Origin: Nitrospira defluvii
GTDB lineage: Bacteria > Nitrospirota > Nitrospiria > Nitrospirales > Nitrospiraceae
Reading direction: 5' to 3'
DNA length: 64,000 nucleotides
Assembly (NCBI GenBank): GCA_000196815.1
Contig: FP929003.1
Location: 2,689,501 to 2,753,500 of the forward strand
Shown here: positions 1 to 64,000 of the stretch, piece by piece
How the letters are laid out: every line of letters starts with the position of its first letter
Numbering within the stretch: position 1 is the first letter of the stretch
The notes under the pieces: generated by a model
What the model was told of the DNA's origin: nothing
Seen by the model: only the letters and a program-made list of their open reading frames with translations
Database searches by the model: none
Position numbers and translations under genes: made by a program

Positions 1-576
1 CAATCCCACGGCCTGGAGATAGGCCAGGATCTCCTGACGCGAACGACTGAGGAGCGGCCGAACGAATAGGCTCTCCCGGATATGCGGCATGCCGGCCAAT
101 CCTCGCAATCCAGTCCCGCGCAACATCCGCAAGAGCACGGTTTCGGCCTGGTCGTCCGCCGTATGTCCGAGCGCCACACGATCTGCGCCGAGTTCGACGA
201 CCACGTCACGAAACAGCCGATAGCGAGCCTCCCTGGCTCTCGCCTGCAATGAGCTCGACTCCCCGGTCCCTCTACGGTCTACTGTGAGCCGTCTGATATG
301 ACACGGAAGTTCGAGGCGACGACAGAGTGCCGCGACAAACGAGGCATCCCCGTCGGATTCGGCGCCCCGCAACCCGTAGTTGCAATGGACGACCGTCAGC
401 AAAAGATTCCAGGCCGGTGCGAGCTGGTGCAGAATGGAGAGCAGCGCCACCGAGTCCGGCCCCCCGGACACGGCCACCAGGACCTTCTGCCCCGGTTGCA
501 GGAGCCTTCTCGAATGAATAGCCCGGACGACCTGCTTATGAAGCGGGTGATGGAAATCTGACCGGGAACCTGTCAT
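1..576 (-). CDS. tilS: tRNA(Ile)-lysidine synthase, N-terminal part (cut by window edge)
   Basis: Reading the minus strand from the ATG at 576 gives an open frame to the window edge (192 codons), so the C-terminus is missing. The P-loop-like PP motif SGGPDSVALL lies near residue 40, followed by VVHCNYGLRG and GHTADDQAETVLLRMLRG, all hallmarks of TilS. The enzyme converts cytidine 34 of tRNA-Ile2 to lysidine with ATP and lysine, so AUA is read as Ile. It starts 3 bases after the ribF stop and is the last visible gene of the minus-strand tetrapyrrole cluster. Confidence 0.93.
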   Translation of the reverse strand, partial: MTGSRSDFHHPLHKQVVRAIHSRRLLQPGQKVLVAVSGGPDSVALLSILHQLAPAWNLLLTVVHCNYGLRGAESDGDASFVAALCRRLELPCHIRRLTVDRRGTGESSSLQARAREARYRLFRDVVVELGADRVALGHTADDQAETVLLRMLRGTGLRGLAGMPHIRESLFVRPLLSRSRQEILAYLQAVGL

Positions 577-579
577 GGC

Positions 580-1545
580 TCATGACCGGGGCTGGAGGGC
601 CGGAAGCGACACGGTGGTGCCTGCATCGCGCAACTGTGCACGAGCCGCATCCACATCCAACGCAATTTGTCGGGTCAGGGCTTCCGCTGAGGCAAAGACG
701 CGATCCTCACGAATGAAACCGAGTAGGTCTACTCGAATCACTTCTCCATACAGTTCGAGCCGCTCATCGAGAATCGAGACTTCCAGGAGTCGCTCGCCGG
801 CACCGAAGGTCGGCCTGGTCCCGATGTACACCACCGCATTCAAGCCACTCCCCTTCCAGGAGACCTGCGCCGCGTACACGCCATCCGGCGGAATGACACG
901 CCCCTCGGGAAGGCGGAGATTCGCCGTCGGCCACCCGAGTTCCGTTCCTCGATGGGCGCCTGAAATCACGGTCCCCTCGATACTGTAGGGACGCCCCAGC
1001 AGGCGAATGGCCTTCTGCAGCTCCCCCGCGTGGATCAGCTGACGAATCCGTGTGGAGCTCACGACCTCGCCGTCGATGGTCACAGGCGCCATCGGATGAA
1101 CGCGAAACCCGAGCTGGGCACCGAGTTTGAGCAGATCCGCGATGCGTCCGGCACGGCCTTTTCCAAAGGCAAAATGCTCCCCGACATACAACTCACGCGT
1201 GCCGATCCCATCGCACAAGACCTGCTTCGCAAACTGAGCCGGGCTCAGCGCGGCAAAGGCCGTCGTGAATTCAAGAAAGACGACTTCATCGATACCGGCG
1301 GCTTCGAAACGGGCCAGCTTCTCCTCCGGTGTCGTCAGAAACATCAGATTGACTTGCGGGGCCAGGATCTTAACCGGATGGGGATCGAACGTCAGGACGA
1401 GCGCCGTCCCGGCCTCGCGACGGGCTGTCGCCACCACCCGGTCGAGAAGAGCCCGGTGACCATGGTGATGACCGTCAAAATTTCCGATGGTCACAACCGA
1501 ATAGGGTCTGGACGTGGACGGGGTGAGACCGCGGGAAATCTTCAT
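580..1545 (-). CDS. ribF: Bifunctional riboflavin kinase / FAD synthetase
   Basis: The 321-residue product has the usual two-domain RibF layout. The N-terminal FMN adenylyltransferase domain carries GNFDG at 21-25 followed by HHHGH, then STRIR near 165. The C-terminal riboflavin kinase domain begins near 185 with [19 protein letters not shown]. It makes FMN and then FAD from riboflavin in the cytoplasm. The start overlaps the hemB stop by 4 bases, which suggests translational coupling. Length and motifs are normal. Confidence 0.96.
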
Positions 1546-2525
1546 GCGGGCCGTGACTGCAGAAGCCCGGCGGCCTCTTTGGCAAAGTAGGTCAAGATGA
1601 TCTCGGCACCCGCTCGCTTGATCGAGAGCAGCGACTCCAGCATCGCGCGGCGTTCATCCAACCAGCCGGCTTGTGCCGCCGCCTTGATCATGCTGTATTC
1701 CCCGCTCACCTGGTAGGCGGCAATCGGCAGAAGCGTCCGTTCTCGCGCGGCGCTGATGATGTCCAAATACGGCATGGCCGGTTTCACCATGATGATGTCG
1801 GCCCCTTCTTCGATATCCAGGTCGATCTCGCGCAGAGCTTCCCGCTTGTTGGCCGGATCCATCTGATAGGACTGGCGATCGCCGAATTGGGGACTGGAAT
1901 TGGCGGCATCACGGAACGGCGCGTAAAAACAGGACGCGAACTTGGCCGCGTAGGCCATGATGGGAAGATCGACAAATCCGGCGCGATCCAATTCGTCGCG
2001 AATCGCAGCCACGCGGCCATCCATCATGTCGGACGGTGCGACCATGTCGGCCCCCGCCTGCGCATGAGTCTTCGCCATGGTCCGCAGACAATCCAGCGTC
2101 TCGTCGTTGAGAATTTTACCGTCTCGCACGATGCCGCAATGGCCATGGCTCGTGTATTCATCGATGCAGACATCGGTGATCAGCACCAGATCCGGCACCT
2201 GCGCCTTCACGGCACGAATGGCGCGTTGCACGATTCCATCGGGGTCGAACCCGGAACTGCCGCGCTCGTCCTTTCGATCGGGAATCCCGAAGAGGATCAT
2301 GGCCGGAATACCCAAGGCCTTGACCTCCTGCGCTTCCTTGACCAGCAGATCGATCGACAATCGCGATTGTCCCGGCATCGAGACAATCGGTTCACGGCGT
2401 CCCTGCCCTTCGGTGACGAACACGGGGTAGATGAAATCGTTCGGCGTCAGGCTCGTTTCTCGAACCATCCGCCGAAGCGGCTCCGTCTCCCGCAGACGAC
2501 GCAGGCGCTGAATCGGAAAGGGCAT
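1542..2525 (-). CDS. hemB: Delta-aminolevulinic acid dehydratase (porphobilinogen synthase)
   Basis: The product is 327 residues, the normal length. It condenses two 5-aminolevulinate molecules to porphobilinogen. The Schiff-base lysines are visible: K195 in [12 protein letters not shown] and K248 in [10 protein letters not shown]. The metal-site loop reads [14 protein letters not shown] (C120, D122, C130). Zinc enzymes carry three cysteines here and magnesium enzymes carry mainly Asp/Ala, so this site is mixed. It sits between the CBS gene and ribF in the heme cluster. Confidence 0.97.
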
Positions 2526-2532
2526 GGTCCGC

Positions 2533-2925
2533 TCACTTCCTCGGCAAGTTGGTCAGGAACACCACCAGATCGCGCACCGAAATCATGCCGACCAGCTGCC
2601 CGTCTTTCGTGACGCCGAGGTGGCGAAGATGGGTTTGCGCCATCAAGTCGTTCGCGTCCAGCAGCGTCTTATGTTCTTCGATCGTCACGAGCGGCGCGGA
2701 CATGATCTGCTCGACCGTCGTCTTGGTCATATCGGCCCCGGTGGCGACCACCCGCCGTACCATGTCCGTGTCCGTCAAAATGCCGATGACATCTTTTCCG
2801 TTCGTGACGAACAGACTGCCGATGTTGCGATCGCGCATGACCCGCCCCGCAGAGCGCACATCCATGTCACGTTCAACCGTGATGAACTTGTCTTTCGGAA
2901 CCATGAATGACTTGACTGGAACCAT
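2533..2925 (-). CDS. CBS-domain pair protein
   Basis: The 130-residue protein is two CBS motifs and little else (roughly residues 8-60 and 70-128), with the repeated pattern [23 protein letters not shown] and [19 protein letters not shown]. Stand-alone CBS pairs bind adenosyl nucleotides and usually act as energy sensors on a partner. The gene lies 7 bases upstream of hemB and inside the heme operon, so a link to tetrapyrrole flux is possible but is only inferred. A clear paralogue is at 26333-26767. Confidence 0.9.
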
Positions 2926-2976
2926 CAGAATCCTCCCCTCTTGGTAAGAAGCCTCTTCACGATCACTGCCATCCGG

Positions 2977-4542
2977 TCAATGGCTTACCGCGGAAGCGGT
3001 TCGGCCATCAATAGGATTCACAACAAACTCCACGATAGCGTCGGCCAACGCTGGAACGGTGTTCTCTCGGGCCATCACCTGAACGGTGAGACCCGCCTCG
3101 CGGGCGGTCGCCGCGGTAATCGGTCCGATGCAGGCTACGGTCGTCTTCCCGACCGAGCGCAACAACTCGTCCTTCGTCGGAAACAACTCGACGAAGTTCC
3201 TCACCGTCGAGGAACTCGTGAAAGAAATCACGTCGATCCCGCCGGTACGGAGTTGTTCCATGAGGCGATCCGTCTCGACTGCAGGCCTGATCGTGCGATA
3301 GACCGGCACCACATCCACGTCCGCCCCCCGGGTACGTAGCTGATCCGGAAGCAGCTCCCGGGCCACTAACGCACGCGGAATCAACACGCGGGCCCCGCGC
3401 ATCTGCCGGGCGGCCAACACCTCCAGCATTCCCTCGGCTTGAAACTGCTCCGGAATCACGTCGGCACGTAAGCCATAGGCGGCCAGAGCCTCAGCGGTGC
3501 GCGGCCCGATGCAACAAATGGTGAGGCCGGACAATGCACGAACGTCACGTTGCGTCTCCAACAGTCTGGTCATGAATGGAGCAACCCCGTTCACACTGGT
3601 GAAGATCAACCAATTGTAGGTCGACAGACGAGCCAGGGCCCGATCCAGCGGAGCCCAGTCTTCGGGGGGTACGATCTCGATGGTCGGACATTCTACCGGT
3701 TCCCCGCCTTGAGCCGCGATCAAATCGGAAAACTCCGCCGCTTGAGGCTTCGGCCTCGTCACCAGAATCCGTTTTCCGAACAAGGGCCGGCGCTCGAACC
3801 AATTGAGTTGCTCCCGAAGACGCACCACCTCGCCGACCACGATGACCGTGGGCGGTTCCATATGAGCGGCCGCCGCCTTCTCCACAATATCGTCCAAGCT
3901 CCCCACCACGGTTCGTTGCGAAGCTCGCGTCCCCCACCGAATCAGCGCAACCGGGGTCGTACCCTCTTTACCTTCAGCTCGCAGGCATTGAACGATTTTC
4001 GGCAGGTTGGTCATGCCCATGAGAAACACCAGCGTGCCATGTACGGTCGCCAGGCGCGGCCATTCGACCCCACTTCGATCTTTCGTGGGGTCTTCGTGTC
4101 CGGTGACGAACGTCACCGTGGAGGCCATCGTGCGATGGGTCACCGGAATACCCGCATACGCCGGCGCCGCAACGGCGGCCGTCACACCGGGGACGACTTC
4201 AAATTCCAGCCCGGCGGCCGCAACGGCTTCCGCCTCTTCCCCGCCCCGACCAAAGACGAAGGGATCGCCACCTTTCAAGCGGACCACCCGCTTCCCCGCT
4301 TGAGCGTGATCGATCAGCAACCGATTGATCTCCGCCTGATCGCGATACTGCCCGCGCCCGCGCCGGCCGACATAGAGACGTTCAGCCCCTGGTGACACAT
4401 GCTGCAAGAGCGCTTCATTCGCGAGATAGTCGTACAGCACCACATCGGCCTGCTCCAGACATTCCTTGCCGCGTATCGTCAGCAACTTGGGATCTCCGGG
4501 ACCGGCCCCGACCAAATACACTATTCCTGCGCGCGTCGTCAT
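2977..4542 (-). CDS. cobA-hemD: Uroporphyrinogen-III C-methyltransferase / uroporphyrinogen-III synthase fusion
   Basis: Of 521 residues, about 1-250 form a SUMT domain (VYLVGAGPGDPKLLTIRG at the N-terminus, GGDPFVFGRGGEEAEA, and VVPGVTAAVAAPAYAGIPVTHR in parts). About 260-505 form a HemD domain (RILVTRPKPQAAEFSDLIAA; TSVNGVAPF; SFTSSSTVRNF). The fusion closes the tetrapyrrole ring and methylates it at C2 and C7 to precorrin-2, joining the heme, siroheme and B12 branches. It precedes the CBS gene and lies 5 bases after the hemC stop. HemD-CobA fusions are known in several bacterial groups. Confidence 0.94.
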   Translation of the reverse strand: MTTRAGIVYLVGAGPGDPKLLTIRGKECLEQADVVLYDYLANEALLQHVSPGAERLYVGRRGRGQYRDQAEINRLLIDHAQAGKRVVRLKGGDPFVFGRGGEEAEAVAAAGLEFEVVPGVTAAVAAPAYAGIPVTHRTMASTVTFVTGHEDPTKDRSGVEWPRLATVHGTLVFLMGMTNLPKIVQCLRAEGKEGTTPVALIRWGTRASQRTVVGSLDDIVEKAAAAHMEPPTVIVVGEVVRLREQLNWFERRPLFGKRILVTRPKPQAAEFSDLIAAQGGEPVECPTIEIVPPEDWAPLDRALARLSTYNWLIFTSVNGVAPFMTRLLETQRDVRALSGLTICCIGPRTAEALAAYGLRADVIPEQFQAEGMLEVLAARQMRGARVLIPRALVARELLPDQLRTRGADVDVVPVYRTIRPAVETDRLMEQLRTGGIDVISFTSSSTVRNFVELFPTKDELLRSVGKTTVACIGPITAATAREAGLTVQVMARENTVPALADAIVEFVVNPIDGRTASAVSH

Positions 4543-4547
4543 ACCAC

Positions 4548-5480
4548 TCAGGCCTGCCCGTAAATCTCCTTGAGAATCACGTCACCCCCATCGGCCAACA
4601 AGCGCTCCGCTAGCTTCGTCCCCAGTGCCTGAGCCTCACTGGCCGGACCTTGGATTTGATGGCGAATCACCCGACGGCCATCCACACTGGCCACCAGGCC
4701 ATCAACCGTGAGCCTGTCGCCCTCAAGCGCGGCATGCGCTGCAATCGGCACTTGGCAGCCGCCCTCGAGGCGATGCAACAGCGCGCGTTCTGCCGTGACG
4801 GTGATGCGGGTGGGCCGATGTTCAAATCGGCTCAACAATTCGCGCACGAAGGTGTCGTCGCTGCGGGCTTCGATGCCGAGGGCACCTTGAGCAATAGCCG
4901 GCAAACTGAGATGCACGGGAAGATATTCGGTAATTTCCGCATCCCAGGCGAGTCGCCGCAATCCCGCTGCGGCCAGCACAATCGCGTCGAATTGTCCCTC
5001 ACGGAGTTTCCTCAGGCGTGTATCCAGATTGCCGCGCAACATTTCGATGGTGAAATCAGGACGGTAATGCAACAACTGGGCTTGCCGACGCAGACTGCTG
5101 GTGCCGATTTTGGCGCCTGGCTTCAATTGGTCCAGCCGGCAACCGTCGCGCGTAATCAACGCATCCCGCGGATCTTCGCGCGGCGGCACGCACAGAATGT
5201 CCAACCCTTCCGGCAAAGCCGTCGGCACGTCTTTCATGCTGTGCACGGCCAAGTCGATCTCCTTGCTCAACAGCGCGTCTTCGATTTCCTTTACAAACAG
5301 TCCTTTCCCGCCGATTTTTGCCAGCGGAACGTCGAGGATCTTGTCGCCCGACGTCTGGATGCGCTGCAGCGAGATGGTCAGGCCGGGCGCAAGTTCCTGG
5401 AGACGGGCCTGCACCCACTGGCTTTGATGCACGGCCAGCTTACTACCGCGCGTACCAAGTATAAGTGTTGAACGATTCAT
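4548..5480 (-). CDS. hemC: Porphobilinogen deaminase (hydroxymethylbilane synthase)
   Basis: The 310-residue enzyme polymerises four porphobilinogens to hydroxymethylbilane. Key features are present: LGTRGSKLAVHQ at the N-terminus, HSMKDVP with catalytic D84, GTSSLRRQAQ, and GGCQVPIAAHA with C242, which carries the dipyrromethane cofactor. Size is typical. It is transcribed between hemA and cobA-hemD, in pathway order. Confidence 0.97.
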   Translation of the reverse strand: MNRSTLILGTRGSKLAVHQSQWVQARLQELAPGLTISLQRIQTSGDKILDVPLAKIGGKGLFVKEIEDALLSKEIDLAVHSMKDVPTALPEGLDILCVPPREDPRDALITRDGCRLDQLKPGAKIGTSSLRRQAQLLHYRPDFTIEMLRGNLDTRLRKLREGQFDAIVLAAAGLRRLAWDAEITEYLPVHLSLPAIAQGALGIEARSDDTFVRELLSRFEHRPTRITVTAERALLHRLEGGCQVPIAAHAALEGDRLTVDGLVASVDGRRVIRHQIQGPASEAQALGTKLAERLLADGGDVILKEIYGQA

Positions 5481-5565
5481 GCGTGACCGTCACTCTCTCG
5501 AGCGGCCATAGATGCCCGGTCACATGTGGAAACCAATCTGATCATGAAATTTCTCAGCGGCGGTG

Positions 5566-6972
5566 TTAGCTCACCCGCCGACCTTGCTCCTTGCTTGTGT
5601 GCGGGACCAGTGACTCCTCGGGCAGGCGACCAATTCCATTCCCGGCGATGTTCTCGTCCGGAAGCTCCGGGACGTCGGATTGTCCGGTCGGATACACAGC
5701 GGGTGTCTCTTCCAGATTGAAAAACCGGCGGGCCGCATCGACATACGTCGCGCCGCTCGAGGATTTGGCCTCCGCCTTTAACGTCACCATCGTGCCATGG
5801 ACCATCTTATTGACGATGGCAGACGCCAAGGCCTCCACCGCGGCTCGATCCTCAGACGACAGATGCGCCAACCGCGCCAGAATCTTATCGACTTCGCGCC
5901 GTTTGAGTTCTTCGGTCCGGCTGCGAAGCGCCACGATCGTCGGAGTCACCTCCAGCGACTGCAGCCACTGCCCGAGCACCGCGACTTCCTCAACGACCAT
6001 TTGCTCGGCCTTCGCCGCTTCCCGCAGACGGTCCTCACGATTTTGCTCCACTCGCATGTGCAGGTCGTCGATATCAAAGAGGAACGCATCATCAATGGGG
6101 CGGACAGCCGGATCGATATTGCGCGGCACGGAAATATCGATCAAGAACATGGGCCGACTCATCCGCTGGCGCATGGCACGCTGCACATCGTCGGCCGTCA
6201 CCAGGTAATGCGAGGCCCCGGTGGACACCAGCACAATGTCGGCCCCGGCCAGTTCCGTCTTATAGTCCTCGAATGGCACGGCCGTACCGTTGAACCGCTG
6301 AGCCAATTCCAACCCATGCTGGAAGTTCCGCGTGGTAATACGCACCTGGCGCACGCCGTTGGCGATCAGGTGCCGCGCCGCCAGCTTGGCCATTTCCCCG
6401 GCCCCGATCAACAACACCGTCTTCTCGGTCAGGTTCGAAAAGATCTTCTTGGCCAACTCCACCGCCGCATAACTGACCGACACGGCCGTCTCGGCAATTT
6501 TGGTTTCGGTGCGCACGCGCTTGGCCACCGAAATGGCCTTCTTGACGATCTTATTCAGCAACAGGCCGGAGGCTTTATGCGTCAACGCAACTTCGAACGC
6601 ATCCTTGATTTGTCCCAGGATCTGAGATTCACCGACGATCATCGAATCGAGGCTGGAGGCCACACGGAACAGATGGCCGATGGCGCGATCGCCGGCATGC
6701 CAATAGAGATGAGGCGTCAGATGTTCTGAGGAAAGGGAGAGATGGGTGTCGGCCAGGAATTCCTGCACGCGACCATACCCGGTCTCCAACTCTTCGACGA
6801 CCGCGTAGACTTCTACCCGATTACACGTCGAAAGCAGCAACCCTTCGCGCACACCGGGATAGGAACAGAGGCGACTGAGGGCTTCCCGGAGCCGGCTTTC
6901 AGGCACGGCGAGTTTCTCGCGGATCTCGACCGGGGCAGTCTTGTGGCTGAGCCCAACAACAATGACATGCAT
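5566..6972 (-). CDS. hemA: Glutamyl-tRNA reductase
   Basis: The start is placed at the ATG at 6972 (MHVIVVGLSHKTAPVEIR), which begins directly after the upstream stop. An ATG six codons earlier is possible but less like the family. The 468-residue product reduces Glu-tRNA to glutamate-1-semialdehyde with NADPH, the first committed step of the C5 pathway. The nucleophile C50 lies in LLLSTCNRVEVYA, and the NADP fold shows LLIGAGEMAKLAARHL. A C-terminal dimerisation helix is present, with a Pro/Glu-rich tail of about 50 residues. Confidence 0.96.
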   Translation of the reverse strand: MHVIVVGLSHKTAPVEIREKLAVPESRLREALSRLCSYPGVREGLLLSTCNRVEVYAVVEELETGYGRVQEFLADTHLSLSSEHLTPHLYWHAGDRAIGHLFRVASSLDSMIVGESQILGQIKDAFEVALTHKASGLLLNKIVKKAISVAKRVRTETKIAETAVSVSYAAVELAKKIFSNLTEKTVLLIGAGEMAKLAARHLIANGVRQVRITTRNFQHGLELAQRFNGTAVPFEDYKTELAGADIVLVSTGASHYLVTADDVQRAMRQRMSRPMFLIDISVPRNIDPAVRPIDDAFLFDIDDLHMRVEQNREDRLREAAKAEQMVVEEVAVLGQWLQSLEVTPTIVALRSRTEELKRREVDKILARLAHLSSEDRAAVEALASAIVNKMVHGTMVTLKAEAKSSSGATYVDAARRFFNLEETPAVYPTGQSDVPELPDENIAGNGIGRLPEESLVPHTSKEQGRRVS

Positions 6973-6973
6973 G

Positions 6974-7780
6974 TCAGGACACCGACCCATGACTTTTCAG
7001 GACGACACCGATCAGGGTCAGAATGACGCCGGCAAACCCGATGATCGTCAGATACGCGGCTCGTTTGGCCCGCCATCCGATGGTCAGGCGCCCGACCAGG
7101 ACGGCAAAGTAGAAGCCCCAGGTCACCATCGCCCATGTCTGCTCCGGGTTCCAGTTCACATAGGTGCCACGGACGATCTCCGCTGAAAAAGCGCCGCTGA
7201 TGATCCCGAGCGTCAGGAGTGGAAACCCCATCACAATTGACTGCTGATTCAAGTGATCGAGATAGTCCAGCGCAGGAAGTTTTGCGTAGAGGACGTTGAA
7301 CCGCTTGGACTTGAGAAGACCGTCCTGAATGAGATACATCACCCCGGCGACGAATGCGACGGCAAAGCCGACCGTACCCAACATACTGAGGGTGACGTGA
7401 ACCCACAGCGTTTTGAAGACCGGCTGTAGACTGGACGCTTCGTCGGAACGGAACGCCGCGGCGGTGACCAACGACACAAGCGCCAGTGGTACGATGAAGG
7501 AACCAAGGACATGCAACTGGCGGCGGAATTCGACGGCGAGAAACACGAGGATCAGCATCCAGGAGAAAAACGAGAGGGCTTCGTGAAATGTCGGTAGCTG
7601 AGCCTGAGCCGTGTCGGTCATCCGGGCGACCAACGCCACCGTATGGGTGGCAAACCCAACGGCCGTGATCCCGAGGGACACCTTCGACAGGGTTTCCGCC
7701 CGCCGGAGCAGATAAGCCAGGTAGCAGACCGTGCTCACGAAATACAGGCCCATCGTGAGCATGAAAAACACCGAAGACAT
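6974..7780 (-). CDS. CcsA/HemX-like cytochrome c assembly membrane protein
   Basis: The 268-residue protein has about eight hydrophobic segments and a tryptophan-rich stretch, YVNWNPEQTWAMVTWGFYFA near residue 200, corresponding to the heme-handling WWD-like region of CcsA/ResC/HemX. Conserved-type histidines lie in FATHTVALV, TFHEALSF and LWVHVTLS. It is likely to act in heme delivery for cytochrome c maturation (System II) or as a HemX-type regulator of HemA. The stop lies 1 base before the hemA ATG, so the two are probably translated together. Confidence 0.85.
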   Translation of the reverse strand: MSSVFFMLTMGLYFVSTVCYLAYLLRRAETLSKVSLGITAVGFATHTVALVARMTDTAQAQLPTFHEALSFFSWMLILVFLAVEFRRQLHVLGSFIVPLALVSLVTAAAFRSDEASSLQPVFKTLWVHVTLSMLGTVGFAVAFVAGVMYLIQDGLLKSKRFNVLYAKLPALDYLDHLNQQSIVMGFPLLTLGIISGAFSAEIVRGTYVNWNPEQTWAMVTWGFYFAVLVGRLTIGWRAKRAAYLTIIGFAGVILTLIGVVLKSHGSVS

Positions 7781-7844
7781 TGTGCTCTATCCTCGCAACA
7801 TTTCAGCGCAAAGCCACTTTTTCCGGTAACTGGAAATTATATCG

Positions 7845-8597
7845 ATGGGACGAGAACGGAGTCAAGGAAAGCGCGCGCAATCTGCCGCTCCGGCAGGAAC
7901 GTTATACATCGTCGGCGTGCCGATCGGACATCCTGACGATCTGACGATTCGAGGTCTCGCGACTCTTCGACAGGTTGATCTCATTGCCGCTAAAAATCCA
8001 CAGGCCACGAACGCCCTCCTGGCCCACCACGGAATCCATACCACGATCACGACCTACGATCGAAACAATGCCTCCGAGAAAGTTCCACTATTGCTCGATC
8101 GCCTCAGGCAGGGATTTCACGTGGCGCTCGTATCGGATTGCGGAATGCCGGTTGTCTACGATATAGGTCGATTGCTCATCGCAGCCGCATCGAAGGCGCA
8201 GATCCCTGTAAAGGTCATCCCCGGAACATCCGCTGTGGTGGCGGCCGCCGCCCTCGCCGGAATGGACGGCAATGCCTTCGTCTTTGATGGACGTTGGACC
8301 GGTGGCGCCAAAACACTCACCTGTCGGCTTCGATTGTTACGATCCGAGCCACGCACGATGATTTTCTTCCCTCCGGCACAGGACCTGCCGCAGTTTCTGA
8401 CTCTACTGCAACAGATGCTCGGTAACCGGAATGTCGTGCTGGCTCTCGACATGACCCGGGGTACGGAGAAGATCCTACGAGGACGAGTTCAGCAATTGCT
8501 CTCGCACAAGCCGAGCCACGAACACGCGTCACACGTCGCTGTAGTGGTAGAAGGTGCCCGATCGAAGAGGAAGACCGGCGAAAGGCAGTCGCGATAA
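7845..8597 (+). CDS. Divergent RsmI-like SAM-dependent tetrapyrrole methylase-fold protein
   Basis: The 250-residue protein follows the whole RsmI framework: GTLYIVGVPIGHPDDLTIRG, a central VALVSDCGMPVVYDIG, VIPGTSAVVAAAALAG and EPRTMIFF. RsmI methylates the 2'-OH of C1402 in 16S rRNA. The signature positions AEDTR and VSDAGTP read AKNPQ and VSDCGMP here, and EGFLP reads DGRWTG. It is therefore either a specialised paralogue or one with altered activity. It is transcribed away from the heme cluster. The start could be the ATG at 7845; the conserved part begins near residue 17. Confidence 0.75.
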   Translation: MGRERSQGKRAQSAAPAGTLYIVGVPIGHPDDLTIRGLATLRQVDLIAAKNPQATNALLAHHGIHTTITTYDRNNASEKVPLLLDRLRQGFHVALVSDCGMPVVYDIGRLLIAAASKAQIPVKVIPGTSAVVAAAALAGMDGNAFVFDGRWTGGAKTLTCRLRLLRSEPRTMIFFPPAQDLPQFLTLLQQMLGNRNVVLALDMTRGTEKILRGRVQQLLSHKPSHEHASHVAVVVEGARSKRKTGERQSR

Positions 8598-8858
8598 CTA
8601 CTCGTCGAAGCGCTTACGGATCATGACGCGGTAGGACTGACCGGCACGTTCCTGCGATACCACATCGTGCCCGTCATCGCTCACACTACGAGGCACATTT
8701 CGAATGGGATCTCCGTCGTCAAGGTGAACCAGTAACAGCTGGCCCGGGGCCATACTCTCAAGCTTGAGTTTCGTCTTCACGAAATTATAAGGGCAAATGA
8801 CACCGCGAAGATCCAGCTCTTCATCAGGTGCTTGGACATTCAATGGGAGATCGGACAT
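8598..8858 (-). CDS. TusA/SirA-family sulfurtransferase-like protein
   Basis: The 86-residue protein shows the TusA signature ELDLRGVICPYNFVKTKLKL, with the single conserved cysteine of the CPxx motif at about residue 22, then MAPGQLLLVHLDDGDP. Family members relay persulfide sulfur for tRNA thiolation, molybdopterin or sulfur oxidation. It converges on the RsmI-like gene and ends 1 base past that gene's stop. The specific sulfur pathway cannot be told from the sequence. Confidence 0.88.
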   Translation of the reverse strand: MSDLPLNVQAPDEELDLRGVICPYNFVKTKLKLESMAPGQLLLVHLDDGDPIRNVPRSVSDDGHDVVSQERAGQSYRVMIRKRFDE

Positions 8859-8939
8859 AGAAGACCTCGATAGAAGTGATCGCAGATGGTATCAATCGAA
8901 CCGTTACGTTGCAACGGGGCTGCGAGGAATCATGTGAAC

Positions 8940-8976
8940 AAAAGAAAAGCGGGGTGCCTCTTCCGAAGCACCCCGC
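8940..8976 (-). terminator. Rho-independent terminator of the secreted-protein gene
   Basis: On the minus strand the sequence GCGGGGTGC, a short loop and GCACCCCGC form a hairpin. It is followed directly by TTTTCTTTTG. It lies about 30 bases after the stop codon at 9007. Confidence 0.8.
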
Positions 8977-9006
8977 TCAAAACCTGCCACTGTTGTGGCG
9001 TAAGTC

Positions 9007-9789
9007 TTAGTTGCTCAAGCCCTTCTGCAAATTCGGCTTGGCACCATCGGTCCCGTAGTCAGACTTGTTCTGCACTTTGGTTTCCGGAGCGACAGTCTGG
9101 TAGCCCCACCCTGGCTGCGGTTCGCAGTTCCAGCAAGGAGCCTGTCCGGTAAATTCACCGACAGTGGTCGTAACCACGCCGCCGGTCACCGTTCCAGGAA
9201 ACACACCGCCAACCGGTCCACCGACAACGGTACCAGAGTTCGTCTCGATTCCGCGCTCGGTCGCAGGATTCGGACGCTGCCCAAGGCCACCAAAGCCGGC
9301 CAATTTCTCGTTTCCGCGCATCAAATACACTTCACGCACCAGCTTGCGGCCCGTTCCATAGACACCAATGTCCGCGCGCTGGTTGGGCGCTTCCACGACC
9401 TGGAGGGAAATGTCATCACCAGCATTGAGCACTCTGATTTGATCCATATTCGTCTGGCCATCCAGATAGGTCGTGAGGGAGCTCATCGCACCTTGACCGG
9501 CTCGACCCTCATCGTGAGAGCTGCCACCCGTCTCCAGGTGAAGCTTTCCGCCCGGGATATCGATAGCCAAAACACGCCCGTAGATCGTCTCAGCCTGTGC
9601 GAGACGCTCCATGAATGCGGTCCGATCAAATGCTGCGGTCCGTCCGGAGTTACCCGAGACGTCTCCGACTCCGGTGCCGACACCGAAACCTGATCCCGAC
9701 GAGGACTGTGGCAAACGCTCTTGAGCGCCTGCAACACCAACGGAGCTGATGAAAAGCACCGCAGCTCCAAGTGCCAACACGTTACGCAT
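9007..9789 (-). CDS. Secreted protein of unknown function
   Basis: The start is set at the ATG at 9789 because a strong ribosome-binding site (GGAGGCAGC) precedes it and it begins a clear Sec signal peptide (MRNVLALGAAVLFISSVGVAGAQ). The mature part of about 237 residues has a Gly/Ser-rich N-terminus, a middle region that could fold as a small beta domain (GRVLAIDIPGGKLHLETG; ISLQVVEAPNQRADIGVYG), and a low-complexity Gly/Val/Thr stretch. A CWNC motif near residue 215 could bind metal or form a disulfide. I do not recognise a family. Confidence 0.7.
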   Translation of the reverse strand: MRNVLALGAAVLFISSVGVAGAQERLPQSSSGSGFGVGTGVGDVSGNSGRTAAFDRTAFMERLAQAETIYGRVLAIDIPGGKLHLETGGSSHDEGRAGQGAMSSLTTYLDGQTNMDQIRVLNAGDDISLQVVEAPNQRADIGVYGTGRKLVREVYLMRGNEKLAGFGGLGQRPNPATERGIETNSGTVVGGPVGGVFPGTVTGGVVTTTVGEFTGQAPCWNCEPQPGWGYQTVAPETKVQNKSDYGTDGAKPNLQKGLSN

Positions 9790-10052
9790 GTGCTGCCTCC
9801 TTAGTGAGTTGGAATTGATAAGAGAGTAATGATGAACGGCGATAAACTGAACAGGCCATAGTAGTTCCAAGCAAATTCGGGCGAACTATAGGCTAACACC
9901 CACATCATGTCAAGATGTTTTCAGGCACGACATCCACTATATAGTGTTGTCCCGAAAAGCATCGCCTATTTATTCGCATCGCATCAACACCAGACGTCGA
10001 TGTCTGCATGAGCGCACTGGTTGCTGAAACCATGAAAGGGGTGTCGAAATGA

Positions 10053-10139
10053 TGGTGCCCAGAGGGAGGGTCGAACTCCCACTCTCTTGCGAGAACCGGA
10101 TTTTGAGTCCGGCGCGTCTGCCAGTTCCGCCATCCGGGC
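10053..10139 (-). tRNA. tRNA-Leu (anticodon CAA)
   Basis: On the minus strand the molecule starts GCCCGGATGGCGGAACTGG and ends with an encoded CCA. The seven-base acceptor stem pairs, with one G-U. The anticodon stem-loop CCGGA CTCAAAA TCCGG places CAA at 34-36. The T-arm GGGAGTTCGACCCTCCC and a long variable arm fit a class II leucine tRNA. It reads UUG codons. Confidence 0.95.
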
Positions 10140-10316
10140 ACGGGTGTCATGCGACGACAATTCCTTAGCTAGCCACTCGGCTTTTTGAAGGGACGCATTT
10201 TTAACATGAACCCGAGTAGGCGTCAATCGGCACGGCACACTCTTTTTTCTGCTGCATGCGAATGCTAGAATGCCGTGCGACTGACAATGAAGATCAGGCA
10301 GATTTAGGAGGCGACT

Positions 10317-10598
10317 ATGGCAGATGTGCAATGTGTCACCTGCGGACAAGCAGGCGAAGCGATTACCGATATGCTATTCCTCGGCAAGCTCGAAGCCGAA
10401 ATCAAGGCAAAGGTTTGCAAGCCCTGCTGGAAAAAATGGGAAGGGATGCGGGTCATGGTGATCAACGAGTATCAAGTCAATCTCGGCGACGAGAGCGGCC
10501 GCGAACTTGTTAAAAAACAAATGAAGGCGTTCCTCAAATTGGGAGAACAAACCGACACGTCCAAACTGGATCAAAACTTTCGCCCAGCAGGCTCTTAA
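10317..10598 (+). CDS. YggX-like Fe(2+)-trafficking family protein with N-terminal cysteine pairs
   Basis: The 93-residue product has the YggX core: CWKKWEGMRVMVINEYQVNL followed by a C-terminal helix with KKQMKAFL (compare W..WQ..QT.LINE..LN in YggX). Unlike enterobacterial YggX it opens with CVTCGQ and has a second pair in VCKPC, so a four-cysteine metal or Fe-S site is possible. YggX protects Fe-S proteins under oxidative stress. A ribosome-binding site (AGGAGG) lies just upstream. The family call is by motif recall. Confidence 0.75.
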   Translation: MADVQCVTCGQAGEAITDMLFLGKLEAEIKAKVCKPCWKKWEGMRVMVINEYQVNLGDESGRELVKKQMKAFLKLGEQTDTSKLDQNFRPAGS

Positions 10599-10747
10599 GG
10601 TCATGACCTCCACTCTGACCGTGGCGTCAGGCAGAACGGCTCATAATCAATGCCTGTTCGTCACTCGCCTGAGGTCCGATCAAACCTTGAGGCCTCAGGA
10701 GTAGTGAGCCGTCGGCCCCCACTTCATCCATTGCCCGATCGAATTCA

Positions 10748-10777
10748 TTGACACTCTGATTTCGGAAGTGCTAGAGT
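10748..10777 (+). promoter_or_regulatory. Putative sigma-70 promoter of the DUF151 pair
   Basis: TTGACA at 10748-10753 and TAGAGT at 10772-10777 are separated by 18 bases. Transcription would begin near 10784, which argues against a TTG start at 10787 and for the GTG at 10826. Confidence 0.5.
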
Positions 10778-10825
10778 GCCCTATTCTTGAGGTTTTTGGC
10801 CGACATCGGGAAGGATACTCCCGCC

Positions 10826-11281
10826 GTGATCACACAAATGCGGGTCAAGGGTCTGATCTTCGACCCATATAACAACGCCTATATAGTGGTGTTGCGAGAC
10901 GAAGAGAACTCGGACATGCTCCCGATCTGGGTGGGAAAATCAGAAGCGAGCGCCATCGGACTTGCGCTGGAGAATGTCACCGCACCGCGTCCCATGACCC
11001 ACGACCTCATGAAGTCGTTCCTGGAAACGTTTGATGCGAAAATTATCAGCGTGGTGATTACAGATTTGAACGAGAACACCTACTTCGCCACGATTCACCT
11101 GATGTACGAAGACTCGGAATATACGGTCGATTCGCGCCCCAGCGATGCCATCGCGCTGGCGCTTCGAACCAGCGCGCCGATTTTTGCCAGCGAGAAGGTC
11201 ATTAAGAAACAGTCGTCCGAAGAACTTGAACAGTGGCTTGAAAATTTGAAGCCGGAAGATTTCGGGAAACTGGATACCTAG
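10826..11281 (+). CDS. Bifunctional nuclease family (DUF151) protein, copy 1
   Basis: The start is placed at the GTG at 10826, preceded by GGAAGGAT; the frame is also open from a TTG at 10787. The protein shows the DUF151 pattern LPIWVGKSEASAIGLALE, then PRPMTHDLMKSFL and the signature DSRPSDAIALALR near residue 110. The plant and bacterial family has reported nuclease activity, but its bacterial role is poorly defined. Copy 2 follows 3 bases after the stop, and the pair leads into rplM-rpsI. Confidence 0.88.
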   Translation: MITQMRVKGLIFDPYNNAYIVVLRDEENSDMLPIWVGKSEASAIGLALENVTAPRPMTHDLMKSFLETFDAKIISVVITDLNENTYFATIHLMYEDSEYTVDSRPSDAIALALRTSAPIFASEKVIKKQSSEELEQWLENLKPEDFGKLDT

Positions 11282-11284
11282 TTC

Positions 11285-11773
11285 ATGGACTCGGCGAAGC
11301 AGCAGAATGAGCCCTCAGAGCTGGTCGCTCTGACCGTCAAGCAGGTGCTGGACGACGGCAACACCGATACCCGCATCGTCGTGCTGAAAAATGATGACGC
11401 GAGCGTGACGCTGCCGATCTGGGTCGGATCTGCGGAAGGTAACGCAATTCGTCTTGCCATGGAGCGCGTGGTGACTCCCCGCCCTATGAGCCACGACCTG
11501 ATACGGAGCTTTGCGGATCATCTTGGTGTGCGGATTGAGCGGGTTGTGATTACGGATGTGAAAGGCAGTACTTATTACGCCAGCGTGGCCTTTGCATCGA
11601 AGGGTGTGCATCGTACCCTGGATGCCAGACCTAGCGACGCCATCGCCCTCGCACTGCGCGCGGACTGCCCGATCTATGCCACACAAGATGTGCTCAACCG
11701 ACGCACGGCCGTTCATCTGGATGCCTGGATCAATAAAATCGACACTAAGAATATCGAACCCCAACAGGCGTGA
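11285..11773 (+). CDS. Bifunctional nuclease family (DUF151) protein, copy 2
   Basis: The 162-residue product aligns along its whole length with the preceding gene: LPIWVGSAEGNAIRLAME, PRPMSHDLIRSFADHLG, DARPSDAIALALRADCPI. This is a tandem duplication that has diverged clearly. Both copies keep the D.RPSDAIALALR motif. The two are almost certainly co-transcribed, and a hetero-oligomer is possible but inferred. Confidence 0.88.
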   Translation: MDSAKQQNEPSELVALTVKQVLDDGNTDTRIVVLKNDDASVTLPIWVGSAEGNAIRLAMERVVTPRPMSHDLIRSFADHLGVRIERVVITDVKGSTYYASVAFASKGVHRTLDARPSDAIALALRADCPIYATQDVLNRRTAVHLDAWINKIDTKNIEPQQA

Positions 11774-11823
11774 GGCCTGATACCTCACATTAGAATCCTA
11801 TCGTGCAGGAGTAGATGGAGACC

Positions 11824-12255
11824 ATGACAAAAACGTATCTTGAGAAGCCAGCTGATGTGAAACGGAAATGGTTCTTGGTGGATGCCGACGGCAAGACACT
11901 CGGTCGTCTTGCGGCGAAAGTGGCCACCTTGCTTCGAGGTAAGCACAAACCGACTTTTACCCCCCACGTGGATACGGGCGACCATGTCGTCATCGTCAAT
12001 GCCGAAAAGATCCGGTTGACCGGCAACAAGATGGAAGACAAGACCTATTCGTATCACACGGGATATCCAGGCGGACTCAAGACCCTCACCGCCGAACATA
12101 TCCACAAGAAGGACCCGACGAAGCTCTTGACACGCGCCATCGAGGGCATGTTGCCCAAGAACCCCCTCGGGAATCAGATGGCCAAGAAACTGCGCGTCTA
12201 CGCAGGTTCAACCCATCCACACCACGCGCAGCAACTGGAATCACTTTCGCTGTGA
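11824..12255 (+). CDS. rplM: 50S ribosomal protein L13
   Basis: The product (143 residues from the ATG at 11824; an in-frame ATG lies three codons earlier) matches L13: [68 protein letters not shown] and HPHHAQQLE. It binds 23S rRNA early in 50S assembly. It is followed by rpsI after 42 bases, the standard L13-S9 pair. Confidence 0.97.
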
Positions 12256-12297
12256 CCATTATTGTTCGGATTCGATCTGTGAAGGAGGCCGCCTGAT

Positions 12298-12690
12298 ATG
12301 GCAGCAATGACGCAGTACGCAACTGGGAAGAGAAAGAGCGCGATCGCTCGCGCATGGGTGACCGCCGCCGCCGGCGATATCGTCGTCAATGAGAAGCCGC
12401 TGGAAAAGGCGTTTCCCCGCCCGACGCTACGGAACGTGATTCAATTTCCGTTTGAGCTGGCCGGCGTTGCCGGGAAGTATTCCGTCCGGGCCACCGTCTA
12501 CGGTGGCGGGCCCGCGGGCCAGGCCGGAGCCTTACGGCACGCCATCTCGAAAGCGCTGGTCATCATGAGCGCCGCATTCCGAAGCCCGCTCAAGAAGGAA
12601 GGCCTTCTGACCCGTGACTCACGCGTCAAGGAACGCAAGAAGTACGGACAGAAGGGCGCCAGAAAGCGCTTCCAATACTCCAAGCGATAA
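12298..12690 (+). CDS. rpsI: 30S ribosomal protein S9
   Basis: The 130 residues include the S9 hallmarks QYATGKRKSAIARAW, VYGGGPAGQAGALRHAISKA and the C-terminal KRFQYSKR tail that reaches the P-site tRNA. A ribosome-binding site GAAGGAGG precedes the ATG. It is the last gene before an intrinsic terminator. Confidence 0.98.
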   Translation: MAAMTQYATGKRKSAIARAWVTAAAGDIVVNEKPLEKAFPRPTLRNVIQFPFELAGVAGKYSVRATVYGGGPAGQAGALRHAISKALVIMSAAFRSPLKKEGLLTRDSRVKERKKYGQKGARKRFQYSKR

Positions 12691-12718
12691 AGAAGCACTG
12701 GAGCGACAGGGTGTCAAA

Positions 12719-12748
12719 AGGGAAGGCTCCGCAGCCTTCCCTTTTTTT
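12719..12748 (+). terminator. Rho-independent terminator after rplM-rpsI
   Basis: AGGGAAGGCT, a short loop and AGCCTTCCCT form a strong hairpin followed by seven T. It starts 29 bases after the rpsI stop. Confidence 0.9.
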
Positions 12749-12802
12749 ATGTGTGCGGTGAACTGACCGAGCAACAACTCGCGATAGGCCTGGAGGCGTG
12801 AC

Positions 12803-13876
12803 ATGACGTCGGTACGAGTAGCAGTGGCAGGGGGCAGTGGATACACGGGGGCGGAGTTGCTACGGCTCCTGTCGCAACACCCCAACGTGCAATTGACTGC
12901 GGTGACCTCCGAGAAGTCGGCCGGAACCCCCGTCTCCGCCGTGTATCCCCATTTGCAAGGCATCGTGTCCCTGACCTTCGAAGCCCTGGCGCCCGAGGCC
13001 CTGGCAGAACGCGCCGATGTGCTCTTCCTCGCCCTCCCCCATACAAAATCCATGGGCCCGGTAGCGAGTTGCATGAAAGCCGGCAAGCGCGTGATCGACC
13101 TAAGCGCAGACTTCAGGATCAAAGATCCTCGCACCTATGAAACCTGGTATCAGACCGCGCACGCCTGTCCCGATCTGATCGGAAACGCCGTGTACGGCCT
13201 GCCGGAACTGCATCGATCGGCCATCGCACAGGCCCGCCTTGTGGCCTCCCCAGGCTGTTACCCGACCGCCGCGATTCTGCAACTGGCGCCGTTGATCGCC
13301 CATGGCCTCATCGTGCCGGACACTATTGTGATTGATGCAAAATCCGGCGTGTCGGGCGCAGGAAGAAGTCCGGCCCTGCCCTACCACTTCCCTGAAGCAC
13401 ACGAGTCGCTGGAGCCCTACAAGATCGGCCAGCATCGACACATCCCGGAAATCGAACAGGAACTGAGCGGGCTGGCAGGAACTCGTGGACAGGCAGCCAC
13501 AGGAGAGACCGCCGGTGTCACCATTGCGTTCACGCCGCACCTGGTTCCGATGAATCGAGGCATCTTGAGCACCGCCTATGCGCGCATGAAGGGCAAGCTC
13601 GATGTCGTCGAACTGCGGGCGCTCTATCGGGACTTCTACAAAGGGGAACGATTCGTACGCCTGCTCGAAGGCGCGATGCCGAATCCCAGACATGTGCGAG
13701 GCGCCAACTATTGCGATCTCGCGGTCCACACCGACACGCGAGCCGGATGGGTCGTGACCGTGTCGGCTATCGACAACCTGATCAAGGGAGCAGCGGGGCA
13801 AGCGATTCAGGCCATGAATCTCATGCTCGGCTATCCGGAAGAGACGGGCCTGGTGGCGCCGGGTATCTATCCATAA
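12803..13876 (+). CDS. argC: N-acetyl-gamma-glutamyl-phosphate reductase
   Basis: The 357-residue enzyme has the NADP-binding start VRVAVAGGSGYTGAELLRLL and the catalytic cysteine C152 in VASPGCYPTAAILQL. The C-terminal half includes YKIGQHRHIPEIEQEL and FTPHLVPMNRGILSTAY. It reduces N-acetylglutamyl phosphate to the semialdehyde in arginine synthesis. argJ follows after 56 bases, so the pair covers steps 1/5 and 3. Confidence 0.97.
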   Translation: MTSVRVAVAGGSGYTGAELLRLLSQHPNVQLTAVTSEKSAGTPVSAVYPHLQGIVSLTFEALAPEALAERADVLFLALPHTKSMGPVASCMKAGKRVIDLSADFRIKDPRTYETWYQTAHACPDLIGNAVYGLPELHRSAIAQARLVASPGCYPTAAILQLAPLIAHGLIVPDTIVIDAKSGVSGAGRSPALPYHFPEAHESLEPYKIGQHRHIPEIEQELSGLAGTRGQAATGETAGVTIAFTPHLVPMNRGILSTAYARMKGKLDVVELRALYRDFYKGERFVRLLEGAMPNPRHVRGANYCDLAVHTDTRAGWVVTVSAIDNLIKGAAGQAIQAMNLMLGYPEETGLVAPGIYP

Positions 13877-13932
13877 CTTGAGTCCTGGGCGACTCCGCAC
13901 TACGGACCACTTCCACACCACACAGGATCACT

Positions 13933-15144
13933 ATGAAGATCATCACTGGAGGCGTCACCGCACCCATCGGCTTTCGGGCCGCCGGGATGTATTCCGGCAT
14001 CAAGAAAAAGCAGAAGAAACAACTCGACTTGGCTCTGCTGGTCTCCGAGCAGGAAGGCCCCATCGCCGGAGTGTTTACCACCAATCAGGTCGTGGCGGCA
14101 CCGGTTGTACTCGATCGTCTCCATCTGAAAAAAGGCGTGGGCCGCGCCATCCTCGTCAACAGCGGAAACGCCAATGCCTGCACCGGACCTGACGGCATGC
14201 GAGTGGCCAAGGAGATGGCGCAGCTGGCAGCCACGGCCCTCGACTGTCCGCCGCATACGATCTTCGTCGGATCGACCGGCGTGATCGGCCAGCCGCTTCC
14301 GATCGACTGCATCAGGAACGCCGTCCCGCTCCTCCTCGCTCGCGTCACGCGCCGCGGCGGAAACGAAGCGGCCCAAGCCATCATGACCACAGACCTCAAG
14401 CCCAAACAGGTGGCGGTGCGCGCCCGACTCGGAGGTCGGATGGTGACGGTCGGAGGAATGGCCAAGGGCTCCGGCATGATCCATCCCAACATGGCCACCA
14501 TGCTGGGCTATCTCACCACCGATGCGGTCATCGGCCGGTCCGCCCTTCAGACGGCACTGAGTCAGGCGGTCGATCAATCATTTAACTGCATTACCGTCGA
14601 CGGGGATACGAGCACGAACGACACGGTGCTCTTGCTGGCCAACGGAATGGCGGGCAACCAGACACTCAAGCCCGGCTCTGCGGACTTTCGAAAGTTCTGC
14701 GCCATGGTCGAAACGGTCTGTCGTACCCTTGCCTTGAAAATTTGCTGGGACGGCGAAGGCGTGACCAAGGTCGTGCGGGTAGAGGTCGTGCGCGCCCGGT
14801 CCACAACGGCAGCCAAACAGATCGCCCAAACGATCGCCACCTCCAACCTGGTCAAGACCGCGCTCTTTGGTGGTGACGCCAACTGGGGCCGTGTGATGGC
14901 AGCCCTCGGACGCGCAGGGGTACCCATCGATCCAGCCCTGGTCAGCCTGCAATTTGGGGATGTCCCGATGGTCCGGAACGGCCAAGGACTGGGCCGCGGC
15001 GCCGAGCAGAAGCTGACCAAGGTCTTCAGGGCGAAAGAATTTACGATTCGTGTCGACCTCGCGCAGGGCAAAGCCGGAGCTCACATGTGGACGACCGACT
15101 TGTCCTATGAATACGTGCGGATCAACGCGAGTTACCGGTCGTGA
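13933..15144 (+). CDS. argJ: Glutamate N-acetyltransferase / N-acetylglutamate synthase
   Basis: The 403-residue precursor contains the autocleavage site NMATMLGYLTTD, with T189 as the nucleophile that becomes the N-terminus of the beta chain. It recycles the acetyl group from N-acetylornithine to glutamate. The alpha part shows GVFTTNQVVAAPV and VNSGNANACTG; the C-terminus ends DLSYEYVRINASYRS, as in the family. The fused product can both make and recycle N-acetylglutamate. Confidence 0.96.
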   Translation: MKIITGGVTAPIGFRAAGMYSGIKKKQKKQLDLALLVSEQEGPIAGVFTTNQVVAAPVVLDRLHLKKGVGRAILVNSGNANACTGPDGMRVAKEMAQLAATALDCPPHTIFVGSTGVIGQPLPIDCIRNAVPLLLARVTRRGGNEAAQAIMTTDLKPKQVAVRARLGGRMVTVGGMAKGSGMIHPNMATMLGYLTTDAVIGRSALQTALSQAVDQSFNCITVDGDTSTNDTVLLLANGMAGNQTLKPGSADFRKFCAMVETVCRTLALKICWDGEGVTKVVRVEVVRARSTTAAKQIAQTIATSNLVKTALFGGDANWGRVMAALGRAGVPIDPALVSLQFGDVPMVRNGQGLGRGAEQKLTKVFRAKEFTIRVDLAQGKAGAHMWTTDLSYEYVRINASYRS

Positions 15145-15264
15145 GCAGCCTCGCTGCGGTTGCAAAATATTGGGGATTATGCTAGCGTTCGGGCGTTTTC
15201 GTGCCGTGAATGATCCGTCCCATCGTTCACATGTTCGCATCAAAAATCAGGGACGTCTTATTTA

Positions 15265-15374
15265 AATCCACACCAGCGTGATGCGCACGCTGCGCAGCCT
15301 GAGAATAAGGGGCACATGCCCCTCGTCGTTGGCGTTCGCCAGGCGCTCTGCAGGCTTCGGAGGGAGGTGAAGGT
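15265..15374 (+). promoter_or_regulatory. Structured 5' leader of rpsB
   Basis: Three small hairpins follow one another just before the gene: GCGTG/CACGC at 15276-15290, AGGGGC/GCCCCT at 15308-15323, and TGGCG/CGCCA at 15330-15341. A strong ribosome-binding site (GGAGGGAGGTGA) then precedes the ATG. S2 is known to repress its own operon through the leader in other bacteria; that this leader does so is inferred. Confidence 0.35.
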
Positions 15375-16148
15375 ATGGGAGTAGTGGCGATTAAGGAATT
15401 ACTGGAAGCGGGCGTCCACTTCGGACACCAGACGAATCGTTGGAACCCCAAGATGAAGCGATTCCTGTTCGGGGAACGAAACGGCGTCTACATTATCGAC
15501 CTTCAACAGACGGTCGAACGCATGGAACTAGCCTATGCCTTCGCGCGCGACACCGTGGCGGCCGGTGACTCCGTCTTGTTCGTCGGGACCAAGCGCCAAG
15601 CGGCGGAGATTTTAGAGGAAGAGGCGAAGCGGGCCAACCAGTTCTACATCAACCAGCGGTGGTTGGGTGGCATGCTGACCAACTTCCAGACCATTCGTCG
15701 TAGCATCGACAAAATGAAAAAGATGGAAACGACTCTCGCTGATCCGACGCACCAGGGCCATACGAAAAAAGAGCTCGGACAGATGCAGAAGGAAGTCGTG
15801 AAGCTGCAGAAGAACCTGTCGGGCATCCGCAACATGCGCGCCCTGCCCGGCGCGGTGTTCATCCTGGACACCCGCATCGAGCACATTGCGATCCTCGAGG
15901 CCAGCCGGTTGGAAATTCCGGTCATTGCCATCGTCGATTCGAACTGCGATCCCGATCACATTCAATACCCCATCCCGGGCAACGATGACGCCATCCGTTC
16001 CATCAAGCTGATTATTTCCCGGATCGCGGATGCATGCCTCGAAGGCGCGCATCTCCGGACGCAGCAAGAAGAAACCGAGTTCGCATCGGCACCAGCCGGC
16101 GGCGGAGCCAAACCGGCGACCAACTTGGCCGGTGTGTCCGCCTCCTAA
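15375..16148 (+). CDS. rpsB: 30S ribosomal protein S2
   Basis: The 257-residue product matches S2: [55 protein letters not shown] and [22 protein letters not shown] in parts. The C-terminal 25 residues are a Gly/Ala-rich extension. It heads the conserved rpsB-tsf-pyrH-frr operon. Confidence 0.98.
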
Positions 16149-16199
16149 CGGCCGCGTCTCGCATGATGGCATTGTTCTATTCGATTAACTGAGGAACCC

Positions 16200-16796
16200 A
16201 TGGCAAGTTTGAGTGAGCTCGTCAAAGAGTTGCGTGAAAAAACAGGCGCCGGCATTTTGGATTGCCAGAAAGCCCTGACTGAGAACGGAAACAGCATCGA
16301 TAAAGCGATCGACTATCTCCGGCAGAAGGGATTAGCGGCGGCTCAGAAAAAGGCCGGTCGTGAGACCAATCAGGGCTTGATCCATGCCTACATCCATGCC
16401 GGCGGAAAGATCGGCGTGCTCATCGAAGTCAATTGCGAAACCGACTTCGTGGCGCGAAATGAGCAGTTCAAGGCGTTTGTGAACGATCTGGCGCTGCAGG
16501 TGGCGGCCGCCAGTCCGTCCTATGTCCGACGGGAAGAGATTGCCGAAGATGTCGTCGCAAAAGAGCGCAGCATCTATGAAGGGCAAGCCAAGGAACTCGG
16601 CAAGCCACCGGCCGCCTGGCCGAAAATCATTGAGGGCAAGCTCGAGAAGTTCTACCAGGAAAATTGCTTGCTCGAACAGGCCTTCATCAAGGATCCGTCC
16701 GTCGTCATCAAGGATCTGCTGGCGCAACAAATCGCCAAGATCGGCGAGAACATGAACATCCGCCGGTTCACACGATTCCAACTAGGCCAAGCATGA
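16200..16796 (+). CDS. tsf: Elongation factor Ts (short form)
   Basis: The 198-residue product starts with the UBA-like TS-N domain ([19 protein letters not shown]) and the nucleotide-exchange core ([31 protein letters not shown]). It is shorter than the roughly 280-residue enterobacterial EF-Ts because it has a single core repeat, as in Thermus-type proteins. It recharges EF-Tu with GTP. The stop overlaps the pyrH start (ATGA). Confidence 0.97.
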
Positions 16797-17518
16797 GTTC
16801 TGCCCACTACCGGCGCATCCTGCTGAAAGTCAGCGGAGAAATGCTGGCCGGTGAGCAGGGCTATGGCGTTCAACCCTCGATTCTCGAGGGACTCGCAGAA
16901 GAGATTGCCGACGTCGTCGCGATGGACGTCGAAGTGGCCGTTGTGATCGGCGGCGGCAATATCTTCCGCGGCCTGGCCGCCAGCGCGCGCGGCATGGAGC
17001 GGGCTTCCGCCGACTACATGGGCATGCTCGCCACGGTGTTGAACGCACTCGCCCTCCAGAATGCGCTGGAAGGCAAAGGTGTCAGCACCCGTGTCCAATC
17101 GGCGATCGAGATGCGGCAGCTGGCCGAAGGCTACATTCGTCGCCGCGCCATCCGACACCTGGAAAAAAAGCGCGTCGTGATCTTCGCGGGAGGCACGGGA
17201 AACCCCTATTTCTCCACCGATACCGCAGCCTCGCTGCGGGCGATGGAAATCGGCGCGCAGGTCATCATGAAGGGCACCAAGGTCGACGGTATTTATGACA
17301 GTGATCCGGTCAAGAACCCGCAAGCCAAGAAATATGCAGAGATTCCGTTTCTGTCGATTCTCACCCAGAACCTCAAAGTGATGGACTCGACGGCCATCAG
17401 CTTGTGCATGGACAACCGGTTGCCATTGATCGTCTTCAATTTGAAAGAGAAGGGAAACTTTAAACGTGTCGTCCAGGGCGAACCTATCGGGACCCTGGTC
17501 ACCGTGGAAAGTCGCTAA
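16793..17518 (+). CDS. pyrH: Uridylate kinase
   Basis: The start is the ATG at 16793, which overlaps the tsf stop by 4 bases; the frame is open further upstream but the family begins at [15 protein letters not shown]. The 241 residues include [47 protein letters not shown] and [14 protein letters not shown]. It phosphorylates UMP to UDP and belongs to the amino-acid kinase fold, which is unlike eukaryotic UMP kinases. Confidence 0.97.
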
Positions 17519-17529
17519 GGGAGAGGCTG

Positions 17530-18093
17530 ATGTCGACGGCGCAAGAAGTGAAACAACGCGTAACCGAAAAGATGGACCACGCGATCGAACATTTGAAGCG
17601 GGACCTGGCCGGACTGCGTACCGGTCGCGCCTCTGTGGCACTGGTGGACGGCATTAGAGTCGACTACTACGGGACCATGACACCGCTGAAGCAGGTTGCC
17701 AACGTCGCCACCCCCGAAGCCCGACTCATCACGATTCAGCCCTGGGAGCAAAACCTCATCAGGGAAATCGAAAAAGCCATCCAGACGTCCGATCTTGGCT
17801 TAACGCCGTCCAACGACGGCAAATTGATTCGCATTCCCCTTCCGCCGCTGACCGAAGAACGCCGGAAGGAACTCATCAAGGTCTGCAAAAAACACGGCGA
17901 AGAAGTGAAGGTACAGATTCGAGGCTTCCGCCGGGATGGCAACGAAGAACTCAAGAAGTTGCAGAAAGACACGAAGCTGACCGAAGATGAACTGCGCAAG
18001 TCGGAGGCCGAAATTCAGAAGCTCACCGACCAGTACGTGCAGAAAATCGACGACGTGATGAAGAAAAAAGAAGGCGAGATCCTGGAAGTCTAG
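17530..18093 (+). CDS. frr: Ribosome recycling factor
   Basis: The 187-residue protein shows the RRF pattern: HLKRDLAGLRTGRASVALVD, DYYGTMTPLKQVANV, IQPWEQNLIREIEKAI and NDGKLIRIPLPPLTEERRKE. It splits post-termination ribosomes together with EF-G. It starts 11 bases after pyrH and closes the operon. Confidence 0.97.
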   Translation: MSTAQEVKQRVTEKMDHAIEHLKRDLAGLRTGRASVALVDGIRVDYYGTMTPLKQVANVATPEARLITIQPWEQNLIREIEKAIQTSDLGLTPSNDGKLIRIPLPPLTEERRKELIKVCKKHGEEVKVQIRGFRRDGNEELKKLQKDTKLTEDELRKSEAEIQKLTDQYVQKIDDVMKKKEGEILEV

Positions 18094-18119
18094 CGCCCCA
18101 TTCTGCCACCACAAGCTGC

Positions 18120-19283
18120 GTGTACACGCCGTCTCAGTTCCCCCCAACCTCCGTCTCAGTCGATCTGAATGCCCTCGGGCATAATCTGGCCCATGTGCGG
18201 CGCCTTGCACCGCGCTCCGAGGTACTGGCCGTCGTCAAGGCCAATGCCTATGGCCATGGGGCACTCGAACTCACACGCACGCTGCAACAATTGGCCGTCC
18301 ACCGGTTCGGTGTCGCCACCGTGGATGAGGGCATCGTGCTTCGCCAAGCGGGCATTCATGATCCCATCTTGGTCATGGGCCCGACCGTCCCGGCACAATT
18401 TCCCGACCTGATCGCGCATCGCCTGACGCCCGTGCTGTACCGATCCGATATGGTCCAGGCCTTTGCCGCAGCCGTCCCGCCCAAGGCCGCGCCCTACTCC
18501 GTGCATGTCAAAATCGAAACCGGGATGGGTCGCTTGGGCGTGCATCCTCCAGAAATGCCCGACCTCGCAGCCATGCCGGCCTTTCGCGCCACTCTCCGGC
18601 TCGAAGGCCTCATGACACATCTCGCTGATGCAGACAATACCAAGACCACACACACCGAGACACAACTCACGGAGTTCCAGCAGACGCTCGATACATTGCG
18701 CCAAGGCGGACTGTCTTGTCCCCTGATACACGCCGCCAACAGCGCGGGCATCATCCAGTATCCCGCAAGCCTCTATACTCTCGTGCGACCCGGCATCATG
18801 CTGTATGGCTACCATACCCTCTCGAATGAAACGCCCGCACCTGAGTTGCGACCGATCCTCACCTGGAAAGCGACCATCGCGCACCTGCACAACATCCAAG
18901 CAGGCGACAGCGTGAGCTACAACCGGACCTTCATCGCCGCACGCCGGTCGAAAATCGCAGTCCTCCCGGTCGGCTACGCAGACGGGTACAACCGTTTGCT
19001 CTCGAATCGTGGCATGGTACTGATCGGCGGACGAAGGGTGCCGGTGGTCGGACGTGTCTGCATGGACATGACGATGGTCGATGTGACGGACGTGCCCGGG
19101 GTGCACATCGGACAGGAAGCGATTCTTATCGGGCAGCAGGGGCAAGAGCGTCTCACCGCAGCCGATCTCGCCGCATGGCAGCAGACCATTCCCTATGAAG
19201 TGCTCTGCGCCATCGGCCAGCGTGTGCCTCGCCACTATCTCCCGCTGCGCTCGGATAACGAAAAGTCCTCACCGAAGCCCTGA
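18120..19283 (+). CDS. alr: Alanine racemase
   Basis: The 387-residue PLP enzyme carries the cofactor lysine K40 in LAVVKANAYGHGALEL, the VKIETGMGRLGVHP strand, and YADGYNRLLSNRG plus VCMDMTMVDVTDVPGVH in the C-terminal domain. It makes D-alanine for peptidoglycan. The start is a GTG at 18120, 26 bases after frr, so it may be read through from the translation operon. Confidence 0.95.
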   Translation: MYTPSQFPPTSVSVDLNALGHNLAHVRRLAPRSEVLAVVKANAYGHGALELTRTLQQLAVHRFGVATVDEGIVLRQAGIHDPILVMGPTVPAQFPDLIAHRLTPVLYRSDMVQAFAAAVPPKAAPYSVHVKIETGMGRLGVHPPEMPDLAAMPAFRATLRLEGLMTHLADADNTKTTHTETQLTEFQQTLDTLRQGGLSCPLIHAANSAGIIQYPASLYTLVRPGIMLYGYHTLSNETPAPELRPILTWKATIAHLHNIQAGDSVSYNRTFIAARRSKIAVLPVGYADGYNRLLSNRGMVLIGGRRVPVVGRVCMDMTMVDVTDVPGVHIGQEAILIGQQGQERLTAADLAAWQQTIPYEVLCAIGQRVPRHYLPLRSDNEKSSPKP

Positions 19284-19384
19284 ACGCTTGCCTTCCGTTT
19301 TTAACTCTCCCATAGTCGAGCAAGGGGTTCGGAACAAATCCGTATGACCGACACACATTGCGCCACCAGTATGAGGATAAGACG

Positions 19385-20806
19385 ATGGGCGGACGACGCC
19401 GGTTCGATCGAAAGAGCCTGTTCTGCTTCTCTGCAGCCATTCTGAGTCTCTGCGCCACAGCACCTGCGGCAGCGGCAGGAAGCGACACAGCCCGGCACCA
19501 GCAGAGGGACGCCTCCAGCATGACGATTCATGTGCCCATTCCTGTGACCGCCCTGGCCGAGCAATATGGGAACATTCACCAGACGCTCGTCGCGCATCGA
19601 AGCTCAAGCCGAGACTGGGTGGCGTTGGGCGGAGGCACCGGATTCCTGAAGTACAGGATCTGGCCGGGAGAGCAGAGTTCGAGGACGATCGAAGGTCGCC
19701 TGCTGTCCCAATCCAGCTTTTCATTCGGCGTGGAATACGCGAAGCAGATCAAAGGCACGGTGACGAAAATCGCCGACTGCGGACAGCAGGATGCCACGAC
19801 CGGCACAGGCCGATTGTCCGTGACCCTAGCAACCACCTTCAGCCAGGGCCAGGCCTATACCCTGCTGCCTGCGAGCAACGTGACCGCGGTGGAAGCGACC
19901 CGACCCTGCCTGCTCTCAGAACAGGGTGTGGATACGGCCCCCCTGATGGCGCAAGTCTATCGAAGTGAGCTGCAAGGGACCCTGCCGACGATAGATCGGA
20001 AAGCTGCCGCTCTCGTGACGCTGAAGCCCGCCGTCACTCACATTTGGAACGATCTGCAGGAACCCCTGTTGCTGGATGAAGCGGAAGGGCTCTGGCTCCA
20101 ACTGAATCCTGAAGCCATTGGCCCCGCCGGAGTCGAGTCGCTGTCAGGCACTCCGGCTGCGGGGTATGGCGTCACGGCCAGACCGACCGTCGTGCGTGGC
20201 ACCAAACCCTTGTCACGACATCTCCCCCTCCCCGACCTGCGGTCTCAGTTTCATGACGACGGCTTTCACGTCGCGTTTGCGCTCCAGGTCCCCATCGAGG
20301 AAGCGAATCAGCGCTTGCGCGAAGCAGTGGTCGGGCAGGAATGGTCGCTGGGCGTCGGCACGATCAAAATCGTCGGCGCGACATTGTACCCCCTGGGCAA
20401 TCAAGTGGGAGTGGAACTCACCCTGCGGGGCTTACTTCCGCTCACACTCCGTTTGAAGGGAACACCGGCCTACGACGAATCGGCGGGGCGGATTTTATTT
20501 CGAGATGTCGACTACACGATCAAGGAGCGCACGCCGGCCACGGATCTGGCCGAAGAATGGTTGCACGAGCCCCTGCGGGACGAGTTAGCGGGAAGATTGG
20601 TGCTCCCCATTCGAGAGGAACTGGACCTGATGCGACAAGCGCTGGAGAAGGGACTGAACCGGAACCTGACCGGAGGGCGCTTGCGCGGCACGGTTCGCCG
20701 CCTGTCCCTCGAAGCGCTGACGGTGCAGACTGACAGCCTCTCGGTGCGCTTCAATACCGAGGGAACACTCCACTACGACGCACATGCGGGCATCGGAGCC
20801 CCGTAA
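19385..20806 (+). CDS. Exported DUF4403-like protein
   Basis: The start is set at the ATG at 19385, preceded by AGGATAAG; a TTG nine codons earlier is also in frame. A signal peptide (residues 1-31, ending APAAAA) leads into about 440 residues that begin MTIHVPIPVTALAEQYG, resembling the DUF4403 family of periplasmic proteins. Two similar halves are suggested by VPIPVTALAEQ and ALQVPIEEANQRL. The family has no settled function; a lipid- or envelope-related role is only a guess. The gene follows alr after about 100 bases. Confidence 0.62.
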   Translation: MGGRRRFDRKSLFCFSAAILSLCATAPAAAAGSDTARHQQRDASSMTIHVPIPVTALAEQYGNIHQTLVAHRSSSRDWVALGGGTGFLKYRIWPGEQSSRTIEGRLLSQSSFSFGVEYAKQIKGTVTKIADCGQQDATTGTGRLSVTLATTFSQGQAYTLLPASNVTAVEATRPCLLSEQGVDTAPLMAQVYRSELQGTLPTIDRKAAALVTLKPAVTHIWNDLQEPLLLDEAEGLWLQLNPEAIGPAGVESLSGTPAAGYGVTARPTVVRGTKPLSRHLPLPDLRSQFHDDGFHVAFALQVPIEEANQRLREAVVGQEWSLGVGTIKIVGATLYPLGNQVGVELTLRGLLPLTLRLKGTPAYDESAGRILFRDVDYTIKERTPATDLAEEWLHEPLRDELAGRLVLPIREELDLMRQALEKGLNRNLTGGRLRGTVRRLSLEALTVQTDSLSVRFNTEGTLHYDAHAGIGAP

Positions 20807-20817
20807 CGCGCACCTCA

Positions 20818-20896
20818 GCAGGATGCGAAAAAAGTTCGCCAGCGGCGTTCCCGCGTCGCTTCGCGGCCTTGCTGGACGGCCTTTTGCACATCCTGC
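20818..20896. repeat. Short copy of palindromic repeat family A, behind a plus-strand gene
   Basis: The arms GCAGGATGCGAAAA (20818-20831) and TTTTGCACATCCTGC (20882-20896) are inverted, with CGCGGCCTTGCTGGACGGCC inside. It corresponds to the longer copies at 26-31 kb but lacks their central part. It starts 12 bases after the stop of the exported-protein gene and is flipped relative to the copies that follow minus-strand genes. Confidence 0.75.
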
Positions 20897-20972
20897 GGGT
20901 TACGGTGATACCGACACGGCAGATACGTTGATGGTAGCGTCCGGCGCAACCATCGAGTGTTTCCGCAGCCTG

Positions 20973-21281
20973 CTAGACCTTCAGCTTTCGCTTCAGCTGC
21001 GATTCGACACTCGACACTTTGCTCGACAAGCGCCCCTTCGGTCCCTTCCGGTAGTCGATCTTGATGCTGCAGGACACGCGATTGCAATCCTTCCGCATGC
21101 GCATGTAGCACTTCTTGACCACCGCCATGACCTCGTCCCATTCCCCTTCCAGCACCGTGCCCATCGGATTCAGCCGATAGTCCACACCGCTCTTGTCGAT
21201 AATATCCAGCGAGCGTGAGACGTATTTGCTGACGCTCTCCCCCTTGCCCAGCGGCGACATACTGAATTCCAGCAACACCAT
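20973..21281 (-). CDS. MTH1187-family thiamine-binding protein
   Basis: The start is the ATG at 21281 with AGGAG 8 bases upstream. The 102-residue product, MVLLEFSMSPLGKGESVSKY then NPMGTVLEGEWDEVMAVVKK, matches the small ferredoxin-like MTH1187/YqgV family, which binds thiamine or its precursors. The C-terminus is unusually Lys/Ser-rich. It lies 49 bases downstream of the Met8p-like gene, probably in the same transcript. Confidence 0.82.
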   Translation of the reverse strand: MVLLEFSMSPLGKGESVSKYVSRSLDIIDKSGVDYRLNPMGTVLEGEWDEVMAVVKKCYMRMRKDCNRVSCSIKIDYRKGPKGRLSSKVSSVESQLKRKLKV

Positions 21282-21330
21282 AATGAGAATCTCCTGCCGA
21301 CAACTGTCGGCCGATGCCGAACGACCGGTC

Positions 21331-21984
21331 CTACGAACCGCGCTTTTCCCCTGCCCCAACGGCCGCCCGTTGGTCCAGCCACACCTTCGGGTACTGCACT
21401 TTTCCCAGGAGTCGAAATCCATCCAGCGCCTCACGCAACAGCGTGCGACGTTTCTCCGCGTCCGGTTCGTTGGCTTTGGCCTGTTCGCGAAGTTGCCCGA
21501 GCCAATCGACGAACGCGACAAACTCGTTGTCCAAAATACGCTCGAGATCTTCCTTCATGAATCCGGAGAGCGCCGGGGCCTGCCCGCTCGAGCTGATCGC
21601 CACACGAACATGGCCGGAGCTGACGACAGCCGGCATCACCACGTTCGACACATCGGGCTGGTCGACCGACCAGATCAAAAACTTCTGTTCGCGAGCCAAT
21701 CGCATGAGCGAGTGGGAGAGTTCACGGTCATCGCGAATCGTGTTCAAGACCAGAATGACCGCCTCCAGGTCGTTCGCGCGGAAATGCCGTCCACGATGAA
21801 TGATTTTGGCCGAGGCCGCCAGTTTACGAAGCACTTCGTGCAGGGTGGGACTGATGACCGTCACCTTCGCGCCTGCCTCCAGAAGCCGCTGCACTTTGTC
21901 TGCCGCTTCCTCATCACCACCGATCACCAGGACCGGCCACCCACGCACATCGAGTGAAATTTGAAACCCGGGATTTGCAGCCAT
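21331..21984 (-). CDS. Precorrin-2 dehydrogenase / sirohydrochlorin ferrochelatase-like (Met8p/CysG-N)
   Basis: The start is the ATG at 21984 with GGAGGATC upstream. The 217-residue protein has the dinucleotide fold WPVLVIGGDEEAADKVQRLL, AGAKVTVISP, NTIRDDRELSHS and the SGQAPALSGFMKEDLERIL segment of the Met8p family. It would oxidise precorrin-2, made by the CobA-HemD fusion at 2977-4542, to sirohydrochlorin and possibly insert iron. Precorrin-2 synthesis and use are therefore encoded in two separate places. Confidence 0.87.
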   Translation of the reverse strand: MAANPGFQISLDVRGWPVLVIGGDEEAADKVQRLLEAGAKVTVISPTLHEVLRKLAASAKIIHRGRHFRANDLEAVILVLNTIRDDRELSHSLMRLAREQKFLIWSVDQPDVSNVVMPAVVSSGHVRVAISSSGQAPALSGFMKEDLERILDNEFVAFVDWLGQLREQAKANEPDAEKRRTLLREALDGFRLLGKVQYPKVWLDQRAAVGAGEKRGS

Positions 21985-22091
21985 TGCGTTGATCCTCCAA
22001 CAAGTCGACAACAACGTGAGCGCGTATCATACAACAGCCGATTTGACAGGGTAAACCGGCTCCGCCATTCCCCTTTCCGGCAGGAGCTGGG

Positions 22092-22097
22092 TATAAT
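22092..22097 (+). promoter_or_regulatory. Candidate -10 box upstream of the CcmI-like gene
   Basis: TATAAT matches the consensus exactly and lies 62 bases before the GTG start at 22159. No good -35 box is visible at 16-18 bases, so this is tentative. Confidence 0.3.
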
Positions 22098-22158
22098 GCG
22101 CCCGCTGGATGACGGGCAAGCCCGTCGCGCGCACCGCGAGTCAACAAAGGAGTCTATT

Positions 22159-22611
22159 GTGGCAGGATATACAGGACGATCCTTGGCGATGGCCGGAGGG
22201 ATCATCGGCATTGCGGCCGTCGCGGCCTATTTCGGCGTCGCCCACATCGGGGAGCCGGATCAAGGCGGCGGATCGATTGCCGGGCAAGTGCAGATCGCAC
22301 CCAACCTGGCCGACCAGGTGAAACCGACCGATGTATTGTTCGTCATCGTGCGGCGTCCGACCGGGCCACCGAGACCCATCGCGGCCAAACGGATCGACGC
22401 ACCGAAATTTCCCGTGCAGTTTGAGATTACGAGCGCCGATGTCATGGTCCAGGGCACTGAGTTGAAGGGCATGGTGGATGTGATTGCGCGTCTGGATCGA
22501 GACGGCCAGGCCGGCCAGGCGCAACCGGGCGACATGGAGGGACGCTACCCGAAGAATCCGACGTTACCGGGCGGGAAGGATGTGAACATTACGATCGACA
22601 AGGTGTACTAA
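22159..22611 (+). CDS. Membrane-anchored protein with a CcmI/CycH C-terminal-like domain
   Basis: The start is a GTG at 22159 with AAAGGAG 8 bases upstream. The 150-residue product has one N-terminal transmembrane segment (about 9-28, MAGGIIGIAAVAAYFGVAH). The periplasmic domain reads VLFVIVRRPTGPPRPIAAKR, then VIARLDRDGQAGQAQPGDMEG. This matches the C-terminal part of CcmI/CycH, where the pattern is VFV.AR...GPP.PLA and ARIS.SG.A....GD..G. In CcmI that domain binds apocytochrome c. Here it stands alone without the TPR part. Confidence 0.7.
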   Translation: MAGYTGRSLAMAGGIIGIAAVAAYFGVAHIGEPDQGGGSIAGQVQIAPNLADQVKPTDVLFVIVRRPTGPPRPIAAKRIDAPKFPVQFEITSADVMVQGTELKGMVDVIARLDRDGQAGQAQPGDMEGRYPKNPTLPGGKDVNITIDKVY

Positions 22612-22690
22612 ACAGGAACGGGGTGAGTTGTGAGTATTGAGTGCTAAGTTGCAGCATGAACGCAACGCTCACCACTCAGAACTACGACCT

Positions 22691-23236
22691 CTAGGGATCG
22701 GAAGGGTCGGCGTCGAGTTCCAGATTCCAATAGAGATAGTCCCGCCAGCTTTCCGGCGTGTTCCGAATCCCGATGGTGATCGTGACGGTAGGACTCCAGC
22801 GCGGCTTCACGGGTTTCTTGATCAGGCGCATATTGGCTTCTTCCGGCGTCCGGCCGCTCTTCCGGTTATTACATCGCCAGCAGGCCGTCACGATGTTCTC
22901 CCAGGTCTTCCGACCCCCTTTTGCGATCGGCACGACATGGTCGAACGTCAGTTCTTCAGTCCTGAACTTGTGTTTGCAGTACTGGCAGCAATACCCGTCC
23001 CGCGTAAAAATGTTGATGCGGGAAAACTTCACCGCGCGATGGCTGTCCTTGAGCTTCACCAGCTTCAGGAGGCGCATCACCGAGGGGAGCTTGATCGAGA
23101 TCGAGATACCGTGGATTTGGCGATCGTAGACTTCGAGGACTTCGACCTTCCCCTGCCAGAGCAGGGTGATGGCCTTTTGCCAATGCAGGACACGAAGCGG
23201 TTCATAGGTGGAGTTGAGCAACAAGGTCATTTCCAT
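22691..23236 (-). CDS. HNH endonuclease family protein
   Basis: The 181-residue protein has a strand-rich N-terminus (LLLNSTYEPLRVLHWQKAIT) and a zinc-supported HNH core: CQYCKHKF, LTFDHVVPIAKGGRKTWENI and ACWRCNNRKSGRTPEEA. This is a widespread stand-alone chromosomal HNH type, not an obvious intron or phage homing enzyme. Its job is unknown. It is monocistronic, converging on the CcmI-like gene. Confidence 0.88.
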   Translation of the reverse strand: MEMTLLLNSTYEPLRVLHWQKAITLLWQGKVEVLEVYDRQIHGISISIKLPSVMRLLKLVKLKDSHRAVKFSRINIFTRDGYCCQYCKHKFRTEELTFDHVVPIAKGGRKTWENIVTACWRCNNRKSGRTPEEANMRLIKKPVKPRWSPTVTITIGIRNTPESWRDYLYWNLELDADPSDP

Positions 23237-23434
23237 AGTGGCTCCGGCGATCTCCTATGAGTGCACTATTTACAGGATAGCAAATGACGGCGCTGTTGTG
23301 ACCCTTCCTTGAAAAATGCTTGCTCAATCTATGCCATATGCGACCAATGAAATCAAGCGCTTAGGCAATACCGCTCACGATGTCACGCAATATTGAGCCG
23401 GCCTGTACCCTGCCGTAACTTGTAGAGGACCCTT

Positions 23435-23761
23435 ATGGAGTCGAAGCCAGACTACATCACCGTCGCCCAGGTGGAGCAGGTTCCACCGGGCACCTGCCGC
23501 ACCGTCGAAGTCGAGGGAATTTTTCTCGCCCTCTGCAATGTCGAGGGAACCTTTCATGTCGTCGATAATACATGCCCGCACGCAGGCGGACCGCTAGGCG
23601 AGGGATGCATGGACGGCGAACTGATCGAATGCCCGTGGCATGGGTGGCGATTCAACGTTCGGACCGGTGAGCGGCCTGAAAATCCGGAGATCCGCGTGGC
23701 TCGCGTGGAAGTGCGGGTGCACGGCACGCACGTGCAGGTGAAAACGCCCCTTACATTGTAG
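23435..23761 (+). CDS. Rieske [2Fe-2S] ferredoxin
   Basis: The 108-residue protein has both Rieske motifs, CPHAGGPLGEG (CxH) and CPWHGWRFNVRTGE (CxxH), with the correct spacing. No signal peptide or membrane anchor is seen, so it is a soluble electron carrier of the biphenyl-dioxygenase-ferredoxin or NirD-like type. Its 3' end overlaps the convergent downstream gene by 11 bases. The electron partner is not evident. Confidence 0.92.
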   Translation: MESKPDYITVAQVEQVPPGTCRTVEVEGIFLALCNVEGTFHVVDNTCPHAGGPLGEGCMDGELIECPWHGWRFNVRTGERPENPEIRVARVEVRVHGTHVQVKTPLTL

Positions 23762-24206
23762 GCGGAAACGGAGGGACCTCACCGCCCGGCGCGCGAGGGC
23801 GGCCGCTCTCCGGGCCTTCCGGCATCAACCCGTCGGCCGGCAAGGAGGCCGCGTTGACGCGCTTCGTCTCCAGATCCACGTGCCAGATGAAATCCCGTTC
23901 GAACCACTGGGTCGTCCCCTGCTCGCGCATGTAGATCCGGACTTCATAGCGCTGCCCGTCCTGTTTGATCACTTTCCACTCTCCTAAGCGCAAACCCAAC
24001 TTGCGGGCGTCCTGAATGCGGGCCCGCTCGTTGAACGCCTGAAGAATCGTCGGATAACCGGCGGCCCGGTGGGTTTGCACCAGCGCGAGCGCCTCGGCCG
24101 CCTGCGGGTCGAGCATCGGGTTGAGACCGGGTGGTTGCATCCACCAATAGGCCAGTCCTCCGGCCAGGAGAAGCGCGAGCACCGTGTAATGGATCACTTT
24201 ACTCAT
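23751..24206 (-). CDS. Membrane-anchored protein of unknown function
   Basis: The 151-residue product has one N-terminal hydrophobic segment (residues 7-24, VLALLLAGGLAYWW) and a soluble domain with a predicted beta-sheet core (KVIKQDGQRYEVRIYM; DFIWHVDLETKRVN). The C-terminus is Gly/Pro-rich. No family is recognised. It converges on and slightly overlaps the Rieske gene. Confidence 0.65.
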   Translation of the reverse strand: MSKVIHYTVLALLLAGGLAYWWMQPPGLNPMLDPQAAEALALVQTHRAAGYPTILQAFNERARIQDARKLGLRLGEWKVIKQDGQRYEVRIYMREQGTTQWFERDFIWHVDLETKRVNAASLPADGLMPEGPESGRPRAPGGEVPPFPPTM

Positions 24207-24409
24207 AGGTCGTCACAATAAACCGCGGTGGATGGTTGATCAATTCGTCATCATAGGTGGCGTGTGAATTCACTGTCAATCGTCGGGAGAACAGCGGAAG
24301 GCCATGAAACCGGCGACGCGCAGAAGCCCCCTGCGCTTGACAAGATCGCGCAACGCTATGGTACAAGTACCGGTCAACCTTCGCGACATAATCGGAGTCT
24401 CACTGTTCA

Positions 24410-24853
24410 ATGAAGTTCTTCTTCTACGCGGACAATTTGAACCTGTCTCAACTCAAGCGTCGCGCCCCGGAACACAAGTTTCTTTTCACGGCGTACCTTC
24501 CCGACCACAGCATTCAGTTCTGCCGCTGGTCGACGCAATGGCGATGCGGCCTGGCGAGCGTGATTCCGTCGCCGGGGGAAAAAGTCTGGGGAGCCGTCTT
24601 CGAAATCACCGACGAAGATCTCAAGATCCTCGATGAATTCGAAGACGATGTGCCGCAGGGGGCCTACCGGCACCTGCCGGTCACTGTGATCACGGAAGAC
24701 GGTGAAAAGTTATTGGTCACCACCCATGCGGCCAATCCCATCGGCAAGTTCAAGCCGAAAGAGCATTACATCGATTGGGTACTCAAGGGCATCAAGCAGT
24801 GGAAGTTGCCTGAGGAATGCACCGAGCAGTGGAAAGCGTATAAACCGGCCTGA
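24410..24853 (+). CDS. Gamma-glutamylcyclotransferase-like (AIG2/GGCT fold) protein
   Basis: The 147 residues follow the GGCT fold: MKFFFYADNLNLSQLKRRAP in place of the usual YG(S)N start, VWGAVFEITDEDLKILDEFE with the likely catalytic acid, and AYRHLPVTVITEDG. The canonical YGSNL reads YADNL here, so substrate or activity may differ. It lies 43 bases upstream of the ferredoxin gene. Confidence 0.78.
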   Translation: MKFFFYADNLNLSQLKRRAPEHKFLFTAYLPDHSIQFCRWSTQWRCGLASVIPSPGEKVWGAVFEITDEDLKILDEFEDDVPQGAYRHLPVTVITEDGEKLLVTTHAANPIGKFKPKEHYIDWVLKGIKQWKLPEECTEQWKAYKPA

Positions 24854-24896
24854 CGAACTCACGCAGTCGTCGCTCACCCCATACATTGAGGTCACG

Positions 24897-25223
24897 ATGC
24901 CAAAACCGAAATATCATATTCTTGTCTGCACGAATGCCCGTCCGCCGGGCCACCCGAAACCGTCCTGCGGCGGCCAGGGCTCCGCGCAACTGCTGATGTC
25001 CTTCAACATGGGTCTCATGCAGCGCGGCATCATGCCTGGCGAAGTCCTCGTCACGGGCTCCTCCTGCCTCGGCCCCTGCGAGCAGGGACCGACCGTCGTG
25101 GTGTACCCGGACAACACCTGGTATTCGAAAGTCACTGAAGCCGACGTCGCCACCATCCTCGATGAGCACATCAAGGGCGGCAAGCCGGCGGCGAAGCTGA
25201 ACCCGGATTCGGTCTGGAAGTAG
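24897..25223 (+). CDS. Thioredoxin-like [2Fe-2S] ferredoxin
   Basis: The start is the ATG at 24897 with a weak GAGG site; the frame is open upstream but unlike the family. The 108-residue protein has four cysteines in the Shethna/thioredoxin-like pattern: CTNARPPGHPKPSCGGQGS (C-x12-C) and SSCLGPCEQGP (C-x3-C). It is a low-potential electron carrier with no obvious partner next to it. A hairpin terminator follows. Confidence 0.9.
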   Translation: MPKPKYHILVCTNARPPGHPKPSCGGQGSAQLLMSFNMGLMQRGIMPGEVLVTGSSCLGPCEQGPTVVVYPDNTWYSKVTEADVATILDEHIKGGKPAAKLNPDSVWK

Positions 25224-25252
25224 AGCGCGCACGCCAACACCGAGATCAATCA

Positions 25253-25295
25253 AAAAGGCCGCCCATCGGAGCGAGTTCGATGCTGGCGGCCTTTT
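25253..25295 (+). terminator. Intrinsic terminator between the ferredoxin gene and moaB
   Basis: AAAAGGCCGCC and GGCGGCCTTTT form an 11-base stem around a 21-base loop. The A/T ends make it usable in either direction. It lies 30 bases after the ferredoxin stop. Confidence 0.75.
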
Positions 25296-25316
25296 GAACC
25301 TTCAACGGATATCGAT

Positions 25317-25829
25317 GTGAGTAGCCCCACAGCCCACGAACACAAACACCACGCACCCCGCTCCATCGGATGCATGGTCATTACCTGCAGCGACACCCGC
25401 GCGCCTGAGACCGACACCAGCGGCCGATTGATCCAGCAGTTGCTCAAGGACAAGGGCCACCACATCGCCGCCTACCACCTTGTCAAAGACGAACCGGCAG
25501 AGATCAAGGCGCGGATCGCCGAAGCCATCACCAACGAATCTGTGCAGGCCATCATCATCAACGGCGGAACAGGGATCTCCCGGCGCGACTCGACGTTTGA
25601 GGCGGTGGATGCGATGCTGGAAAAACGGTTGGATGGATTCGGCGAAGTGTTTCGCTATCTGACCTATCAGGACATCGGCTCACCGGCGATCATGAGCCGG
25701 GCCACCGCCGGCATCATCAAGGGCCGTATCCTCTTTTCGACTCCGGGATCAGAAAATGCCGTCCGCCTGGCGATGGAAAAACTGATCCTCCCCGAACTGG
25801 GCCATCTCGTCAAAGAACTCACCAAGTAG
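25317..25829 (+). CDS. moaB: Molybdopterin adenylyltransferase-type protein MoaB
   Basis: The 170-residue product starts at a GTG and shows GCMVITCSDTRAPETDTSG, the glycine-rich IIINGGTGISRRDSTFEAVD and ATAGIIKGRILFSTPGSENA. MoaB/MogA adenylylates molybdopterin before molybdate insertion. Nitrite oxidoreductase and formate dehydrogenases of Nitrospira need this cofactor, though no molybdoenzyme lies in the window. Confidence 0.92.
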   Translation: MSSPTAHEHKHHAPRSIGCMVITCSDTRAPETDTSGRLIQQLLKDKGHHIAAYHLVKDEPAEIKARIAEAITNESVQAIIINGGTGISRRDSTFEAVDAMLEKRLDGFGEVFRYLTYQDIGSPAIMSRATAGIIKGRILFSTPGSENAVRLAMEKLILPELGHLVKELTK

Positions 25830-25948
25830 CACGTCGTCAGCTTTCAGCAATCAGCCTTCAGCTTTTTGGTTCGCTCAGAACTGAATACTGTGAGCTCATG
25901 ATTGTTGTTGCTGGCCAGCGTCGTTCCGCCGGTCGGCTCCGCGACCGA

Positions 25949-26070
25949 GGAGGCTCAAAACGGTCATCCAGCGAGGCGACAGGGAGTTCGGCGACTAAGG
26001 CGTACCCTTGCGCTAGATCGGAGGGAGCCCTACGACTGAGAACGAAGTTGGGGAACGTTTTCAGCATCCG
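25949..26070. repeat. Palindromic repeat family A, first of three tandem copies
   Basis: It starts GGCTCAAAACGG and ends AACGTTTTCAGCATCCGCCC, with GGCGTACCCTTG and CGACTGAGAACG inside. The centre differs from copies 2 and 3 and resembles the 27936-28061 copy. The gap between moaB (25829) and the CBS gene (26333) holds only these copies plus about 120 bases with nothing recognisable. Confidence 0.8.
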
Positions 26071-26076
26071 CCCAGT

Positions 26077-26199
26077 GAAGGATGTTCAAAACGGCTTTCC
26101 AGCAAGGCCGCAGGCGAGGCAAAACCGGAGGCGTACCCGCAGAGGCACGTTGAGGATTTTGATGAGCCGAGAACGAGGCTGGGGAACGTTTTCAGCATC
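26077..26199. repeat. Palindromic repeat family A, second tandem copy
   Basis: It runs from GAAGGATGTTCAAAACGGC to ACGTTTTCAGCATCCGCCC. It is nearly identical to the next copy, for example AAGGCCGCAGGCGA, AAAACCGGAGGCGTACCC and TTGAGGATTTTG.GAGCCG in both. Confidence 0.85.
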
Positions 26200-26207
26200 C
26201 GCCCAGT

Positions 26208-26331
26208 GAAGGATGTTCAAAACGGCTTTCCAGCAAGGCCGCAGGCGAAGCAAAACCGGAGGCGTACCCACAGGGGTACGTTGAGGATTTTGGTGAGCCG
26301 AGAACGCTGCTGGAAGCCGTTTTCAACATCC
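26208..26331. repeat. Palindromic repeat family A, third tandem copy, abutting a stop codon
   Basis: The outer arms GGATGTTCAAAACGGCTT and AAGCCGTTTTCAACATCC are near-perfect inverted repeats of 18 bases. An inner apex CGTACCC/GGGTACG forms a second stem. It ends 1 base before the stop codon of the minus-strand CBS gene. Confidence 0.88.
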
Positions 26332-26332
26332 T

Positions 26333-26767
26333 TTAATCTTGGCCAATTTTTGGTTCGGAATACACCTGCTTATCCGCCAGTTTCGATTGCGCGTACCGCT
26401 TGTAGTGCATCAACAGATCGCGCACCGACACCACACCGACGATCGAACCGCCCTTGGTCACCGCAAGATGGCGCACGCCGAGATCGCCCATCATATCTTG
26501 CGCGTCATCGACCGCCTGATTGCTCTCGATGGTGCACAGCGGAGTGGTCATGATTTTCTCGACTGTGAGCTTCGATACGTCCTGGCTGGTCGCCAGTCCC
26601 TTGCGGACAAGATCCGTGTCGGTCACGATCCCCACTATGTTCTTCCCCTTCTTGATCAGGAGAGAACCGACCCGCAAGTCACGCATCTTCTTCGCCGCAC
26701 CGCGAATCGACGTCGTCGGACCAATGCTCTGGGGTTTCTTGTTCATGATCTGCGCAATACTCGCCAT
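26333..26767 (-). CDS. CBS-domain pair protein (paralogue of 2533-2925)
   Basis: The 144 residues contain two CBS motifs (about 5-60 and 68-128): GSLLIKKGKNIVGIVTDTDL and HLAVTKGGSIVGVVSVRDLL. It aligns with the CBS protein of the heme operon throughout, and adds a basic C-terminal tail of about 18 residues. Adenine-nucleotide sensing is the usual role; no partner is fused. It is followed by three tandem family A repeats. Confidence 0.9.
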   Translation of the reverse strand: MASIAQIMNKKPQSIGPTTSIRGAAKKMRDLRVGSLLIKKGKNIVGIVTDTDLVRKGLATSQDVSKLTVEKIMTTPLCTIESNQAVDDAQDMMGDLGVRHLAVTKGGSIVGVVSVRDLLMHYKRYAQSKLADKQVYSEPKIGQD

Positions 26768-26817
26768 GTCACATACCTTTCTGCCCGTTGGGACAAGAGA
26801 GCCACTAATGAAACCGG

Positions 26818-27849
26818 TTATGAAACGCTCAGCACGATCTTACCAAAAAACTTTCGATTCAGAAGATATTCTTGCGCCGCCTTCGCCTCGGACAGCGGAA
26901 ACGTCCGGTCGATCACGGGCTGCAACCTGCCTTGGCCGACTAACTGAGCGGCCTTGAGCAATTCACTCTGCGACCCCATGTACGAGCCCCGGATCGTGAG
27001 CTGCCGGGAATAGACATACCGGAGATCCAGCTTTACCTCCGCGCCTGTCGTGGCGCCACAGGTAATCAACCGGCCGCCTTTGGCCAATGCATCGATACAC
27101 TGCGTCCACACTTCCGGGCCGATGTGCTCGATCACCACATCCACACCGCGACGGTGGGTCAACTCGCGCACCCGCTGGTTCACCTGCTCGCGGCTGTGAT
27201 TGATCACCTCGTCGGCGCCGAGTGCCTTCGCCTTCGCAATCTTGTCATCGCTCCCGACGGTGGTCAACACACGAGCGCCGGCCAGCTTGGCCATCTGGAT
27301 TGCCATGTGCCCCACCCCGCTGCCAGCCCCCATGATCAAGACGTCTTCGCCGGGCTGCACAGCAGCCAACCCGAACAACATATGCCAGGCAGTGACAGAC
27401 ACCAGAGGAAACGCCGCCGCCTGCTCGAAACTCAACGCCCCGGGAATCGGGAACACATTCCGCGCCGGCACCTTCACGTACTCGGCATATCCGCCATGGC
27501 ACATCGCTCCGATCAACCCGTAGGACCGGCACATGTTGTCGCGACCGGCCCAACAGTGCTCGCACCTCCCGCAACCGACGCCGGGAGCCACATAGACGCG
27601 CTCGCCCTCGGCGACCCCTTCCACATGCGAACCGATCTGGTGCACCACGCCGGAGATATCGGAGCCGAGGATATGCGGGAGCGGCATCGGATAGGCGGGA
27701 CTACCCTGCCGGATCCAGATGTCGAGATGGTTCAACGCGCAGGCGTTGACCCGCACGAGTACCTCATCGACGCCGATCGTCGGCATCGGCATCTCCTGAT
27801 ACTGCAGCTTTCCCGGCCCGCCATGCTCGTGAAACACGACAGCGTTCAT
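26818..27849 (-). CDS. Medium-chain zinc-type dehydrogenase/quinone reductase-like
   Basis: The start is the ATG at 27849 (GAGGAG just upstream). The 343-residue protein has the MDR layout: N-terminal GroES-like domain, structural zinc loop GVGCGRCEHCWAGRDNMC (four cysteines), and Rossmann motif VLIMGAGSGVGHMAIQMAK. The catalytic zinc cysteine is replaced (ACALNHLDIWIRQG), which favours a quinone/enone reductase rather than an alcohol dehydrogenase. It is preceded by a family A repeat. Confidence 0.9.
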   Translation of the reverse strand: MNAVVFHEHGGPGKLQYQEMPMPTIGVDEVLVRVNACALNHLDIWIRQGSPAYPMPLPHILGSDISGVVHQIGSHVEGVAEGERVYVAPGVGCGRCEHCWAGRDNMCRSYGLIGAMCHGGYAEYVKVPARNVFPIPGALSFEQAAAFPLVSVTAWHMLFGLAAVQPGEDVLIMGAGSGVGHMAIQMAKLAGARVLTTVGSDDKIAKAKALGADEVINHSREQVNQRVRELTHRRGVDVVIEHIGPEVWTQCIDALAKGGRLITCGATTGAEVKLDLRYVYSRQLTIRGSYMGSQSELLKAAQLVGQGRLQPVIDRTFPLSEAKAAQEYLLNRKFFGKIVLSVS

Positions 27850-27935
27850 GTCACTCCTCACTCGCGATTCGCGGCTATATTGCGTTTCCGCCTCAATGCA
27901 CCCTTTCCCGGATGGTAGCTAGATACAGCTTTCTC

Positions 27936-28061
27936 GCAAGATGATCAAAGCCCCATCTGACAAGGCCACAGGGATCCCGGCGACTGAGTCGTACCCTTGT
28001 GGTACGTCGCAGGGAGGCGGGTGACTGAGAACGCGGTGAGATGGGGCTTTCATCATCTTGC
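27936..28061. repeat. Palindromic repeat family A, variant arms, abutting the phzF-like stop
   Basis: The arms GCAAGATGATCAAAGCCCC and GGGGCTTTCATCATCTTGC are near-perfect inverted repeats. The arms differ in sequence from the other copies yet still pair. The core AAGGCCACAGGGA, GTACCCTTGTGGTAC and GACTGAGAACGCGG is shared. The last base coincides with the stop codon of the minus-strand gene. Confidence 0.85.
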
Positions 28062-28990
28062 TAGAAGGTGAGCGTCCCCTCCACAACCATCATGGCCTGT
28101 CCCCCGACCGTCACGCCTTGAATCACATCGTCATCGGAGTCCACCTGGATGAGAATACGGGACGGGCGATCGATCTCGTACCCCTGCTCGGCCGTAATCT
28201 CGGTCGATGGTCGGATGTCCACCACGCCATGCTGGACCAGATAGGCACCCAACGCCCCACTCGCGCTTCCGGTCGCGGGATCTTCCACGATGCCGATCAA
28301 CGGGGCGAACATCCGCGTATGCACGCTGGACGACTGCTCGACGGTCATCGTGCTGAACACCATGATGCCATTGGCGCCATACTGCTGGGACAATTCCGCG
28401 ATGGCCGCGACGTCGGGAATGATCTGCCGCACCGCCGTGAGCGTCCGCACCGGCACGATGATCACCGGCAGGCCCGTGGAGACGACCTGCACCGGGAAAC
28501 GGGTCTCGGAAATCACCGCCTTGGTAATGCCCAGGGCGCGGGCAATCGCGAAGAGCGCTTCCGGCTCGTTGATGACATCCAGAAACTGCGGGCTCGGCTG
28601 CGCCATGACCACGCGCTCGATTACGCCGTTACACGTGTGGATATCGACGGGAAACAGACCGAGATTACATTCCTGCAGCACCCGCGTGACAGGCTCACGA
28701 AGCGCAAGACGGTCCAAGGTGGCCAGCACAAAAAACGTCCCGATCACCGGATGCCCGGCAAAGGGAATTTCCTGCGTCGGGGTAAAGATACGCATCTTCA
28801 CGACGGCGGCCTTGTCCGTCGGGGGAAACACGAACACGGTTTCGGAAAGATTCATCTCGCGGGCGATTTGCTGCAATTCAACGTCGGTCAGGCCATCGGC
28901 ATCGGGAAACACGGCGACGGGATTCCCGCCGAACGGCTGATCCGTGAACACATCGGCTTGATAGAATTGCAATCGCCTCGGACCGGGCAT
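28061..28990 (-). CDS. PhzF-family isomerase
   Basis: The 309-residue protein shows the PhzF fold: FYQADVFTDQPFGGNPVAVF, the acid in MNLSETVFVFPP, FTPTQEIPFAGHPVIGTFF and EDPATGSASGALGAYL. Characterised members isomerise phenazine precursors, but most, including this one by context, have no assigned substrate. It lies between two family A repeats, downstream of a radical SAM gene. Confidence 0.92.
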   Translation of the reverse strand: MPGPRRLQFYQADVFTDQPFGGNPVAVFPDADGLTDVELQQIAREMNLSETVFVFPPTDKAAVVKMRIFTPTQEIPFAGHPVIGTFFVLATLDRLALREPVTRVLQECNLGLFPVDIHTCNGVIERVVMAQPSPQFLDVINEPEALFAIARALGITKAVISETRFPVQVVSTGLPVIIVPVRTLTAVRQIIPDVAAIAELSQQYGANGIMVFSTMTVEQSSSVHTRMFAPLIGIVEDPATGSASGALGAYLVQHGVVDIRPSTEITAEQGYEIDRPSRILIQVDSDDDVIQGVTVGGQAMMVVEGTLTF

Positions 28991-29091
28991 AGATTCCTCA
29001 CGAAAGATGTTGGCGGCATGTTGCCCCGAGCCGGCATTTTTTGCAAGGGGGCGACTGAGCGCAAGCAGGTCGACAGGTAGGAATTAGGCCG

Positions 29092-29287
29092 GCTGGTCAA
29101 AACGGCATCCCGCTAGGCCGCAGGGAGCGGGGCGACCGAGGAGGTACATACCAAACTTGTTATGACCCGTTCGCCACTGAAATACTCTTGGCGAACGGAT
29201 AAACCCCTTCCATGCGCTTCTTAGACTCCTCACGTCGCAGGGAGGAACGCCATCCAGAACGCCGGGAGATGCTGTCTTCATCTTCTG
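29092..29287. repeat. Palindromic repeat family A, copy interrupted by an internal hairpin segment
   Basis: The left half (GGTCAAAACGGCATCCCGC, AGGCCGCAGGGAGCGGGGCG) runs to GGTAC near 29146. The right half resumes at GTCGCAGGGAGGAACGCC (about 29234). Between them is a unique segment of about 87 bases with the hairpin CCGTTCGCCA/TGGCGAACGG at 29167-29198. It is the distal partner of the next copy. Confidence 0.65.
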
Positions 29288-29303
29288 GTATTCGCATTTC
29301 AAA

Positions 29304-29424
29304 GGCTGGTCAAAACGGCGTCCCGCTAGGCCGAAGGCGAGTTAAAACCGGAGGCGCACCCTCAGGGGGTACGTTGAGGATTTTAACGAGCCGAGAACGA
29401 CGCGGGAGGTTGTTTTCACCAGCC
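29304..29424. repeat. Palindromic repeat family A, abutting a radical SAM stop codon
   Basis: It starts GGCTGGTCAAAACGGCGTCC and ends GGTTGTTTTCACCAGCC, inverted arms. The apex GGGGGTACG and AAAACCGGAGGCG match the 26 kb copies. It ends 2 bases before the stop of the minus-strand radical SAM gene. Confidence 0.87.
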
Positions 29425-29426
29425 GG

Positions 29427-30668
29427 CTAAGCGGGGTGCGGCATGGCCTCATACGCACTCCTCAACGGATGCTTGAGGTATTGCTCGACATAGTTCTGGA
29501 GCGAGCCGTGGCGGTAGAGCTGCTGGTTGGCGAACCGGGTATCGATCTTGTGCAGCACCTTCACCCGCACACCGGTCTTTTTGGTGAACTGCTCCAGTGT
29601 GACCCCGGTGATGTCGGTATAGGGCCCCCGCCCCGACTGCATGATGCACTTGGGCACATGCACCACCTTCTCCTTAGTCAGACGTCGCGCAATGTCGTCG
29701 AAGGTCAGGAGCACCGTGCAGTCGGAATCGCCGCTGAGCAACGCGTTGGGGACATAGAGAAACCGCGCGCGATTTTTCCGGTACATGGTCAGGATTTTGT
29801 GGACACTCCCCGCCATCACCACCGTATCTTTCTTCTCCAATTCCAACGAATCGAACAGGCTCACGATACGCCGGCGGCTCAAGAACGCCGTCGTATAGGA
29901 TTCCGTATGAATGGTCTGCAGATTCGGCAATCCCAAGTGATAGATCTGCGTCGCTTCATCCGGCAGGAACTTCCGTCCTTGCCGCATGAGCGAAGCCGTC
30001 TCCTCCTTGAGCCCACGCACCGGAGTCAGAGTCCCCATCCACAGCACACACTGCTGATTCACCTTGGAGATCGTCGCCGCATCCTTCGACATCGTGTCCT
30101 TGTCGAACGCGTAAAAATTCGCCGACGACACGGCGGGCCCGTCCAGCACCTTCATGAGATGTTTCACGGAGGGCGCATGAGGCATCAACCGCTGCCGGTA
30201 GTCGCTCAATGTGATGACCGACAATTCGAAGTTAATCCGGCCGGGATATCGCGCCACCAGCTGATGGATCTTGGGCACGTGCACGAAGCCGACGGTGAAG
30301 AATTGGATGCTCTTGTCCGTTTCACGGAGAAAGTCCTCCACCCATTCCATCGCTTTGGGATGCAGGAACAGGTCGGTCCATTCCATGAACTCGTTGCCGC
30401 CGAGACACCAGAACTGCGTGGGATCGGTGGGTTTCCTGCTGATGTAGTTGAGGATGAACTTCCAGTCTTCGTCGCTGGTTTTCGGGGGGTCCAGGGTTTC
30501 GCGGTAGGAGTGGTCGAGTTCGTAACAGAACTCGCATTTCACGGGGCAATCCCGGCCGAGGCTCAGCGGAATCTTGCCCGCATCCATTTCCCGGACGAGC
30601 ACTTGCCGATAGTCGGTGCGATCTTTGAAGATCGGAGTGGGCTGAAAAATTGGAAGCGTGGTGGGCAT
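29427..30668 (-). CDS. Radical SAM protein of unknown substrate
   Basis: The 413-residue protein has a canonical CX3CX2C cluster motif, C41-C45-C48 in GRDCPVKCEFCYE. There is no N-terminal B12 domain. Later segments WCLGGNEFMEWTDLFLHP and FFTVGFVHVPKIHQLV fit the radical SAM barrel. The C-terminal 150 residues are not recognised. It shares the locus with two large cobalamin-binding-type radical SAM proteins and a small J-like protein, so a common pathway is plausible. Confidence 0.85.
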   Translation of the reverse strand: MPTTLPIFQPTPIFKDRTDYRQVLVREMDAGKIPLSLGRDCPVKCEFCYELDHSYRETLDPPKTSDEDWKFILNYISRKPTDPTQFWCLGGNEFMEWTDLFLHPKAMEWVEDFLRETDKSIQFFTVGFVHVPKIHQLVARYPGRINFELSVITLSDYRQRLMPHAPSVKHLMKVLDGPAVSSANFYAFDKDTMSKDAATISKVNQQCVLWMGTLTPVRGLKEETASLMRQGRKFLPDEATQIYHLGLPNLQTIHTESYTTAFLSRRRIVSLFDSLELEKKDTVVMAGSVHKILTMYRKNRARFLYVPNALLSGDSDCTVLLTFDDIARRLTKEKVVHVPKCIMQSGRGPYTDITGVTLEQFTKKTGVRVKVLHKIDTRFANQQLYRHGSLQNYVEQYLKHPLRSAYEAMPHPA

Positions 30669-30749
30669 GGTGAACCGGTTCGCCTATCGCCGCTCGGGCA
30701 GCCCGTGTGAGATTGACAGGGTCATCGCCGACTTGCCAGACTCCGTGAC

Positions 30750-31004
30750 ATGACCGAGAAACGCCTGACCGACGCACTGGAACTGTTTGCGCTCTCCCAG
30801 CCCTTTACCCGCGAACAACTCGATCAGAAACGCGAGGCCCTGCTCCATATCTGGACTCCGCGCCGCTTCGCCAACCTGACCAACAACCCCAAGAAATACA
30901 TGCAGGCCTACACAAAAGCCGAAGAGATGACCCGCCTCGTCGAAGCCTCCTACACCCTGCTCTCTGCGTTGGTCGTTCCCGACGACGACCACCGTCTCTC
31001 GTGA
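30750..31004 (+). CDS. Small J-domain-like protein without HPD
   Basis: The 84-residue product, ALELFALSQPFTREQLDQKR, then TPRRFANLTNNPKKYMQAYT and VEASYTLLSAL, follows the helical plan of a DnaJ J-domain. The HPD that activates Hsp70 is replaced by IWTP, so it should not stimulate DnaK and may be an adaptor. The resemblance is weak and by eye. It is divergent from the radical SAM gene, 81 bases apart. Confidence 0.5.
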   Translation: MTEKRLTDALELFALSQPFTREQLDQKREALLHIWTPRRFANLTNNPKKYMQAYTKAEEMTRLVEASYTLLSALVVPDDDHRLS

Positions 31005-31088
31005 AGCGTCTCTCGTATCTCGCAGGACCGTCGTTCGTATCTCGCGAGATATGCTTCACGCTTCACAAACAACGCGCCTGGTCTTGCC

Positions 31089-31173
31089 GGATGATCAATA
31101 CCGCTATGTAGCAAGGCCGCAGGGAGCGTGGCGACTGAGAACGCCGGTTCACCAACCGACCCGATCCGCATCC
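31089..31173. repeat. Palindromic repeat family A, shortened copy
   Basis: GGATGATCAATACCGC, then GCAAGGCCGCAGGGAGCG and GACTGAGAACGCCGG, end at CCGCATCC. The central section of the full copies is missing. It is the distal member of the pair with the next repeat. Confidence 0.65.
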
Positions 31174-31174
31174 C

Positions 31175-31302
31175 GCAGGATGCTCAAAACGACCTCGCAC
31201 TAGGCCGCAGGCGAGTCACAAGCGGAGGCGTACCCTCAGAGGGGTACGTTGAGGATTTTGACGAGCCGAGAACGACGCGGGAGGCCGTTTTCAGCAACCT
31301 GC
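31175..31302. repeat. Palindromic repeat family A, abutting the stop of a B12-type radical SAM gene
   Basis: It runs from GCAGGATGCTCAAAACGACC to GGCCGTTTTCAGCAACCTGC. The apex is CGTACCCTCAGAGGGGTACG, with TTGAGGATTTTGACGAGCCG. The last base is the first base of the stop codon at 31302. Confidence 0.87.
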
Positions 31303-33263
31303 TATCCGACGCCGTGGGAGACAACGCGACTCATCCCCTCTTTTCCCTCATCGCCTTCACCGATCGCCATCGGCCAGGTCACGAGACCAGAGACACCTTC
31401 AGCCGTCGTCGCACCGTCCTTCGTCGCCGCATAGATTTGCGGCAGCTTGTTCGTGCCGAACTTGGAGATATAGAGGAACACGTGCTCGCGGCTGTTCACC
31501 CGCACCGCCCAAGGGCTGAAGTCGTTCTTGTAAAATTCTTCACAGAGCTGCATCGCATCAAGGCAGGAAATGCCCACCGGCTCGTTCAGCGTGTAATAGT
31601 AATCCAGCGGCAGGTCGTACTCCTCCTGCTTGTGGATGGTGATGCCGAACTTATCCGGGTTGCGCACCATCGGCGTGTGGCGGTAGGCCACGAAGTAAAA
31701 CAGCTCCACGGAGTGAATCACCGGCTGGTTCTCAATGACGAACTGCCGCGTCTCCAGCGCCTCGTCGCGCGTCTCGCCGGGGAAGCCGTAAAACGCCATC
31801 ACATGGTTCCAGATGCCGGCCTTCGCCGCCTGATGCAGATTGTTCTGAATCACGCTCTTCTTTGCGTGTTTGTCCATGAGGTTCAACACGCGCTCGTTCG
31901 CCGACTCCATGCCGTAGTAGAGCGTGCAGCAACCGGCCTTCGCCGCCAGGTCCCAGACCGCCTGATCCTGCAGGGTCTCTTCGAAACGGATCAGCGTCGT
32001 CCACTTGATGCCGACATTCCGGTCCACCAGCAGCTGCGACACCTTCTTGAACAACGCGGGGGGATAGGATTCGTCGGAGAACAGGAAATGCCGGCACTGA
32101 TACTTATCCCGCAGGGCCGTGACCTGCTCGACCACATGCTGCGCCGTCATGCCGCGGTATTGATCGAAATACCCCTGGCCGTGATCGCAGAAGGTGCAGC
32201 GGCCCCAGTAGCAGCCGCGCGTCGCGAGATAGGGAATAATCCGCTCAGGCACGAAATAGTGATCCAGCGGCAAGCCCTCGAAATCCGGCAGCGGCAGCGC
32301 CGCCGTCTTCTCCGTATAGACTTCCTTGCTCTGCTGCACCGCGCCGGACGCGTGATACATCAGATTCGGCACGGACTCCATGGGACGCTGACCGTTCACC
32401 GCTTCGATGTACCAGAGCAACGCATGCTCGCCCTCGTAGAGGATGGCCGCGTCAAAAACCTCGGTGAAGAACCGCTCGTGCTTCGCCCATTCCTCCTGCA
32501 ACCGCGTCACGACATTACCGCCGACCACGACGTGGATGTCGGGAAAACTTTCCTTGATCATCTTGCAGAACGTGAGGCCGGCCATCAGCTGCATTTGCGT
32601 GCCGATGGAGATGCCGATCACCGTCGGCTTTTCTTTGCTCACACTGGGCAACACGAGTTGATTGCAGATGTCGCGATAGACATTCACCTGCTCGTCGTCG
32701 AGACAGGCGAAGACTTCCTTCGAAACGCCTGGCCGATAGCCCAGATTACTTTCCATCGGATAAAACACGAGCGAGGCGGGATAATAAGCCGCGGAAATGT
32801 ACTGCATCGCTTCGCGGAAGGTATTCAGCGCCCGCTCCAGCTTTTCTGCGTCGTAGAACCGTTCACCCCGCACAATGAGCTTCGCGTCCTCCGAACGCTG
32901 CGCCAGGTCGAACACGTCTACCGCATAGGCCTCTTCCAAGACGGCTTTCTGCGCGGCCTCCTGCTCCGTCAGCCTCCCCGCCTTTTCCTTGTCTTGCAGC
33001 GGCTTCAGCTGCATGCCCAGGCGACCCTTCACCCAGATCAAAAACTCCATGGTGAAAAAATGGTCGTACATCTCGATGTTGATGTCGCGCTGCACCACGG
33101 TGTGCCCCGCCTCCCTCAACACGGAGGTCAGCGCAGGCAAGGCGAGATAGGGCGCCGTCGGCACCCACTCGGGCGGGAACAACAACATGACCTTGGAAGT
33201 CTTCCGATCCTCTTTCCTGATCGGACTCAGACCGTCGATTTGGACCAAGCCGCTACTGCTCAT
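31302..33263 (-). CDS. Cobalamin-binding-type radical SAM protein, copy 1
   Basis: The 653-residue protein opens with a B12-binding-like domain (KVMLLFPPEWVPTAPYLALP, then VIGISIGTQMQLM and VVVGGNVVTRL). The radical SAM domain has C351, C356 and C359 in ATRGCYWGRCTFCDHG, a CX4CX2C spacing instead of CX3CX2C. A later TLYYGMESANERVLNLMDKH fits the barrel. Such enzymes do methylations or complex rearrangements; the substrate is unknown. It is about 160 bases downstream of its paralogue. Confidence 0.88.
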   Translation of the reverse strand: MSSSGLVQIDGLSPIRKEDRKTSKVMLLFPPEWVPTAPYLALPALTSVLREAGHTVVQRDINIEMYDHFFTMEFLIWVKGRLGMQLKPLQDKEKAGRLTEQEAAQKAVLEEAYAVDVFDLAQRSEDAKLIVRGERFYDAEKLERALNTFREAMQYISAAYYPASLVFYPMESNLGYRPGVSKEVFACLDDEQVNVYRDICNQLVLPSVSKEKPTVIGISIGTQMQLMAGLTFCKMIKESFPDIHVVVGGNVVTRLQEEWAKHERFFTEVFDAAILYEGEHALLWYIEAVNGQRPMESVPNLMYHASGAVQQSKEVYTEKTAALPLPDFEGLPLDHYFVPERIIPYLATRGCYWGRCTFCDHGQGYFDQYRGMTAQHVVEQVTALRDKYQCRHFLFSDESYPPALFKKVSQLLVDRNVGIKWTTLIRFEETLQDQAVWDLAAKAGCCTLYYGMESANERVLNLMDKHAKKSVIQNNLHQAAKAGIWNHVMAFYGFPGETRDEALETRQFVIENQPVIHSVELFYFVAYRHTPMVRNPDKFGITIHKQEEYDLPLDYYYTLNEPVGISCLDAMQLCEEFYKNDFSPWAVRVNSREHVFLYISKFGTNKLPQIYAATKDGATTAEGVSGLVTWPMAIGEGDEGKEGMSRVVSHGVG

Positions 33264-33420
33264 GTGTTCCTTCGATGTATCTACTCGCCCTCTGGCGTAT
33301 TATTCACAAACCGTCTCTCGTCTTTCGTGCAGCGTATCTCGCGAGAGACCAACGACGAGAAGTGGCGATTATCCTTCATGCGCTTCACAAGATACGAACA
33401 ACGGCGCTGCCTCCGGCCCC

Positions 33421-35319
33421 TCACATCTTTCCGGCCAAGGACGGCGGGACCGTGGCCACCCTCGCCGACCGGAACTGCAAGTCCGGCAGCTTCTGCAACC
33501 CGAACCGCGCGATATAGAGGAAGATATACTCCCGGATGAACAGCCGCAGATCCCAGCCGGGGTTGTGATTGCGTTCGAATTCTTCGAACACCCGCTCGGC
33601 GTCCTCAATGCTCAACCCCTGCTTCACGGTGAAGTAGTAGTCGAGCGCCAGGTCCCACTCGGGATTCCGATAGGCGGTCACACCGAACTTCTCCGGATGT
33701 TTCGCCACCGGATTGTGCCGCCCGAGGTCGAAGGTGCCGAACCCCAGCGAATGCACATGGTCTTTGTTCTGCTCCAAAAACTCCACCGACGACCAGGCTT
33801 CTTCCCGCGTCTCGCCGGGAAAGCCGAAGAAGCCCATGCAGTGGTTCCAAATGCCGGCCTCGGCGGTGTACTTCAGGTGCTTCGTCATGATCTCGGTCGT
33901 CGTCGCCTTGTCCATCAGCTTCAACACGCGCTCGTTCCCCGACTCATAGCCGAAGTGGAGATACTTGCAGCCCGAGTCCTTGGCATCCTGCCAGACCTGA
34001 TCTTCCAGCAGGCTCTTCTCGAACCGCATGTGCGTGGTCCAGGCAATGCCCATCTTGCTGTCGATCAGCCCGCGCGTCAGCTTGCGGAACAGCGCCGGCG
34101 GATAGGATTCATCGGTGAAATGAAAATGCTTCGCGCCGTACTTGTCGCGTAGATGCGTGATCTCGCCGAGAATGTCCTGGATCTTCTTGCTCCGGTATCC
34201 CGCCGTATACCCTTCGCCATGGTCGCAGAACTCGCAGCGGCCCCAGTAACAACCGCGCGTCGCCAGATAGGGAAGAATTTTGGTCGGCACGAAATACTTG
34301 TCGAGCGGCAAGCCGTCGAAGTCCGGCGGTGGTAAAGTCTGCATGTCTTCGGCAAAACTCGTCGCGGAGACATGCACGCCAGTCGCATCCTTATAGATGG
34401 TGTTCGGCACATCGGCCAGGCTTCGCTTCGCCCCCACCGCCGACACCAGCTGCACGAACGCCGTCTCCCCTTCATAGACCACGGCACTGTCGAAGTACTG
34501 AAACAGCGGCGACTGCGGGAGCACATCGCGCAGACGCGTGACCGTGTTGCCTCCGATCGTCACATGGATGTGGGGAAAGTGCTGCTTGATGAGGGCGCAG
34601 AACGTCATGGAGGAAAACATCTGCTGCTGCAAGACGATCGAGATGCCGACCACGTCCGGTTGCTCCGCCTCGATCGCCGGCTTCACCAGATGCTCGAACA
34701 CGTCGCGGTAGACGTTCACCTGGGTGTCGTTCACCGCGTCCATCACTTCATGCGACACAAAGACTTTATAGGAGAGGTCTGTCTCCATCGGCGGCATACA
34801 GATCCGTGCCGGCGCATAGACCATCGAGATCACGGATGTGACTTCACGGAATACATGAATAGCCCATTCTAACTGGTCGATTTCGTAGAAGACTTCACCA
34901 CGAATGATCGCCTTGGCCTTCTCCGCCTTCTTGATCAGGTCGTCGATCCGCTGGCGCGTCAGATCGCACAGCGTGAGCTGGAGATCCTGCTCCCATTCTT
35001 CCAGTTCGCGTTTCTTCGCCAGCTTGCGGAGCCGGTCGAGCTGCTGCGGCACCCGACGCAAGACCTTTTTCAGAAAGTCTTCGCTGAAGTACCAATCCCA
35101 CATCTCGAGGTTGATGTCTTTTTGAATGACCTGATGCCCGGCCTGGCGAAGCACGGCGGTAAGGGACGGGAGACTGAGATAGGGTTCAGACGGAAACCAA
35201 TCGGGCGGGAAGATCAACATGACCTTCATCTTCCGGCCGCTGGTCGCTTCGAAACTCTGACGATTGAGGAGGATCAGCTCTTTGGAAGCCCGTTCGCCCT
35301 TCGAATACTCCACACGCAT
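33421..35319 (-). CDS. Cobalamin-binding-type radical SAM protein, copy 2
   Basis: The 632-residue protein is clearly paralogous to copy 1 throughout: MKVMLIFPPDWFPSEPYLSL, VVGISIVLQQQMFSSMTF, ATRGCYWGRCEFCDHGEGY (C357, C362, C365, again CX4CX2C) and LHFGYESGNERVLKLMDKA. A long helical, charged insert lies at about 85-165 in both. The start at 35319 has AGGAG upstream. The tandem arrangement suggests successive steps in one pathway or a hetero-pair. Confidence 0.88.
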   Translation of the reverse strand: MRVEYSKGERASKELILLNRQSFEATSGRKMKVMLIFPPDWFPSEPYLSLPSLTAVLRQAGHQVIQKDINLEMWDWYFSEDFLKKVLRRVPQQLDRLRKLAKKRELEEWEQDLQLTLCDLTRQRIDDLIKKAEKAKAIIRGEVFYEIDQLEWAIHVFREVTSVISMVYAPARICMPPMETDLSYKVFVSHEVMDAVNDTQVNVYRDVFEHLVKPAIEAEQPDVVGISIVLQQQMFSSMTFCALIKQHFPHIHVTIGGNTVTRLRDVLPQSPLFQYFDSAVVYEGETAFVQLVSAVGAKRSLADVPNTIYKDATGVHVSATSFAEDMQTLPPPDFDGLPLDKYFVPTKILPYLATRGCYWGRCEFCDHGEGYTAGYRSKKIQDILGEITHLRDKYGAKHFHFTDESYPPALFRKLTRGLIDSKMGIAWTTHMRFEKSLLEDQVWQDAKDSGCKYLHFGYESGNERVLKLMDKATTTEIMTKHLKYTAEAGIWNHCMGFFGFPGETREEAWSSVEFLEQNKDHVHSLGFGTFDLGRHNPVAKHPEKFGVTAYRNPEWDLALDYYFTVKQGLSIEDAERVFEEFERNHNPGWDLRLFIREYIFLYIARFGLQKLPDLQFRSARVATVPPSLAGKM

Positions 35320-35442
35320 GAAGGTGGCTCCTGTATCGGTCCGGCACTCCGAAACAGTCAGAATGCCAAGGGGTTAGCTTGGAGTTTCGACATTGTACGA
35401 GGGGGAAAGATGGAGATGCAAGCGTGGCTTGATTGCCCCATT

Positions 35443-35513
35443 GCTCGCGCAACGCGCGGCCTCAGCAGGCCCTCGTTGGACGCACGCACGTAGGGAACCC
35501 GCCAGGCCGGCCC
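35443..35513. repeat. Direct repeat family B, left copy
   Basis: GCTCGCGCAACGCGCGGCCT then CAGCAGGCCCTCGTTGGACG and CCAGGCCGGCC. It matches the copy at 35925-35993 with only a few differences, in the same orientation. Weaker similarity extends about 35 bases further left. It ends just before the antitoxin-like gene. Confidence 0.85.
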
Positions 35514-35520
35514 TCTAGGA

Positions 35521-35796
35521 ATGGGAAAGAGAAGGCATAAGAAGGAAGCATCAGGCAGCCTTCGCCGTCAGCGCCGGCTCACCGCGCTCGAAGTGGATGA
35601 CCCGGGATTGTTCTTGCTGGCGCTACGAAATGTGGCGAATGCACAAGGAGGGGTCGCGTCGCTCGCCGAGAGAACGAAGCTGAATCGGGATAGTCTGTAT
35701 CGCATGCTCTCGGAGCACGGCAATCCTGAATTTCGAAGCCTCGATGCCCTCCTCCACGCATTAGGTTTTTGGCTCGCGGTTGCCGTCAATCGCTAG
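35521..35796 (+). CDS. Orphan HigA-like addiction-module antitoxin
   Basis: The 91-residue protein has a basic N-terminus (MGKRRHKKEA) and a helix-turn-helix near 40-70: LALRNVANAQGGVASLAERT then LNRDSLYRMLSEHGNPEFRS. This is the pattern of the HigA-type antidote family whose toxin is an upstream RelE-like protein. No toxin frame is seen on either side; the flanks are the two B repeats. It may be a remnant or a solitary regulator. Confidence 0.82.
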   Translation: MGKRRHKKEASGSLRRQRRLTALEVDDPGLFLLALRNVANAQGGVASLAERTKLNRDSLYRMLSEHGNPEFRSLDALLHALGFWLAVAVNR

Positions 35797-35924
35797 CCGC
35801 ACATCGCAGGGCATGTGAATGAGTTCCTGTGGCCAACAGAAAGACATCCCGGATGTTCGGTTACAAGACCTGACCCTAATTTTAGGATGGGAGATAGAAG
35901 AAGTGTGGCATGACAGTTCCCCGC

Positions 35925-35993
35925 GCTCGCGCAACGCGCGGCCTCAGAAGGCCCTCGTTAGACGCGCGCACTTGGGAAACCACCAGGCCGGCT
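35925..35993. repeat. Direct repeat family B, right copy
   Basis: GCTCGCGCAACGCGCGGCCT then CAGAAGGCCCTCGTTAGACG and CCAGGCCGGC. The hairpin GGCC/GGCC inside is shared with the left copy. The remaining bases between 35797 and 36044 show nothing recognisable. Confidence 0.85.
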
Positions 35994-36044
35994 TGCTAAG
36001 ATTCATCTGATGCCATGGAGCCCATCCTTCTCGCAGATCGCAGT

Positions 36045-38786
36045 TTACACACGACGGGCTGCAGTGGCGAGGCGACGAAACACTTGATTCTCCGCTAGTC
36101 TAGGCGTCAGCTTGCGAATTTGAGCGAGGGCGTTAGCCAAATCATACGGGATCACAGCTCCTTCGCTAGTTCCAATCGTCGCATCAAGAAGTCGTAAGAG
36201 GGCGGCTGCCTTGTCTGGACTGTTGATGATCCCAAAGTTGGGTTGGCCATCTTCTTCATCCCTAAAGCCATATTCGGACATAGACCAGCACTCGAAAGGG
36301 ACCAGAAAGCGTTCGACGGCATCCACGGCCCTCGTAAATTCCTCTCGCGCGGCTGAAGGAAGCTCAGCCAGCGCCCGGCTGATGCCTGGCGTTGTAAGTG
36401 AGTGCTCCTGTGGCCAAACTCTTTCAAAGAAAGGTGCAGCAGCGGAGCGAAAGAGTTCCTCGGGTGTAGGAGGATAAGGCTCTTCTTTACGAGGCGCAGA
36501 GCCCTCACGAACGAAACGTTGAATGGCTTCAGCTCCATATGCACGAACCTCTTCATCGAGCCCCCGGATCATCTGCTGGACGCTAACGTGGGGAACAGCC
36601 GGTTCGCGCCGCTCGTGAAACGCATGAAGACATTCGATGACGAGGCTGAAAACGAGTGACTGCCGGGTTTCCCTGCTAAGGCGGCGGTCGATAGCGCGCT
36701 TCGTCATCGCGATGCCGATAATCTTAAGAACATCTTCGAAATGGGTCTGGCGCGAAATCGCACTCCAAAGAGGTATCGCCTCTGAATCGTCGGCCTTTAG
36801 AGGCGCGAGTAGGTGTCGACGTGTCCAATCCGGGTCAGCAAGCAGGAAGTAGCGTAATTGTTCGATCATACGATGCAGGGCAATCAATCGCGAACGACCA
36901 GTAGCGGCGATGATTGCATCGCGCATCCTACGGGGTGCACTTTGAATTTCGAATGGGCGATCGTTTCCCTGAGTGTTTGGACATGCAGCCAGGAATACGT
37001 CGACGAGCTTTCCTGCTGGGGTATTCAACGTATCGAGGTCCACGGGCTCAATGTTACCGGCAGACTTCATTACCGTTGTGAGGTGAACATCTTCCTTAGA
37101 CGGTTGCTTGACGTTTGTGGCTTCAATAACGATAGGCCACAGTTTGAGCCAAACATTGAGTCCTTCAGGCACAGCGATGATCTGTCTTTTCCATCCATAG
37201 AGCCACTCTGAAATACCCTTAATTGCCTGGCTGACGGTAGTGTGCGGTAGCTTGGTGAGAAGCGACAGAACACGAGCGCTCTCCGCTTGCAGATCGCGCT
37301 GTGCTGCATTTTCGTTTTGTCCTGCTGCCGGTAAATGTGCCCAACCGAACCGATCCCAGACTCTTGCAAAGGAAGCTCCGCCGTCCGGGACGGATTCAAA
37401 ATCGGCAAGCACCTGGATGGGATTTCCAGACTGCTTGATCCAGTCTGCTGCCCCGCCGGCAGGACCTTCATCCCATCCTCCACGTGCTGACGAGAGGGCG
37501 GTCTCCAGAGCCTTCAAGCGCTCCTCACCAGTAAGCGAGTCATATCGACTATCCGGAGGTGGGGGGACATAGCCGGCTTTAGGAGATTCCAGAAAACCAT
37601 CGCCAAGCCTGGTCATCTGCAGCAAATCCGGGAACTTATGGATGTTAGAATCCATCCACTCCTTGTCGCGCTTTGGCAGCTGGGTTCCGGCAATCTCAAT
37701 TCGCCGCAGCTCCCGAACCGCCCAATAGGTCCGCGCGTTTTCAACGCGAGCAGCGTCAACGTTTCTCGGCCATTGATTACGAGGTGGGCGTTTTCTAATT
37801 CTGGTAGTGAGTATTGCCTGCTTATTGGTTTCAAGTTCCCCGAAACGCATTGCCCGCAGTTCAGTAATTTCAGGATACTCATGAAGATTCCAAAAGCGCC
37901 GATCGTCTAGTGAAACTAGCCAGGTGCCAATTTCACTGCTGGGCGTAACCCGTGAATCCTTCGATAGCGCCGCCCTCAGCCGCAGATGAATCGGCGAATT
38001 AGTGAACTGCCATCGACGAACGATTTCGCATGCGCTTGAACTGTCGACATTAACGAGTCGAGTCACTACTGCATGCAGAAGCTTTACTGATGGTGCAATC
38101 CCGCGGTGAAACCTATCGGGTTCGTGTGCTCCATCGGTACGTTCAGCAGCCGGCACATAGTAAACACGATGAAGCTGCCCGAGCCGCCACATGCGGTATT
38201 CTTCATCCCTACCAATGCGTCGAGCCATATCTAGCCCGTTCACAACAGTGAAATCTAGGGCATTGGCCAGAGACAGGAGGAAGGCACGATCAGTTAGACC
38301 TTCTAACTTGAGCATAGCAGGGTCAACGACTTCCCTGTTTGTTAGCCGCATAAAGAAAAGATCTTCGACCTTTTTCGGCCGTGTTGGCGGTTTTCTAAAA
38401 GCCTGATAGGAATCAAAAAATGGCTCTAGCTCGAGACGCGGCGCGACGAGTTCGACGATTGATGCGACAAGCGCCCCTGATCGTTCCCCCGCGCGAAGGC
38501 GATGCTGAAGAGCGTATATGCCGGTAGACGCGTGCTCTTCGGCTGCTGGATTATTCCAGCTTTCTTCGATCAGGCGCCACGCGGAGCGCCAGGGTTCTCG
38601 GATCTTTCTTCCATATGAACTATCGATTAAGTCGAGTACCGCCAAACGTTTGATGGTGTCGTTTGGTTTTAGATGTAGGGCCCAATGGACGGTCGCCCGC
38701 TCTTCAAGCCGACCATTCAAAAAAGCCATTGTGGCACGAAATGCTGCTCGATCTAATTCATTCAGATTCGCCCAGAGAGGCCTCAT
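36045..38786 (-). CDS. Large protein with DUF4020-like C-terminus, partner of SIR2
   Basis: The 913-residue product starts at the ATG at 38786, which overlaps the SIR2 stop by 1 base (TGATG). The N-terminal 650 residues look alpha-helical and repetitive (HEAT-like by eye) with no catalytic motif I recognise. The C-terminal 230 residues (FFERVWPQEHSL, ELPSAAREEFTRAV, FLVPFECWSMSEYG, ATIGTSEGAVIPYDL) resemble the DUF4020 domain found at the end of long single-chain SIR2 proteins. The combined length, about 1310 residues, fits such a protein cut in two. Codon use and GC are lower than in the neighbours. Confidence 0.7.
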   Translation of the reverse strand: MRPLWANLNELDRAAFRATMAFLNGRLEERATVHWALHLKPNDTIKRLAVLDLIDSSYGRKIREPWRSAWRLIEESWNNPAAEEHASTGIYALQHRLRAGERSGALVASIVELVAPRLELEPFFDSYQAFRKPPTRPKKVEDLFFMRLTNREVVDPAMLKLEGLTDRAFLLSLANALDFTVVNGLDMARRIGRDEEYRMWRLGQLHRVYYVPAAERTDGAHEPDRFHRGIAPSVKLLHAVVTRLVNVDSSSACEIVRRWQFTNSPIHLRLRAALSKDSRVTPSSEIGTWLVSLDDRRFWNLHEYPEITELRAMRFGELETNKQAILTTRIRKRPPRNQWPRNVDAARVENARTYWAVRELRRIEIAGTQLPKRDKEWMDSNIHKFPDLLQMTRLGDGFLESPKAGYVPPPPDSRYDSLTGEERLKALETALSSARGGWDEGPAGGAADWIKQSGNPIQVLADFESVPDGGASFARVWDRFGWAHLPAAGQNENAAQRDLQAESARVLSLLTKLPHTTVSQAIKGISEWLYGWKRQIIAVPEGLNVWLKLWPIVIEATNVKQPSKEDVHLTTVMKSAGNIEPVDLDTLNTPAGKLVDVFLAACPNTQGNDRPFEIQSAPRRMRDAIIAATGRSRLIALHRMIEQLRYFLLADPDWTRRHLLAPLKADDSEAIPLWSAISRQTHFEDVLKIIGIAMTKRAIDRRLSRETRQSLVFSLVIECLHAFHERREPAVPHVSVQQMIRGLDEEVRAYGAEAIQRFVREGSAPRKEEPYPPTPEELFRSAAAPFFERVWPQEHSLTTPGISRALAELPSAAREEFTRAVDAVERFLVPFECWSMSEYGFRDEEDGQPNFGIINSPDKAAALLRLLDATIGTSEGAVIPYDLANALAQIRKLTPRLAENQVFRRLATAARRV

Positions 38787-39979
38787 CAGTGATGCTCTCC
38801 ATCGCTCTCCGTAGCGATTGCGGCGATCACGTCAAGCCAACCGAGATCTGCCTTCTGTTTGGATGCCAGAACAGACAACCTAACACGCTCATTCACGTCG
38901 CTACGGCGGATCAGATGATCGAAAAGATCGCGGTCAGCATCGCTCGAGGCACGACGGCTCGATCGAACAATTCGCTTCACCTCGGCATCAACGAAGCTCC
39001 TCTTGCCGTTGATGGCTGACAGGGTTGCCCATCGCTCCAAAGTCTCCAGAAGCGCCACATGGTCATTGGCTGCATCGTAAGGAATAGGCGTGATTGCTCG
39101 ACTCCTCCAATCCTCCAGTACTATGGGATCGTTGTTTCCTTCGAACGTAAATCGTTCCTTGAGGTCTTCGAAGCGCGAGCCGTCTGCGGCAACGGCATTA
39201 AAAAGATATCGCATCGGAGGATCATTTGCGCGGTATCCGACGAGCACAAGATGGAACAGTCTGGCAGCATCGTGAATGAAGTCCGGCACCACACGCCGTC
39301 GAAGATAAAACTCTCCAAAATCATTGTCCGTGACGATCAGATCAGAGGTTCTGGCCGGATCACGGTCCAATACACCGTGGATATGAAGAACGCCATTGAA
39401 TTCAGCACTACGTCCTGGCCTTGGGATTCCTCCAAGGGCATATGTCTGGACAACCGGGCGTGCCCTCTTCGCAGCGTCCTCAAGGAGTAGGTCAAAGTTG
39501 GTCGTTGCGATCGTCACTACTCCACCACGATCGGCAAGACTCATCAATGCTCGGTGAATTGGAGCTGGCTTAACACCCGGAGTGCGCAGTTCAGTTGCTA
39601 CTGCCTGCCTGACTCGGCTCTTTCTATTGGAATGCCCGTCTATACGCCTTTCAAGCATTCCCAAGACAATGTCATATTCCTCCCGCTTGAACCTCACGAC
39701 TTCTGCTGCTTGTTGATTGGTCAAGCGAGATAGGTCCATATGTAAGTGACTGCCGCCTGTGGTCGGGATACTGTCGATGACAGCATACACAGCTGCATCT
39801 AGTCGCTCATATACTTTCCGTACTAGCCCACGGAAGTCCGGCAACTTCGCAGGTTGCGAGATACCTGCACCAGCAATAAAAAGAACCTCGCCTCGCGCAT
39901 GCGCAAGAAGAAGGCGTTCGGGAATAGAAGGCAGGCCGGAGCCCAGCGGAATGACTCGATCACTAGTCGCATTCACCAT
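38786..39979 (-). CDS. SIR2-family NAD-binding protein (likely defence NADase)
   Basis: The 397-residue protein has the SIR2 core: VLFIAGAGISQPAKLPDFRG (GAGIS at 37-41), ATTNFDLLLEDA (159-163), LHIHGVLDRD with candidate catalytic histidines 199 and 201, and LVLVGYRANDPPMRYLF. It has no zinc-ribbon cysteines of deacetylase sirtuins, as in the prokaryotic anti-phage SIR2 group that hydrolyses NAD. It is translationally coupled to the 913-residue partner. The ribosome-binding site is weak. Confidence 0.85.
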   Translation of the reverse strand: MVNATSDRVIPLGSGLPSIPERLLLAHARGEVLFIAGAGISQPAKLPDFRGLVRKVYERLDAAVYAVIDSIPTTGGSHLHMDLSRLTNQQAAEVVRFKREEYDIVLGMLERRIDGHSNRKSRVRQAVATELRTPGVKPAPIHRALMSLADRGGVVTIATTNFDLLLEDAAKRARPVVQTYALGGIPRPGRSAEFNGVLHIHGVLDRDPARTSDLIVTDNDFGEFYLRRRVVPDFIHDAARLFHLVLVGYRANDPPMRYLFNAVAADGSRFEDLKERFTFEGNNDPIVLEDWRSRAITPIPYDAANDHVALLETLERWATLSAINGKRSFVDAEVKRIVRSSRRASSDADRDLFDHLIRRSDVNERVRLSVLASKQKADLGWLDVIAAIATESDGEHH

Positions 39980-40216
39980 GTGGAAAATGACGGTCAGCCA
40001 AGGAGGGGCAGCATTTACCAGCTCACGGGTATTCTACCGAACCGGATTCTAGCCTTACTCCTGGCAGTTAACAAGAAACGGCCAATGGGAGGATCAAACG
40101 AGAGAGCCCCCAAGGCTGATCGCAATCCACAGCCATTCAGGTCTAAGCAGAAAAGAGACGACAGGCCGCATCACCACCTCAGGGCGGCATCCTGGCCCCG
40201 CGACGTGGACACTCTT

Positions 40217-40480
40217 CTAGCGTCGTCCGGCCTTCCGGACCAATTCTTTCTTGCCGCGCGGCAGGTGAAAATCGCACTGCAGCCGACGGAAAAACTCCAC
40301 TCCTTCCAGCCTTGCGAGGTCCGCCGGGATCGCGACCTCTTTCAGCGACTGCCCTTTCATCGGCTCGATCCGGATATGGACCGGTTTCCCTTTGTGATCC
40401 TTACCGGGAGTGAGCAGGCCTCCCCCCACGATCGCGCCCTTTTTATCCGTCAACACATGCATGGTTCGTTTGGCTTTCAC
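40217..40480 (-). CDS. Small basic protein of unknown function
   Basis: The 87-residue product starts at a GTG with AAGGAGGT 5 bases upstream. It begins MKAKRTMHVLTDKKGAIVGG and is rich in Lys/Arg at both ends, with a likely beta core in the middle (VHIRIEPMKGQSLKEV). No family is recognised. It follows the next gene after 21 bases, so the two form a small operon. Confidence 0.65.
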   Translation of the reverse strand: MKAKRTMHVLTDKKGAIVGGGLLTPGKDHKGKPVHIRIEPMKGQSLKEVAIPADLARLEGVEFFRRLQCDFHLPRGKKELVRKAGRR

Positions 40481-40501
40481 GGGCGACCTCCTTCGGAACG
40501 T

Positions 40502-40804
40502 CTATACGTTGCCCCCGCCTTGAATAGTAAAATGGGCCAGTTCCTCGCCGATGTTCGTCACGGTGACAGAATAGACGATGGGGCTTGGCGAACCGGGATG
40601 CAAGCGAATGGGCTTCTTCTCTTTGGTGTGCTGGCTGACCATGAGCCGCACCGGATTGATCCCGACCCCGTCGGCCATAATCCATTGTGCACCGAAATCA
40701 TGCCCGCCCCATTCCGCCTCATTCACCAAGCCCCCGAGGGCGATATGAACACGCGTGGATTGACCGGGCGCCAGCCAGAAATCTCCGACCTGATTGAATG
40801 CCAT
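40502..40804 (-). CDS. Small protein of unknown function, beta-sandwich-like
   Basis: The 100 residues alternate strand-like segments (QSTRVHIALGGLVNEAEWGG; SPIVYSVTVTNIGEELAHFT) and may form a compact beta fold. AGAGGGAGG precedes the ATG. It is not recognised. It is the upstream gene of the pair with 40217-40480; no regulator lies beside it. Confidence 0.65.
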   Translation of the reverse strand: MAFNQVGDFWLAPGQSTRVHIALGGLVNEAEWGGHDFGAQWIMADGVGINPVRLMVSQHTKEKKPIRLHPGSPSPIVYSVTVTNIGEELAHFTIQGGGNV

Positions 40805-40997
40805 ACAGCACCTCCCTCTAAGAATTCGGGCGCATTATAGCGAACGGGTATGCGCAGGGGAATCCGAATTCCCGTCGGACGTGAGCGTTCCGACTCTGCA
40901 GCCGACTTTTGACATTGCGAAGGCAGGCCAAGTAACCTCGTCGTCACGACTCCCACTATAATGGGGACGCGGGTAGTCTCGTGAAGAGAGGCGGAGC

Positions 40998-41516
40998 ATG
41001 GATATCGTATCCCATGGTCTTTGGGGAGCGCTGGCATTTGGACGTCGGAACCGCACGAGCTTCTGCCTCGCCTTCGCCATTGGCCTGGCGCCGGATCTGT
41101 TCTCATTCGGCGTCTTGTGGGTGGCGGCCACACTGGGTCTGTCGCCGACCCCCGATTTCAGTCACGGCACACCGCCGGAATCCACCATCCCGCTCTACGT
41201 CCATCATCTCTACCATGTCACCCATAGTTTCGTGATATTTCTCACCGTCTTTGCCTTGCTCTGGCTCTTGACGAAGCGGCCGGTCTGGGAACTCGGCGCC
41301 TGGGGCTTGCACGTATTGGTCGACATTCCCACCCATTCCTTCGCCTTCTTTCCGACCCCTTTTCTCTGGCCTCTCTCTGACTGGAAATTCGACGGGTGGC
41401 AGTGGAATCAGTCGGCCATTCTCATCCCGAACTTCACGGTGCTGTTCCTGCTCTATGCCTGGTTCCTCCTGCAGCAGGGACGTCTCGTCGTCAGGCCAGA
41501 ACGGGTGCGCGAGTGA
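40998..41516 (+). CDS. YdjM-like inner membrane protein (putative metal-dependent hydrolase)
   Basis: The 172-residue protein has about four membrane segments and a histidine set: MDIVSHGLWGALAFG at the start, VHHLYHVTHSFVIFL, and WGLHVLVDIPTHSFAFF. The pattern H..H...HS and H...D.PTH matches the YdjM/DUF457-type membrane hydrolases. The function in cells is unknown. A GGAG ribosome-binding site precedes the ATG. Confidence 0.72.
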   Translation: MDIVSHGLWGALAFGRRNRTSFCLAFAIGLAPDLFSFGVLWVAATLGLSPTPDFSHGTPPESTIPLYVHHLYHVTHSFVIFLTVFALLWLLTKRPVWELGAWGLHVLVDIPTHSFAFFPTPFLWPLSDWKFDGWQWNQSAILIPNFTVLFLLYAWFLLQQGRLVVRPERVRE

Positions 41517-41700
41517 ACTGAACTGATTCCAATCCCACGTCACAACCCATCATTTCTCCCGCTTCGCACCGACCACAGATCCGCAGACCGAACCTCGCGC
41601 CGGCACTCGGTTCGCCGGACTGGAGTGACAGGGTACGGGACCGCGATGCAGCCAGGGCAGAACACGTGATGCAGGCGCTCTCGACGATGTCAGATTTATA

Positions 41701-41873
41701 GCGCGTGAGGCGGTATCAGAAGCTGATCGAGCTGGAACGGCTCAAGATGGGTCCGTTCGTCGTCGCCGAAAAGAGGCCCCACCTGTGAGCTGCCGGCGTG
41801 ACGATGCCCGTGCTGTTGATGCAGGTGCTGAAGGATGCCCGGATGAGACATCCCGAGAACGCACAGCAGACCG
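41701..41873 (+). pseudogene. Decayed fragment of an alpha/beta-hydrolase gene
   Basis: The stretch matches the part of the intact gene at 49913-50884 from GTGAGGCAGTATCAG to GCGCAGAAAACC. In the intact frame it reads RRYQKLIELERLKMGPFVVA and MPVLLMQVLKDAR. The tryptophan of HLWAASVKM has become TGA (HL-stop-AAGVTM). Sequence before and after shows no further similarity, and no start is present. The gap 41517-41899 contains nothing else I can identify. Confidence 0.8.
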
Positions 41874-41899
41874 TTGGCCGGAACCCCAGCGATGAACGG

Positions 41900-42295
41900 C
41901 TAGGCCGGAGTCGGGTCTGCCTGGGCCGTCTTGCGACGCCGCCTGGCAGCCACGAGTTGCGCGCCGAGCAAACTCATCCCGAAGGCCGTCACAAGGAGAG
42001 CCGGCCACACCAAGGACTTCAGCCAACCGGAGCTTGAAATGGTTGCGGGCCACAACCAGGCCACCCAGGGTAACACCGACCCGACGAGGGAGAACGCCGC
42101 ATGAATCGGAGGAAGGCGGAAGAGCCACACGAGGAGCGCTCCCGATAACGCGTATGCGGGAGGCAGCAACAACAGGAAGAAAAACACGCCGTTGAACATG
42201 GCCGCGAAACTGAGAAAAAACCAGAAGAAGCCTGTCAGAAACCCGGCGAACATTCCCACGCCTGTCCGCCCGCCCCGCTGGTGCCGGCTGTCCAT
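41900..42295 (-). CDS. Small multi-pass membrane protein of unknown function
   Basis: The likely start is the ATG at 42295 (131 residues); the frame is open 15 codons further but lacks a ribosome-binding site in either case. Three to four hydrophobic segments are seen: GMFAGFLTGFFWFFLSFAAM, FFFLLLLPPAYALSG, FSLVGSVLPWVAWLW and WPALLVTAFGMSLLG. A basic tail (RRRRK) would face the cytoplasm. No family is recognised. Confidence 0.55.
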   Translation of the reverse strand: MDSRHQRGGRTGVGMFAGFLTGFFWFFLSFAAMFNGVFFFLLLLPPAYALSGALLVWLFRLPPIHAAFSLVGSVLPWVAWLWPATISSSGWLKSLVWPALLVTAFGMSLLGAQLVAARRRRKTAQADPTPA

Positions 42296-42349
42296 GGTCA
42301 CAGTGTAGCCCGATACTCCAGACCCACCAAGCAGTTCCACAATCGACGT

Positions 42350-43255
42350 TTATTGAGCGGTGATTGGTGCGCGGCCGGTACGTTCAGCCCGTATCTTCGA
42401 AGTCTCAACATCTGGCAGCGGTTGGCCGATGAGACCTCGAAGGTAGGCTTTGTCCACAGCCTCGAACAAGGACTGCCGCGCAGCGCCCTCCGGCCCGTGG
42501 ACGGCGACCACGACGTTGTGCACCGCGAGGCCAGTGCTACGGCCGGCACTCGGCGTACCGAACGTCGCCACAGTGGGAGCGGATTCCGGAAATCGCTCCA
42601 GATTCATCGCCAGACCAAGCGCGAGCTCTTGTGGATAGGTTGCCAGCCGCTTGGCCTGAGCGCGCAGGACGTCGGTGCGCGGTTTCACGCCCGCGACATG
42701 ATCACTGACGACCTTCTTCGCCGCATCTTCGAGCTTCTTTCCTTCCGCCATGGCGCGACTCACTTGCTCTTGCTGTTCGGGCGTGAAGGGAGGATCTTTC
42801 CGGCTGCGACGTGGTGCCGCATCGTAGGCGGCCTTCATCTGGCCGAGTAATTGTTTGTAGATTGCCTCTTGTTCGGGCGGCAATTTCTCCAGATCGTCAA
42901 TTTGCTTCTCGATTGCCTTTCGTTCGGCAGACAGTCGGTCGGCCTCTGCTTTCGGAAACTTGTACAGATACCCTCCGCCGACGTCCACGGTGAAGGCCCC
43001 TATCTGATCGCCGTTACAAAAGGAGAGGCGCGGTCGCTTGGAAAAATCAAACGGTCCACCACGCCGTTCGCTATCGGCGATGGGTGCCGGCAATGCAGCC
43101 GCCAGAGCGGCCTCTGCTCGAGCCGCGAAGGCCAATTCGTCCGGTGTGGCATTCCGAACACCGTCTACGCAATCCGCCCGTGCCGCATCCGGCAGGCCAC
43201 ATATGACCATCGCGAGCACCAACACACCAGCAAACCCAGTCCCTGTCCTAGGCAT
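42350..43255 (-). CDS. Exported coiled-coil-containing protein of unknown function
   Basis: The start is the ATG at 43255, which opens a signal peptide (MPRTGTGFAGVLVLAMVICG, cleavage near ARA-DC). The 301-residue product has a predicted coiled coil near 110-160 (AEADRLSAERKAIEKQID). Two cysteines (DCVDG and SFCNG) could pair in the periplasm. No domain is recognised. It ends 54 bases before the next minus-strand start. Confidence 0.65.
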   Translation of the reverse strand: MPRTGTGFAGVLVLAMVICGLPDAARADCVDGVRNATPDELAFAARAEAALAAALPAPIADSERRGGPFDFSKRPRLSFCNGDQIGAFTVDVGGGYLYKFPKAEADRLSAERKAIEKQIDDLEKLPPEQEAIYKQLLGQMKAAYDAAPRRSRKDPPFTPEQQEQVSRAMAEGKKLEDAAKKVVSDHVAGVKPRTDVLRAQAKRLATYPQELALGLAMNLERFPESAPTVATFGTPSAGRSTGLAVHNVVVAVHGPEGAARQSLFEAVDKAYLRGLIGQPLPDVETSKIRAERTGRAPITAQ

Positions 43256-43690
43256 CGCAGTCCTCCACTGTGGGCGCCAACAGCCATCACCGGTCAATGC
43301 CGGTCAACGCATCCGGAGTATTGTGGGACGCGACAATGAAGTCAAGACAGGTACTAGGTGGCATCTACACAATGCTTTGAACTGCAACCACGGGGTCCAA
43401 ACAGCGGGTCAGGTCTTGCAATCACACATTCCCCGTCGCACCGCGGGCCTTTCCTCCCCTTCCACCTCATTCGGTCTCGTTCACCGATCGACTCCCTCGG
43501 CAGCTCGGCCTAGGGTTTCCCCTGCTCGCCCGCCCCATCTCCCCGTCCATCCACTGCTTGAACAACTTGTGGACGCCCGATCGTGGCCCCTTCGATCTGC
43601 TTGCGGATGTCCGGCGGTCCTGCAGAAACGCAACGTAGCCCGGAACAGGTTCGGACACTCACGCGTCGTCCTTCTTTGAAAGAAAAGAAA
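43256..43690. other. Intergenic stretch without a recognised gene
   Basis: No convincing reading frame, RNA or repeat is seen. GGTCAGGTCTTGCAATC near 43408 resembles sequence often seen beside REP-associated transposase remnants, but no transposase motif follows. Confidence 0.4.
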
Positions 43691-43719
43691 TTTATCGCGG
43701 CGCGCATACCGTGTATAAC
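43691..43719 (+). promoter_or_regulatory. Putative promoter of the O-methyltransferase gene
   Basis: TTTATC at 43691-43696 and TATAAC at 43714-43719 are 17 bases apart. The -35 is weak, the -10 good. The predicted leader is about 50 bases and contains GGAGGAACC just before the ATG. Confidence 0.4.
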
Positions 43720-43777
43720 GTTTTCCCAAGGACAAGGAGCATGGGCATCATTCACATCATAACCGGAGGAACCCGGC

Positions 43778-44812
43778 ATGTCTGAAAACAATCACAGCAG
43801 CGCTCCGCTACCACCCCCACACGTCCAACTAATACAGATGGCCATGGCCCACTGGGTCTCCCGCATTGCCTACGTCGCCGCCAAACTGGGATTGGCCGAC
43901 CATCTCGCGAACGGGCCGAAGACCGCCGACAACCTCGCCGCGCCCACGGGAACCCATGCCCCCTCGCTTTATCGCCTGATGCGGGCACTCACGAACCTCA
44001 ACATCCTCACCGAGGACGCCACACACCGCTTTGCCTTAACGCCGCTCGGGGAAGCGCTCAAGACCGGCGCGCCGGGATCTGCGCGGCCTTCGATCTTGAC
44101 GCTGGCGAGCGACTGGATGTCGCGTGGCTGGGAGCAACTTCTCTATTCGGTGCAGACCGGGGGCTGTGGATTTGAGCAATCGCTGGGCATGCCCATCTTC
44201 GACTGGTTGGCCAAGCATCCCGAAGAGGCGTCGTTGTTCAGCGAAACCATGGTGGGTTTTCATGGAGCAGAACCAGCCGCGATAGCCGCCGCGTACGATT
44301 TTTCCGGCTTGTCGACCGTGATCGACGTGGGCGGGGCCACGGGACATCTCCTGACGACGATTCTGGCCGGCCATCCCGCATCACGCGGCATCCTCTACGA
44401 CCTGCCTCATGTGGTTCGCAACGCGCCGGCGTTGATTCAGGCTCGCGGCCTGGCGAACCGCGTGACGATCGAGTCCGGAAGTTTTTTTGACCGTGTGCCG
44501 AGCGGTGGCGATGCCTATCTGCTGTCGCACATCATCCACGATTGGACCGAACCCCAATGCCTTACCATCCTCGGCCACTGCCGCCGTGCGATGGCACCCG
44601 GTAACCGCTTGTTGATCATTGAGATGGTGCTGCCGTCCGGCAACGCTCCGCATCCGGGCAAGATGCTCGACATAATGATGCTTGTGGGCCCCGGCGGACA
44701 GGAACGGACTGAATCAGAGTACCGTACGCTGCTCGACAAAGCCGGATTCCGTCTCACCCGACTCGTGCCGACGGAAACAGCGGTGAGCGTCGTCGAAGCG
44801 GTGCTCGCGTAA
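43778..44812 (+). CDS. SAM-dependent O-methyltransferase (plant/ASMT-like family)
   Basis: The 344-residue protein has an N-terminal winged-helix dimerisation domain (AMAHWVSRIAYVAAKLGLAD, YRLMRALTNLNILTE). The catalytic domain has STVIDVGGATGHLLTTILAG as SAM motif I. The catalytic His is in LLSHIIHDWTEPQCLTILGH. These O-methyltransferases act on phenolic or other small hydroxyl compounds; the substrate is not given by the context. An intrinsic terminator follows. Confidence 0.9.
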   Translation: MSENNHSSAPLPPPHVQLIQMAMAHWVSRIAYVAAKLGLADHLANGPKTADNLAAPTGTHAPSLYRLMRALTNLNILTEDATHRFALTPLGEALKTGAPGSARPSILTLASDWMSRGWEQLLYSVQTGGCGFEQSLGMPIFDWLAKHPEEASLFSETMVGFHGAEPAAIAAAYDFSGLSTVIDVGGATGHLLTTILAGHPASRGILYDLPHVVRNAPALIQARGLANRVTIESGSFFDRVPSGGDAYLLSHIIHDWTEPQCLTILGHCRRAMAPGNRLLIIEMVLPSGNAPHPGKMLDIMMLVGPGGQERTESEYRTLLDKAGFRLTRLVPTETAVSVVEAVLA

Positions 44813-44828
44813 ATTGACACGTGACGTG

Positions 44829-44881
44829 AGCGGAGAGTACGGCGGCAGATAGAGTTGTTGCCGCACTCTCCGCTCTTTCCC
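44829..44881 (+). terminator. Strong hairpin terminator between convergent genes
   Basis: AGCGGAGAGT...CGGC pairs with GCCGCACTCTCCGCT (one mismatch), followed by CTTTCCCT. It lies between the O-methyltransferase stop and the convergent beta-propeller gene and may serve both. Confidence 0.65.
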
Positions 44882-44904
44882 TAATTAGGCAGTTCCCCCC
44901 AGGA

Positions 44905-46080
44905 TCACTCGATGATCCTGCTTGCCCGCAGGTCGCCTGGCTGATTCGGCAACAGCATGATGCAGTTGGGGTTGAACCCCTGCGCCTTCAGCGTGTCGAT
45001 GTTCCCCAGTACTGTATCCGCCTTCAGGTCGATCACCGTGATGGACCCATCGCTCATACCGTCCAGATTGAGGAAACTGTTTTGGACGAACAGGTAGCGC
45101 TCGTCAGGCGACAGCACGCTATGGTGTGCCCCGCCCGCGGCTGCAATGGTCTTGAGAAACTTCGGTTGCCTCGGATCGCTGTTGTCGTACAGATTGACGA
45201 AGCCGGGTTTAGCCGTCGTGACGAACAGTCGGTCCCCTTTGGCGTTATAGAGCATTTCGAGCGGCATGCCCTGCTGGCGGGGGCCAAAGTCATCGACCTG
45301 ATGGAACGAAAACGCTTTGCTCGCCGGGTCCCACACCCCGGCCCACAAGGTTCCTTCGAGCATATTGGTGATATGCACCACGGGAGGATTCGAATTGGGG
45401 CTGAACATGACTTCCACGGGAGCGGCTTTGGCCGGAGACGGTTTCGACGAAACCTTGTGCGTCGAGAGCACCTTGCCGCTGGCGGCCTCGAGCACCGTGA
45501 TCGAATCACCCGCATCGGACATATCCGGCTTGACGGTACTGGTCACGAGCAGGCGATCGATGCCGTTGTGAATCGCAATGCCGTGCGGATACTGAATCGT
45601 CGCCACAGACGGCTCCGCGGCGCTGACCGCTTTGATCGGCGTATCGAGGAGTGCGTCTCCCATAATGACGTTGTCCGAGCCCATGCAGGTGAGGTACCAG
45701 GTCCGGTTGTCCTCCGACACGGCGAGATCCTCCCCCATCTGACAATCCGGCACGTCGATCGCCTGAAGCCGATAGGGAAACATCCTGAGATTCACGACAT
45801 GCAGAATACTTTTCCCCAACGCCGTGATATAGGCTTTGCTCCGGTCGCGATTGAAGAAAATATGGTGCGCCACGAGATCGGGCGGCAGCGGAATCTCCAT
45901 CAGAATCTTCCCGAAATTCCCGGACTCGGGATCGATGTCCATAATCGCTATGCCTTCCCGTCTCACCGGCTGGTTCGGTTTGCTCTCATAATTGAGCAAA
46001 GCCAGAATTTCCGCCGAGGCAAGCGTGGAGCATGCAAGCAACAACCCCAGGGTCAACGTGAATAGTCTATATGGTTTCAT
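44905..46080 (-). CDS. Exported YVTN/lactonase-type beta-propeller protein
   Basis: The start is the ATG at 46080 (AGGAGGCT upstream), opening a signal peptide ending STLASA. The 391-residue product shows repeated blades: AYITALGKSILHVVNLR, YPHGIAIHNGIDRLLVTST, DRLFVTTAKPGFVNLYD and HHSVLSPDERYLFVQNS. This is the pattern of periplasmic beta-propellers of the YVTN type. A binding or lactonase-like role is possible but not shown. It is the third gene of the operon starting at 47336. Confidence 0.82.
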   Translation of the reverse strand: MKPYRLFTLTLGLLLACSTLASAEILALLNYESKPNQPVRREGIAIMDIDPESGNFGKILMEIPLPPDLVAHHIFFNRDRSKAYITALGKSILHVVNLRMFPYRLQAIDVPDCQMGEDLAVSEDNRTWYLTCMGSDNVIMGDALLDTPIKAVSAAEPSVATIQYPHGIAIHNGIDRLLVTSTVKPDMSDAGDSITVLEAASGKVLSTHKVSSKPSPAKAAPVEVMFSPNSNPPVVHITNMLEGTLWAGVWDPASKAFSFHQVDDFGPRQQGMPLEMLYNAKGDRLFVTTAKPGFVNLYDNSDPRQPKFLKTIAAAGGAHHSVLSPDERYLFVQNSFLNLDGMSDGSITVIDLKADTVLGNIDTLKAQGFNPNCIMLLPNQPGDLRASRIIE

Positions 46081-46131
46081 GGTAGCCTCCTTTTCGATTG
46101 TGGAGAGCGGACTCATTGCATCATTCCCTCT

Positions 46132-46482
46132 TTAGATCCCCTTCAGCGCATGGGTACCGTGCGTGATCGCCCCGCCCGCGCGCAAGGCCGCGGCCACCAG
46201 CACGGATTCGGCGATCTCCGCCTCCGACGCGCCATACTCCCTGGCCTTGCTCGTATGCAGTTCGATACAGTAGGGACATTGCGTCGTGAAGGCCACGGCC
46301 ATGGCCATCAACTCCTTGTACTTCACCGGAATCGCACCGGCCGCCAGCGCGGCTTTATCGAACGCCACGAACGCCTTCATCGCCTCGGGGGCGTGCGTCC
46401 CCAGATCTTTCATCTTCGCCAGATTCGCCAAGTCGTACAGGCCCGTCGTCTGATCCATCCCGGTTGTGGTTGCGTTTGTCAT
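46132..46482 (-). CDS. Carboxymuconolactone decarboxylase / AhpD-like protein
   Basis: The start is the ATG at 46482 (AAAGGAG upstream). The 116-residue product has the AhpD redox motif TQCPYCIELHTSKA (CxxC followed by H) and the proton-relay acid ELMAMAVAF. It likely reduces peroxides or protects against oxidants as a hexamer or trimer of helical hairpins. It lies between the methyltransferase and beta-propeller genes. Confidence 0.9.
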   Translation of the reverse strand: MTNATTTGMDQTTGLYDLANLAKMKDLGTHAPEAMKAFVAFDKAALAAGAIPVKYKELMAMAVAFTTQCPYCIELHTSKAREYGASEAEIAESVLVAAALRAGGAITHGTHALKGI

Positions 46483-46514
46483 GGTGAGTCTCCTTTGTTC
46501 GAACCATTCAGGTT

Positions 46515-47336
46515 TCACGCCCGAATGCCGATGACTTCCAGATATTCGCCATACACGGTCGTGCAATCCGCCCCTGCCTGATTGTGCGCAGTCCAGAGCG
46601 CTTCCAGATCCCGGCGCAAGTGCGCCTGCCCCTCTGCGTCGAGGGAGGCAAAAGCCCGGTTGGTCGGTCCATAGTAGAGGCGGAAGAACTCCACGACCTC
46701 CGCGGGCGGAAACGGATAGCTGAAGAGATACTGCCGCCTGGTCAGATTGAGTGTGGACAATCCCTGTCCAAGACGCTCTTGCACCGTGGCTTCATTCCCC
46801 CAGAGCACCGGCGACGGCATGCCCGACGGCCCGATGAATTTCGCGACGTTCTTGAACATTTGTCCGACGAACCCCTCCGCCGTCCAGTTGGCCATCCCGA
46901 TGGTTCCCCCTGGTGTACACACCCGCAACAATTCCTTCGCCACGAGATCAGGACGCGGGGCAAACATCGCGCCGATCAGACTCACGATGACGTCGAAACT
47001 GGCCGCTTCAAACGGCAGCGCTTCGGCATCGGCGACTTTGAATCGGGCGTTCACCCCTTCGGCACGAGCCCGCGCCTGCGCCCGCTCCACCCAATTGGCG
47101 GCGATGTCCACCCCCGTCACCTCCACCCCATCCTTGGCGGCCAGCAACGCGAGTTGGCCGGAGCCACATCCCACATCCAGCAGTCTGCTGCCCGGCGCAA
47201 TCTGAAGCCGCTCATAAAACTCCCGTGCGCCGCCTTCCATGTAGCGCGAAAATCGATCGTAGTCCCCTGCCGTCCAAATAGTATTGAGACGAGTCTTCAG
47301 ACCGTCCATTTCCGGTAGCACCGTGTTCGTCGTCAT
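46515..47336 (-). CDS. Class I SAM-dependent methyltransferase
   Basis: The 273-residue product has motif I LLDVGCGSGQLALLAAKDGV, motif II VTGVDIAANWVERAQAR, and DVIVSLIGAMFAPRPD. It resembles UbiE-like small-molecule methyltransferases. AGGAGG stands very close to the ATG at 47336. It heads the operon methyltransferase - AhpD-like - beta-propeller, which is divergent from an AraC-type regulator. Confidence 0.9.
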   Translation of the reverse strand: MTTNTVLPEMDGLKTRLNTIWTAGDYDRFSRYMEGGAREFYERLQIAPGSRLLDVGCGSGQLALLAAKDGVEVTGVDIAANWVERAQARARAEGVNARFKVADAEALPFEAASFDVIVSLIGAMFAPRPDLVAKELLRVCTPGGTIGMANWTAEGFVGQMFKNVAKFIGPSGMPSPVLWGNEATVQERLGQGLSTLNLTRRQYLFSYPFPPAEVVEFFRLYYGPTNRAFASLDAEGQAHLRRDLEALWTAHNQAGADCTTVYGEYLEVIGIRA

Positions 47337-47533
47337 GGCCTCCTCCTTCCTGTATGTGTCCTGCGTGTCGATTTCCGACGCCGCGTCCTGTCTGGTCGCA
47401 CTATAGGACAGAGGCTGGTTCGAGTCTTATCAGGGCGTCTGGTTCTCTTATCAGGAGCATGCTAAGCTGCAGGTCGTTTATCCGGGCGTCCGGCTGGCTT
47501 TGCTCAGCATCCGGCCTCGCCGAGGAAATTCCT

Positions 47534-48559
47534 ATGGACGTGTTGTCCGAAGTCCTCAAGGCCGTGAAACTCGACGGCGCCGTGTTCTTCCATGGTGAAT
47601 TTGCCTCGCCCTGGTGCGTTCGAGAGCCCGACGCCGGCACCATGGCGGCGTACCTGCCGACCCCATCCGGTCACATCATCATTTTCCATCTGCTGCTCGA
47701 AGGACAGGGCTATGTCCGCCTCGAGCATGAAGATCGCGCCGTGCCGCTCACGGCGGGCGACATCATCATCCTCACGCACGGGGATGTCCACTGTATGGGA
47801 AACGGCCCTCCCGTCCCACCGATGGACACGTCCGAACAACTGCGACAGATCCTCACCGAAGGACGCATGCTGTCTCAACTCGCCGGGGGCGGTGAAGTCA
47901 CGAAGTTGATCTGCGGGTATTTGACTTGCGACGCGCAACTCTGCCGCGTCGTCCTCGCCGGGCTGCCTGCCATGCTCAAGGTGAATATTCGGGATACCCC
48001 GTCGGGACAATGGCTGGAAAATACGCTCCGCTATTCCGTCGATCACGCGGAGGCCTCCGGCCCGGGAGGCGCGGCGGTCATCGCCAAGTTATCCGAAGCA
48101 TTGTTTGTGGAGACGTTGCGACGCTACATCGCGCAGTTGCCGCACACCCAGACCGGATGGTTGGCCGGAGTTCGCGATCCGTATGTGGGCAAAGCGCTGG
48201 CGCTCTTGCATCAACGGCCGGCTCAGCCATGGACCATCGCCACACTCGCTGGCGAGGTCGGGGTTTCCCGGTCCGTGCTAGCCGAACGATTCCAACATTT
48301 CCTCGCAGACACACCGATCGGCTACCTCACCCGCTGGCGGCTACACCTCGCCGCGCAGCTCCTCACCTCCACATCCAAGAGCGTGGCCGAAGTCGCCGGC
48401 GATATCGGCTATGAGTCCGAACCGTCTTTCAACCGCGCCTTCAAGCGCGAGTTCGGACTCCCGCCTGCCCACTTCCGCAGCCAGGCCAAAACACCCAAGC
48501 AGTCGTCAATTGGTCGTGAGTCTATGACCGCTGAGCTCGAGACCACCCGGGGCAAATAA
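47534..48559 (+). CDS. AraC-family transcriptional regulator with cupin sensor
   Basis: The start is set at the ATG at 47534 with GAGGAAA upstream; the frame is open further 5'. Of 341 residues, about 1-190 form a cupin-type sensor (AYLPTPSGHIIIFHLLLEG, RAVPLTAGDIIILTHGDVHC) and 225-320 an AraC double HTH (TIATLAGEVGVSRSVLAERF, SVAEVAGDIGYESEPSFNRA). It is divergent from the methyltransferase operon across about 200 bases, so that operon is its likely target. Confidence 0.9.
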   Translation: MDVLSEVLKAVKLDGAVFFHGEFASPWCVREPDAGTMAAYLPTPSGHIIIFHLLLEGQGYVRLEHEDRAVPLTAGDIIILTHGDVHCMGNGPPVPPMDTSEQLRQILTEGRMLSQLAGGGEVTKLICGYLTCDAQLCRVVLAGLPAMLKVNIRDTPSGQWLENTLRYSVDHAEASGPGGAAVIAKLSEALFVETLRRYIAQLPHTQTGWLAGVRDPYVGKALALLHQRPAQPWTIATLAGEVGVSRSVLAERFQHFLADTPIGYLTRWRLHLAAQLLTSTSKSVAEVAGDIGYESEPSFNRAFKREFGLPPAHFRSQAKTPKQSSIGRESMTAELETTRGK

Positions 48560-48779
48560 GCCATAGTCATCAGTCGTCCTTCACCTCATGCCTGTCTTCC
48601 CTGCCCAATTTCACACCGCTCAATGCAGTGTGAACGAGACCGGTACCACGGAGCGAAGAAGTCTGGGGCTTATGAAGATAAGTGGTATCGAAAAGGCGAG
48701 ATCGCGGGGATGGCTACCCTGGTGTGAGAAACCTCGCCGCCGACGCGGCGGGAAAAAAGATCCGACCGAGACCGATGAC

Positions 48780-49730
48780 CTAGCCCGCGTCGCCCGCACA
48801 GGCCCGCAGGCCGGCAATATCGCGCAAGGGTGGCGCGCCAAACGAGCGGCGGTATTCACGACTGAACTGCGAGGAGCTCTCGTAGCCGACCTGAAAGGCT
48901 GCGCTCGTAGCATCCAACCGCTCCGTGAGCATCAAGCGCCGCGCTTCGTTCAGCCGCAACCATTTCTGGTACTGCAGCGGACTCATGCTGGTCACCGATC
49001 GGAAATGATGGTGGAAAGTCGATGGACTCATGTTGGCCCGTCCCGCGAGGTCTTCAATGCGCACCGGCTCCATGAAATGCTGCTTCAACCACCCGATGGC
49101 CCGTGCGATCTGTTGGCTCTGACTTCCGGCGACCGCAAGCTGTCGCAGGAGCACCCCCTGCCCGCTCATCAGCAATCGATACAGAATTTCCCGTTGCACC
49201 ATCGGCGCCAGGATCGGAATATCCTGCGGTTCACCCAGCAACGCCACCAACCGTTGAAACGCCGCAAGCAACGGCACCGTGGCCTCACCGATGGCGATGC
49301 CGCGACTCGAGGGTTGTAGTCGTGCCGGAGGAAGACGGCTCTCGACCAGCAACTGAGAGAGCGCGCGGCGGTCCAGTTGCAGAAGCAGACTGAGATACGG
49401 CTTGTCCCGACTCGCCTTGGTCACCTGGACGATCGTGGGAAGATCCACGGACGTGATCAAGACATGCTGCCCATCATAGTCGTAGACCTCATCGCCGAGG
49501 ACGACACGCTTGACCCCTTGCGCGATGACACAGATACTCGGCTCATAGAGATGACTGACCGGCTGAGTCGGGGCCTCCCGCCGATACAGCGACAAACCCG
49601 GAATTGCTGTTGCGAGCTGACCGCCCTGTTCGGTCAATCGGGCAATATCGGTGGCAAGCGCAGTAAGCAGGCCTGCCTGGCCGAAGTGCTGCGATACCTC
49701 TGTTGTTCGATGCGTATTCTTGATGGTCAT
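48780..49730 (-). CDS. AraC-family transcriptional regulator (AraC_N type)
   Basis: The start is the ATG at 49730, which opens MTIKNTHRTTEVSQHFGQAG; a longer frame exists but is unlike the family. The 316-residue product has the N-terminal sensor YEPSICVIAQGVKRVVLGDE and VLITSVDLPTIVQVT, and the C-terminal HTH RIEDLAGRANMSPSTFHHHF and SAAFQVGYESSSQFSREYRR. It is divergent from the alpha/beta-hydrolase gene, which it likely controls. Confidence 0.9.
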   Translation of the reverse strand: MTIKNTHRTTEVSQHFGQAGLLTALATDIARLTEQGGQLATAIPGLSLYRREAPTQPVSHLYEPSICVIAQGVKRVVLGDEVYDYDGQHVLITSVDLPTIVQVTKASRDKPYLSLLLQLDRRALSQLLVESRLPPARLQPSSRGIAIGEATVPLLAAFQRLVALLGEPQDIPILAPMVQREILYRLLMSGQGVLLRQLAVAGSQSQQIARAIGWLKQHFMEPVRIEDLAGRANMSPSTFHHHFRSVTSMSPLQYQKWLRLNEARRLMLTERLDATSAAFQVGYESSSQFSREYRRSFGAPPLRDIAGLRACAGDAG

Positions 49731-49912
49731 GACGCTGAACCTACCAGAGACCAACAAACGGTACAAGCCAACTCCAGAGAGATCGGAGGATTGGGCAATA
49801 ATCGAGGAGGATCGCTCTACCAACCCAAGATCGATCAGGCGTACAACATCGTCAGGAACGAGACGCCGGTTCTTTCCGTCCACTCACACTCCATCCGACA
49901 AGAGGTGACAAC

Positions 49913-50884
49913 ATGAGCAGAATGCCCAAAGAGAGAATGGACAAGGCCTTGGCCCAACTGAAGACCATTTCCCGGGAGGATTACGCCAAAGTGAAGGGCT
50001 TGGCCGCGATCGTGAGGCCGCTGCGGAGCGTCTTATTCAAGACACCCGACGAATACGGCATGACCGGCTGGAAAGATCTCGTCATCCCCTCCGACGACGG
50101 CATTCCATTGGAAGCCTGGTATATCCCGGCCAAGGGCGGCGAGAGCAACAAGCTGATCATTTTCAACCACGCACTGCCGATGTGTCGCGCCGGATTTCCG
50201 GGCCATTTGGGGGAACCCTGGAGCCAGTACGACGCAGTCGAGATCGACTTTGTCATCCAGTACAAGCACCTGACCGATGCCGGCTATAACGTGCTCACCT
50301 ACGATATCCGCAACCACGGCAACAGCAGCGCCGCCAACGGCGGACTCAGCGGGATCGGCCAATGGGAATGGCGGGACTGCGTCGGGGTGAAACGGTATGT
50401 GGATCGACACCCCAGACTCGGCAAGATGACCGTCGGCCTCTACAGCCAGTGCATGGGCGGCAACTCGCAATACCACGCCATTCACCGCCACCCGGAGCTG
50501 TTCGACAACGTCCGCTGTATGGTGAGCCCCATGGTCGTCTCCATGGCGGCCATTTATGATGCCTTCTCCGAGTTGCAGGGCGTGAGGCAGTATCAGGAAC
50601 TCATCGATCTGGAACTGCTCAAGATGGGCGCGTTTGTGGCGGCAGAAATGACGCCGCATCTGTGGGCCGCCAGCGTCAAGATGCCCGTGCTGATGGTGCA
50701 AGTGCTCAAGGATGCCTGGACCAGAAATCCTGAAGATGCGCAGAAAACCTTTGATTTGCTCGGCAGCAAGGAGAAAGAACTCTTCTGGATCGAGAACACG
50801 ACCAGACGTTTCAAGGATGGCTACAATCACTTCGGCAGGCATCCGGAAACCGTGCTCGCCTTCTTCGCCAAGCATATGAAGTGA
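49913..50884 (+). CDS. Alpha/beta-hydrolase with cysteine at the nucleophile position
   Basis: The 323-residue product has the alpha/beta-hydrolase order of elements: DDGIPLEAWYIPAKG, HALPMCRAGFPGHLGEPWSQ, TYDIRNHGNSS, the nucleophile elbow VGLYSQCMGGNSQYHA with C180 in place of Ser, and a late MPVLMVQVLKDAW with an acid. Cysteine nucleophiles are seen in dienelactone-hydrolase relatives. A decayed paralogue lies at 41701-41873. It is divergent from an AraC regulator. Confidence 0.85.
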   Translation: MSRMPKERMDKALAQLKTISREDYAKVKGLAAIVRPLRSVLFKTPDEYGMTGWKDLVIPSDDGIPLEAWYIPAKGGESNKLIIFNHALPMCRAGFPGHLGEPWSQYDAVEIDFVIQYKHLTDAGYNVLTYDIRNHGNSSAANGGLSGIGQWEWRDCVGVKRYVDRHPRLGKMTVGLYSQCMGGNSQYHAIHRHPELFDNVRCMVSPMVVSMAAIYDAFSELQGVRQYQELIDLELLKMGAFVAAEMTPHLWAASVKMPVLMVQVLKDAWTRNPEDAQKTFDLLGSKEKELFWIENTTRRFKDGYNHFGRHPETVLAFFAKHMK

Positions 50885-50957
50885 GGCCGGGGATCCGACT
50901 CGCAGCCGCCGACCGGAACGGCGAACAGTCGGTGACACCTCAACAAGGATTCGTGGC

Positions 50958-50993
50958 GGCATCGAGGCCCAGGAGTTCCGGGGCCTCGATGCC
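50958..50993. terminator. Strong GC hairpin after the hydrolase gene
   Basis: GGCATCGAGGCCC and GGGCCTCGATGCC form a perfect 13-base stem around a 10-base loop. There is no T-run after it, so termination is likely but not certain. It starts 73 bases after the hydrolase stop. Confidence 0.5.
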
Positions 50994-51267
50994 CGAGTGA
51001 TTCAGCGGGTGACGTTCCGGCTCAGACTCTCGCCGGGAAGCGACATGGCCTGGACGGCGGTCGGCACGGTGCCCAGTCTGCTGCTACCCTCTTGGCGCTT
51101 GGGTGCTCGGCATGGCTGTGCGCTCTCCCCCTGCCGCGCGTTCAGCTTCTCCGTCCATCCTTGTGAAACATCCGCGCTGTGCTCTACAATGCCCCAGATA
51201 GAGACGATCGGCAGCTTCCTACAATTCAACCCATAATGGTATTCCTTTACAGGAAAGACTCTGATCC
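50994..51267. other. Intergenic stretch before the carbonic anhydrase gene
   Basis: No gene, RNA or repeat is recognised. A weak 75-codon minus-strand frame (51002-51229, TTG start, no ribosome-binding site) was not accepted. TTTACAGGAAAG near 51246 provides the ribosome-binding site of the next gene. Confidence 0.4.
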
Positions 51268-51954
51268 ATGTCTCACTATTTGAAACTCTCCCTCTGTCTG
51301 AACATCACCCTGCTGGGCTTCCTCCTCACCGGCTACGTCGGCCCCAGTGTCAAGACGACCTTCATGCCCGAAGTGGAGGCACCGGTGATCGGGAGCCACA
51401 CGAGAATCCACCCGCTCGGCATCGTCATCGGCTCGGTCACGCTTGGTGATCGAGTGTTCGTTGCGCCGGCCGCCTCGGTTCGTGGTGATGAAGGGCGGCA
51501 CATCCACATCGGCAACGATAGCAATGTGCAGGACGGAGTCGTGGTCCATGGCCTGGAGACGTTCGAGGGCGACCATGAACTCCCGGAGAACGAAGTCGTG
51601 GTGGACGAGAGGGCCTATTCGGTCTACATCGGAGATCGTGTGTCGCTGGCCCACCAATCCCAGGTCCACGGACCGGCCAGGGTCGGCAACGATACTTTCG
51701 TCGGGATGCAGGCGCTGGTCTTTCGCGCAGAGTTGGGGAACCGTGTCGTCGTCGAGCCGGGGGCCAAAATCATCGGCGTGAAGATCGCCTCAGGCCGCTA
51801 TGTTCCCGCACTGTCCGTCGTGACAACCCAAGACGTGGCCGATAGTCTGCCGCTCATTACAGATCGCTATCCGTACCGGAATCTCAACGAGGGCGTCGTT
51901 CGAGTCAATGTTCAACTCGCTGAGGCCCTCCAACCACAGGCCATCGCGCGATAG
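51268..51954 (+). CDS. Exported Cam-type gamma carbonic anhydrase
   Basis: The 228-residue product begins with a hydrophobic export or anchor segment (LKLSLCLNITLLGFLLTGYV) followed by a left-handed beta-helix. The zinc ligands are H94 (GVVVHGLE), H129 (SLAHQ) and H134 (SQVHG). Catalytic residues of the archaeal Cam enzyme match in register: R72 and D74 in VRGDEG, E75, N86, Q88 in SNVQDG, and E97. The acidic loop FEGDHELPENE, typical of Cam rather than CamH, is present. It would interconvert CO2 and bicarbonate outside the cytoplasm. Confidence 0.93.
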   Translation: MSHYLKLSLCLNITLLGFLLTGYVGPSVKTTFMPEVEAPVIGSHTRIHPLGIVIGSVTLGDRVFVAPAASVRGDEGRHIHIGNDSNVQDGVVVHGLETFEGDHELPENEVVVDERAYSVYIGDRVSLAHQSQVHGPARVGNDTFVGMQALVFRAELGNRVVVEPGAKIIGVKIASGRYVPALSVVTTQDVADSLPLITDRYPYRNLNEGVVRVNVQLAEALQPQAIAR

Positions 51955-51996
51955 GCAGCCAGAGGACAATGGATCGCATGAGGCGACCCTCCCATG

Positions 51997-52443
51997 CTAC
52001 CCGAGAATCTCCGCTTCGACGAGTTTCGCGAGAAGGATCAACGATTCCTGCCAGCCCACGTAACAGGATTCCAGAGGGAATACGTCAGGGAGCCCCTCCT
52101 GCACCACCGTCATCTCGGTCCCGCACGACACCTTCCTCAACGTGACCGTCACCTGGATCTCTCCGGGAAGATTCGGATCGTCGAATCTATCCGTATAGCG
52201 CACTCGTTCGTGCGGTACCAGTTCGAGGTACTTCCCACTGAATGAATGAGTCTGGCCGGTGGTGAAGTTGGTAAACGACATTTTGTACGTCCCGCCTACC
52301 TTGGCTTCCAGATGGTGCACTTTCCCGGTGAACCCGTTCGGCGGCAGCCACTTCGCTTTGGCATCCGCATCCAGGAATGCGCGGTACAGGCGTTCCGGTG
52401 TTGTCCGAAAGACGCGGTGAAGGCGGACGGTATTCTTGGACAT
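51997..52443 (-). CDS. SRPBCC/AHSA1-domain protein
   Basis: The 148-residue product has the Aha1-type START-like fold: TVRLHRVFRTTPERLYRAFL, DADAKAKWLPPNGFTGKVHH and VTVTLRKVSCGTEMTVVQEG. These small hydrophobic-ligand-binding proteins are often general stress proteins. It converges with the carbonic anhydrase gene. No partner is evident. Confidence 0.9.
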   Translation of the reverse strand: MSKNTVRLHRVFRTTPERLYRAFLDADAKAKWLPPNGFTGKVHHLEAKVGGTYKMSFTNFTTGQTHSFSGKYLELVPHERVRYTDRFDDPNLPGEIQVTVTLRKVSCGTEMTVVQEGLPDVFPLESCYVGWQESLILLAKLVEAEILG

Positions 52444-52541
52444 CTCTCACACTCCTTTCCTCTGAGCGCTTCATCAGCGCTCAGGCGAGCCCGCACCATA
52501 GACAATTTTCTAAGGATGCCGGATTGATACTCGAGTGTCTA

Positions 52542-52717
52542 GCCCGGATTATTCATGAATGCCGTCACGAGGCGTTTGAGACCGACGCCCGCCGGGGCTT
52601 CTCGCACGTAAGGCCGACGCAGGCGTACCGGCAGTCCGTCGAGAAGCCCGAACAAGAACAGCCCAGCCGGGCGAAAGGATCGGACGCCGTAGCAGGTATT
52701 CGTGAATAGTCCGGGCC
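52542..52717. repeat. Long nested inverted repeat, family C
   Basis: The outer arms GCCCGGATTATTCATGAATGCC (in two parts: 52542-52563) and GGTATTCGTGAATAGTCCGG (52695 onward, ending 52717) are inverted with few mismatches. Inner arms GGGCTTCTCG (52595-52604) and CGAGAAGCCC (52640-52649) pair perfectly. The rest of the 52444-52903 gap shows nothing recognisable. Confidence 0.75.
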
Positions 52718-52903
52718 AGGCGTCAAGCTCGTCATCGACGGTCGGCAGAACGAATGGCAGAAGCGTGACCGGTCTGTTAGAGTATGCGAGCGCGTCGGCT
52801 CCACTCGACCGACCGCTTCCGGGTTATCACATACACTGGCGGCGGCACTCACTGCTCGGGTTGACTGCCCGGCTGCATCAACCGCCCAGACAAGGATGGC
52901 AAC

Positions 52904-53593
52904 ATGCACTGTTCGAATCTCCTCGGCTCCCGCAGACTGATCTCTTTCTCGCTGGCTTCTGCGCTGGTCTTCTTCGGCCTGATCGGGTCCGGCTGCCAGA
53001 CCGCCTACTATGAAACGATGGAAAAGCTCGGCTATCACAAGCGCGACCTGATGGTGAGCGACGTGAAAAAAGCCCGAGACGCCCAACAGGACGCGAAGGA
53101 GCAATTCAAATCGGCCCTCGATCGCTTCACCAAAACCTTGAATATCCAGGCCGGCGAATTACAGGATAAGTACGATGCGCTGAACGAGGAATATCAACAG
53201 AGCGAAAAGAGAGCGCAAGCCGTTCGGGATCGCATCGCGTCGGTGGAGAACGTATCCGACGCGTTATTTGATGAATGGACCGCTGAACTGAAGCAGTATT
53301 CCAACGCCACGCTGCGCCAGAAAAGCCAAAAGCAACTCACCCAGACGCGCAGCCAGTACGCGCAATTGATCAAGGCCATGAAGCGGGCGGAAGCGAAAAT
53401 GGATCCGGTCCTGGCGAAGCTGAAAGACCATGTCCTCTTTTTGAAGCACAACTTGAACGCGCAGGCTATCGCCTCGCTCAAGAGCGAATTGACTACGGTC
53501 GAAGGCAACATCGACTCACTGATCAAGGATTTGAACGCGTCCATTCAGGAAGCGGATTCCTTCATCGCTTCCATGGAGAAGGACAACGCGTGA
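52904..53593 (+). CDS. DUF2959-family lipoprotein-like coiled-coil protein
   Basis: The 229-residue product has a signal segment (ISFSLASALVFFGLIGSGC) with a cysteine at about 31, a likely lipid attachment site although GSGC is an imperfect lipobox. It continues CQTAYYETMEKLGYHKRDLM, typical of DUF2959, and the rest is a long coiled coil (SALDRFTKTLNIQAGELQDK, DSLIKDLNASIQEADSFIAS). Function is unknown; envelope location is inferred. Confidence 0.88.
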   Translation: MHCSNLLGSRRLISFSLASALVFFGLIGSGCQTAYYETMEKLGYHKRDLMVSDVKKARDAQQDAKEQFKSALDRFTKTLNIQAGELQDKYDALNEEYQQSEKRAQAVRDRIASVENVSDALFDEWTAELKQYSNATLRQKSQKQLTQTRSQYAQLIKAMKRAEAKMDPVLAKLKDHVLFLKHNLNAQAIASLKSELTTVEGNIDSLIKDLNASIQEADSFIASMEKDNA

Positions 53594-53653
53594 TCGTGGC
53601 AGATGGATGCCCTGCCAACCGCGCCTTCGGTGTTGATCGACGGCAGCAGGCTC

Positions 53654-54556
53654 TCAGCGTGAGGTAGTCGCCGCGCAGATCTGCCGGACATGGCCCCGCA
53701 ACCAGCGATGCGCGAGATCGGCGTCCAGCCGCGGGTGCCAGAGCAACGATACCGTGAACTCCGGCGTGGAGACCGGGAGCGAAAAACTATGCATTCCTGC
53801 TCGCAGAATCCCCGTGTGGTGCTCAGGGACTGTGGCGATCAGATCTGAAGCACGGGCGAGAGCAATCGCCGTCGCGAATCCGCCGACGACCGTGACAATG
53901 TCCCGTTCCAGTCCAAGCCGCTGCAAGGCTTCCTCAATCGGCCCCTTTTCAAGCCCCTGCCGCGAAACGGAGACATGCTGCCCCCCGGCATAACGGGAAG
54001 GCGTGATCCTGCCTTTTGACAGCGAGTGCCCCGCTCGCACGACGCCGATCAGACGATCCCGGAACAATGCTTGAACACGCAACTCCTGCGCAGTCGTCTG
54101 CTCGACCACACCGGTTTCCAGATCGACAGTGCCGTCGCGAAGCGGCGCGCTATCCTTATTGGCCTTCTGAAGGAAATGCAGCCGCACGCCGGGAGCTTCT
54201 TCGCCGACCAGTGCAATGAGATCCGGCCCGAAGTTTTCCACGAAACCTTCGCTGGTCCGCAGGGTGAACGTCCGGACGAGCCGTTTCAGATCGAGCTTCT
54301 CCGCAGGGCGAAGAACCGTTTGTCCCTCTTCCACGACATGACTGACCCGTTCACGCAGTTCGACCGCTCGAGGTGTGGGGACGAGACCGCGGCCGGCCCG
54401 TACCAGGAGTGGATCGCCTGTCGTCTCACGCAATCGCGCGAGCGCCCGGCTCATGGCCGACGGGCTCAGTCGCAGCCGTCTGGCGGCACGAGCCACACTG
54501 CCTTCCGCCAAGAGGACATCGAGGGTGATCAGCAAATTGAGATCCGGTGTGGACAT
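53654..54556 (-). CDS. LysR-family transcriptional regulator
   Basis: The start is the ATG at 54556, which opens the HTH STPDLNLLITLDVLLAEGSV, then AARRLRLSPSAMSRALARLR. The 300-residue product continues into the usual periplasmic-binding-like effector domain (TFTLRTSEGFVENFGPDLIA; DLIATVPEHHTGIL). It is divergent from tpm across 169 bases, so the TPMT/MFS pair may be its target. Confidence 0.92.
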   Translation of the reverse strand: MSTPDLNLLITLDVLLAEGSVARAARRLRLSPSAMSRALARLRETTGDPLLVRAGRGLVPTPRAVELRERVSHVVEEGQTVLRPAEKLDLKRLVRTFTLRTSEGFVENFGPDLIALVGEEAPGVRLHFLQKANKDSAPLRDGTVDLETGVVEQTTAQELRVQALFRDRLIGVVRAGHSLSKGRITPSRYAGGQHVSVSRQGLEKGPIEEALQRLGLERDIVTVVGGFATAIALARASDLIATVPEHHTGILRAGMHSFSLPVSTPEFTVSLLWHPRLDADLAHRWLRGHVRQICAATTSR

Positions 54557-54725
54557 GCGCCGACCATACCATAGCTTGACCGTGATATGGCGTCTCGCGC
54601 ACGAATAAAGTGCAGATGAGGCGCCTTCCGCCAGGTCGTGTGGGACGCTATACTTCCGACAGTTCGATGACGAATCCGCCCGAGCCACACGCGCGTGCGA
54701 GGCAACTCACAGAAAGGTCACTAGT

Positions 54726-55364
54726 ATGGAACCACAATTTTGGCATGACAGGTGGGCGAAGAATGAAATCGGCTTTCACAGAGGTGAGGCCAACCCGCTG
54801 TTGGTCACGTATTTCAAGGAACTCGCTCTGGCGAAAGGCAGCCGGATTTTTGTGCCCTTGTGCGGAAAGACGCTGGATATTTCGTGGCTGCTGTCCAACG
54901 GCTATCGCGTTGCCGGAGCCGAACTGAGCGCCATCGCGATCGAACAATTGTTCACGGAGCTCGGGGCCAAGCCCACGATCACGAGGAATGGTGGTATCGA
55001 CCGTTACCATGCGCCCGACATCGACATCTTTGTCGGCGATATCTTCGATGTGACGAACACGATGCTGGGACCGGTTGATGCCATGTATGACCGGGCGGCG
55101 CTGGTCGCCCTCCCTGAGAACATGCGCAGTCGTTACACTGCACACGTCACAGCCATCACGAATCACGCGCCGCAGTTGCTCGTCTGTTACGAGTACGACC
55201 AACGCGCGGCGGAAGGTCCTCCGTTCTCAATCAGTCACGAGGAAGTCCGTCGACACTATGCGCATCGGTACCAGTTACGGCTCCTCGCCAGCGAAGATGT
55301 GCCCGGTGGACTCAAGGGAAAATGTGCGGCCACCGAACATGTGTGGCTGCTTCGAAAGAACTGA
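54726..55364 (+). CDS. tpm: Thiopurine S-methyltransferase family protein
   Basis: The 212-residue product matches bacterial TPMT: PQFWHDRWAKNEIGFHRGEA, SRIFVPLCGKTLDISWLLSN (SAM site), VAGAELSAIAIEQLF, YDRAALVALPENMRSRY and VCYEYDQRAAEGPPFSIS. These enzymes detoxify tellurite, selenite or thiols. The stop TGA overlaps the start of the MFS gene, so the two are translated together. Confidence 0.92.
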   Translation: MEPQFWHDRWAKNEIGFHRGEANPLLVTYFKELALAKGSRIFVPLCGKTLDISWLLSNGYRVAGAELSAIAIEQLFTELGAKPTITRNGGIDRYHAPDIDIFVGDIFDVTNTMLGPVDAMYDRAALVALPENMRSRYTAHVTAITNHAPQLLVCYEYDQRAAEGPPFSISHEEVRRHYAHRYQLRLLASEDVPGGLKGKCAATEHVWLLRKN

Positions 55365-56833
55365 TGATGATTATGCGATTCACGGCAGGACGAGATAAGG
55401 CCCAGGCCGCGATGACAGATCCGACACCTTCGATCCGCTGGATACTCGCCAGCCTGTCGTTATCCATGCTGCTGGCCTCGATCGGAACGAGCATCGCCAA
55501 TGTGAGCCTGCCGACGTTGGCGCAGGCGTTCGATGCCTCGTTTCAGCAGGTCCAGTGGGTCGTCATCGCGTATCTGGTAGCCATCACCACCGTGATCGCC
55601 AGCGTGGGCCGGCTCGGTGACATGACCGGTCGCCGTCGGCTCCTCCTGATCGGTGTCGGCCTGTTCACCGTCGCCTCTGTCCTCTGCGGTGTCGCTCACA
55701 CGCTCTGGCTACTGATTGCCGGCCGCGCGGCGCAGGGTCTGGGAGCGGCCATCATGATGGCCCTCACCATGGCATTTGTCGGTGAGACGGTTCCCAAGTC
55801 ACAGGTCGGCAGCGTCATGGGACTGTTTGGAACGATGTCCGCGATCGGCACCGCACTCGGCCCATCGCTCGGCGGCATGCTGATCTCCGAATTCGGTTGG
55901 CAGACGATCTTCCTGATCAACCTGCCGCTGGGGCTCCTGATTTTTCTTCTTGCGCACCGATTCCTCCCCGTTGATCCTTCGCGACAGGAGGTTGATCGGG
56001 TCGGCTTCGACCATGCGGGGACGCTGCTGCTTGCGCTGACACTCGCAGCCTATACACTCGCCATGACGATTGGACGCGGCAGCTTCGGAACACACAACAT
56101 GGCGCTGCTGGCGGTCGCGCTACTTGGAGCCGGACTCTTTCTGCTCGTCGAAGCAAGGACCGAAGCCCCGTTAATCCGGTTGACCATGTTTCGCAACCCT
56201 CTGCTGAGTGCGAGCCTCACCATGAGCGCGCTCGTCTCAACGGTGATGATGGCGACGTTGGTAGTCGGGCCGTTCTATCTCTCGCGGACGCTCGGGCTCA
56301 ACGCGGCGCTTATCGGGTTGGTGTTGTCGGTCGGCCCCTTGTTTGCCGCGCTGACCGGCGTGCCAGCCGGTCGCCTTGCGGACCGCCTTGGCCCTCAACG
56401 GATGACCGTCCTTGGGCTTCTCGGAATAGCCACCGGTGCCTTCCTCCTGTCCGTCATACCGGCGACGCTCGGGGTCTACGGCTACACGGCCCCCCTCATG
56501 GTCATCACCGTCGGTTATGCGCTGTTTCAGACAGCCAACAATACTGCCGTCATGACGAATACTCGCCCGGAGGAGCGGGGCATCGTGTCCGGCCTGCTCA
56601 ACCTGTCCCGCAATCTCGGGCTGATCACCGGGGCTTCCGCCATGGGGGCTGTGTTCGCGACCGCGGCATCGACCATCGACGTCACAACGGCGCCTCCCGA
56701 TGCCGTCGCCACCGGGATGCGAACCACGTTCGCAGTCGCGGGGGTTCTGATCCTCCTCGCGCTCGCCATCGCCGTGGCAACCTATCGCCGTGATGTGTAC
56801 GGTTGGGAGGTCGCTCCGACAACAGAGTCATAA
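55364..56833 (+). CDS. MFS drug-efflux-type transporter (DHA2-like)
   Basis: The start is taken at the ATG at 55364 (TGATG overlap with tpm); ATGs at 55373 and 55412 are alternatives. About 489 residues carry 12 to 14 membrane segments. Motif A is GRLGDMTGRRRLLLIG; the antiporter-type ALGPSLGGMLISEFGWQTIF lies near 160. It probably exports a small toxic compound, plausibly a product of the coupled methyltransferase. Confidence 0.9.
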   Translation: MMIMRFTAGRDKAQAAMTDPTPSIRWILASLSLSMLLASIGTSIANVSLPTLAQAFDASFQQVQWVVIAYLVAITTVIASVGRLGDMTGRRRLLLIGVGLFTVASVLCGVAHTLWLLIAGRAAQGLGAAIMMALTMAFVGETVPKSQVGSVMGLFGTMSAIGTALGPSLGGMLISEFGWQTIFLINLPLGLLIFLLAHRFLPVDPSRQEVDRVGFDHAGTLLLALTLAAYTLAMTIGRGSFGTHNMALLAVALLGAGLFLLVEARTEAPLIRLTMFRNPLLSASLTMSALVSTVMMATLVVGPFYLSRTLGLNAALIGLVLSVGPLFAALTGVPAGRLADRLGPQRMTVLGLLGIATGAFLLSVIPATLGVYGYTAPLMVITVGYALFQTANNTAVMTNTRPEERGIVSGLLNLSRNLGLITGASAMGAVFATAASTIDVTTAPPDAVATGMRTTFAVAGVLILLALAIAVATYRRDVYGWEVAPTTES

Positions 56834-57074
56834 GCGGACAGGCACCATTCCGGCTGACCCGTTTGTCGCTCGTCGTCGGCATGTGGCTGTCACCCAGCTC
56901 ACAAACTATGCTCCACGAGTCCTGAATGGCTCCTGGCTGGCCCGCGATAGACTCAACCGGCGATACCACGTAGAATAACTCCGGTTCTTCTTGTCATCCC
57001 CGTGCAACACGGCATCAATTGGTCGGCTGCTGCTCAGCCTTGCACAGAAGCGGCCGCTGCTCCCAGGGAGCTAC

Positions 57075-58511
57075 ATGCAAAAGACTCGCATCATCTGCAC
57101 CATCGGCCCCGCCACGGAATCCTACGAGATGCTGCACAAGCTCTACGAGGCCGGGATGAGTATCGCCCGTCTCAACATGTCCCACGGCGACCACGAGTCT
57201 CACGCCAAGGTCATTCAACACATCAAATCACTCAACCGGAAGGTGAAGTTTCCCATTCCTATTCTCCTGGACACGCAAGGTCCGGAGATCCGTACCGGCG
57301 ATCTCTCCAACGAGCTCGACCTGCGGCAGGGTGACATTGTCTCCGTCACCACCCGCGGGCCGATGAACGTCGAGGAAAGCTCCATCCACATCAACTATGC
57401 CGACCTGCTGGAGGCGGTCAAGGTCGGAGACCGGATCACCGTGGACAACGGGCTGATCAACTTTGAGGTGCTGGAGAAGCACGAACGTCACATGCGATGC
57501 CGCGTTCTGGACGGCGGGCTGCTGAAGAGCAAACGCCATGTGAATCTCCCTGGGGTCCGTGTCAATCTCCCGTCGATCACGCAAAAAGATATCAAGGATA
57601 TCCTCTTCGGTTTGGAGCGGGATGTAGACTTCATCGCGCTGTCGTTCGTGCGCGAGGCCGGAGATATTCAGCAACTGAAGAATTTGATGGGCGACAAGGT
57701 CGGGAAGGTAAAGATCGTCGCCAAGATCGAGGATCAGGAAGGAGTCCGGAACCTGGAGGCCATCATCAAGGAATCGGATGGCGTTATGGTCGCGCGCGGG
57801 GATCTCGGGGTGGAGATCAACCTGGAGGATCTGCCGAATGTTCAGCGCACCATCGTGCGGCTGTGTGCCGAGTATGGCAAACGCGTCATCGTCGCGACCC
57901 ATCTCCTCGAATCCATGATCCACAATCCGCATCCGACCCGCGCCGAGGTCACCGACGTCGCCAACGCGATCTACGAAGAAGCCGATGCCGTCATGCTGTC
58001 CGGTGAAACCACAGTGGGGAAGTATCCGGTAAAGTGCGTCGAATTCCTCCGCAGGATTGCGCTGAAATCCGAAACGATCCCCGGATTACAGTTTGCGAAA
58101 CATTTGCGCAACGCGGAGAACAAGCAACAACTGGCGGCGGCGGTGCAGCTCGCCGAGGGGGTCAAGGCCAAAGGCATTGTCGTCATCACCAGACGAGGGC
58201 TCATGGCCGATCTCGTCGCAAACTGCCGCCCGTTCGCCACCAACATCTATGCCTTTACCAACATGAGCCAACCGCGACGGACCATGATGCTCAATCGCGG
58301 CGTCCTCCCCTTCAAGATCGATTTCAGTTCAGACCCCGAAAAAACCTTACAAACGGCGTTCCGGATTCTGAAGGACCGCGAGGATTTTAAGGTTGGAGAC
58401 AAGGTCGTCATCATCTCTGATGTCCTCGCCCAACAACGGGTCGACTCGATTCAGATTCGCGATGTCCCCTCTGACGACATTCTGCCCGACGTAGCCGGAG
58501 TGAGTCATTGA
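57075..58511 (+). CDS. pyk: Pyruvate kinase
   Basis: The start is the ATG at 57075 with GGGAG upstream; the frame is open to 56991 but unlike the family. The 478 residues include RIICTIGPATESYEMLHKLY, LDTQGPEIRTG, the MVARGDLGVEI signature and the ATHLLESMIHNPHPTRAEVT segment. It makes ATP and pyruvate from phosphoenolpyruvate. It stands alone on the plus strand. Confidence 0.97.
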   Translation: MQKTRIICTIGPATESYEMLHKLYEAGMSIARLNMSHGDHESHAKVIQHIKSLNRKVKFPIPILLDTQGPEIRTGDLSNELDLRQGDIVSVTTRGPMNVEESSIHINYADLLEAVKVGDRITVDNGLINFEVLEKHERHMRCRVLDGGLLKSKRHVNLPGVRVNLPSITQKDIKDILFGLERDVDFIALSFVREAGDIQQLKNLMGDKVGKVKIVAKIEDQEGVRNLEAIIKESDGVMVARGDLGVEINLEDLPNVQRTIVRLCAEYGKRVIVATHLLESMIHNPHPTRAEVTDVANAIYEEADAVMLSGETTVGKYPVKCVEFLRRIALKSETIPGLQFAKHLRNAENKQQLAAAVQLAEGVKAKGIVVITRRGLMADLVANCRPFATNIYAFTNMSQPRRTMMLNRGVLPFKIDFSSDPEKTLQTAFRILKDREDFKVGDKVVIISDVLAQQRVDSIQIRDVPSDDILPDVAGVSH

Positions 58512-58549
58512 GCGAACCCCTCACGGGGCGATTGTCCTCGTTGCCGGTT

Positions 58550-59125
58550 CTAACAGGACGGTGAGTCCGGGCGGCGATGTTCGAAATCTATCACACCATT
58601 TCTTCCGTCCAGTTCGATGACGCAGCACTCCTCAAGCAGCATCTTCAGCTGCTTTCGGCCGCGCTGGACGCGCGACTTCATGCCGGGCAGAGAGAGCCCC
58701 AACCGGTCGGCGGCTTGTTTCTGCGTGAGTCCCTCCAGTTCAATCAGAGTCACCGCTTGACGATACTCCGGTTGCAGCCGTTCAATCATCGGCCGGAGGC
58801 AACCGGACAGTTCCAGCCCTGCCACCGCCTCCGGCTCCTCAAGCAAGTCCGAATGCATAGGCGCCATGTCCTCCGCCGACCCGCTCGGCAACTCCCGGCG
58901 ACGGCCGGGCGCCCGGTAGTAGTCGATCAAGACGTGCCGGGTGATTTGAAATACCCAGGAGACGAGCCGATCAGGCTCCCGGAGTTCATCAATATGCCGA
59001 TGCACTCGCATGAACACTTCTTGCAGCAGGTCATCCGCCTCCGATTCGTTGCCGACTCGTTTGGCGATGAAAGCCCGCAACCTCTCGTGGACTTGCTGCC
59101 AAATCTCAGCGGCGCGATGCTCCAT
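58550..59125 (-). CDS. sigZ: ECF sigma factor, SigZ type
   Basis: The start is the ATG at 59125 with GGAGGAG upstream. The 191-residue product has sigma regions 2 (ESEADDLLQEVFMRVHRHID, SWVFQITRHVLIDYYR) and 4 (QAVTLIELEGLTQKQAADRL, GMKSRVQRGRKQLKMLLEEC). It ends in a cysteine-containing tail (CCVIELDGRNGVIDFEHR) like the SigZ group. It is 19 bases downstream of the ArsI-like gene and convergent with pyk. Confidence 0.88.
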   Translation of the reverse strand: MEHRAAEIWQQVHERLRAFIAKRVGNESEADDLLQEVFMRVHRHIDELREPDRLVSWVFQITRHVLIDYYRAPGRRRELPSGSAEDMAPMHSDLLEEPEAVAGLELSGCLRPMIERLQPEYRQAVTLIELEGLTQKQAADRLGLSLPGMKSRVQRGRKQLKMLLEECCVIELDGRNGVIDFEHRRPDSPSC

Positions 59126-59144
59126 TATCTCCTCCACGGACTGA

Positions 59145-59606
59145 TTACGGTATGACCTCAGAAGTTGAAGTCCTGCAGGTTTTGGCTCCTTCCCCGCCGG
59201 GAGCGTGAACACAGCAACCGGTATTGGCCAGCGGCCCTTCAACGGGCAGTTGTTCATGCACGGTAAACACCTCCCAGGCGTTGCCGTCCGGATCGGAAAA
59301 CCATACCTTATCCTGTCTGGCGTAGCAGCACGCGACATTCGCTTCCACCCGGTCGAGGATGCCGGCGTTCTGCAGACGTGTTTTCCAGGTTGCGACTTCC
59401 TCGATAGACTGCACCTCTATCCCGAGATGATCCACCGCACTAATTCGTCCGGTTGAAGACAACAAGGAGAAATTCAGGGCGGGCTCCGTCAGATCGAACT
59501 TGGCATAATCGCTCGTATACTTCTGAGGCGCGACGCCGAACACCTTCTGATAGAACTCCACGGAAGCGGGCACGTTGTGCACATCGAGGGAGAGATGAGG
59601 TCTCAT
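59145..59606 (-). CDS. arsI: ArsI/CadI-family glyoxalase-fold enzyme
   Basis: The 153-residue product resembles the C-As lyase ArsI: H4 (MRPHLSLDVHNV), H60 (AVDHLGIEV), the vicinal thiols C93-C94 (NVACCYARQDKVWF) and E112 (DPDGNAWEVFTV). ArsI uses Fe(II) and oxygen to cleave methyl- or phenylarsenite. More cysteines lie in the C-terminal tail (TGCCVHAP). It is the first gene of a two-gene operon with sigZ. No ArsR repressor is visible. Confidence 0.88.
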   Translation of the reverse strand: MRPHLSLDVHNVPASVEFYQKVFGVAPQKYTSDYAKFDLTEPALNFSLLSSTGRISAVDHLGIEVQSIEEVATWKTRLQNAGILDRVEANVACCYARQDKVWFSDPDGNAWEVFTVHEQLPVEGPLANTGCCVHAPGGEGAKTCRTSTSEVIP

Positions 59607-59724
59607 GATGAGCGCCTTTCTTCAGGTTTGCCGAAGACGTGATTGTCTTCATCCCTAGAGACGGAGCTCATTCGAAAAGGATGCACACCCACCCCGACAC
59701 CCTGATGCAAACGACCACGCGGCC

Positions 59725-60279
59725 CTACCCATGCGGAACACGGTATCGCAACTCAGCGAAACCGGGCCCCATCGCGCGGGCCGAGTCAAGAATGAGTGAG
59801 GGCGATGTGATCCGGCGCGGCAGGAGGGGCTTGCCCGATCCGAGGGTGACGGAACCGACCTGCACGATCAGTTCGTCGAGGAGTCCGGCGTCATAGAACT
59901 GCCCGACCAATTCACCTCCCCCGACCAACCAGACATTCCTGCCACGCGCCGCTTCTCTCATTTGTGCATGAACCGGGCACACGTCGCCCGCTACAAACCG
60001 GATGTCCGCACCTTCGACGCGGGAAAGGCCACGACTTGAAAACACCCAGGTAGGCTGAGAATAGGGCCAGGCAACCGGTTCGTGCCCCCCAGCGTTGATA
60101 ACGTGGCGCAGCATCCACTCATAGGTGGCAGACCCCATCGCCAAGGCGCCGACCTCCTTGATGAACGAGGGATACCCCGTCTCGTTGATATCACCAAGGG
60201 GAAAGAGCCAGTCGAGAGAATCGTCGAGAGTGGCGATGAATCCATCGAGGCTTGAGGCCGTGTAGTACTGGGTGGTCAT
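59725..60279 (-). CDS. Dihydrofolate reductase-fold protein (RibD C-terminal type)
   Basis: The 184 residues begin TTQYYTASSLDGFIATLDDS and continue with GALAMGSATYEWMLRHV, VWLVGGGELVGQFYDAGLLD and LTLGSGKPLLP-like VTLGSGKPLLPRR, all typical of the RibD_C/YyaP group. Such NAD(P)H-dependent reductases have unassigned substrates. It is monocistronic. Confidence 0.92.
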   Translation of the reverse strand: MTTQYYTASSLDGFIATLDDSLDWLFPLGDINETGYPSFIKEVGALAMGSATYEWMLRHVINAGGHEPVAWPYSQPTWVFSSRGLSRVEGADIRFVAGDVCPVHAQMREAARGRNVWLVGGGELVGQFYDAGLLDELIVQVGSVTLGSGKPLLPRRITSPSLILDSARAMGPGFAELRYRVPHG

Positions 60280-60395
60280 AGGCGATCCCTCTCCTTGCAG
60301 GCACGCACCGATTTAGCTTGTTCGACAGCACGAAGCAGCGGGAAGGCTGAAGAATTCGTCCGACGGCGCACCTTGCGATCGCACGATTCGCGCGC

Positions 60396-61166
60396 TCACC
60401 CTTGTCGCCAGGATGACCCGCCGAATGCACGGACGGCCAAATAGGCCACGTTGCGCTTCCAGTACGCGACCTTGCTCCGCGTCATCAATTCCAGAAAGAG
60501 GTCATCGGCCTCCCTCCGGTCAAAGCGCTTGTCGGCGGGGGTAACTTCGCCGTCGGGCAATGTCACGGTTCCGGCGGAGCCATAAATCAAATCGTGCACG
60601 ATAGGCGCAACCAGCGACAGCTCAAATGACGCGATGACGCCCCACAACAAACGTGGAATACTTGCCAAGTCGGTCTTGAAGCCGCGCTTGGCCGTCACAA
60701 TGAACCCATCCAATGCCGCACACCGACAATCGTCGAGCAAGACCCATTCGGCGTTGTTGTACGTCACAGCCGGGTCGGGCAACTCCAGCGCCCGGCGTGG
60801 ATTCGCGGATCCGACGGCTGGTTTCGCCGCTGTCGCGTTCGCGATATGCGACTGAATCTCACCGATCGATATCTTCCGATTCGCTTCGCCGATGTCGAAG
60901 CTGAACGATTTGGTGAGAGCCGCCACAAGACTATCGTTGTCGGCCAACGCGGGCGCCTTGCCCGTCGCGGGCCGCTGGGGGGGAGCGGCACGCTCGACGA
61001 CCTTATCACGGCTCACCGTGAGGGATATCGATCCGTCGCCGTCGCTCATGGTGATGGTAACCGTTTCCCCATTCTCGATGTGCTGGTCGATCCGCGCAAA
61101 TTGCTCGATGAGTTGCGTGAGGTACGCATTCGTGTGCGTAAATTGCGCGTGGACGATGTCCGGCAT
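60396..61166 (-). CDS. DUF1353-domain protein with an extra N-terminal part
   Basis: The start is the ATG at 61166 (AAGGAGAG upstream). The 256-residue product has an unrecognised N-terminal 120 residues (helical, then strand-like VTITMSDGDGSISLTVSRDK). The C-terminal DUF1353 domain has GFKTDLASIPRLLWG, APIVHDLIYGS and RREADDLFLELM. DUF1353 proteins are often phage or stress associated; the function is unknown. The histidine-aspartate pair in VHDL suggests a metal site. Confidence 0.82.
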   Translation of the reverse strand: MPDIVHAQFTHTNAYLTQLIEQFARIDQHIENGETVTITMSDGDGSISLTVSRDKVVERAAPPQRPATGKAPALADNDSLVAALTKSFSFDIGEANRKISIGEIQSHIANATAAKPAVGSANPRRALELPDPAVTYNNAEWVLLDDCRCAALDGFIVTAKRGFKTDLASIPRLLWGVIASFELSLVAPIVHDLIYGSAGTVTLPDGEVTPADKRFDRREADDLFLELMTRSKVAYWKRNVAYLAVRAFGGSSWRQG

Positions 61167-61278
61167 AGAGTCTCTCCTTACTATGTCCTCAGCATGCTTC
61201 CGGCTCGTTCCGATGCACTGCCGGCCCACTCCTCCCCCGTTCGTACGATCGGAAGGCGGCCTGTTCCCGCTGCGCTGG

Positions 61279-61875
61279 CTAGCGGGGAAGCGGAAGGGTC
61301 AGCAGGATGCCCCCCATCACGTCATGCGGCTTGAAGTCTTTCTTTGGACTGTTGGGGTGCGCGTTGTGGCAACTCACACAGGTCTGGGACAGGGCCTTGT
61401 CCGGGTACAGTGCCTGGAAGACGGGTCTGCCCCCCTCGGTCGTCACACCGGTATGGGGACGATCGGGATTGATCAGGATTTCGGTGAGACCGGCTCGCTC
61501 GAAGTCGGTGGCCGGACGATTCGTCTTATTGATCGCCCAATTGCTGATGAGCCGGAATCGAATTCCATTGCGTTGCTGAGCAACGAGCCGACCCGATTCC
61601 AGCAGGAACTGCGCAGGAAGGGGAAGCCTGGAGGTCTCTCTCCAGTTTTCTGCGGCAAAGACGATTCCCCGCAACTGCATCCGCTCCACAATGTCGGTGC
61701 TGTAGAACTCCCGATCGGCTTGGATCACGCTATGCACATAATCCGCGACCATATCGGCCGGCAAACAGGGGGCCGTCCCCGCCTCCTTGCTTGCGGCACT
61801 CATCGTCCCCTGACTCAACAGAACGGTGGCCACGATGCCGACTACGAGACCGGTGCAAAATCCTGTCCCCTTCAT
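61279..61875 (-). CDS. DUF3365 (Tll0287-like) periplasmic heme protein
   Basis: The start is the ATG at 61875, opening a signal peptide (TGFCTGLVVGIVATVLL). The 198-residue product has a PAS-like DUF3365 domain (IQADREFYSTDIVERMQLRG, ISNWAINKTNRPATDFER) and a single c-type heme site CVSCHNAHP at about 168. The family is proposed to sense redox state or small ligands. It is a single gene. Confidence 0.9.
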   Translation of the reverse strand: MKGTGFCTGLVVGIVATVLLSQGTMSAASKEAGTAPCLPADMVADYVHSVIQADREFYSTDIVERMQLRGIVFAAENWRETSRLPLPAQFLLESGRLVAQQRNGIRFRLISNWAINKTNRPATDFERAGLTEILINPDRPHTGVTTEGGRPVFQALYPDKALSQTCVSCHNAHPNSPKKDFKPHDVMGGILLTLPLPR

Positions 61876-62108
61876 GCTACACCCACCTTTCTTGTCCGCG
61901 CGTGGTTGCCTCGCTCCCCGACCGCAGCCATACACCCGCCCGGCCAGAAATTGCAGGTCGCTTCCCGCAAAAGCATACGCCGACACAGCGGAGAAATCGA
62001 GATTATGGACTAGCCTGTTTCTGAACCGGTACAATGCCGGAGGTGAGGTCGTCTGAACAAGGTGATTCCAATCCGTGGAGAGAAGACTCAGCAGTCGCTT
62101 CAGCGGGA

Positions 62109-62552
62109 ATGCAGTCAATGACAGGCACATGTGATCCGGAATCCCATGAGTGGGCCAGGCATGAGCACGTCATTGTGTTCGATGGTGTGTGCAATTGGTG
62201 CCATACCTGGGTGAACGTTTTAATCGATCACGATCCACACGAGACGTTCAAGTTCGGCACCCTACAGTCCGAGCAGGGACAACAGATTCTGCATACACTG
62301 CAGCTTTCGACCGAAGACTTTTCGACCTTCCTCCTGCTGGAGCAGGCCCGCGTTTACACCAAATCCACGGCGGCGCTGAGAATTGTGCGGCACCTCCCCG
62401 GCTTCTGGCCCCTCTTCTATCTGGGCATTCTGATTCCACGCCCCGTTCGTGATGCGCTGTACGACTATGTTGCGCGCCATCGGTACCGATGGATGGGCAA
62501 AACCGATGCATGCCGGGTCCCCTCCCCGGACCAGCGCAGACGGTTCGTATAG
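62109..62552 (+). CDS. DCC-family thiol-disulfide oxidoreductase-like protein (DUF393)
   Basis: The start may be the ATG at 62109 or 62118. The 147-residue product has the DxxCxxC core HVIVFDGVCNWCHTWVNVLI, then FKFGTLQSEQGQQIL and VYTKSTAALRIVRHLPGFW. The usual DCC order reads FDGVCNWC here. It probably carries out thiol redox or is related to YuxK proteins. Confidence 0.88.
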   Translation: MQSMTGTCDPESHEWARHEHVIVFDGVCNWCHTWVNVLIDHDPHETFKFGTLQSEQGQQILHTLQLSTEDFSTFLLLEQARVYTKSTAALRIVRHLPGFWPLFYLGILIPRPVRDALYDYVARHRYRWMGKTDACRVPSPDQRRRFV

Positions 62553-62695
62553 TGCCTGCTGGCGGAGAGTTTCGCTGCACGCATGCACCTTCGCGCCTTG
62601 AGCCATTCAGGGGAACGGCGTAGACTCCGCTTTGTAACGATGGCGCCGGCATCGAGGCCCTGTGCATTCTCATACCTGATAGAGGGGAAGAACCT

Positions 62696-63148
62696 ATGAA
62701 CCACTTGCTCACGGCATCCCTATTCGTGGCTATCGCGCTGTCCGTTCCATCACCCGCGGTCGCACAAACATTCCCACCGTCGGTCACACAAAAGATTCGC
62801 GCGGCACAGAAGGAGGTCAAAACGATCGGCCTGGAGGAGTATCGAAAAGTCGTGGAGAGTCCGGGCGAGGCGTTAATTATAGATGTACGCGAGCCGCAGG
62901 AGTTTGCGGCCGGACACGTTCCGGGGGCGGTCAACATTCCCCGCGGGCTTGTCGAATTTCAGATCTGGAAACAGGTCGGGTTTCCAGCCGAGCCGGACAC
63001 GAACAGGCCTGTCTACCTGCAATGCCAAAACGGCAACCGCGCGTCGCTTGCAGCTCAGTCACTTGCGGAGCTGGGGTTCACCAATACCACGGCCGTCGTG
63101 ATGCACTTCGAGGAGTGGCAACAGGCCGGCCATCCCCTGGTGAAGTAA
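62696..63148 (+). CDS. Periplasmic rhodanese-like protein
   Basis: The 150-residue product has a signal peptide (ending SPAVAQ) and one rhodanese domain: ALIIDVREPQEFAAGHVPGA, then VYLQCQNGNRASLAAQSLAE with the active-site cysteine in the loop CQNGNR. It would handle persulfide or cyanide sulfur in the periplasm. A weak hairpin CGGGAATTATTCCCG at 63231-63245 follows. Confidence 0.9.
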   Translation: MNHLLTASLFVAIALSVPSPAVAQTFPPSVTQKIRAAQKEVKTIGLEEYRKVVESPGEALIIDVREPQEFAAGHVPGAVNIPRGLVEFQIWKQVGFPAEPDTNRPVYLQCQNGNRASLAAQSLAELGFTNTTAVVMHFEEWQQAGHPLVK

Positions 63149-63346
63149 GCCGTTTCTTCACGCGCGATGAGTGCTTCGTAACACCACTCACAGATCCGCC
63201 GACGGATGCCGTCTTGGTTTGATTATTCAAGCGGGAATTATTCCCGTCTGACACCCGGCAAGCGCTTTCGGATGAGTCGCGTCGATTGTGAGCAGGCACT
63301 GCATACATCCACCGCCACCAGCCGGTGAGTCGGTCGGCCGATCCAG

Positions 63347-64000
63347 TCAATGCGAAACACGGCACGGTTCGGAGAGGCTCAGGACGACCCGATAGGCATC
63401 GGAATGATAGAACTGAGGCAGTGTGAACGAGAGCTCGTCATGCTCCACTGCGAGCGCGCGATCGAGCGTGACAACAGGCGCCTCGAGAGGACCGGATCCC
63501 ACATCGGGGATCTGCTCGGCGCAGAGATGCACCGTCCCGCTCTGCTGCGAGGACAACAGGCGCCCGATATTCTGCAGCACGACGTGTGTGTCGTCCGGCG
63601 AATAGTCTTCGTATTTACCCAACAAGAGCCGTACCCTGCCGGCGGTCTTCTCCAGCGCGGCGAGGGCATGGAGCTTGGGACTATCCGTCATCGTGTACAG
63701 CCGGACACCTTCCATCTCCGCATAGGTCTTATAGACGTGCCACCCCGGCCGTTTCTGCTTCCGATCGACATACAACAATCCGTCCAGCGTAGGATTATCA
63801 CAGGTATTTTCCACGTAGCTCCGGCTCATGTCCTGAGGATCAGGCCAACAGGAGCGCATCGCACTGAGGATGTCCGCCCGCTCATAGGCGGCAATCACTC
63901 CCGCTGTATAACCGGCACTCGTCCAGGACTCCTGCCCAAGGATCTCGTTCACTGAAATCGGCCGCGCCAGACCGTGAGCCTTCAAGTAGTCGCGCAACTC
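63347..64000 (-). CDS. Glycosidase-like protein, C-terminal part (cut by window edge)
   Basis: The minus-strand frame is open to the edge of the window, so the N-terminus lies outside. The visible 217 residues include ISVNEILGQESWTSAGYTAG, AAYERADILSAMRSCWPD and GWHVYKTYAEMEG, which look like the end of a TIM-barrel glycosidase followed by a beta-rich tail (HVVLQNIGRLLSSQQSGTVH). The family is inferred and the substrate is unknown. Confidence 0.6.
   Translation of the reverse strand, partial: ELRDYLKAHGLARPISVNEILGQESWTSAGYTAGVIAAYERADILSAMRSCWPDPQDMSRSYVENTCDNPTLDGLLYVDRKQKRPGWHVYKTYAEMEGVRLYTMTDSPKLHALAALEKTAGRVRLLLGKYEDYSPDDTHVVLQNIGRLLSSQQSGTVHLCAEQIPDVGSGPLEAPVVTLDRALAVEHDELSFTLPQFYHSDAYRVVLSLSEPCRVSH

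Follow-up and report, generated by a model that had tools for sequence, protein, structure and literature searches.

Two genes on the minus strand make up the module described here, which lies in a 64,000-nucleotide stretch of the Nitrospira defluvii genome (the window). Gene 1 (39979->38786; 38786..39979) encodes a 397-aa SIR2 subunit, a predicted NADase according to the open reading frame (ORF) list, profile matches, alignment, and a structural model. Gene 2 (38786->36045; 36045..38786) encodes a 913-aa alpha-solenoid subunit, assigned from the ORF list, the Dsr1 model, hhalign, and a predicted model. Stop and start codons meet in the sequence TGATG (38784..38788, minus strand), where one base is common to both genes, and this overlap probably couples their translation. 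The initial annotation of the window, made from its letters alone, had given this ORF pair, its coordinates, and its 1-base overlap correctly. The lower GC content that it had noticed is likewise seen in 1-kb bins, with 0.528–0.547 in the four bins from 36001 to 40000 vs 0.577–0.608 in the two bins on either side. The module sits within a variable stretch (35559..40096, no strand) with flanks common to three related genomes, which hold different DNA and cargo in its place between the same flanking DNA on both sides. The left edge of this stretch is not the same in each genome (about 35.5–36.0 kb).

All four NAD-site motifs that had been read from the sequence (GAGIS, TTNFD, LHIHG, and GYRANDP) are found in gene 1. 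Its catalytic pair, Asn161 in TTNFD and His201 in LHIHG, is invariant in 25 of 25 alignment rows and is the counterpart of N133/H171 in DSR2, a pair reportedly conserved in DSR1 (PMC11087589). At the GYS position, within GYRANDP, the window copy carries Arg250 in place of the serine found in 24 of 24 aligned relatives, so the activity of this particular SIR2 protein may be altered. Gene 1 matched Pfam SIR2_2 (E 1.3e-17) and the Dsr1 models of PADLOC and NCBIfam (NF041818; E 1.1e-49 and 3.8e-59, respectively), and a sequence search of solved structures returned one weak SIR2 match. The structures nearest to its predicted model are anti-phage NADases, including DSR2 (8wyb_A; Z 22.5 over 262 residues, 3.1 A) and KomC (Z about 21), with HerA-SIR2 at a Z of about 13. 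In the model, residues 327–395 form additional helices beyond the SIR2 fold.

The predicted model of gene 2 shows a solenoid built almost wholly of helices (pLDDT 84, with a pTM of only 0.54). The helicity that had been proposed for the N-terminus of this protein was thus present, and it runs almost throughout the chain, not through the N-terminus alone. The proposed DUF4020-like C-terminus was not reproduced. DUF4020 (PF13212) was rejected as a candidate: it matched neither window protein by Pfam at E <= 1 and nothing in the genome of the window at E <= 10, and it is also absent from canonical Dsr1 (L058, 2112 bits on the Dsr1 model). Pfam gave no match to gene 2 at E <= 1 and PADLOC nothing other than Dsr1, and a HerA ATPase was not found by these searches. 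Fold searches returned generic HEAT/ARM solenoid matches, with no DSR2 chain among the best 50 rows listed per search. Searched by sequence against solved structures, gene 2 had a single chance-level match, and a canonical Dsr1 matched SIR2 proteins only (5 sequences). The NCBIfam Dsr1 model aligned with gene 2 at positions 897–1262 (E 2.4e-31). Judged by such matches, gene 2 shares ancestry with the middle and C-terminal regions of Dsr1, and we infer that it acts as a sensor or regulator.

Taken as a pair, and on the evidence of sequence, the SIR2 protein and the 913-aa protein each make up one half of a DSR1-type (defence-associated sirtuin 1) protein. In both PADLOC and NCBIfam, the N-terminal part of the Dsr1 model matches gene 1 and the C-terminal part matches gene 2. 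With hhalign, the gene 1 profile aligned with columns 12–307 of a single-chain Dsr1-like profile (E 2.2e-52), and gene 2 residues 21–907 aligned with columns 448–1264 (E 1.2e-45; 806 columns, 19% identity), in an order collinear with the single-chain proteins. The window proteins score 200.5 and 108.4 bits on NF041818, well short of the curated equivalog cut-off of 1400 bits, which six scanned single-chain relatives also miss (232–400 bits). Unlike these aligned blocks, the junction region has no detectable similarity to canonical Dsr1, whose residues 313–423 have no counterpart in the approximately 77 residues between the blocks of the split pair. Continuity of sequence around the junction appears in one relative, L045, from a Rhodospirillales metagenome-assembled bin. 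Its one frame, 1313 codons long with no start codon assigned, crosses the junction and aligns end to end with both window proteins, SIR2 residue 397 falling on its residue 424 and gene 2 residue 15 on 425 (50% and 33% identity). L045 also differs from the window in adjoining a Dsr2 gene (E 4.9e-168, PADLOC Dsr2 model). A natural split of a single-chain SIR2 protein, as the initial annotation had suggested, is thus backed by the Dsr1 models, the collinear profiles, the L045 fusion, and conserved pairing. The single-chain counterpart is Dsr1 instead of the SIR2-DUF4020 protein it had named, the DUF4020 part being unsupported.

The split pair is found in dozens of bacteria spanning several phyla. 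Where gene 2 was located in genomes, the SIR2 gene lies directly upstream at 41 of 44 loci; at one the two are fused, and at two a contig end cuts the locus. Fifteen plasmid records comprised five split loci that were analyzed, a sixth (NZ_KY000060) that was not included, eight single-chain loci, and an uncounted remnant (L013). The five analyzed loci and the 41 genomic ones give 46 split loci beyond the window, some of which are near-duplicates. Among the 40 of 59 SIR2-matching plasmid records listed, six exceeded 40% SIR2 identity, and the same six carried gene 2 at 80% or more of its length. The junction is tight in 45 of the 46 split loci, with a 4-base overlap in 27, a 1-base overlap in 8, and a gap of 0–1 base in 10. 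Given strong family matches for both proteins and 46 recurrences, the pairing is more than chance. Carriage of gene 2 by phages or viruses was also considered and rejected, with no match in the phage collection and no relative encoded in any of 34 pattern stretches from viral contigs.

Both genes are under purifying selection. The dN/dS ratio, defined for 14 of 15 pairs, was 0.040–0.412 in SIR2 and 0.105–0.317 in gene 2. The dN of gene 2 was above that of SIR2 in every one of the 15 pairs, as expected for a phage-facing sensor. In the free tree, the fused L045 fell between two split clades (support 97), and a topology uniting the 41 split rows in a single clade was not rejected (p-AU 0.08; 41 rows vs 9). 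The chain may have split once with later re-fusion, it may have split twice, or L045 may be the unsplit sister. The trees were built without L011, L017, and L039 (gene 2 interrupted), L055, L056, and L057 (alignment ends early), and L036 and L041 (no SIR2 on the contig). The free tree held 11 single-chain rows, one of them (L045b) being the Dsr2 beside L045, and the topology test left out L045b and the long rows L079 and L081.

Next to the module, and probably outside it, is an HTH antitoxin-like gene (35521-35796, plus strand). Its product matched Pfam dnstrm_HI1420 (PF21716) at 41 bits (E 1.8e-10), above the cut-off of 27, and TIGR02684 at 48.9 bits (E 5.8e-13), below the cut-off of 53.7. 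The description of this gene as an orphan antitoxin agrees with the ORF list, in which no obvious toxin ORF adjoins it. Direct repeats had been reported as well, and two copies of a 57-nt repeat (35443-35499 and 35925-35981, 89%) do flank the antitoxin-like gene. The repeat is dispersed, with 8 genome matches including these two, and is therefore no marker of the SIR2 module. The proposal of a defence island is moderately supported: the stretch is swapped for other cargo in three genomes, and defence genes adjoin at least 5 of 21 loci of split-pair relatives in a neighborhood scan that had no matched control loci. Six of 10 large neighbors, each rescanned singly, lacked a PADLOC match at E <= 1e-15.

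Broken relatives do occur, with gene 2 interrupted in L011, L017, and L039, an open frame that starts only downstream of the junction in L027, and Dsr1 fragments only in G224. Such cases could suggest that the split in the window comes from a frameshift or a sequencing artefact, or that a single-chain Dsr1 is decaying there into a pseudogene. This is highly improbable in view of the other two-gene loci and their tight junctions, the purifying selection on both genes, and the assembly itself, a genome in one contig that is 99.97% complete. The pair could also be an SIR2 two-gene system that arose independently, as in SIR2-HerA, with gene 2 an unrelated solenoid resembling the Dsr1 C-terminus; alpha-solenoids easily match each other, and gene 2 has low identity to the single-chain profile. 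However, the collinear alignment over 806 columns, the matches of gene 2 to Dsr1 models in two libraries (which are perhaps not independent), and the existence of the L045 fusion make independent origin very unlikely.

A role other than phage defence, such as NAD-dependent regulation or plasmid competition, is also unlikely. We know of no phage test of the split-pair clade, and six full-length copies are on plasmids, but the nearest studied relatives (DSR1, DSR2, and ThsA) are described as anti-phage (PMC10973363, PMC10952713). The defence genes beside relatives and the resemblance of the SIR2 model to anti-phage NADases point the same way.

The module is thus most probably a DSR1-type defence-associated sirtuin in two-subunit form, with a predicted function. 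Like Dsr1 (NF041818), it has an N-terminal SIR2 part with the Asn/His pair followed by a long helical region, in the same domain order and at similar total length (1310 aa vs 1263 model positions). Unlike Dsr1, a single-gene system according to published work (PMC10973363), it is encoded by two genes with a conserved overlap. It shares with DSR2 the SIR2 fold followed by a helical region, whereas DSR2 is one chain and neither window protein matched the PADLOC Dsr2 model at E <= 1. SIR2-HerA (Nezha) and KomBC also have a separate SIR2 protein of similar fold; here, in contrast, the partner is an alpha-solenoid and not a HerA ATPase. Unlike Thoeris ThsA, gene 1 has no SLOG domain after SIR2 (Pfam, E <= 1), and its weak ThsA matches in the PADLOC search were limited to the SIR2 part.

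In the two-subunit reading, gene 1 would supply the SIR2 NADase together with the helices that begin the regulatory region. Gene 2 would supply the long alpha-solenoid, which forms the remainder of the single chain in Dsr1. Probable translational coupling would yield the two proteins in a fixed ratio, and they would assemble into a complex in which the solenoid keeps the SIR2 subunits inactive. Binding of a phage-made protein by the solenoid would then open the SIR2 sites, which would hydrolyze NAD+ and stop phage production. More tentatively, the pair may represent a widespread bipartite DSR class that keeps NADase and phage sensor separate. Activation could then be a change in subunit association, with SIR2 subunits released from the solenoid or assembled by it, perhaps as filaments like ThsA or KomC. 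Recombination could then replace the sensor, which evolves faster, and leave the enzyme in place.

In the part of the literature covered, a split DSR1 was not mentioned. The Dsr1 model sees such a pair as two partial matches below its cut-off, so the split class is probably under-counted in defence surveys. Falling at one place, this natural split shows where a DSR1-type chain tolerates a cut that selection has kept, and each half of the pair could be purified and mutated alone.

The genome that holds the window is a single contig of 4,317,083 bases. On its minus strand, a gene for a 397-residue SIR2 protein (gene 1, 39979 to 38786) is followed by one for a 913-residue protein (gene 2, 38786 to 36045), and stop and start share one base in the TGATG joint described in the initial annotation. 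GC drops to 0.528–0.547 over 36–40 kb, in keeping with the reduced GC reported there. In Pfam, gene 1 matches SIR2_2 and, below threshold, SIR2, while gene 2 has no match at E <= 1. Models of Dsr1, the single-chain defence-associated sirtuin 1 (PADLOC; NCBIfam NF041818), match gene 1 over roughly their first 300 positions, and gene 2 over roughly their last 370. A profile of 25 SIR2 sequences aligned with columns 12–307 of a profile built from nine single-chain Dsr1-like proteins (E 2.2e-52), and one of 36 gene 2 sequences (21–907) aligned with its columns 448–1264 over 806 columns (E 1.2e-45). Therefore, the two genes have the order and length of one Dsr1 chain in two pieces. The DUF4020 C-terminus once proposed for gene 2 had to be dropped, having been found neither by Pfam (E <= 1) nor by a PF13212 search of four genomes; DUF4020 is also missing in Pfam from a canonical Dsr1 that scores 2112 bits on the Dsr1 model and belongs to a related genome.

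The idea of a naturally split single-chain protein, which these complementary and collinear matches bear out, also has a natural fusion behind it. In L045, a relative from a Rhodospirillales bin, positions 17–424 of one open frame match SIR2 residues 5–397 at 50%, and positions 425–1312 match gene 2 residues 15–911 at 33% (BLASTP). The end-to-end match sought across the junction is thus present in the fusion, but the region around the cut could not be aligned to canonical Dsr1. A tree of 41 split and 11 single-chain rows (a Dsr2 among the latter) plus the fused L045 places that relative between two split clades; a single split clade is not rejected (p-AU 0.08). At L045 (7775–11668), the fused gene is directly followed by a Dsr2 gene (PADLOC E 4.9e-168), placing DSR1-like and DSR2 genes side by side.

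Both genes occur together well beyond the window. A genome-contig scan for gene 2 gave 44 loci, from Nitrospirota, Pseudomonadota, Thermodesulfobacteriota, Chlorobiota and Chloroflexi by record titles and taxonomy, many of them metagenome bins. SIR2 lies immediately upstream in 41 of the 44; the others are L045 and two loci (L036, L041) whose contigs start within gene 2. With five plasmid loci (L007–L011), this makes 46 split loci besides the window, including near copies (L007/L029; L010/L011/L052/L055). Scripted calls gave 25 four-base overlaps, eight one-base overlaps, five one-base gaps and one zero gap. For the remaining seven, an implausible start had been chosen, and the bases were inspected by eye: L027 and L056 have four-base overlaps, and L010, L011, L052 and L055 have a GTG start one base past the stop. 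L026 alone was left without an assigned junction. Junctions are consequently tight in 45 of 46 loci (27 four-base overlaps, eight one-base overlaps, 10 gaps of 0–1 base). Among plasmids, SIR2 matches 59 records, and of the 40 listed, all six above 40% identity also hold gene 2. Within the window's phylum, gene 2 matches five of 245 genomes, full length only in the window's genome and in G123, where the copy has an internal stop; the Dsr1 model matches seven of the 245, versus none of 14 control genomes.

At L074 (3929–7764, in the related genome G240), a Dsr1 itself lies in two frames (733 and 545 aa) that overlap at ATGA, elsewhere than the window split; a frameshift is possible, because the site sits in an A-rich run. 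G312 and G314 have short Dsr1 frames of 624 and 589 aa. In a same-genus genome (L073, in G224), Dsr1 is present only in fragments, one containing stops, and is decaying.

The module occupies a variable site. The DNA flanking it on the left (to about 35.5–36.0 kb) and on the right (starting at 40,097) is common to three of five fetched related genomes. Between these flanks the three carry different DNA, which in G127 includes a type IV restriction enzyme gene (E 2.6e-90), in G091 MkoC/PDC-S37-like helicase genes, and in G121 a subtilase. G169 and G208 match right-hand pieces only. An HTH antitoxin-like gene at 35521–35796 (PF21716 above cut-off, TIGR02684 below) has no obvious toxin adjoining it in the window ORF list; it corresponds to the orphan antitoxin of the initial annotation. 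The direct repeats were likewise recovered, as 57-nt copies at 35443–35499 and 35925–35981; the repeat matches eight places in this genome, these two included, and related genomes hold similar copies at the same variable site. Two adjoining B12-binding radical SAM genes (31302–35319) have counterparts that cross-match, with a DNA identity of about 70%; the families they come closest to are RiPP C-methyltransferase and PhpK P-methyltransferase, well below cut-offs. A scan of 97 of 192 listed adjoining ORFs, from 21 related loci, gave matches to 116 PADLOC families (E <= 1e-15); the 25 families listed include Gabija, Zorya, TIR-pAgo, Dsr2 and a MADS mad3-like domain. Single rescans of ten neighbours returned PADLOC matches for four: GajA (L049), ZorA (L029), the TIR partner of pAgo (L046) and mad3-like (L054). 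The suggestion of a defence island is therefore upheld in part, by the alternative cargo and by defence genes beside some relatives, but the neighbour counts have no control set.

The SIR2 model (pLDDT 86) is nearest in fold to DSR2, ThsA and KomC, with Z scores of about 20 to 22.5, and has extra helices at its end (residues 327–395), so that the cut falls within the helical part rather than where the SIR2 fold ends. All 25 aligned rows keep Asn161 and His201. Residue 250 (39230–39232) is Arg in the GYRANDP motif and Ser (GYS) in the other 24, a substitution that may weaken the NAD site of the window copy. Gene 2 is modelled (pLDDT 84, pTM 0.54) as a nearly all-helical solenoid resembling karyopherins and CAND1, which suggests a generic protein-binding scaffold. 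In the 14 of 15 pairs with both values defined, dN is well under dS (dN/dS 0.040–0.412 for SIR2, 0.105–0.317 for gene 2); dN is larger for gene 2 in all 15.

Homology and anatomy firmly identify the pair as a bipartite form of DSR1-type sirtuin that has been conserved; its function we infer. In DSR2, the C-terminal region binds the phage tail tube protein and the SIR2 NADase is turned on, while the SIR2 domain by itself does not degrade NAD+ (PMC10973363). By analogy with DSR2, gene 1 would be the NADase and gene 2 the sensor and scaffold. Suicide would not be a necessary outcome, because DSR1 is reported to block phage without cell death (PMC10952713).
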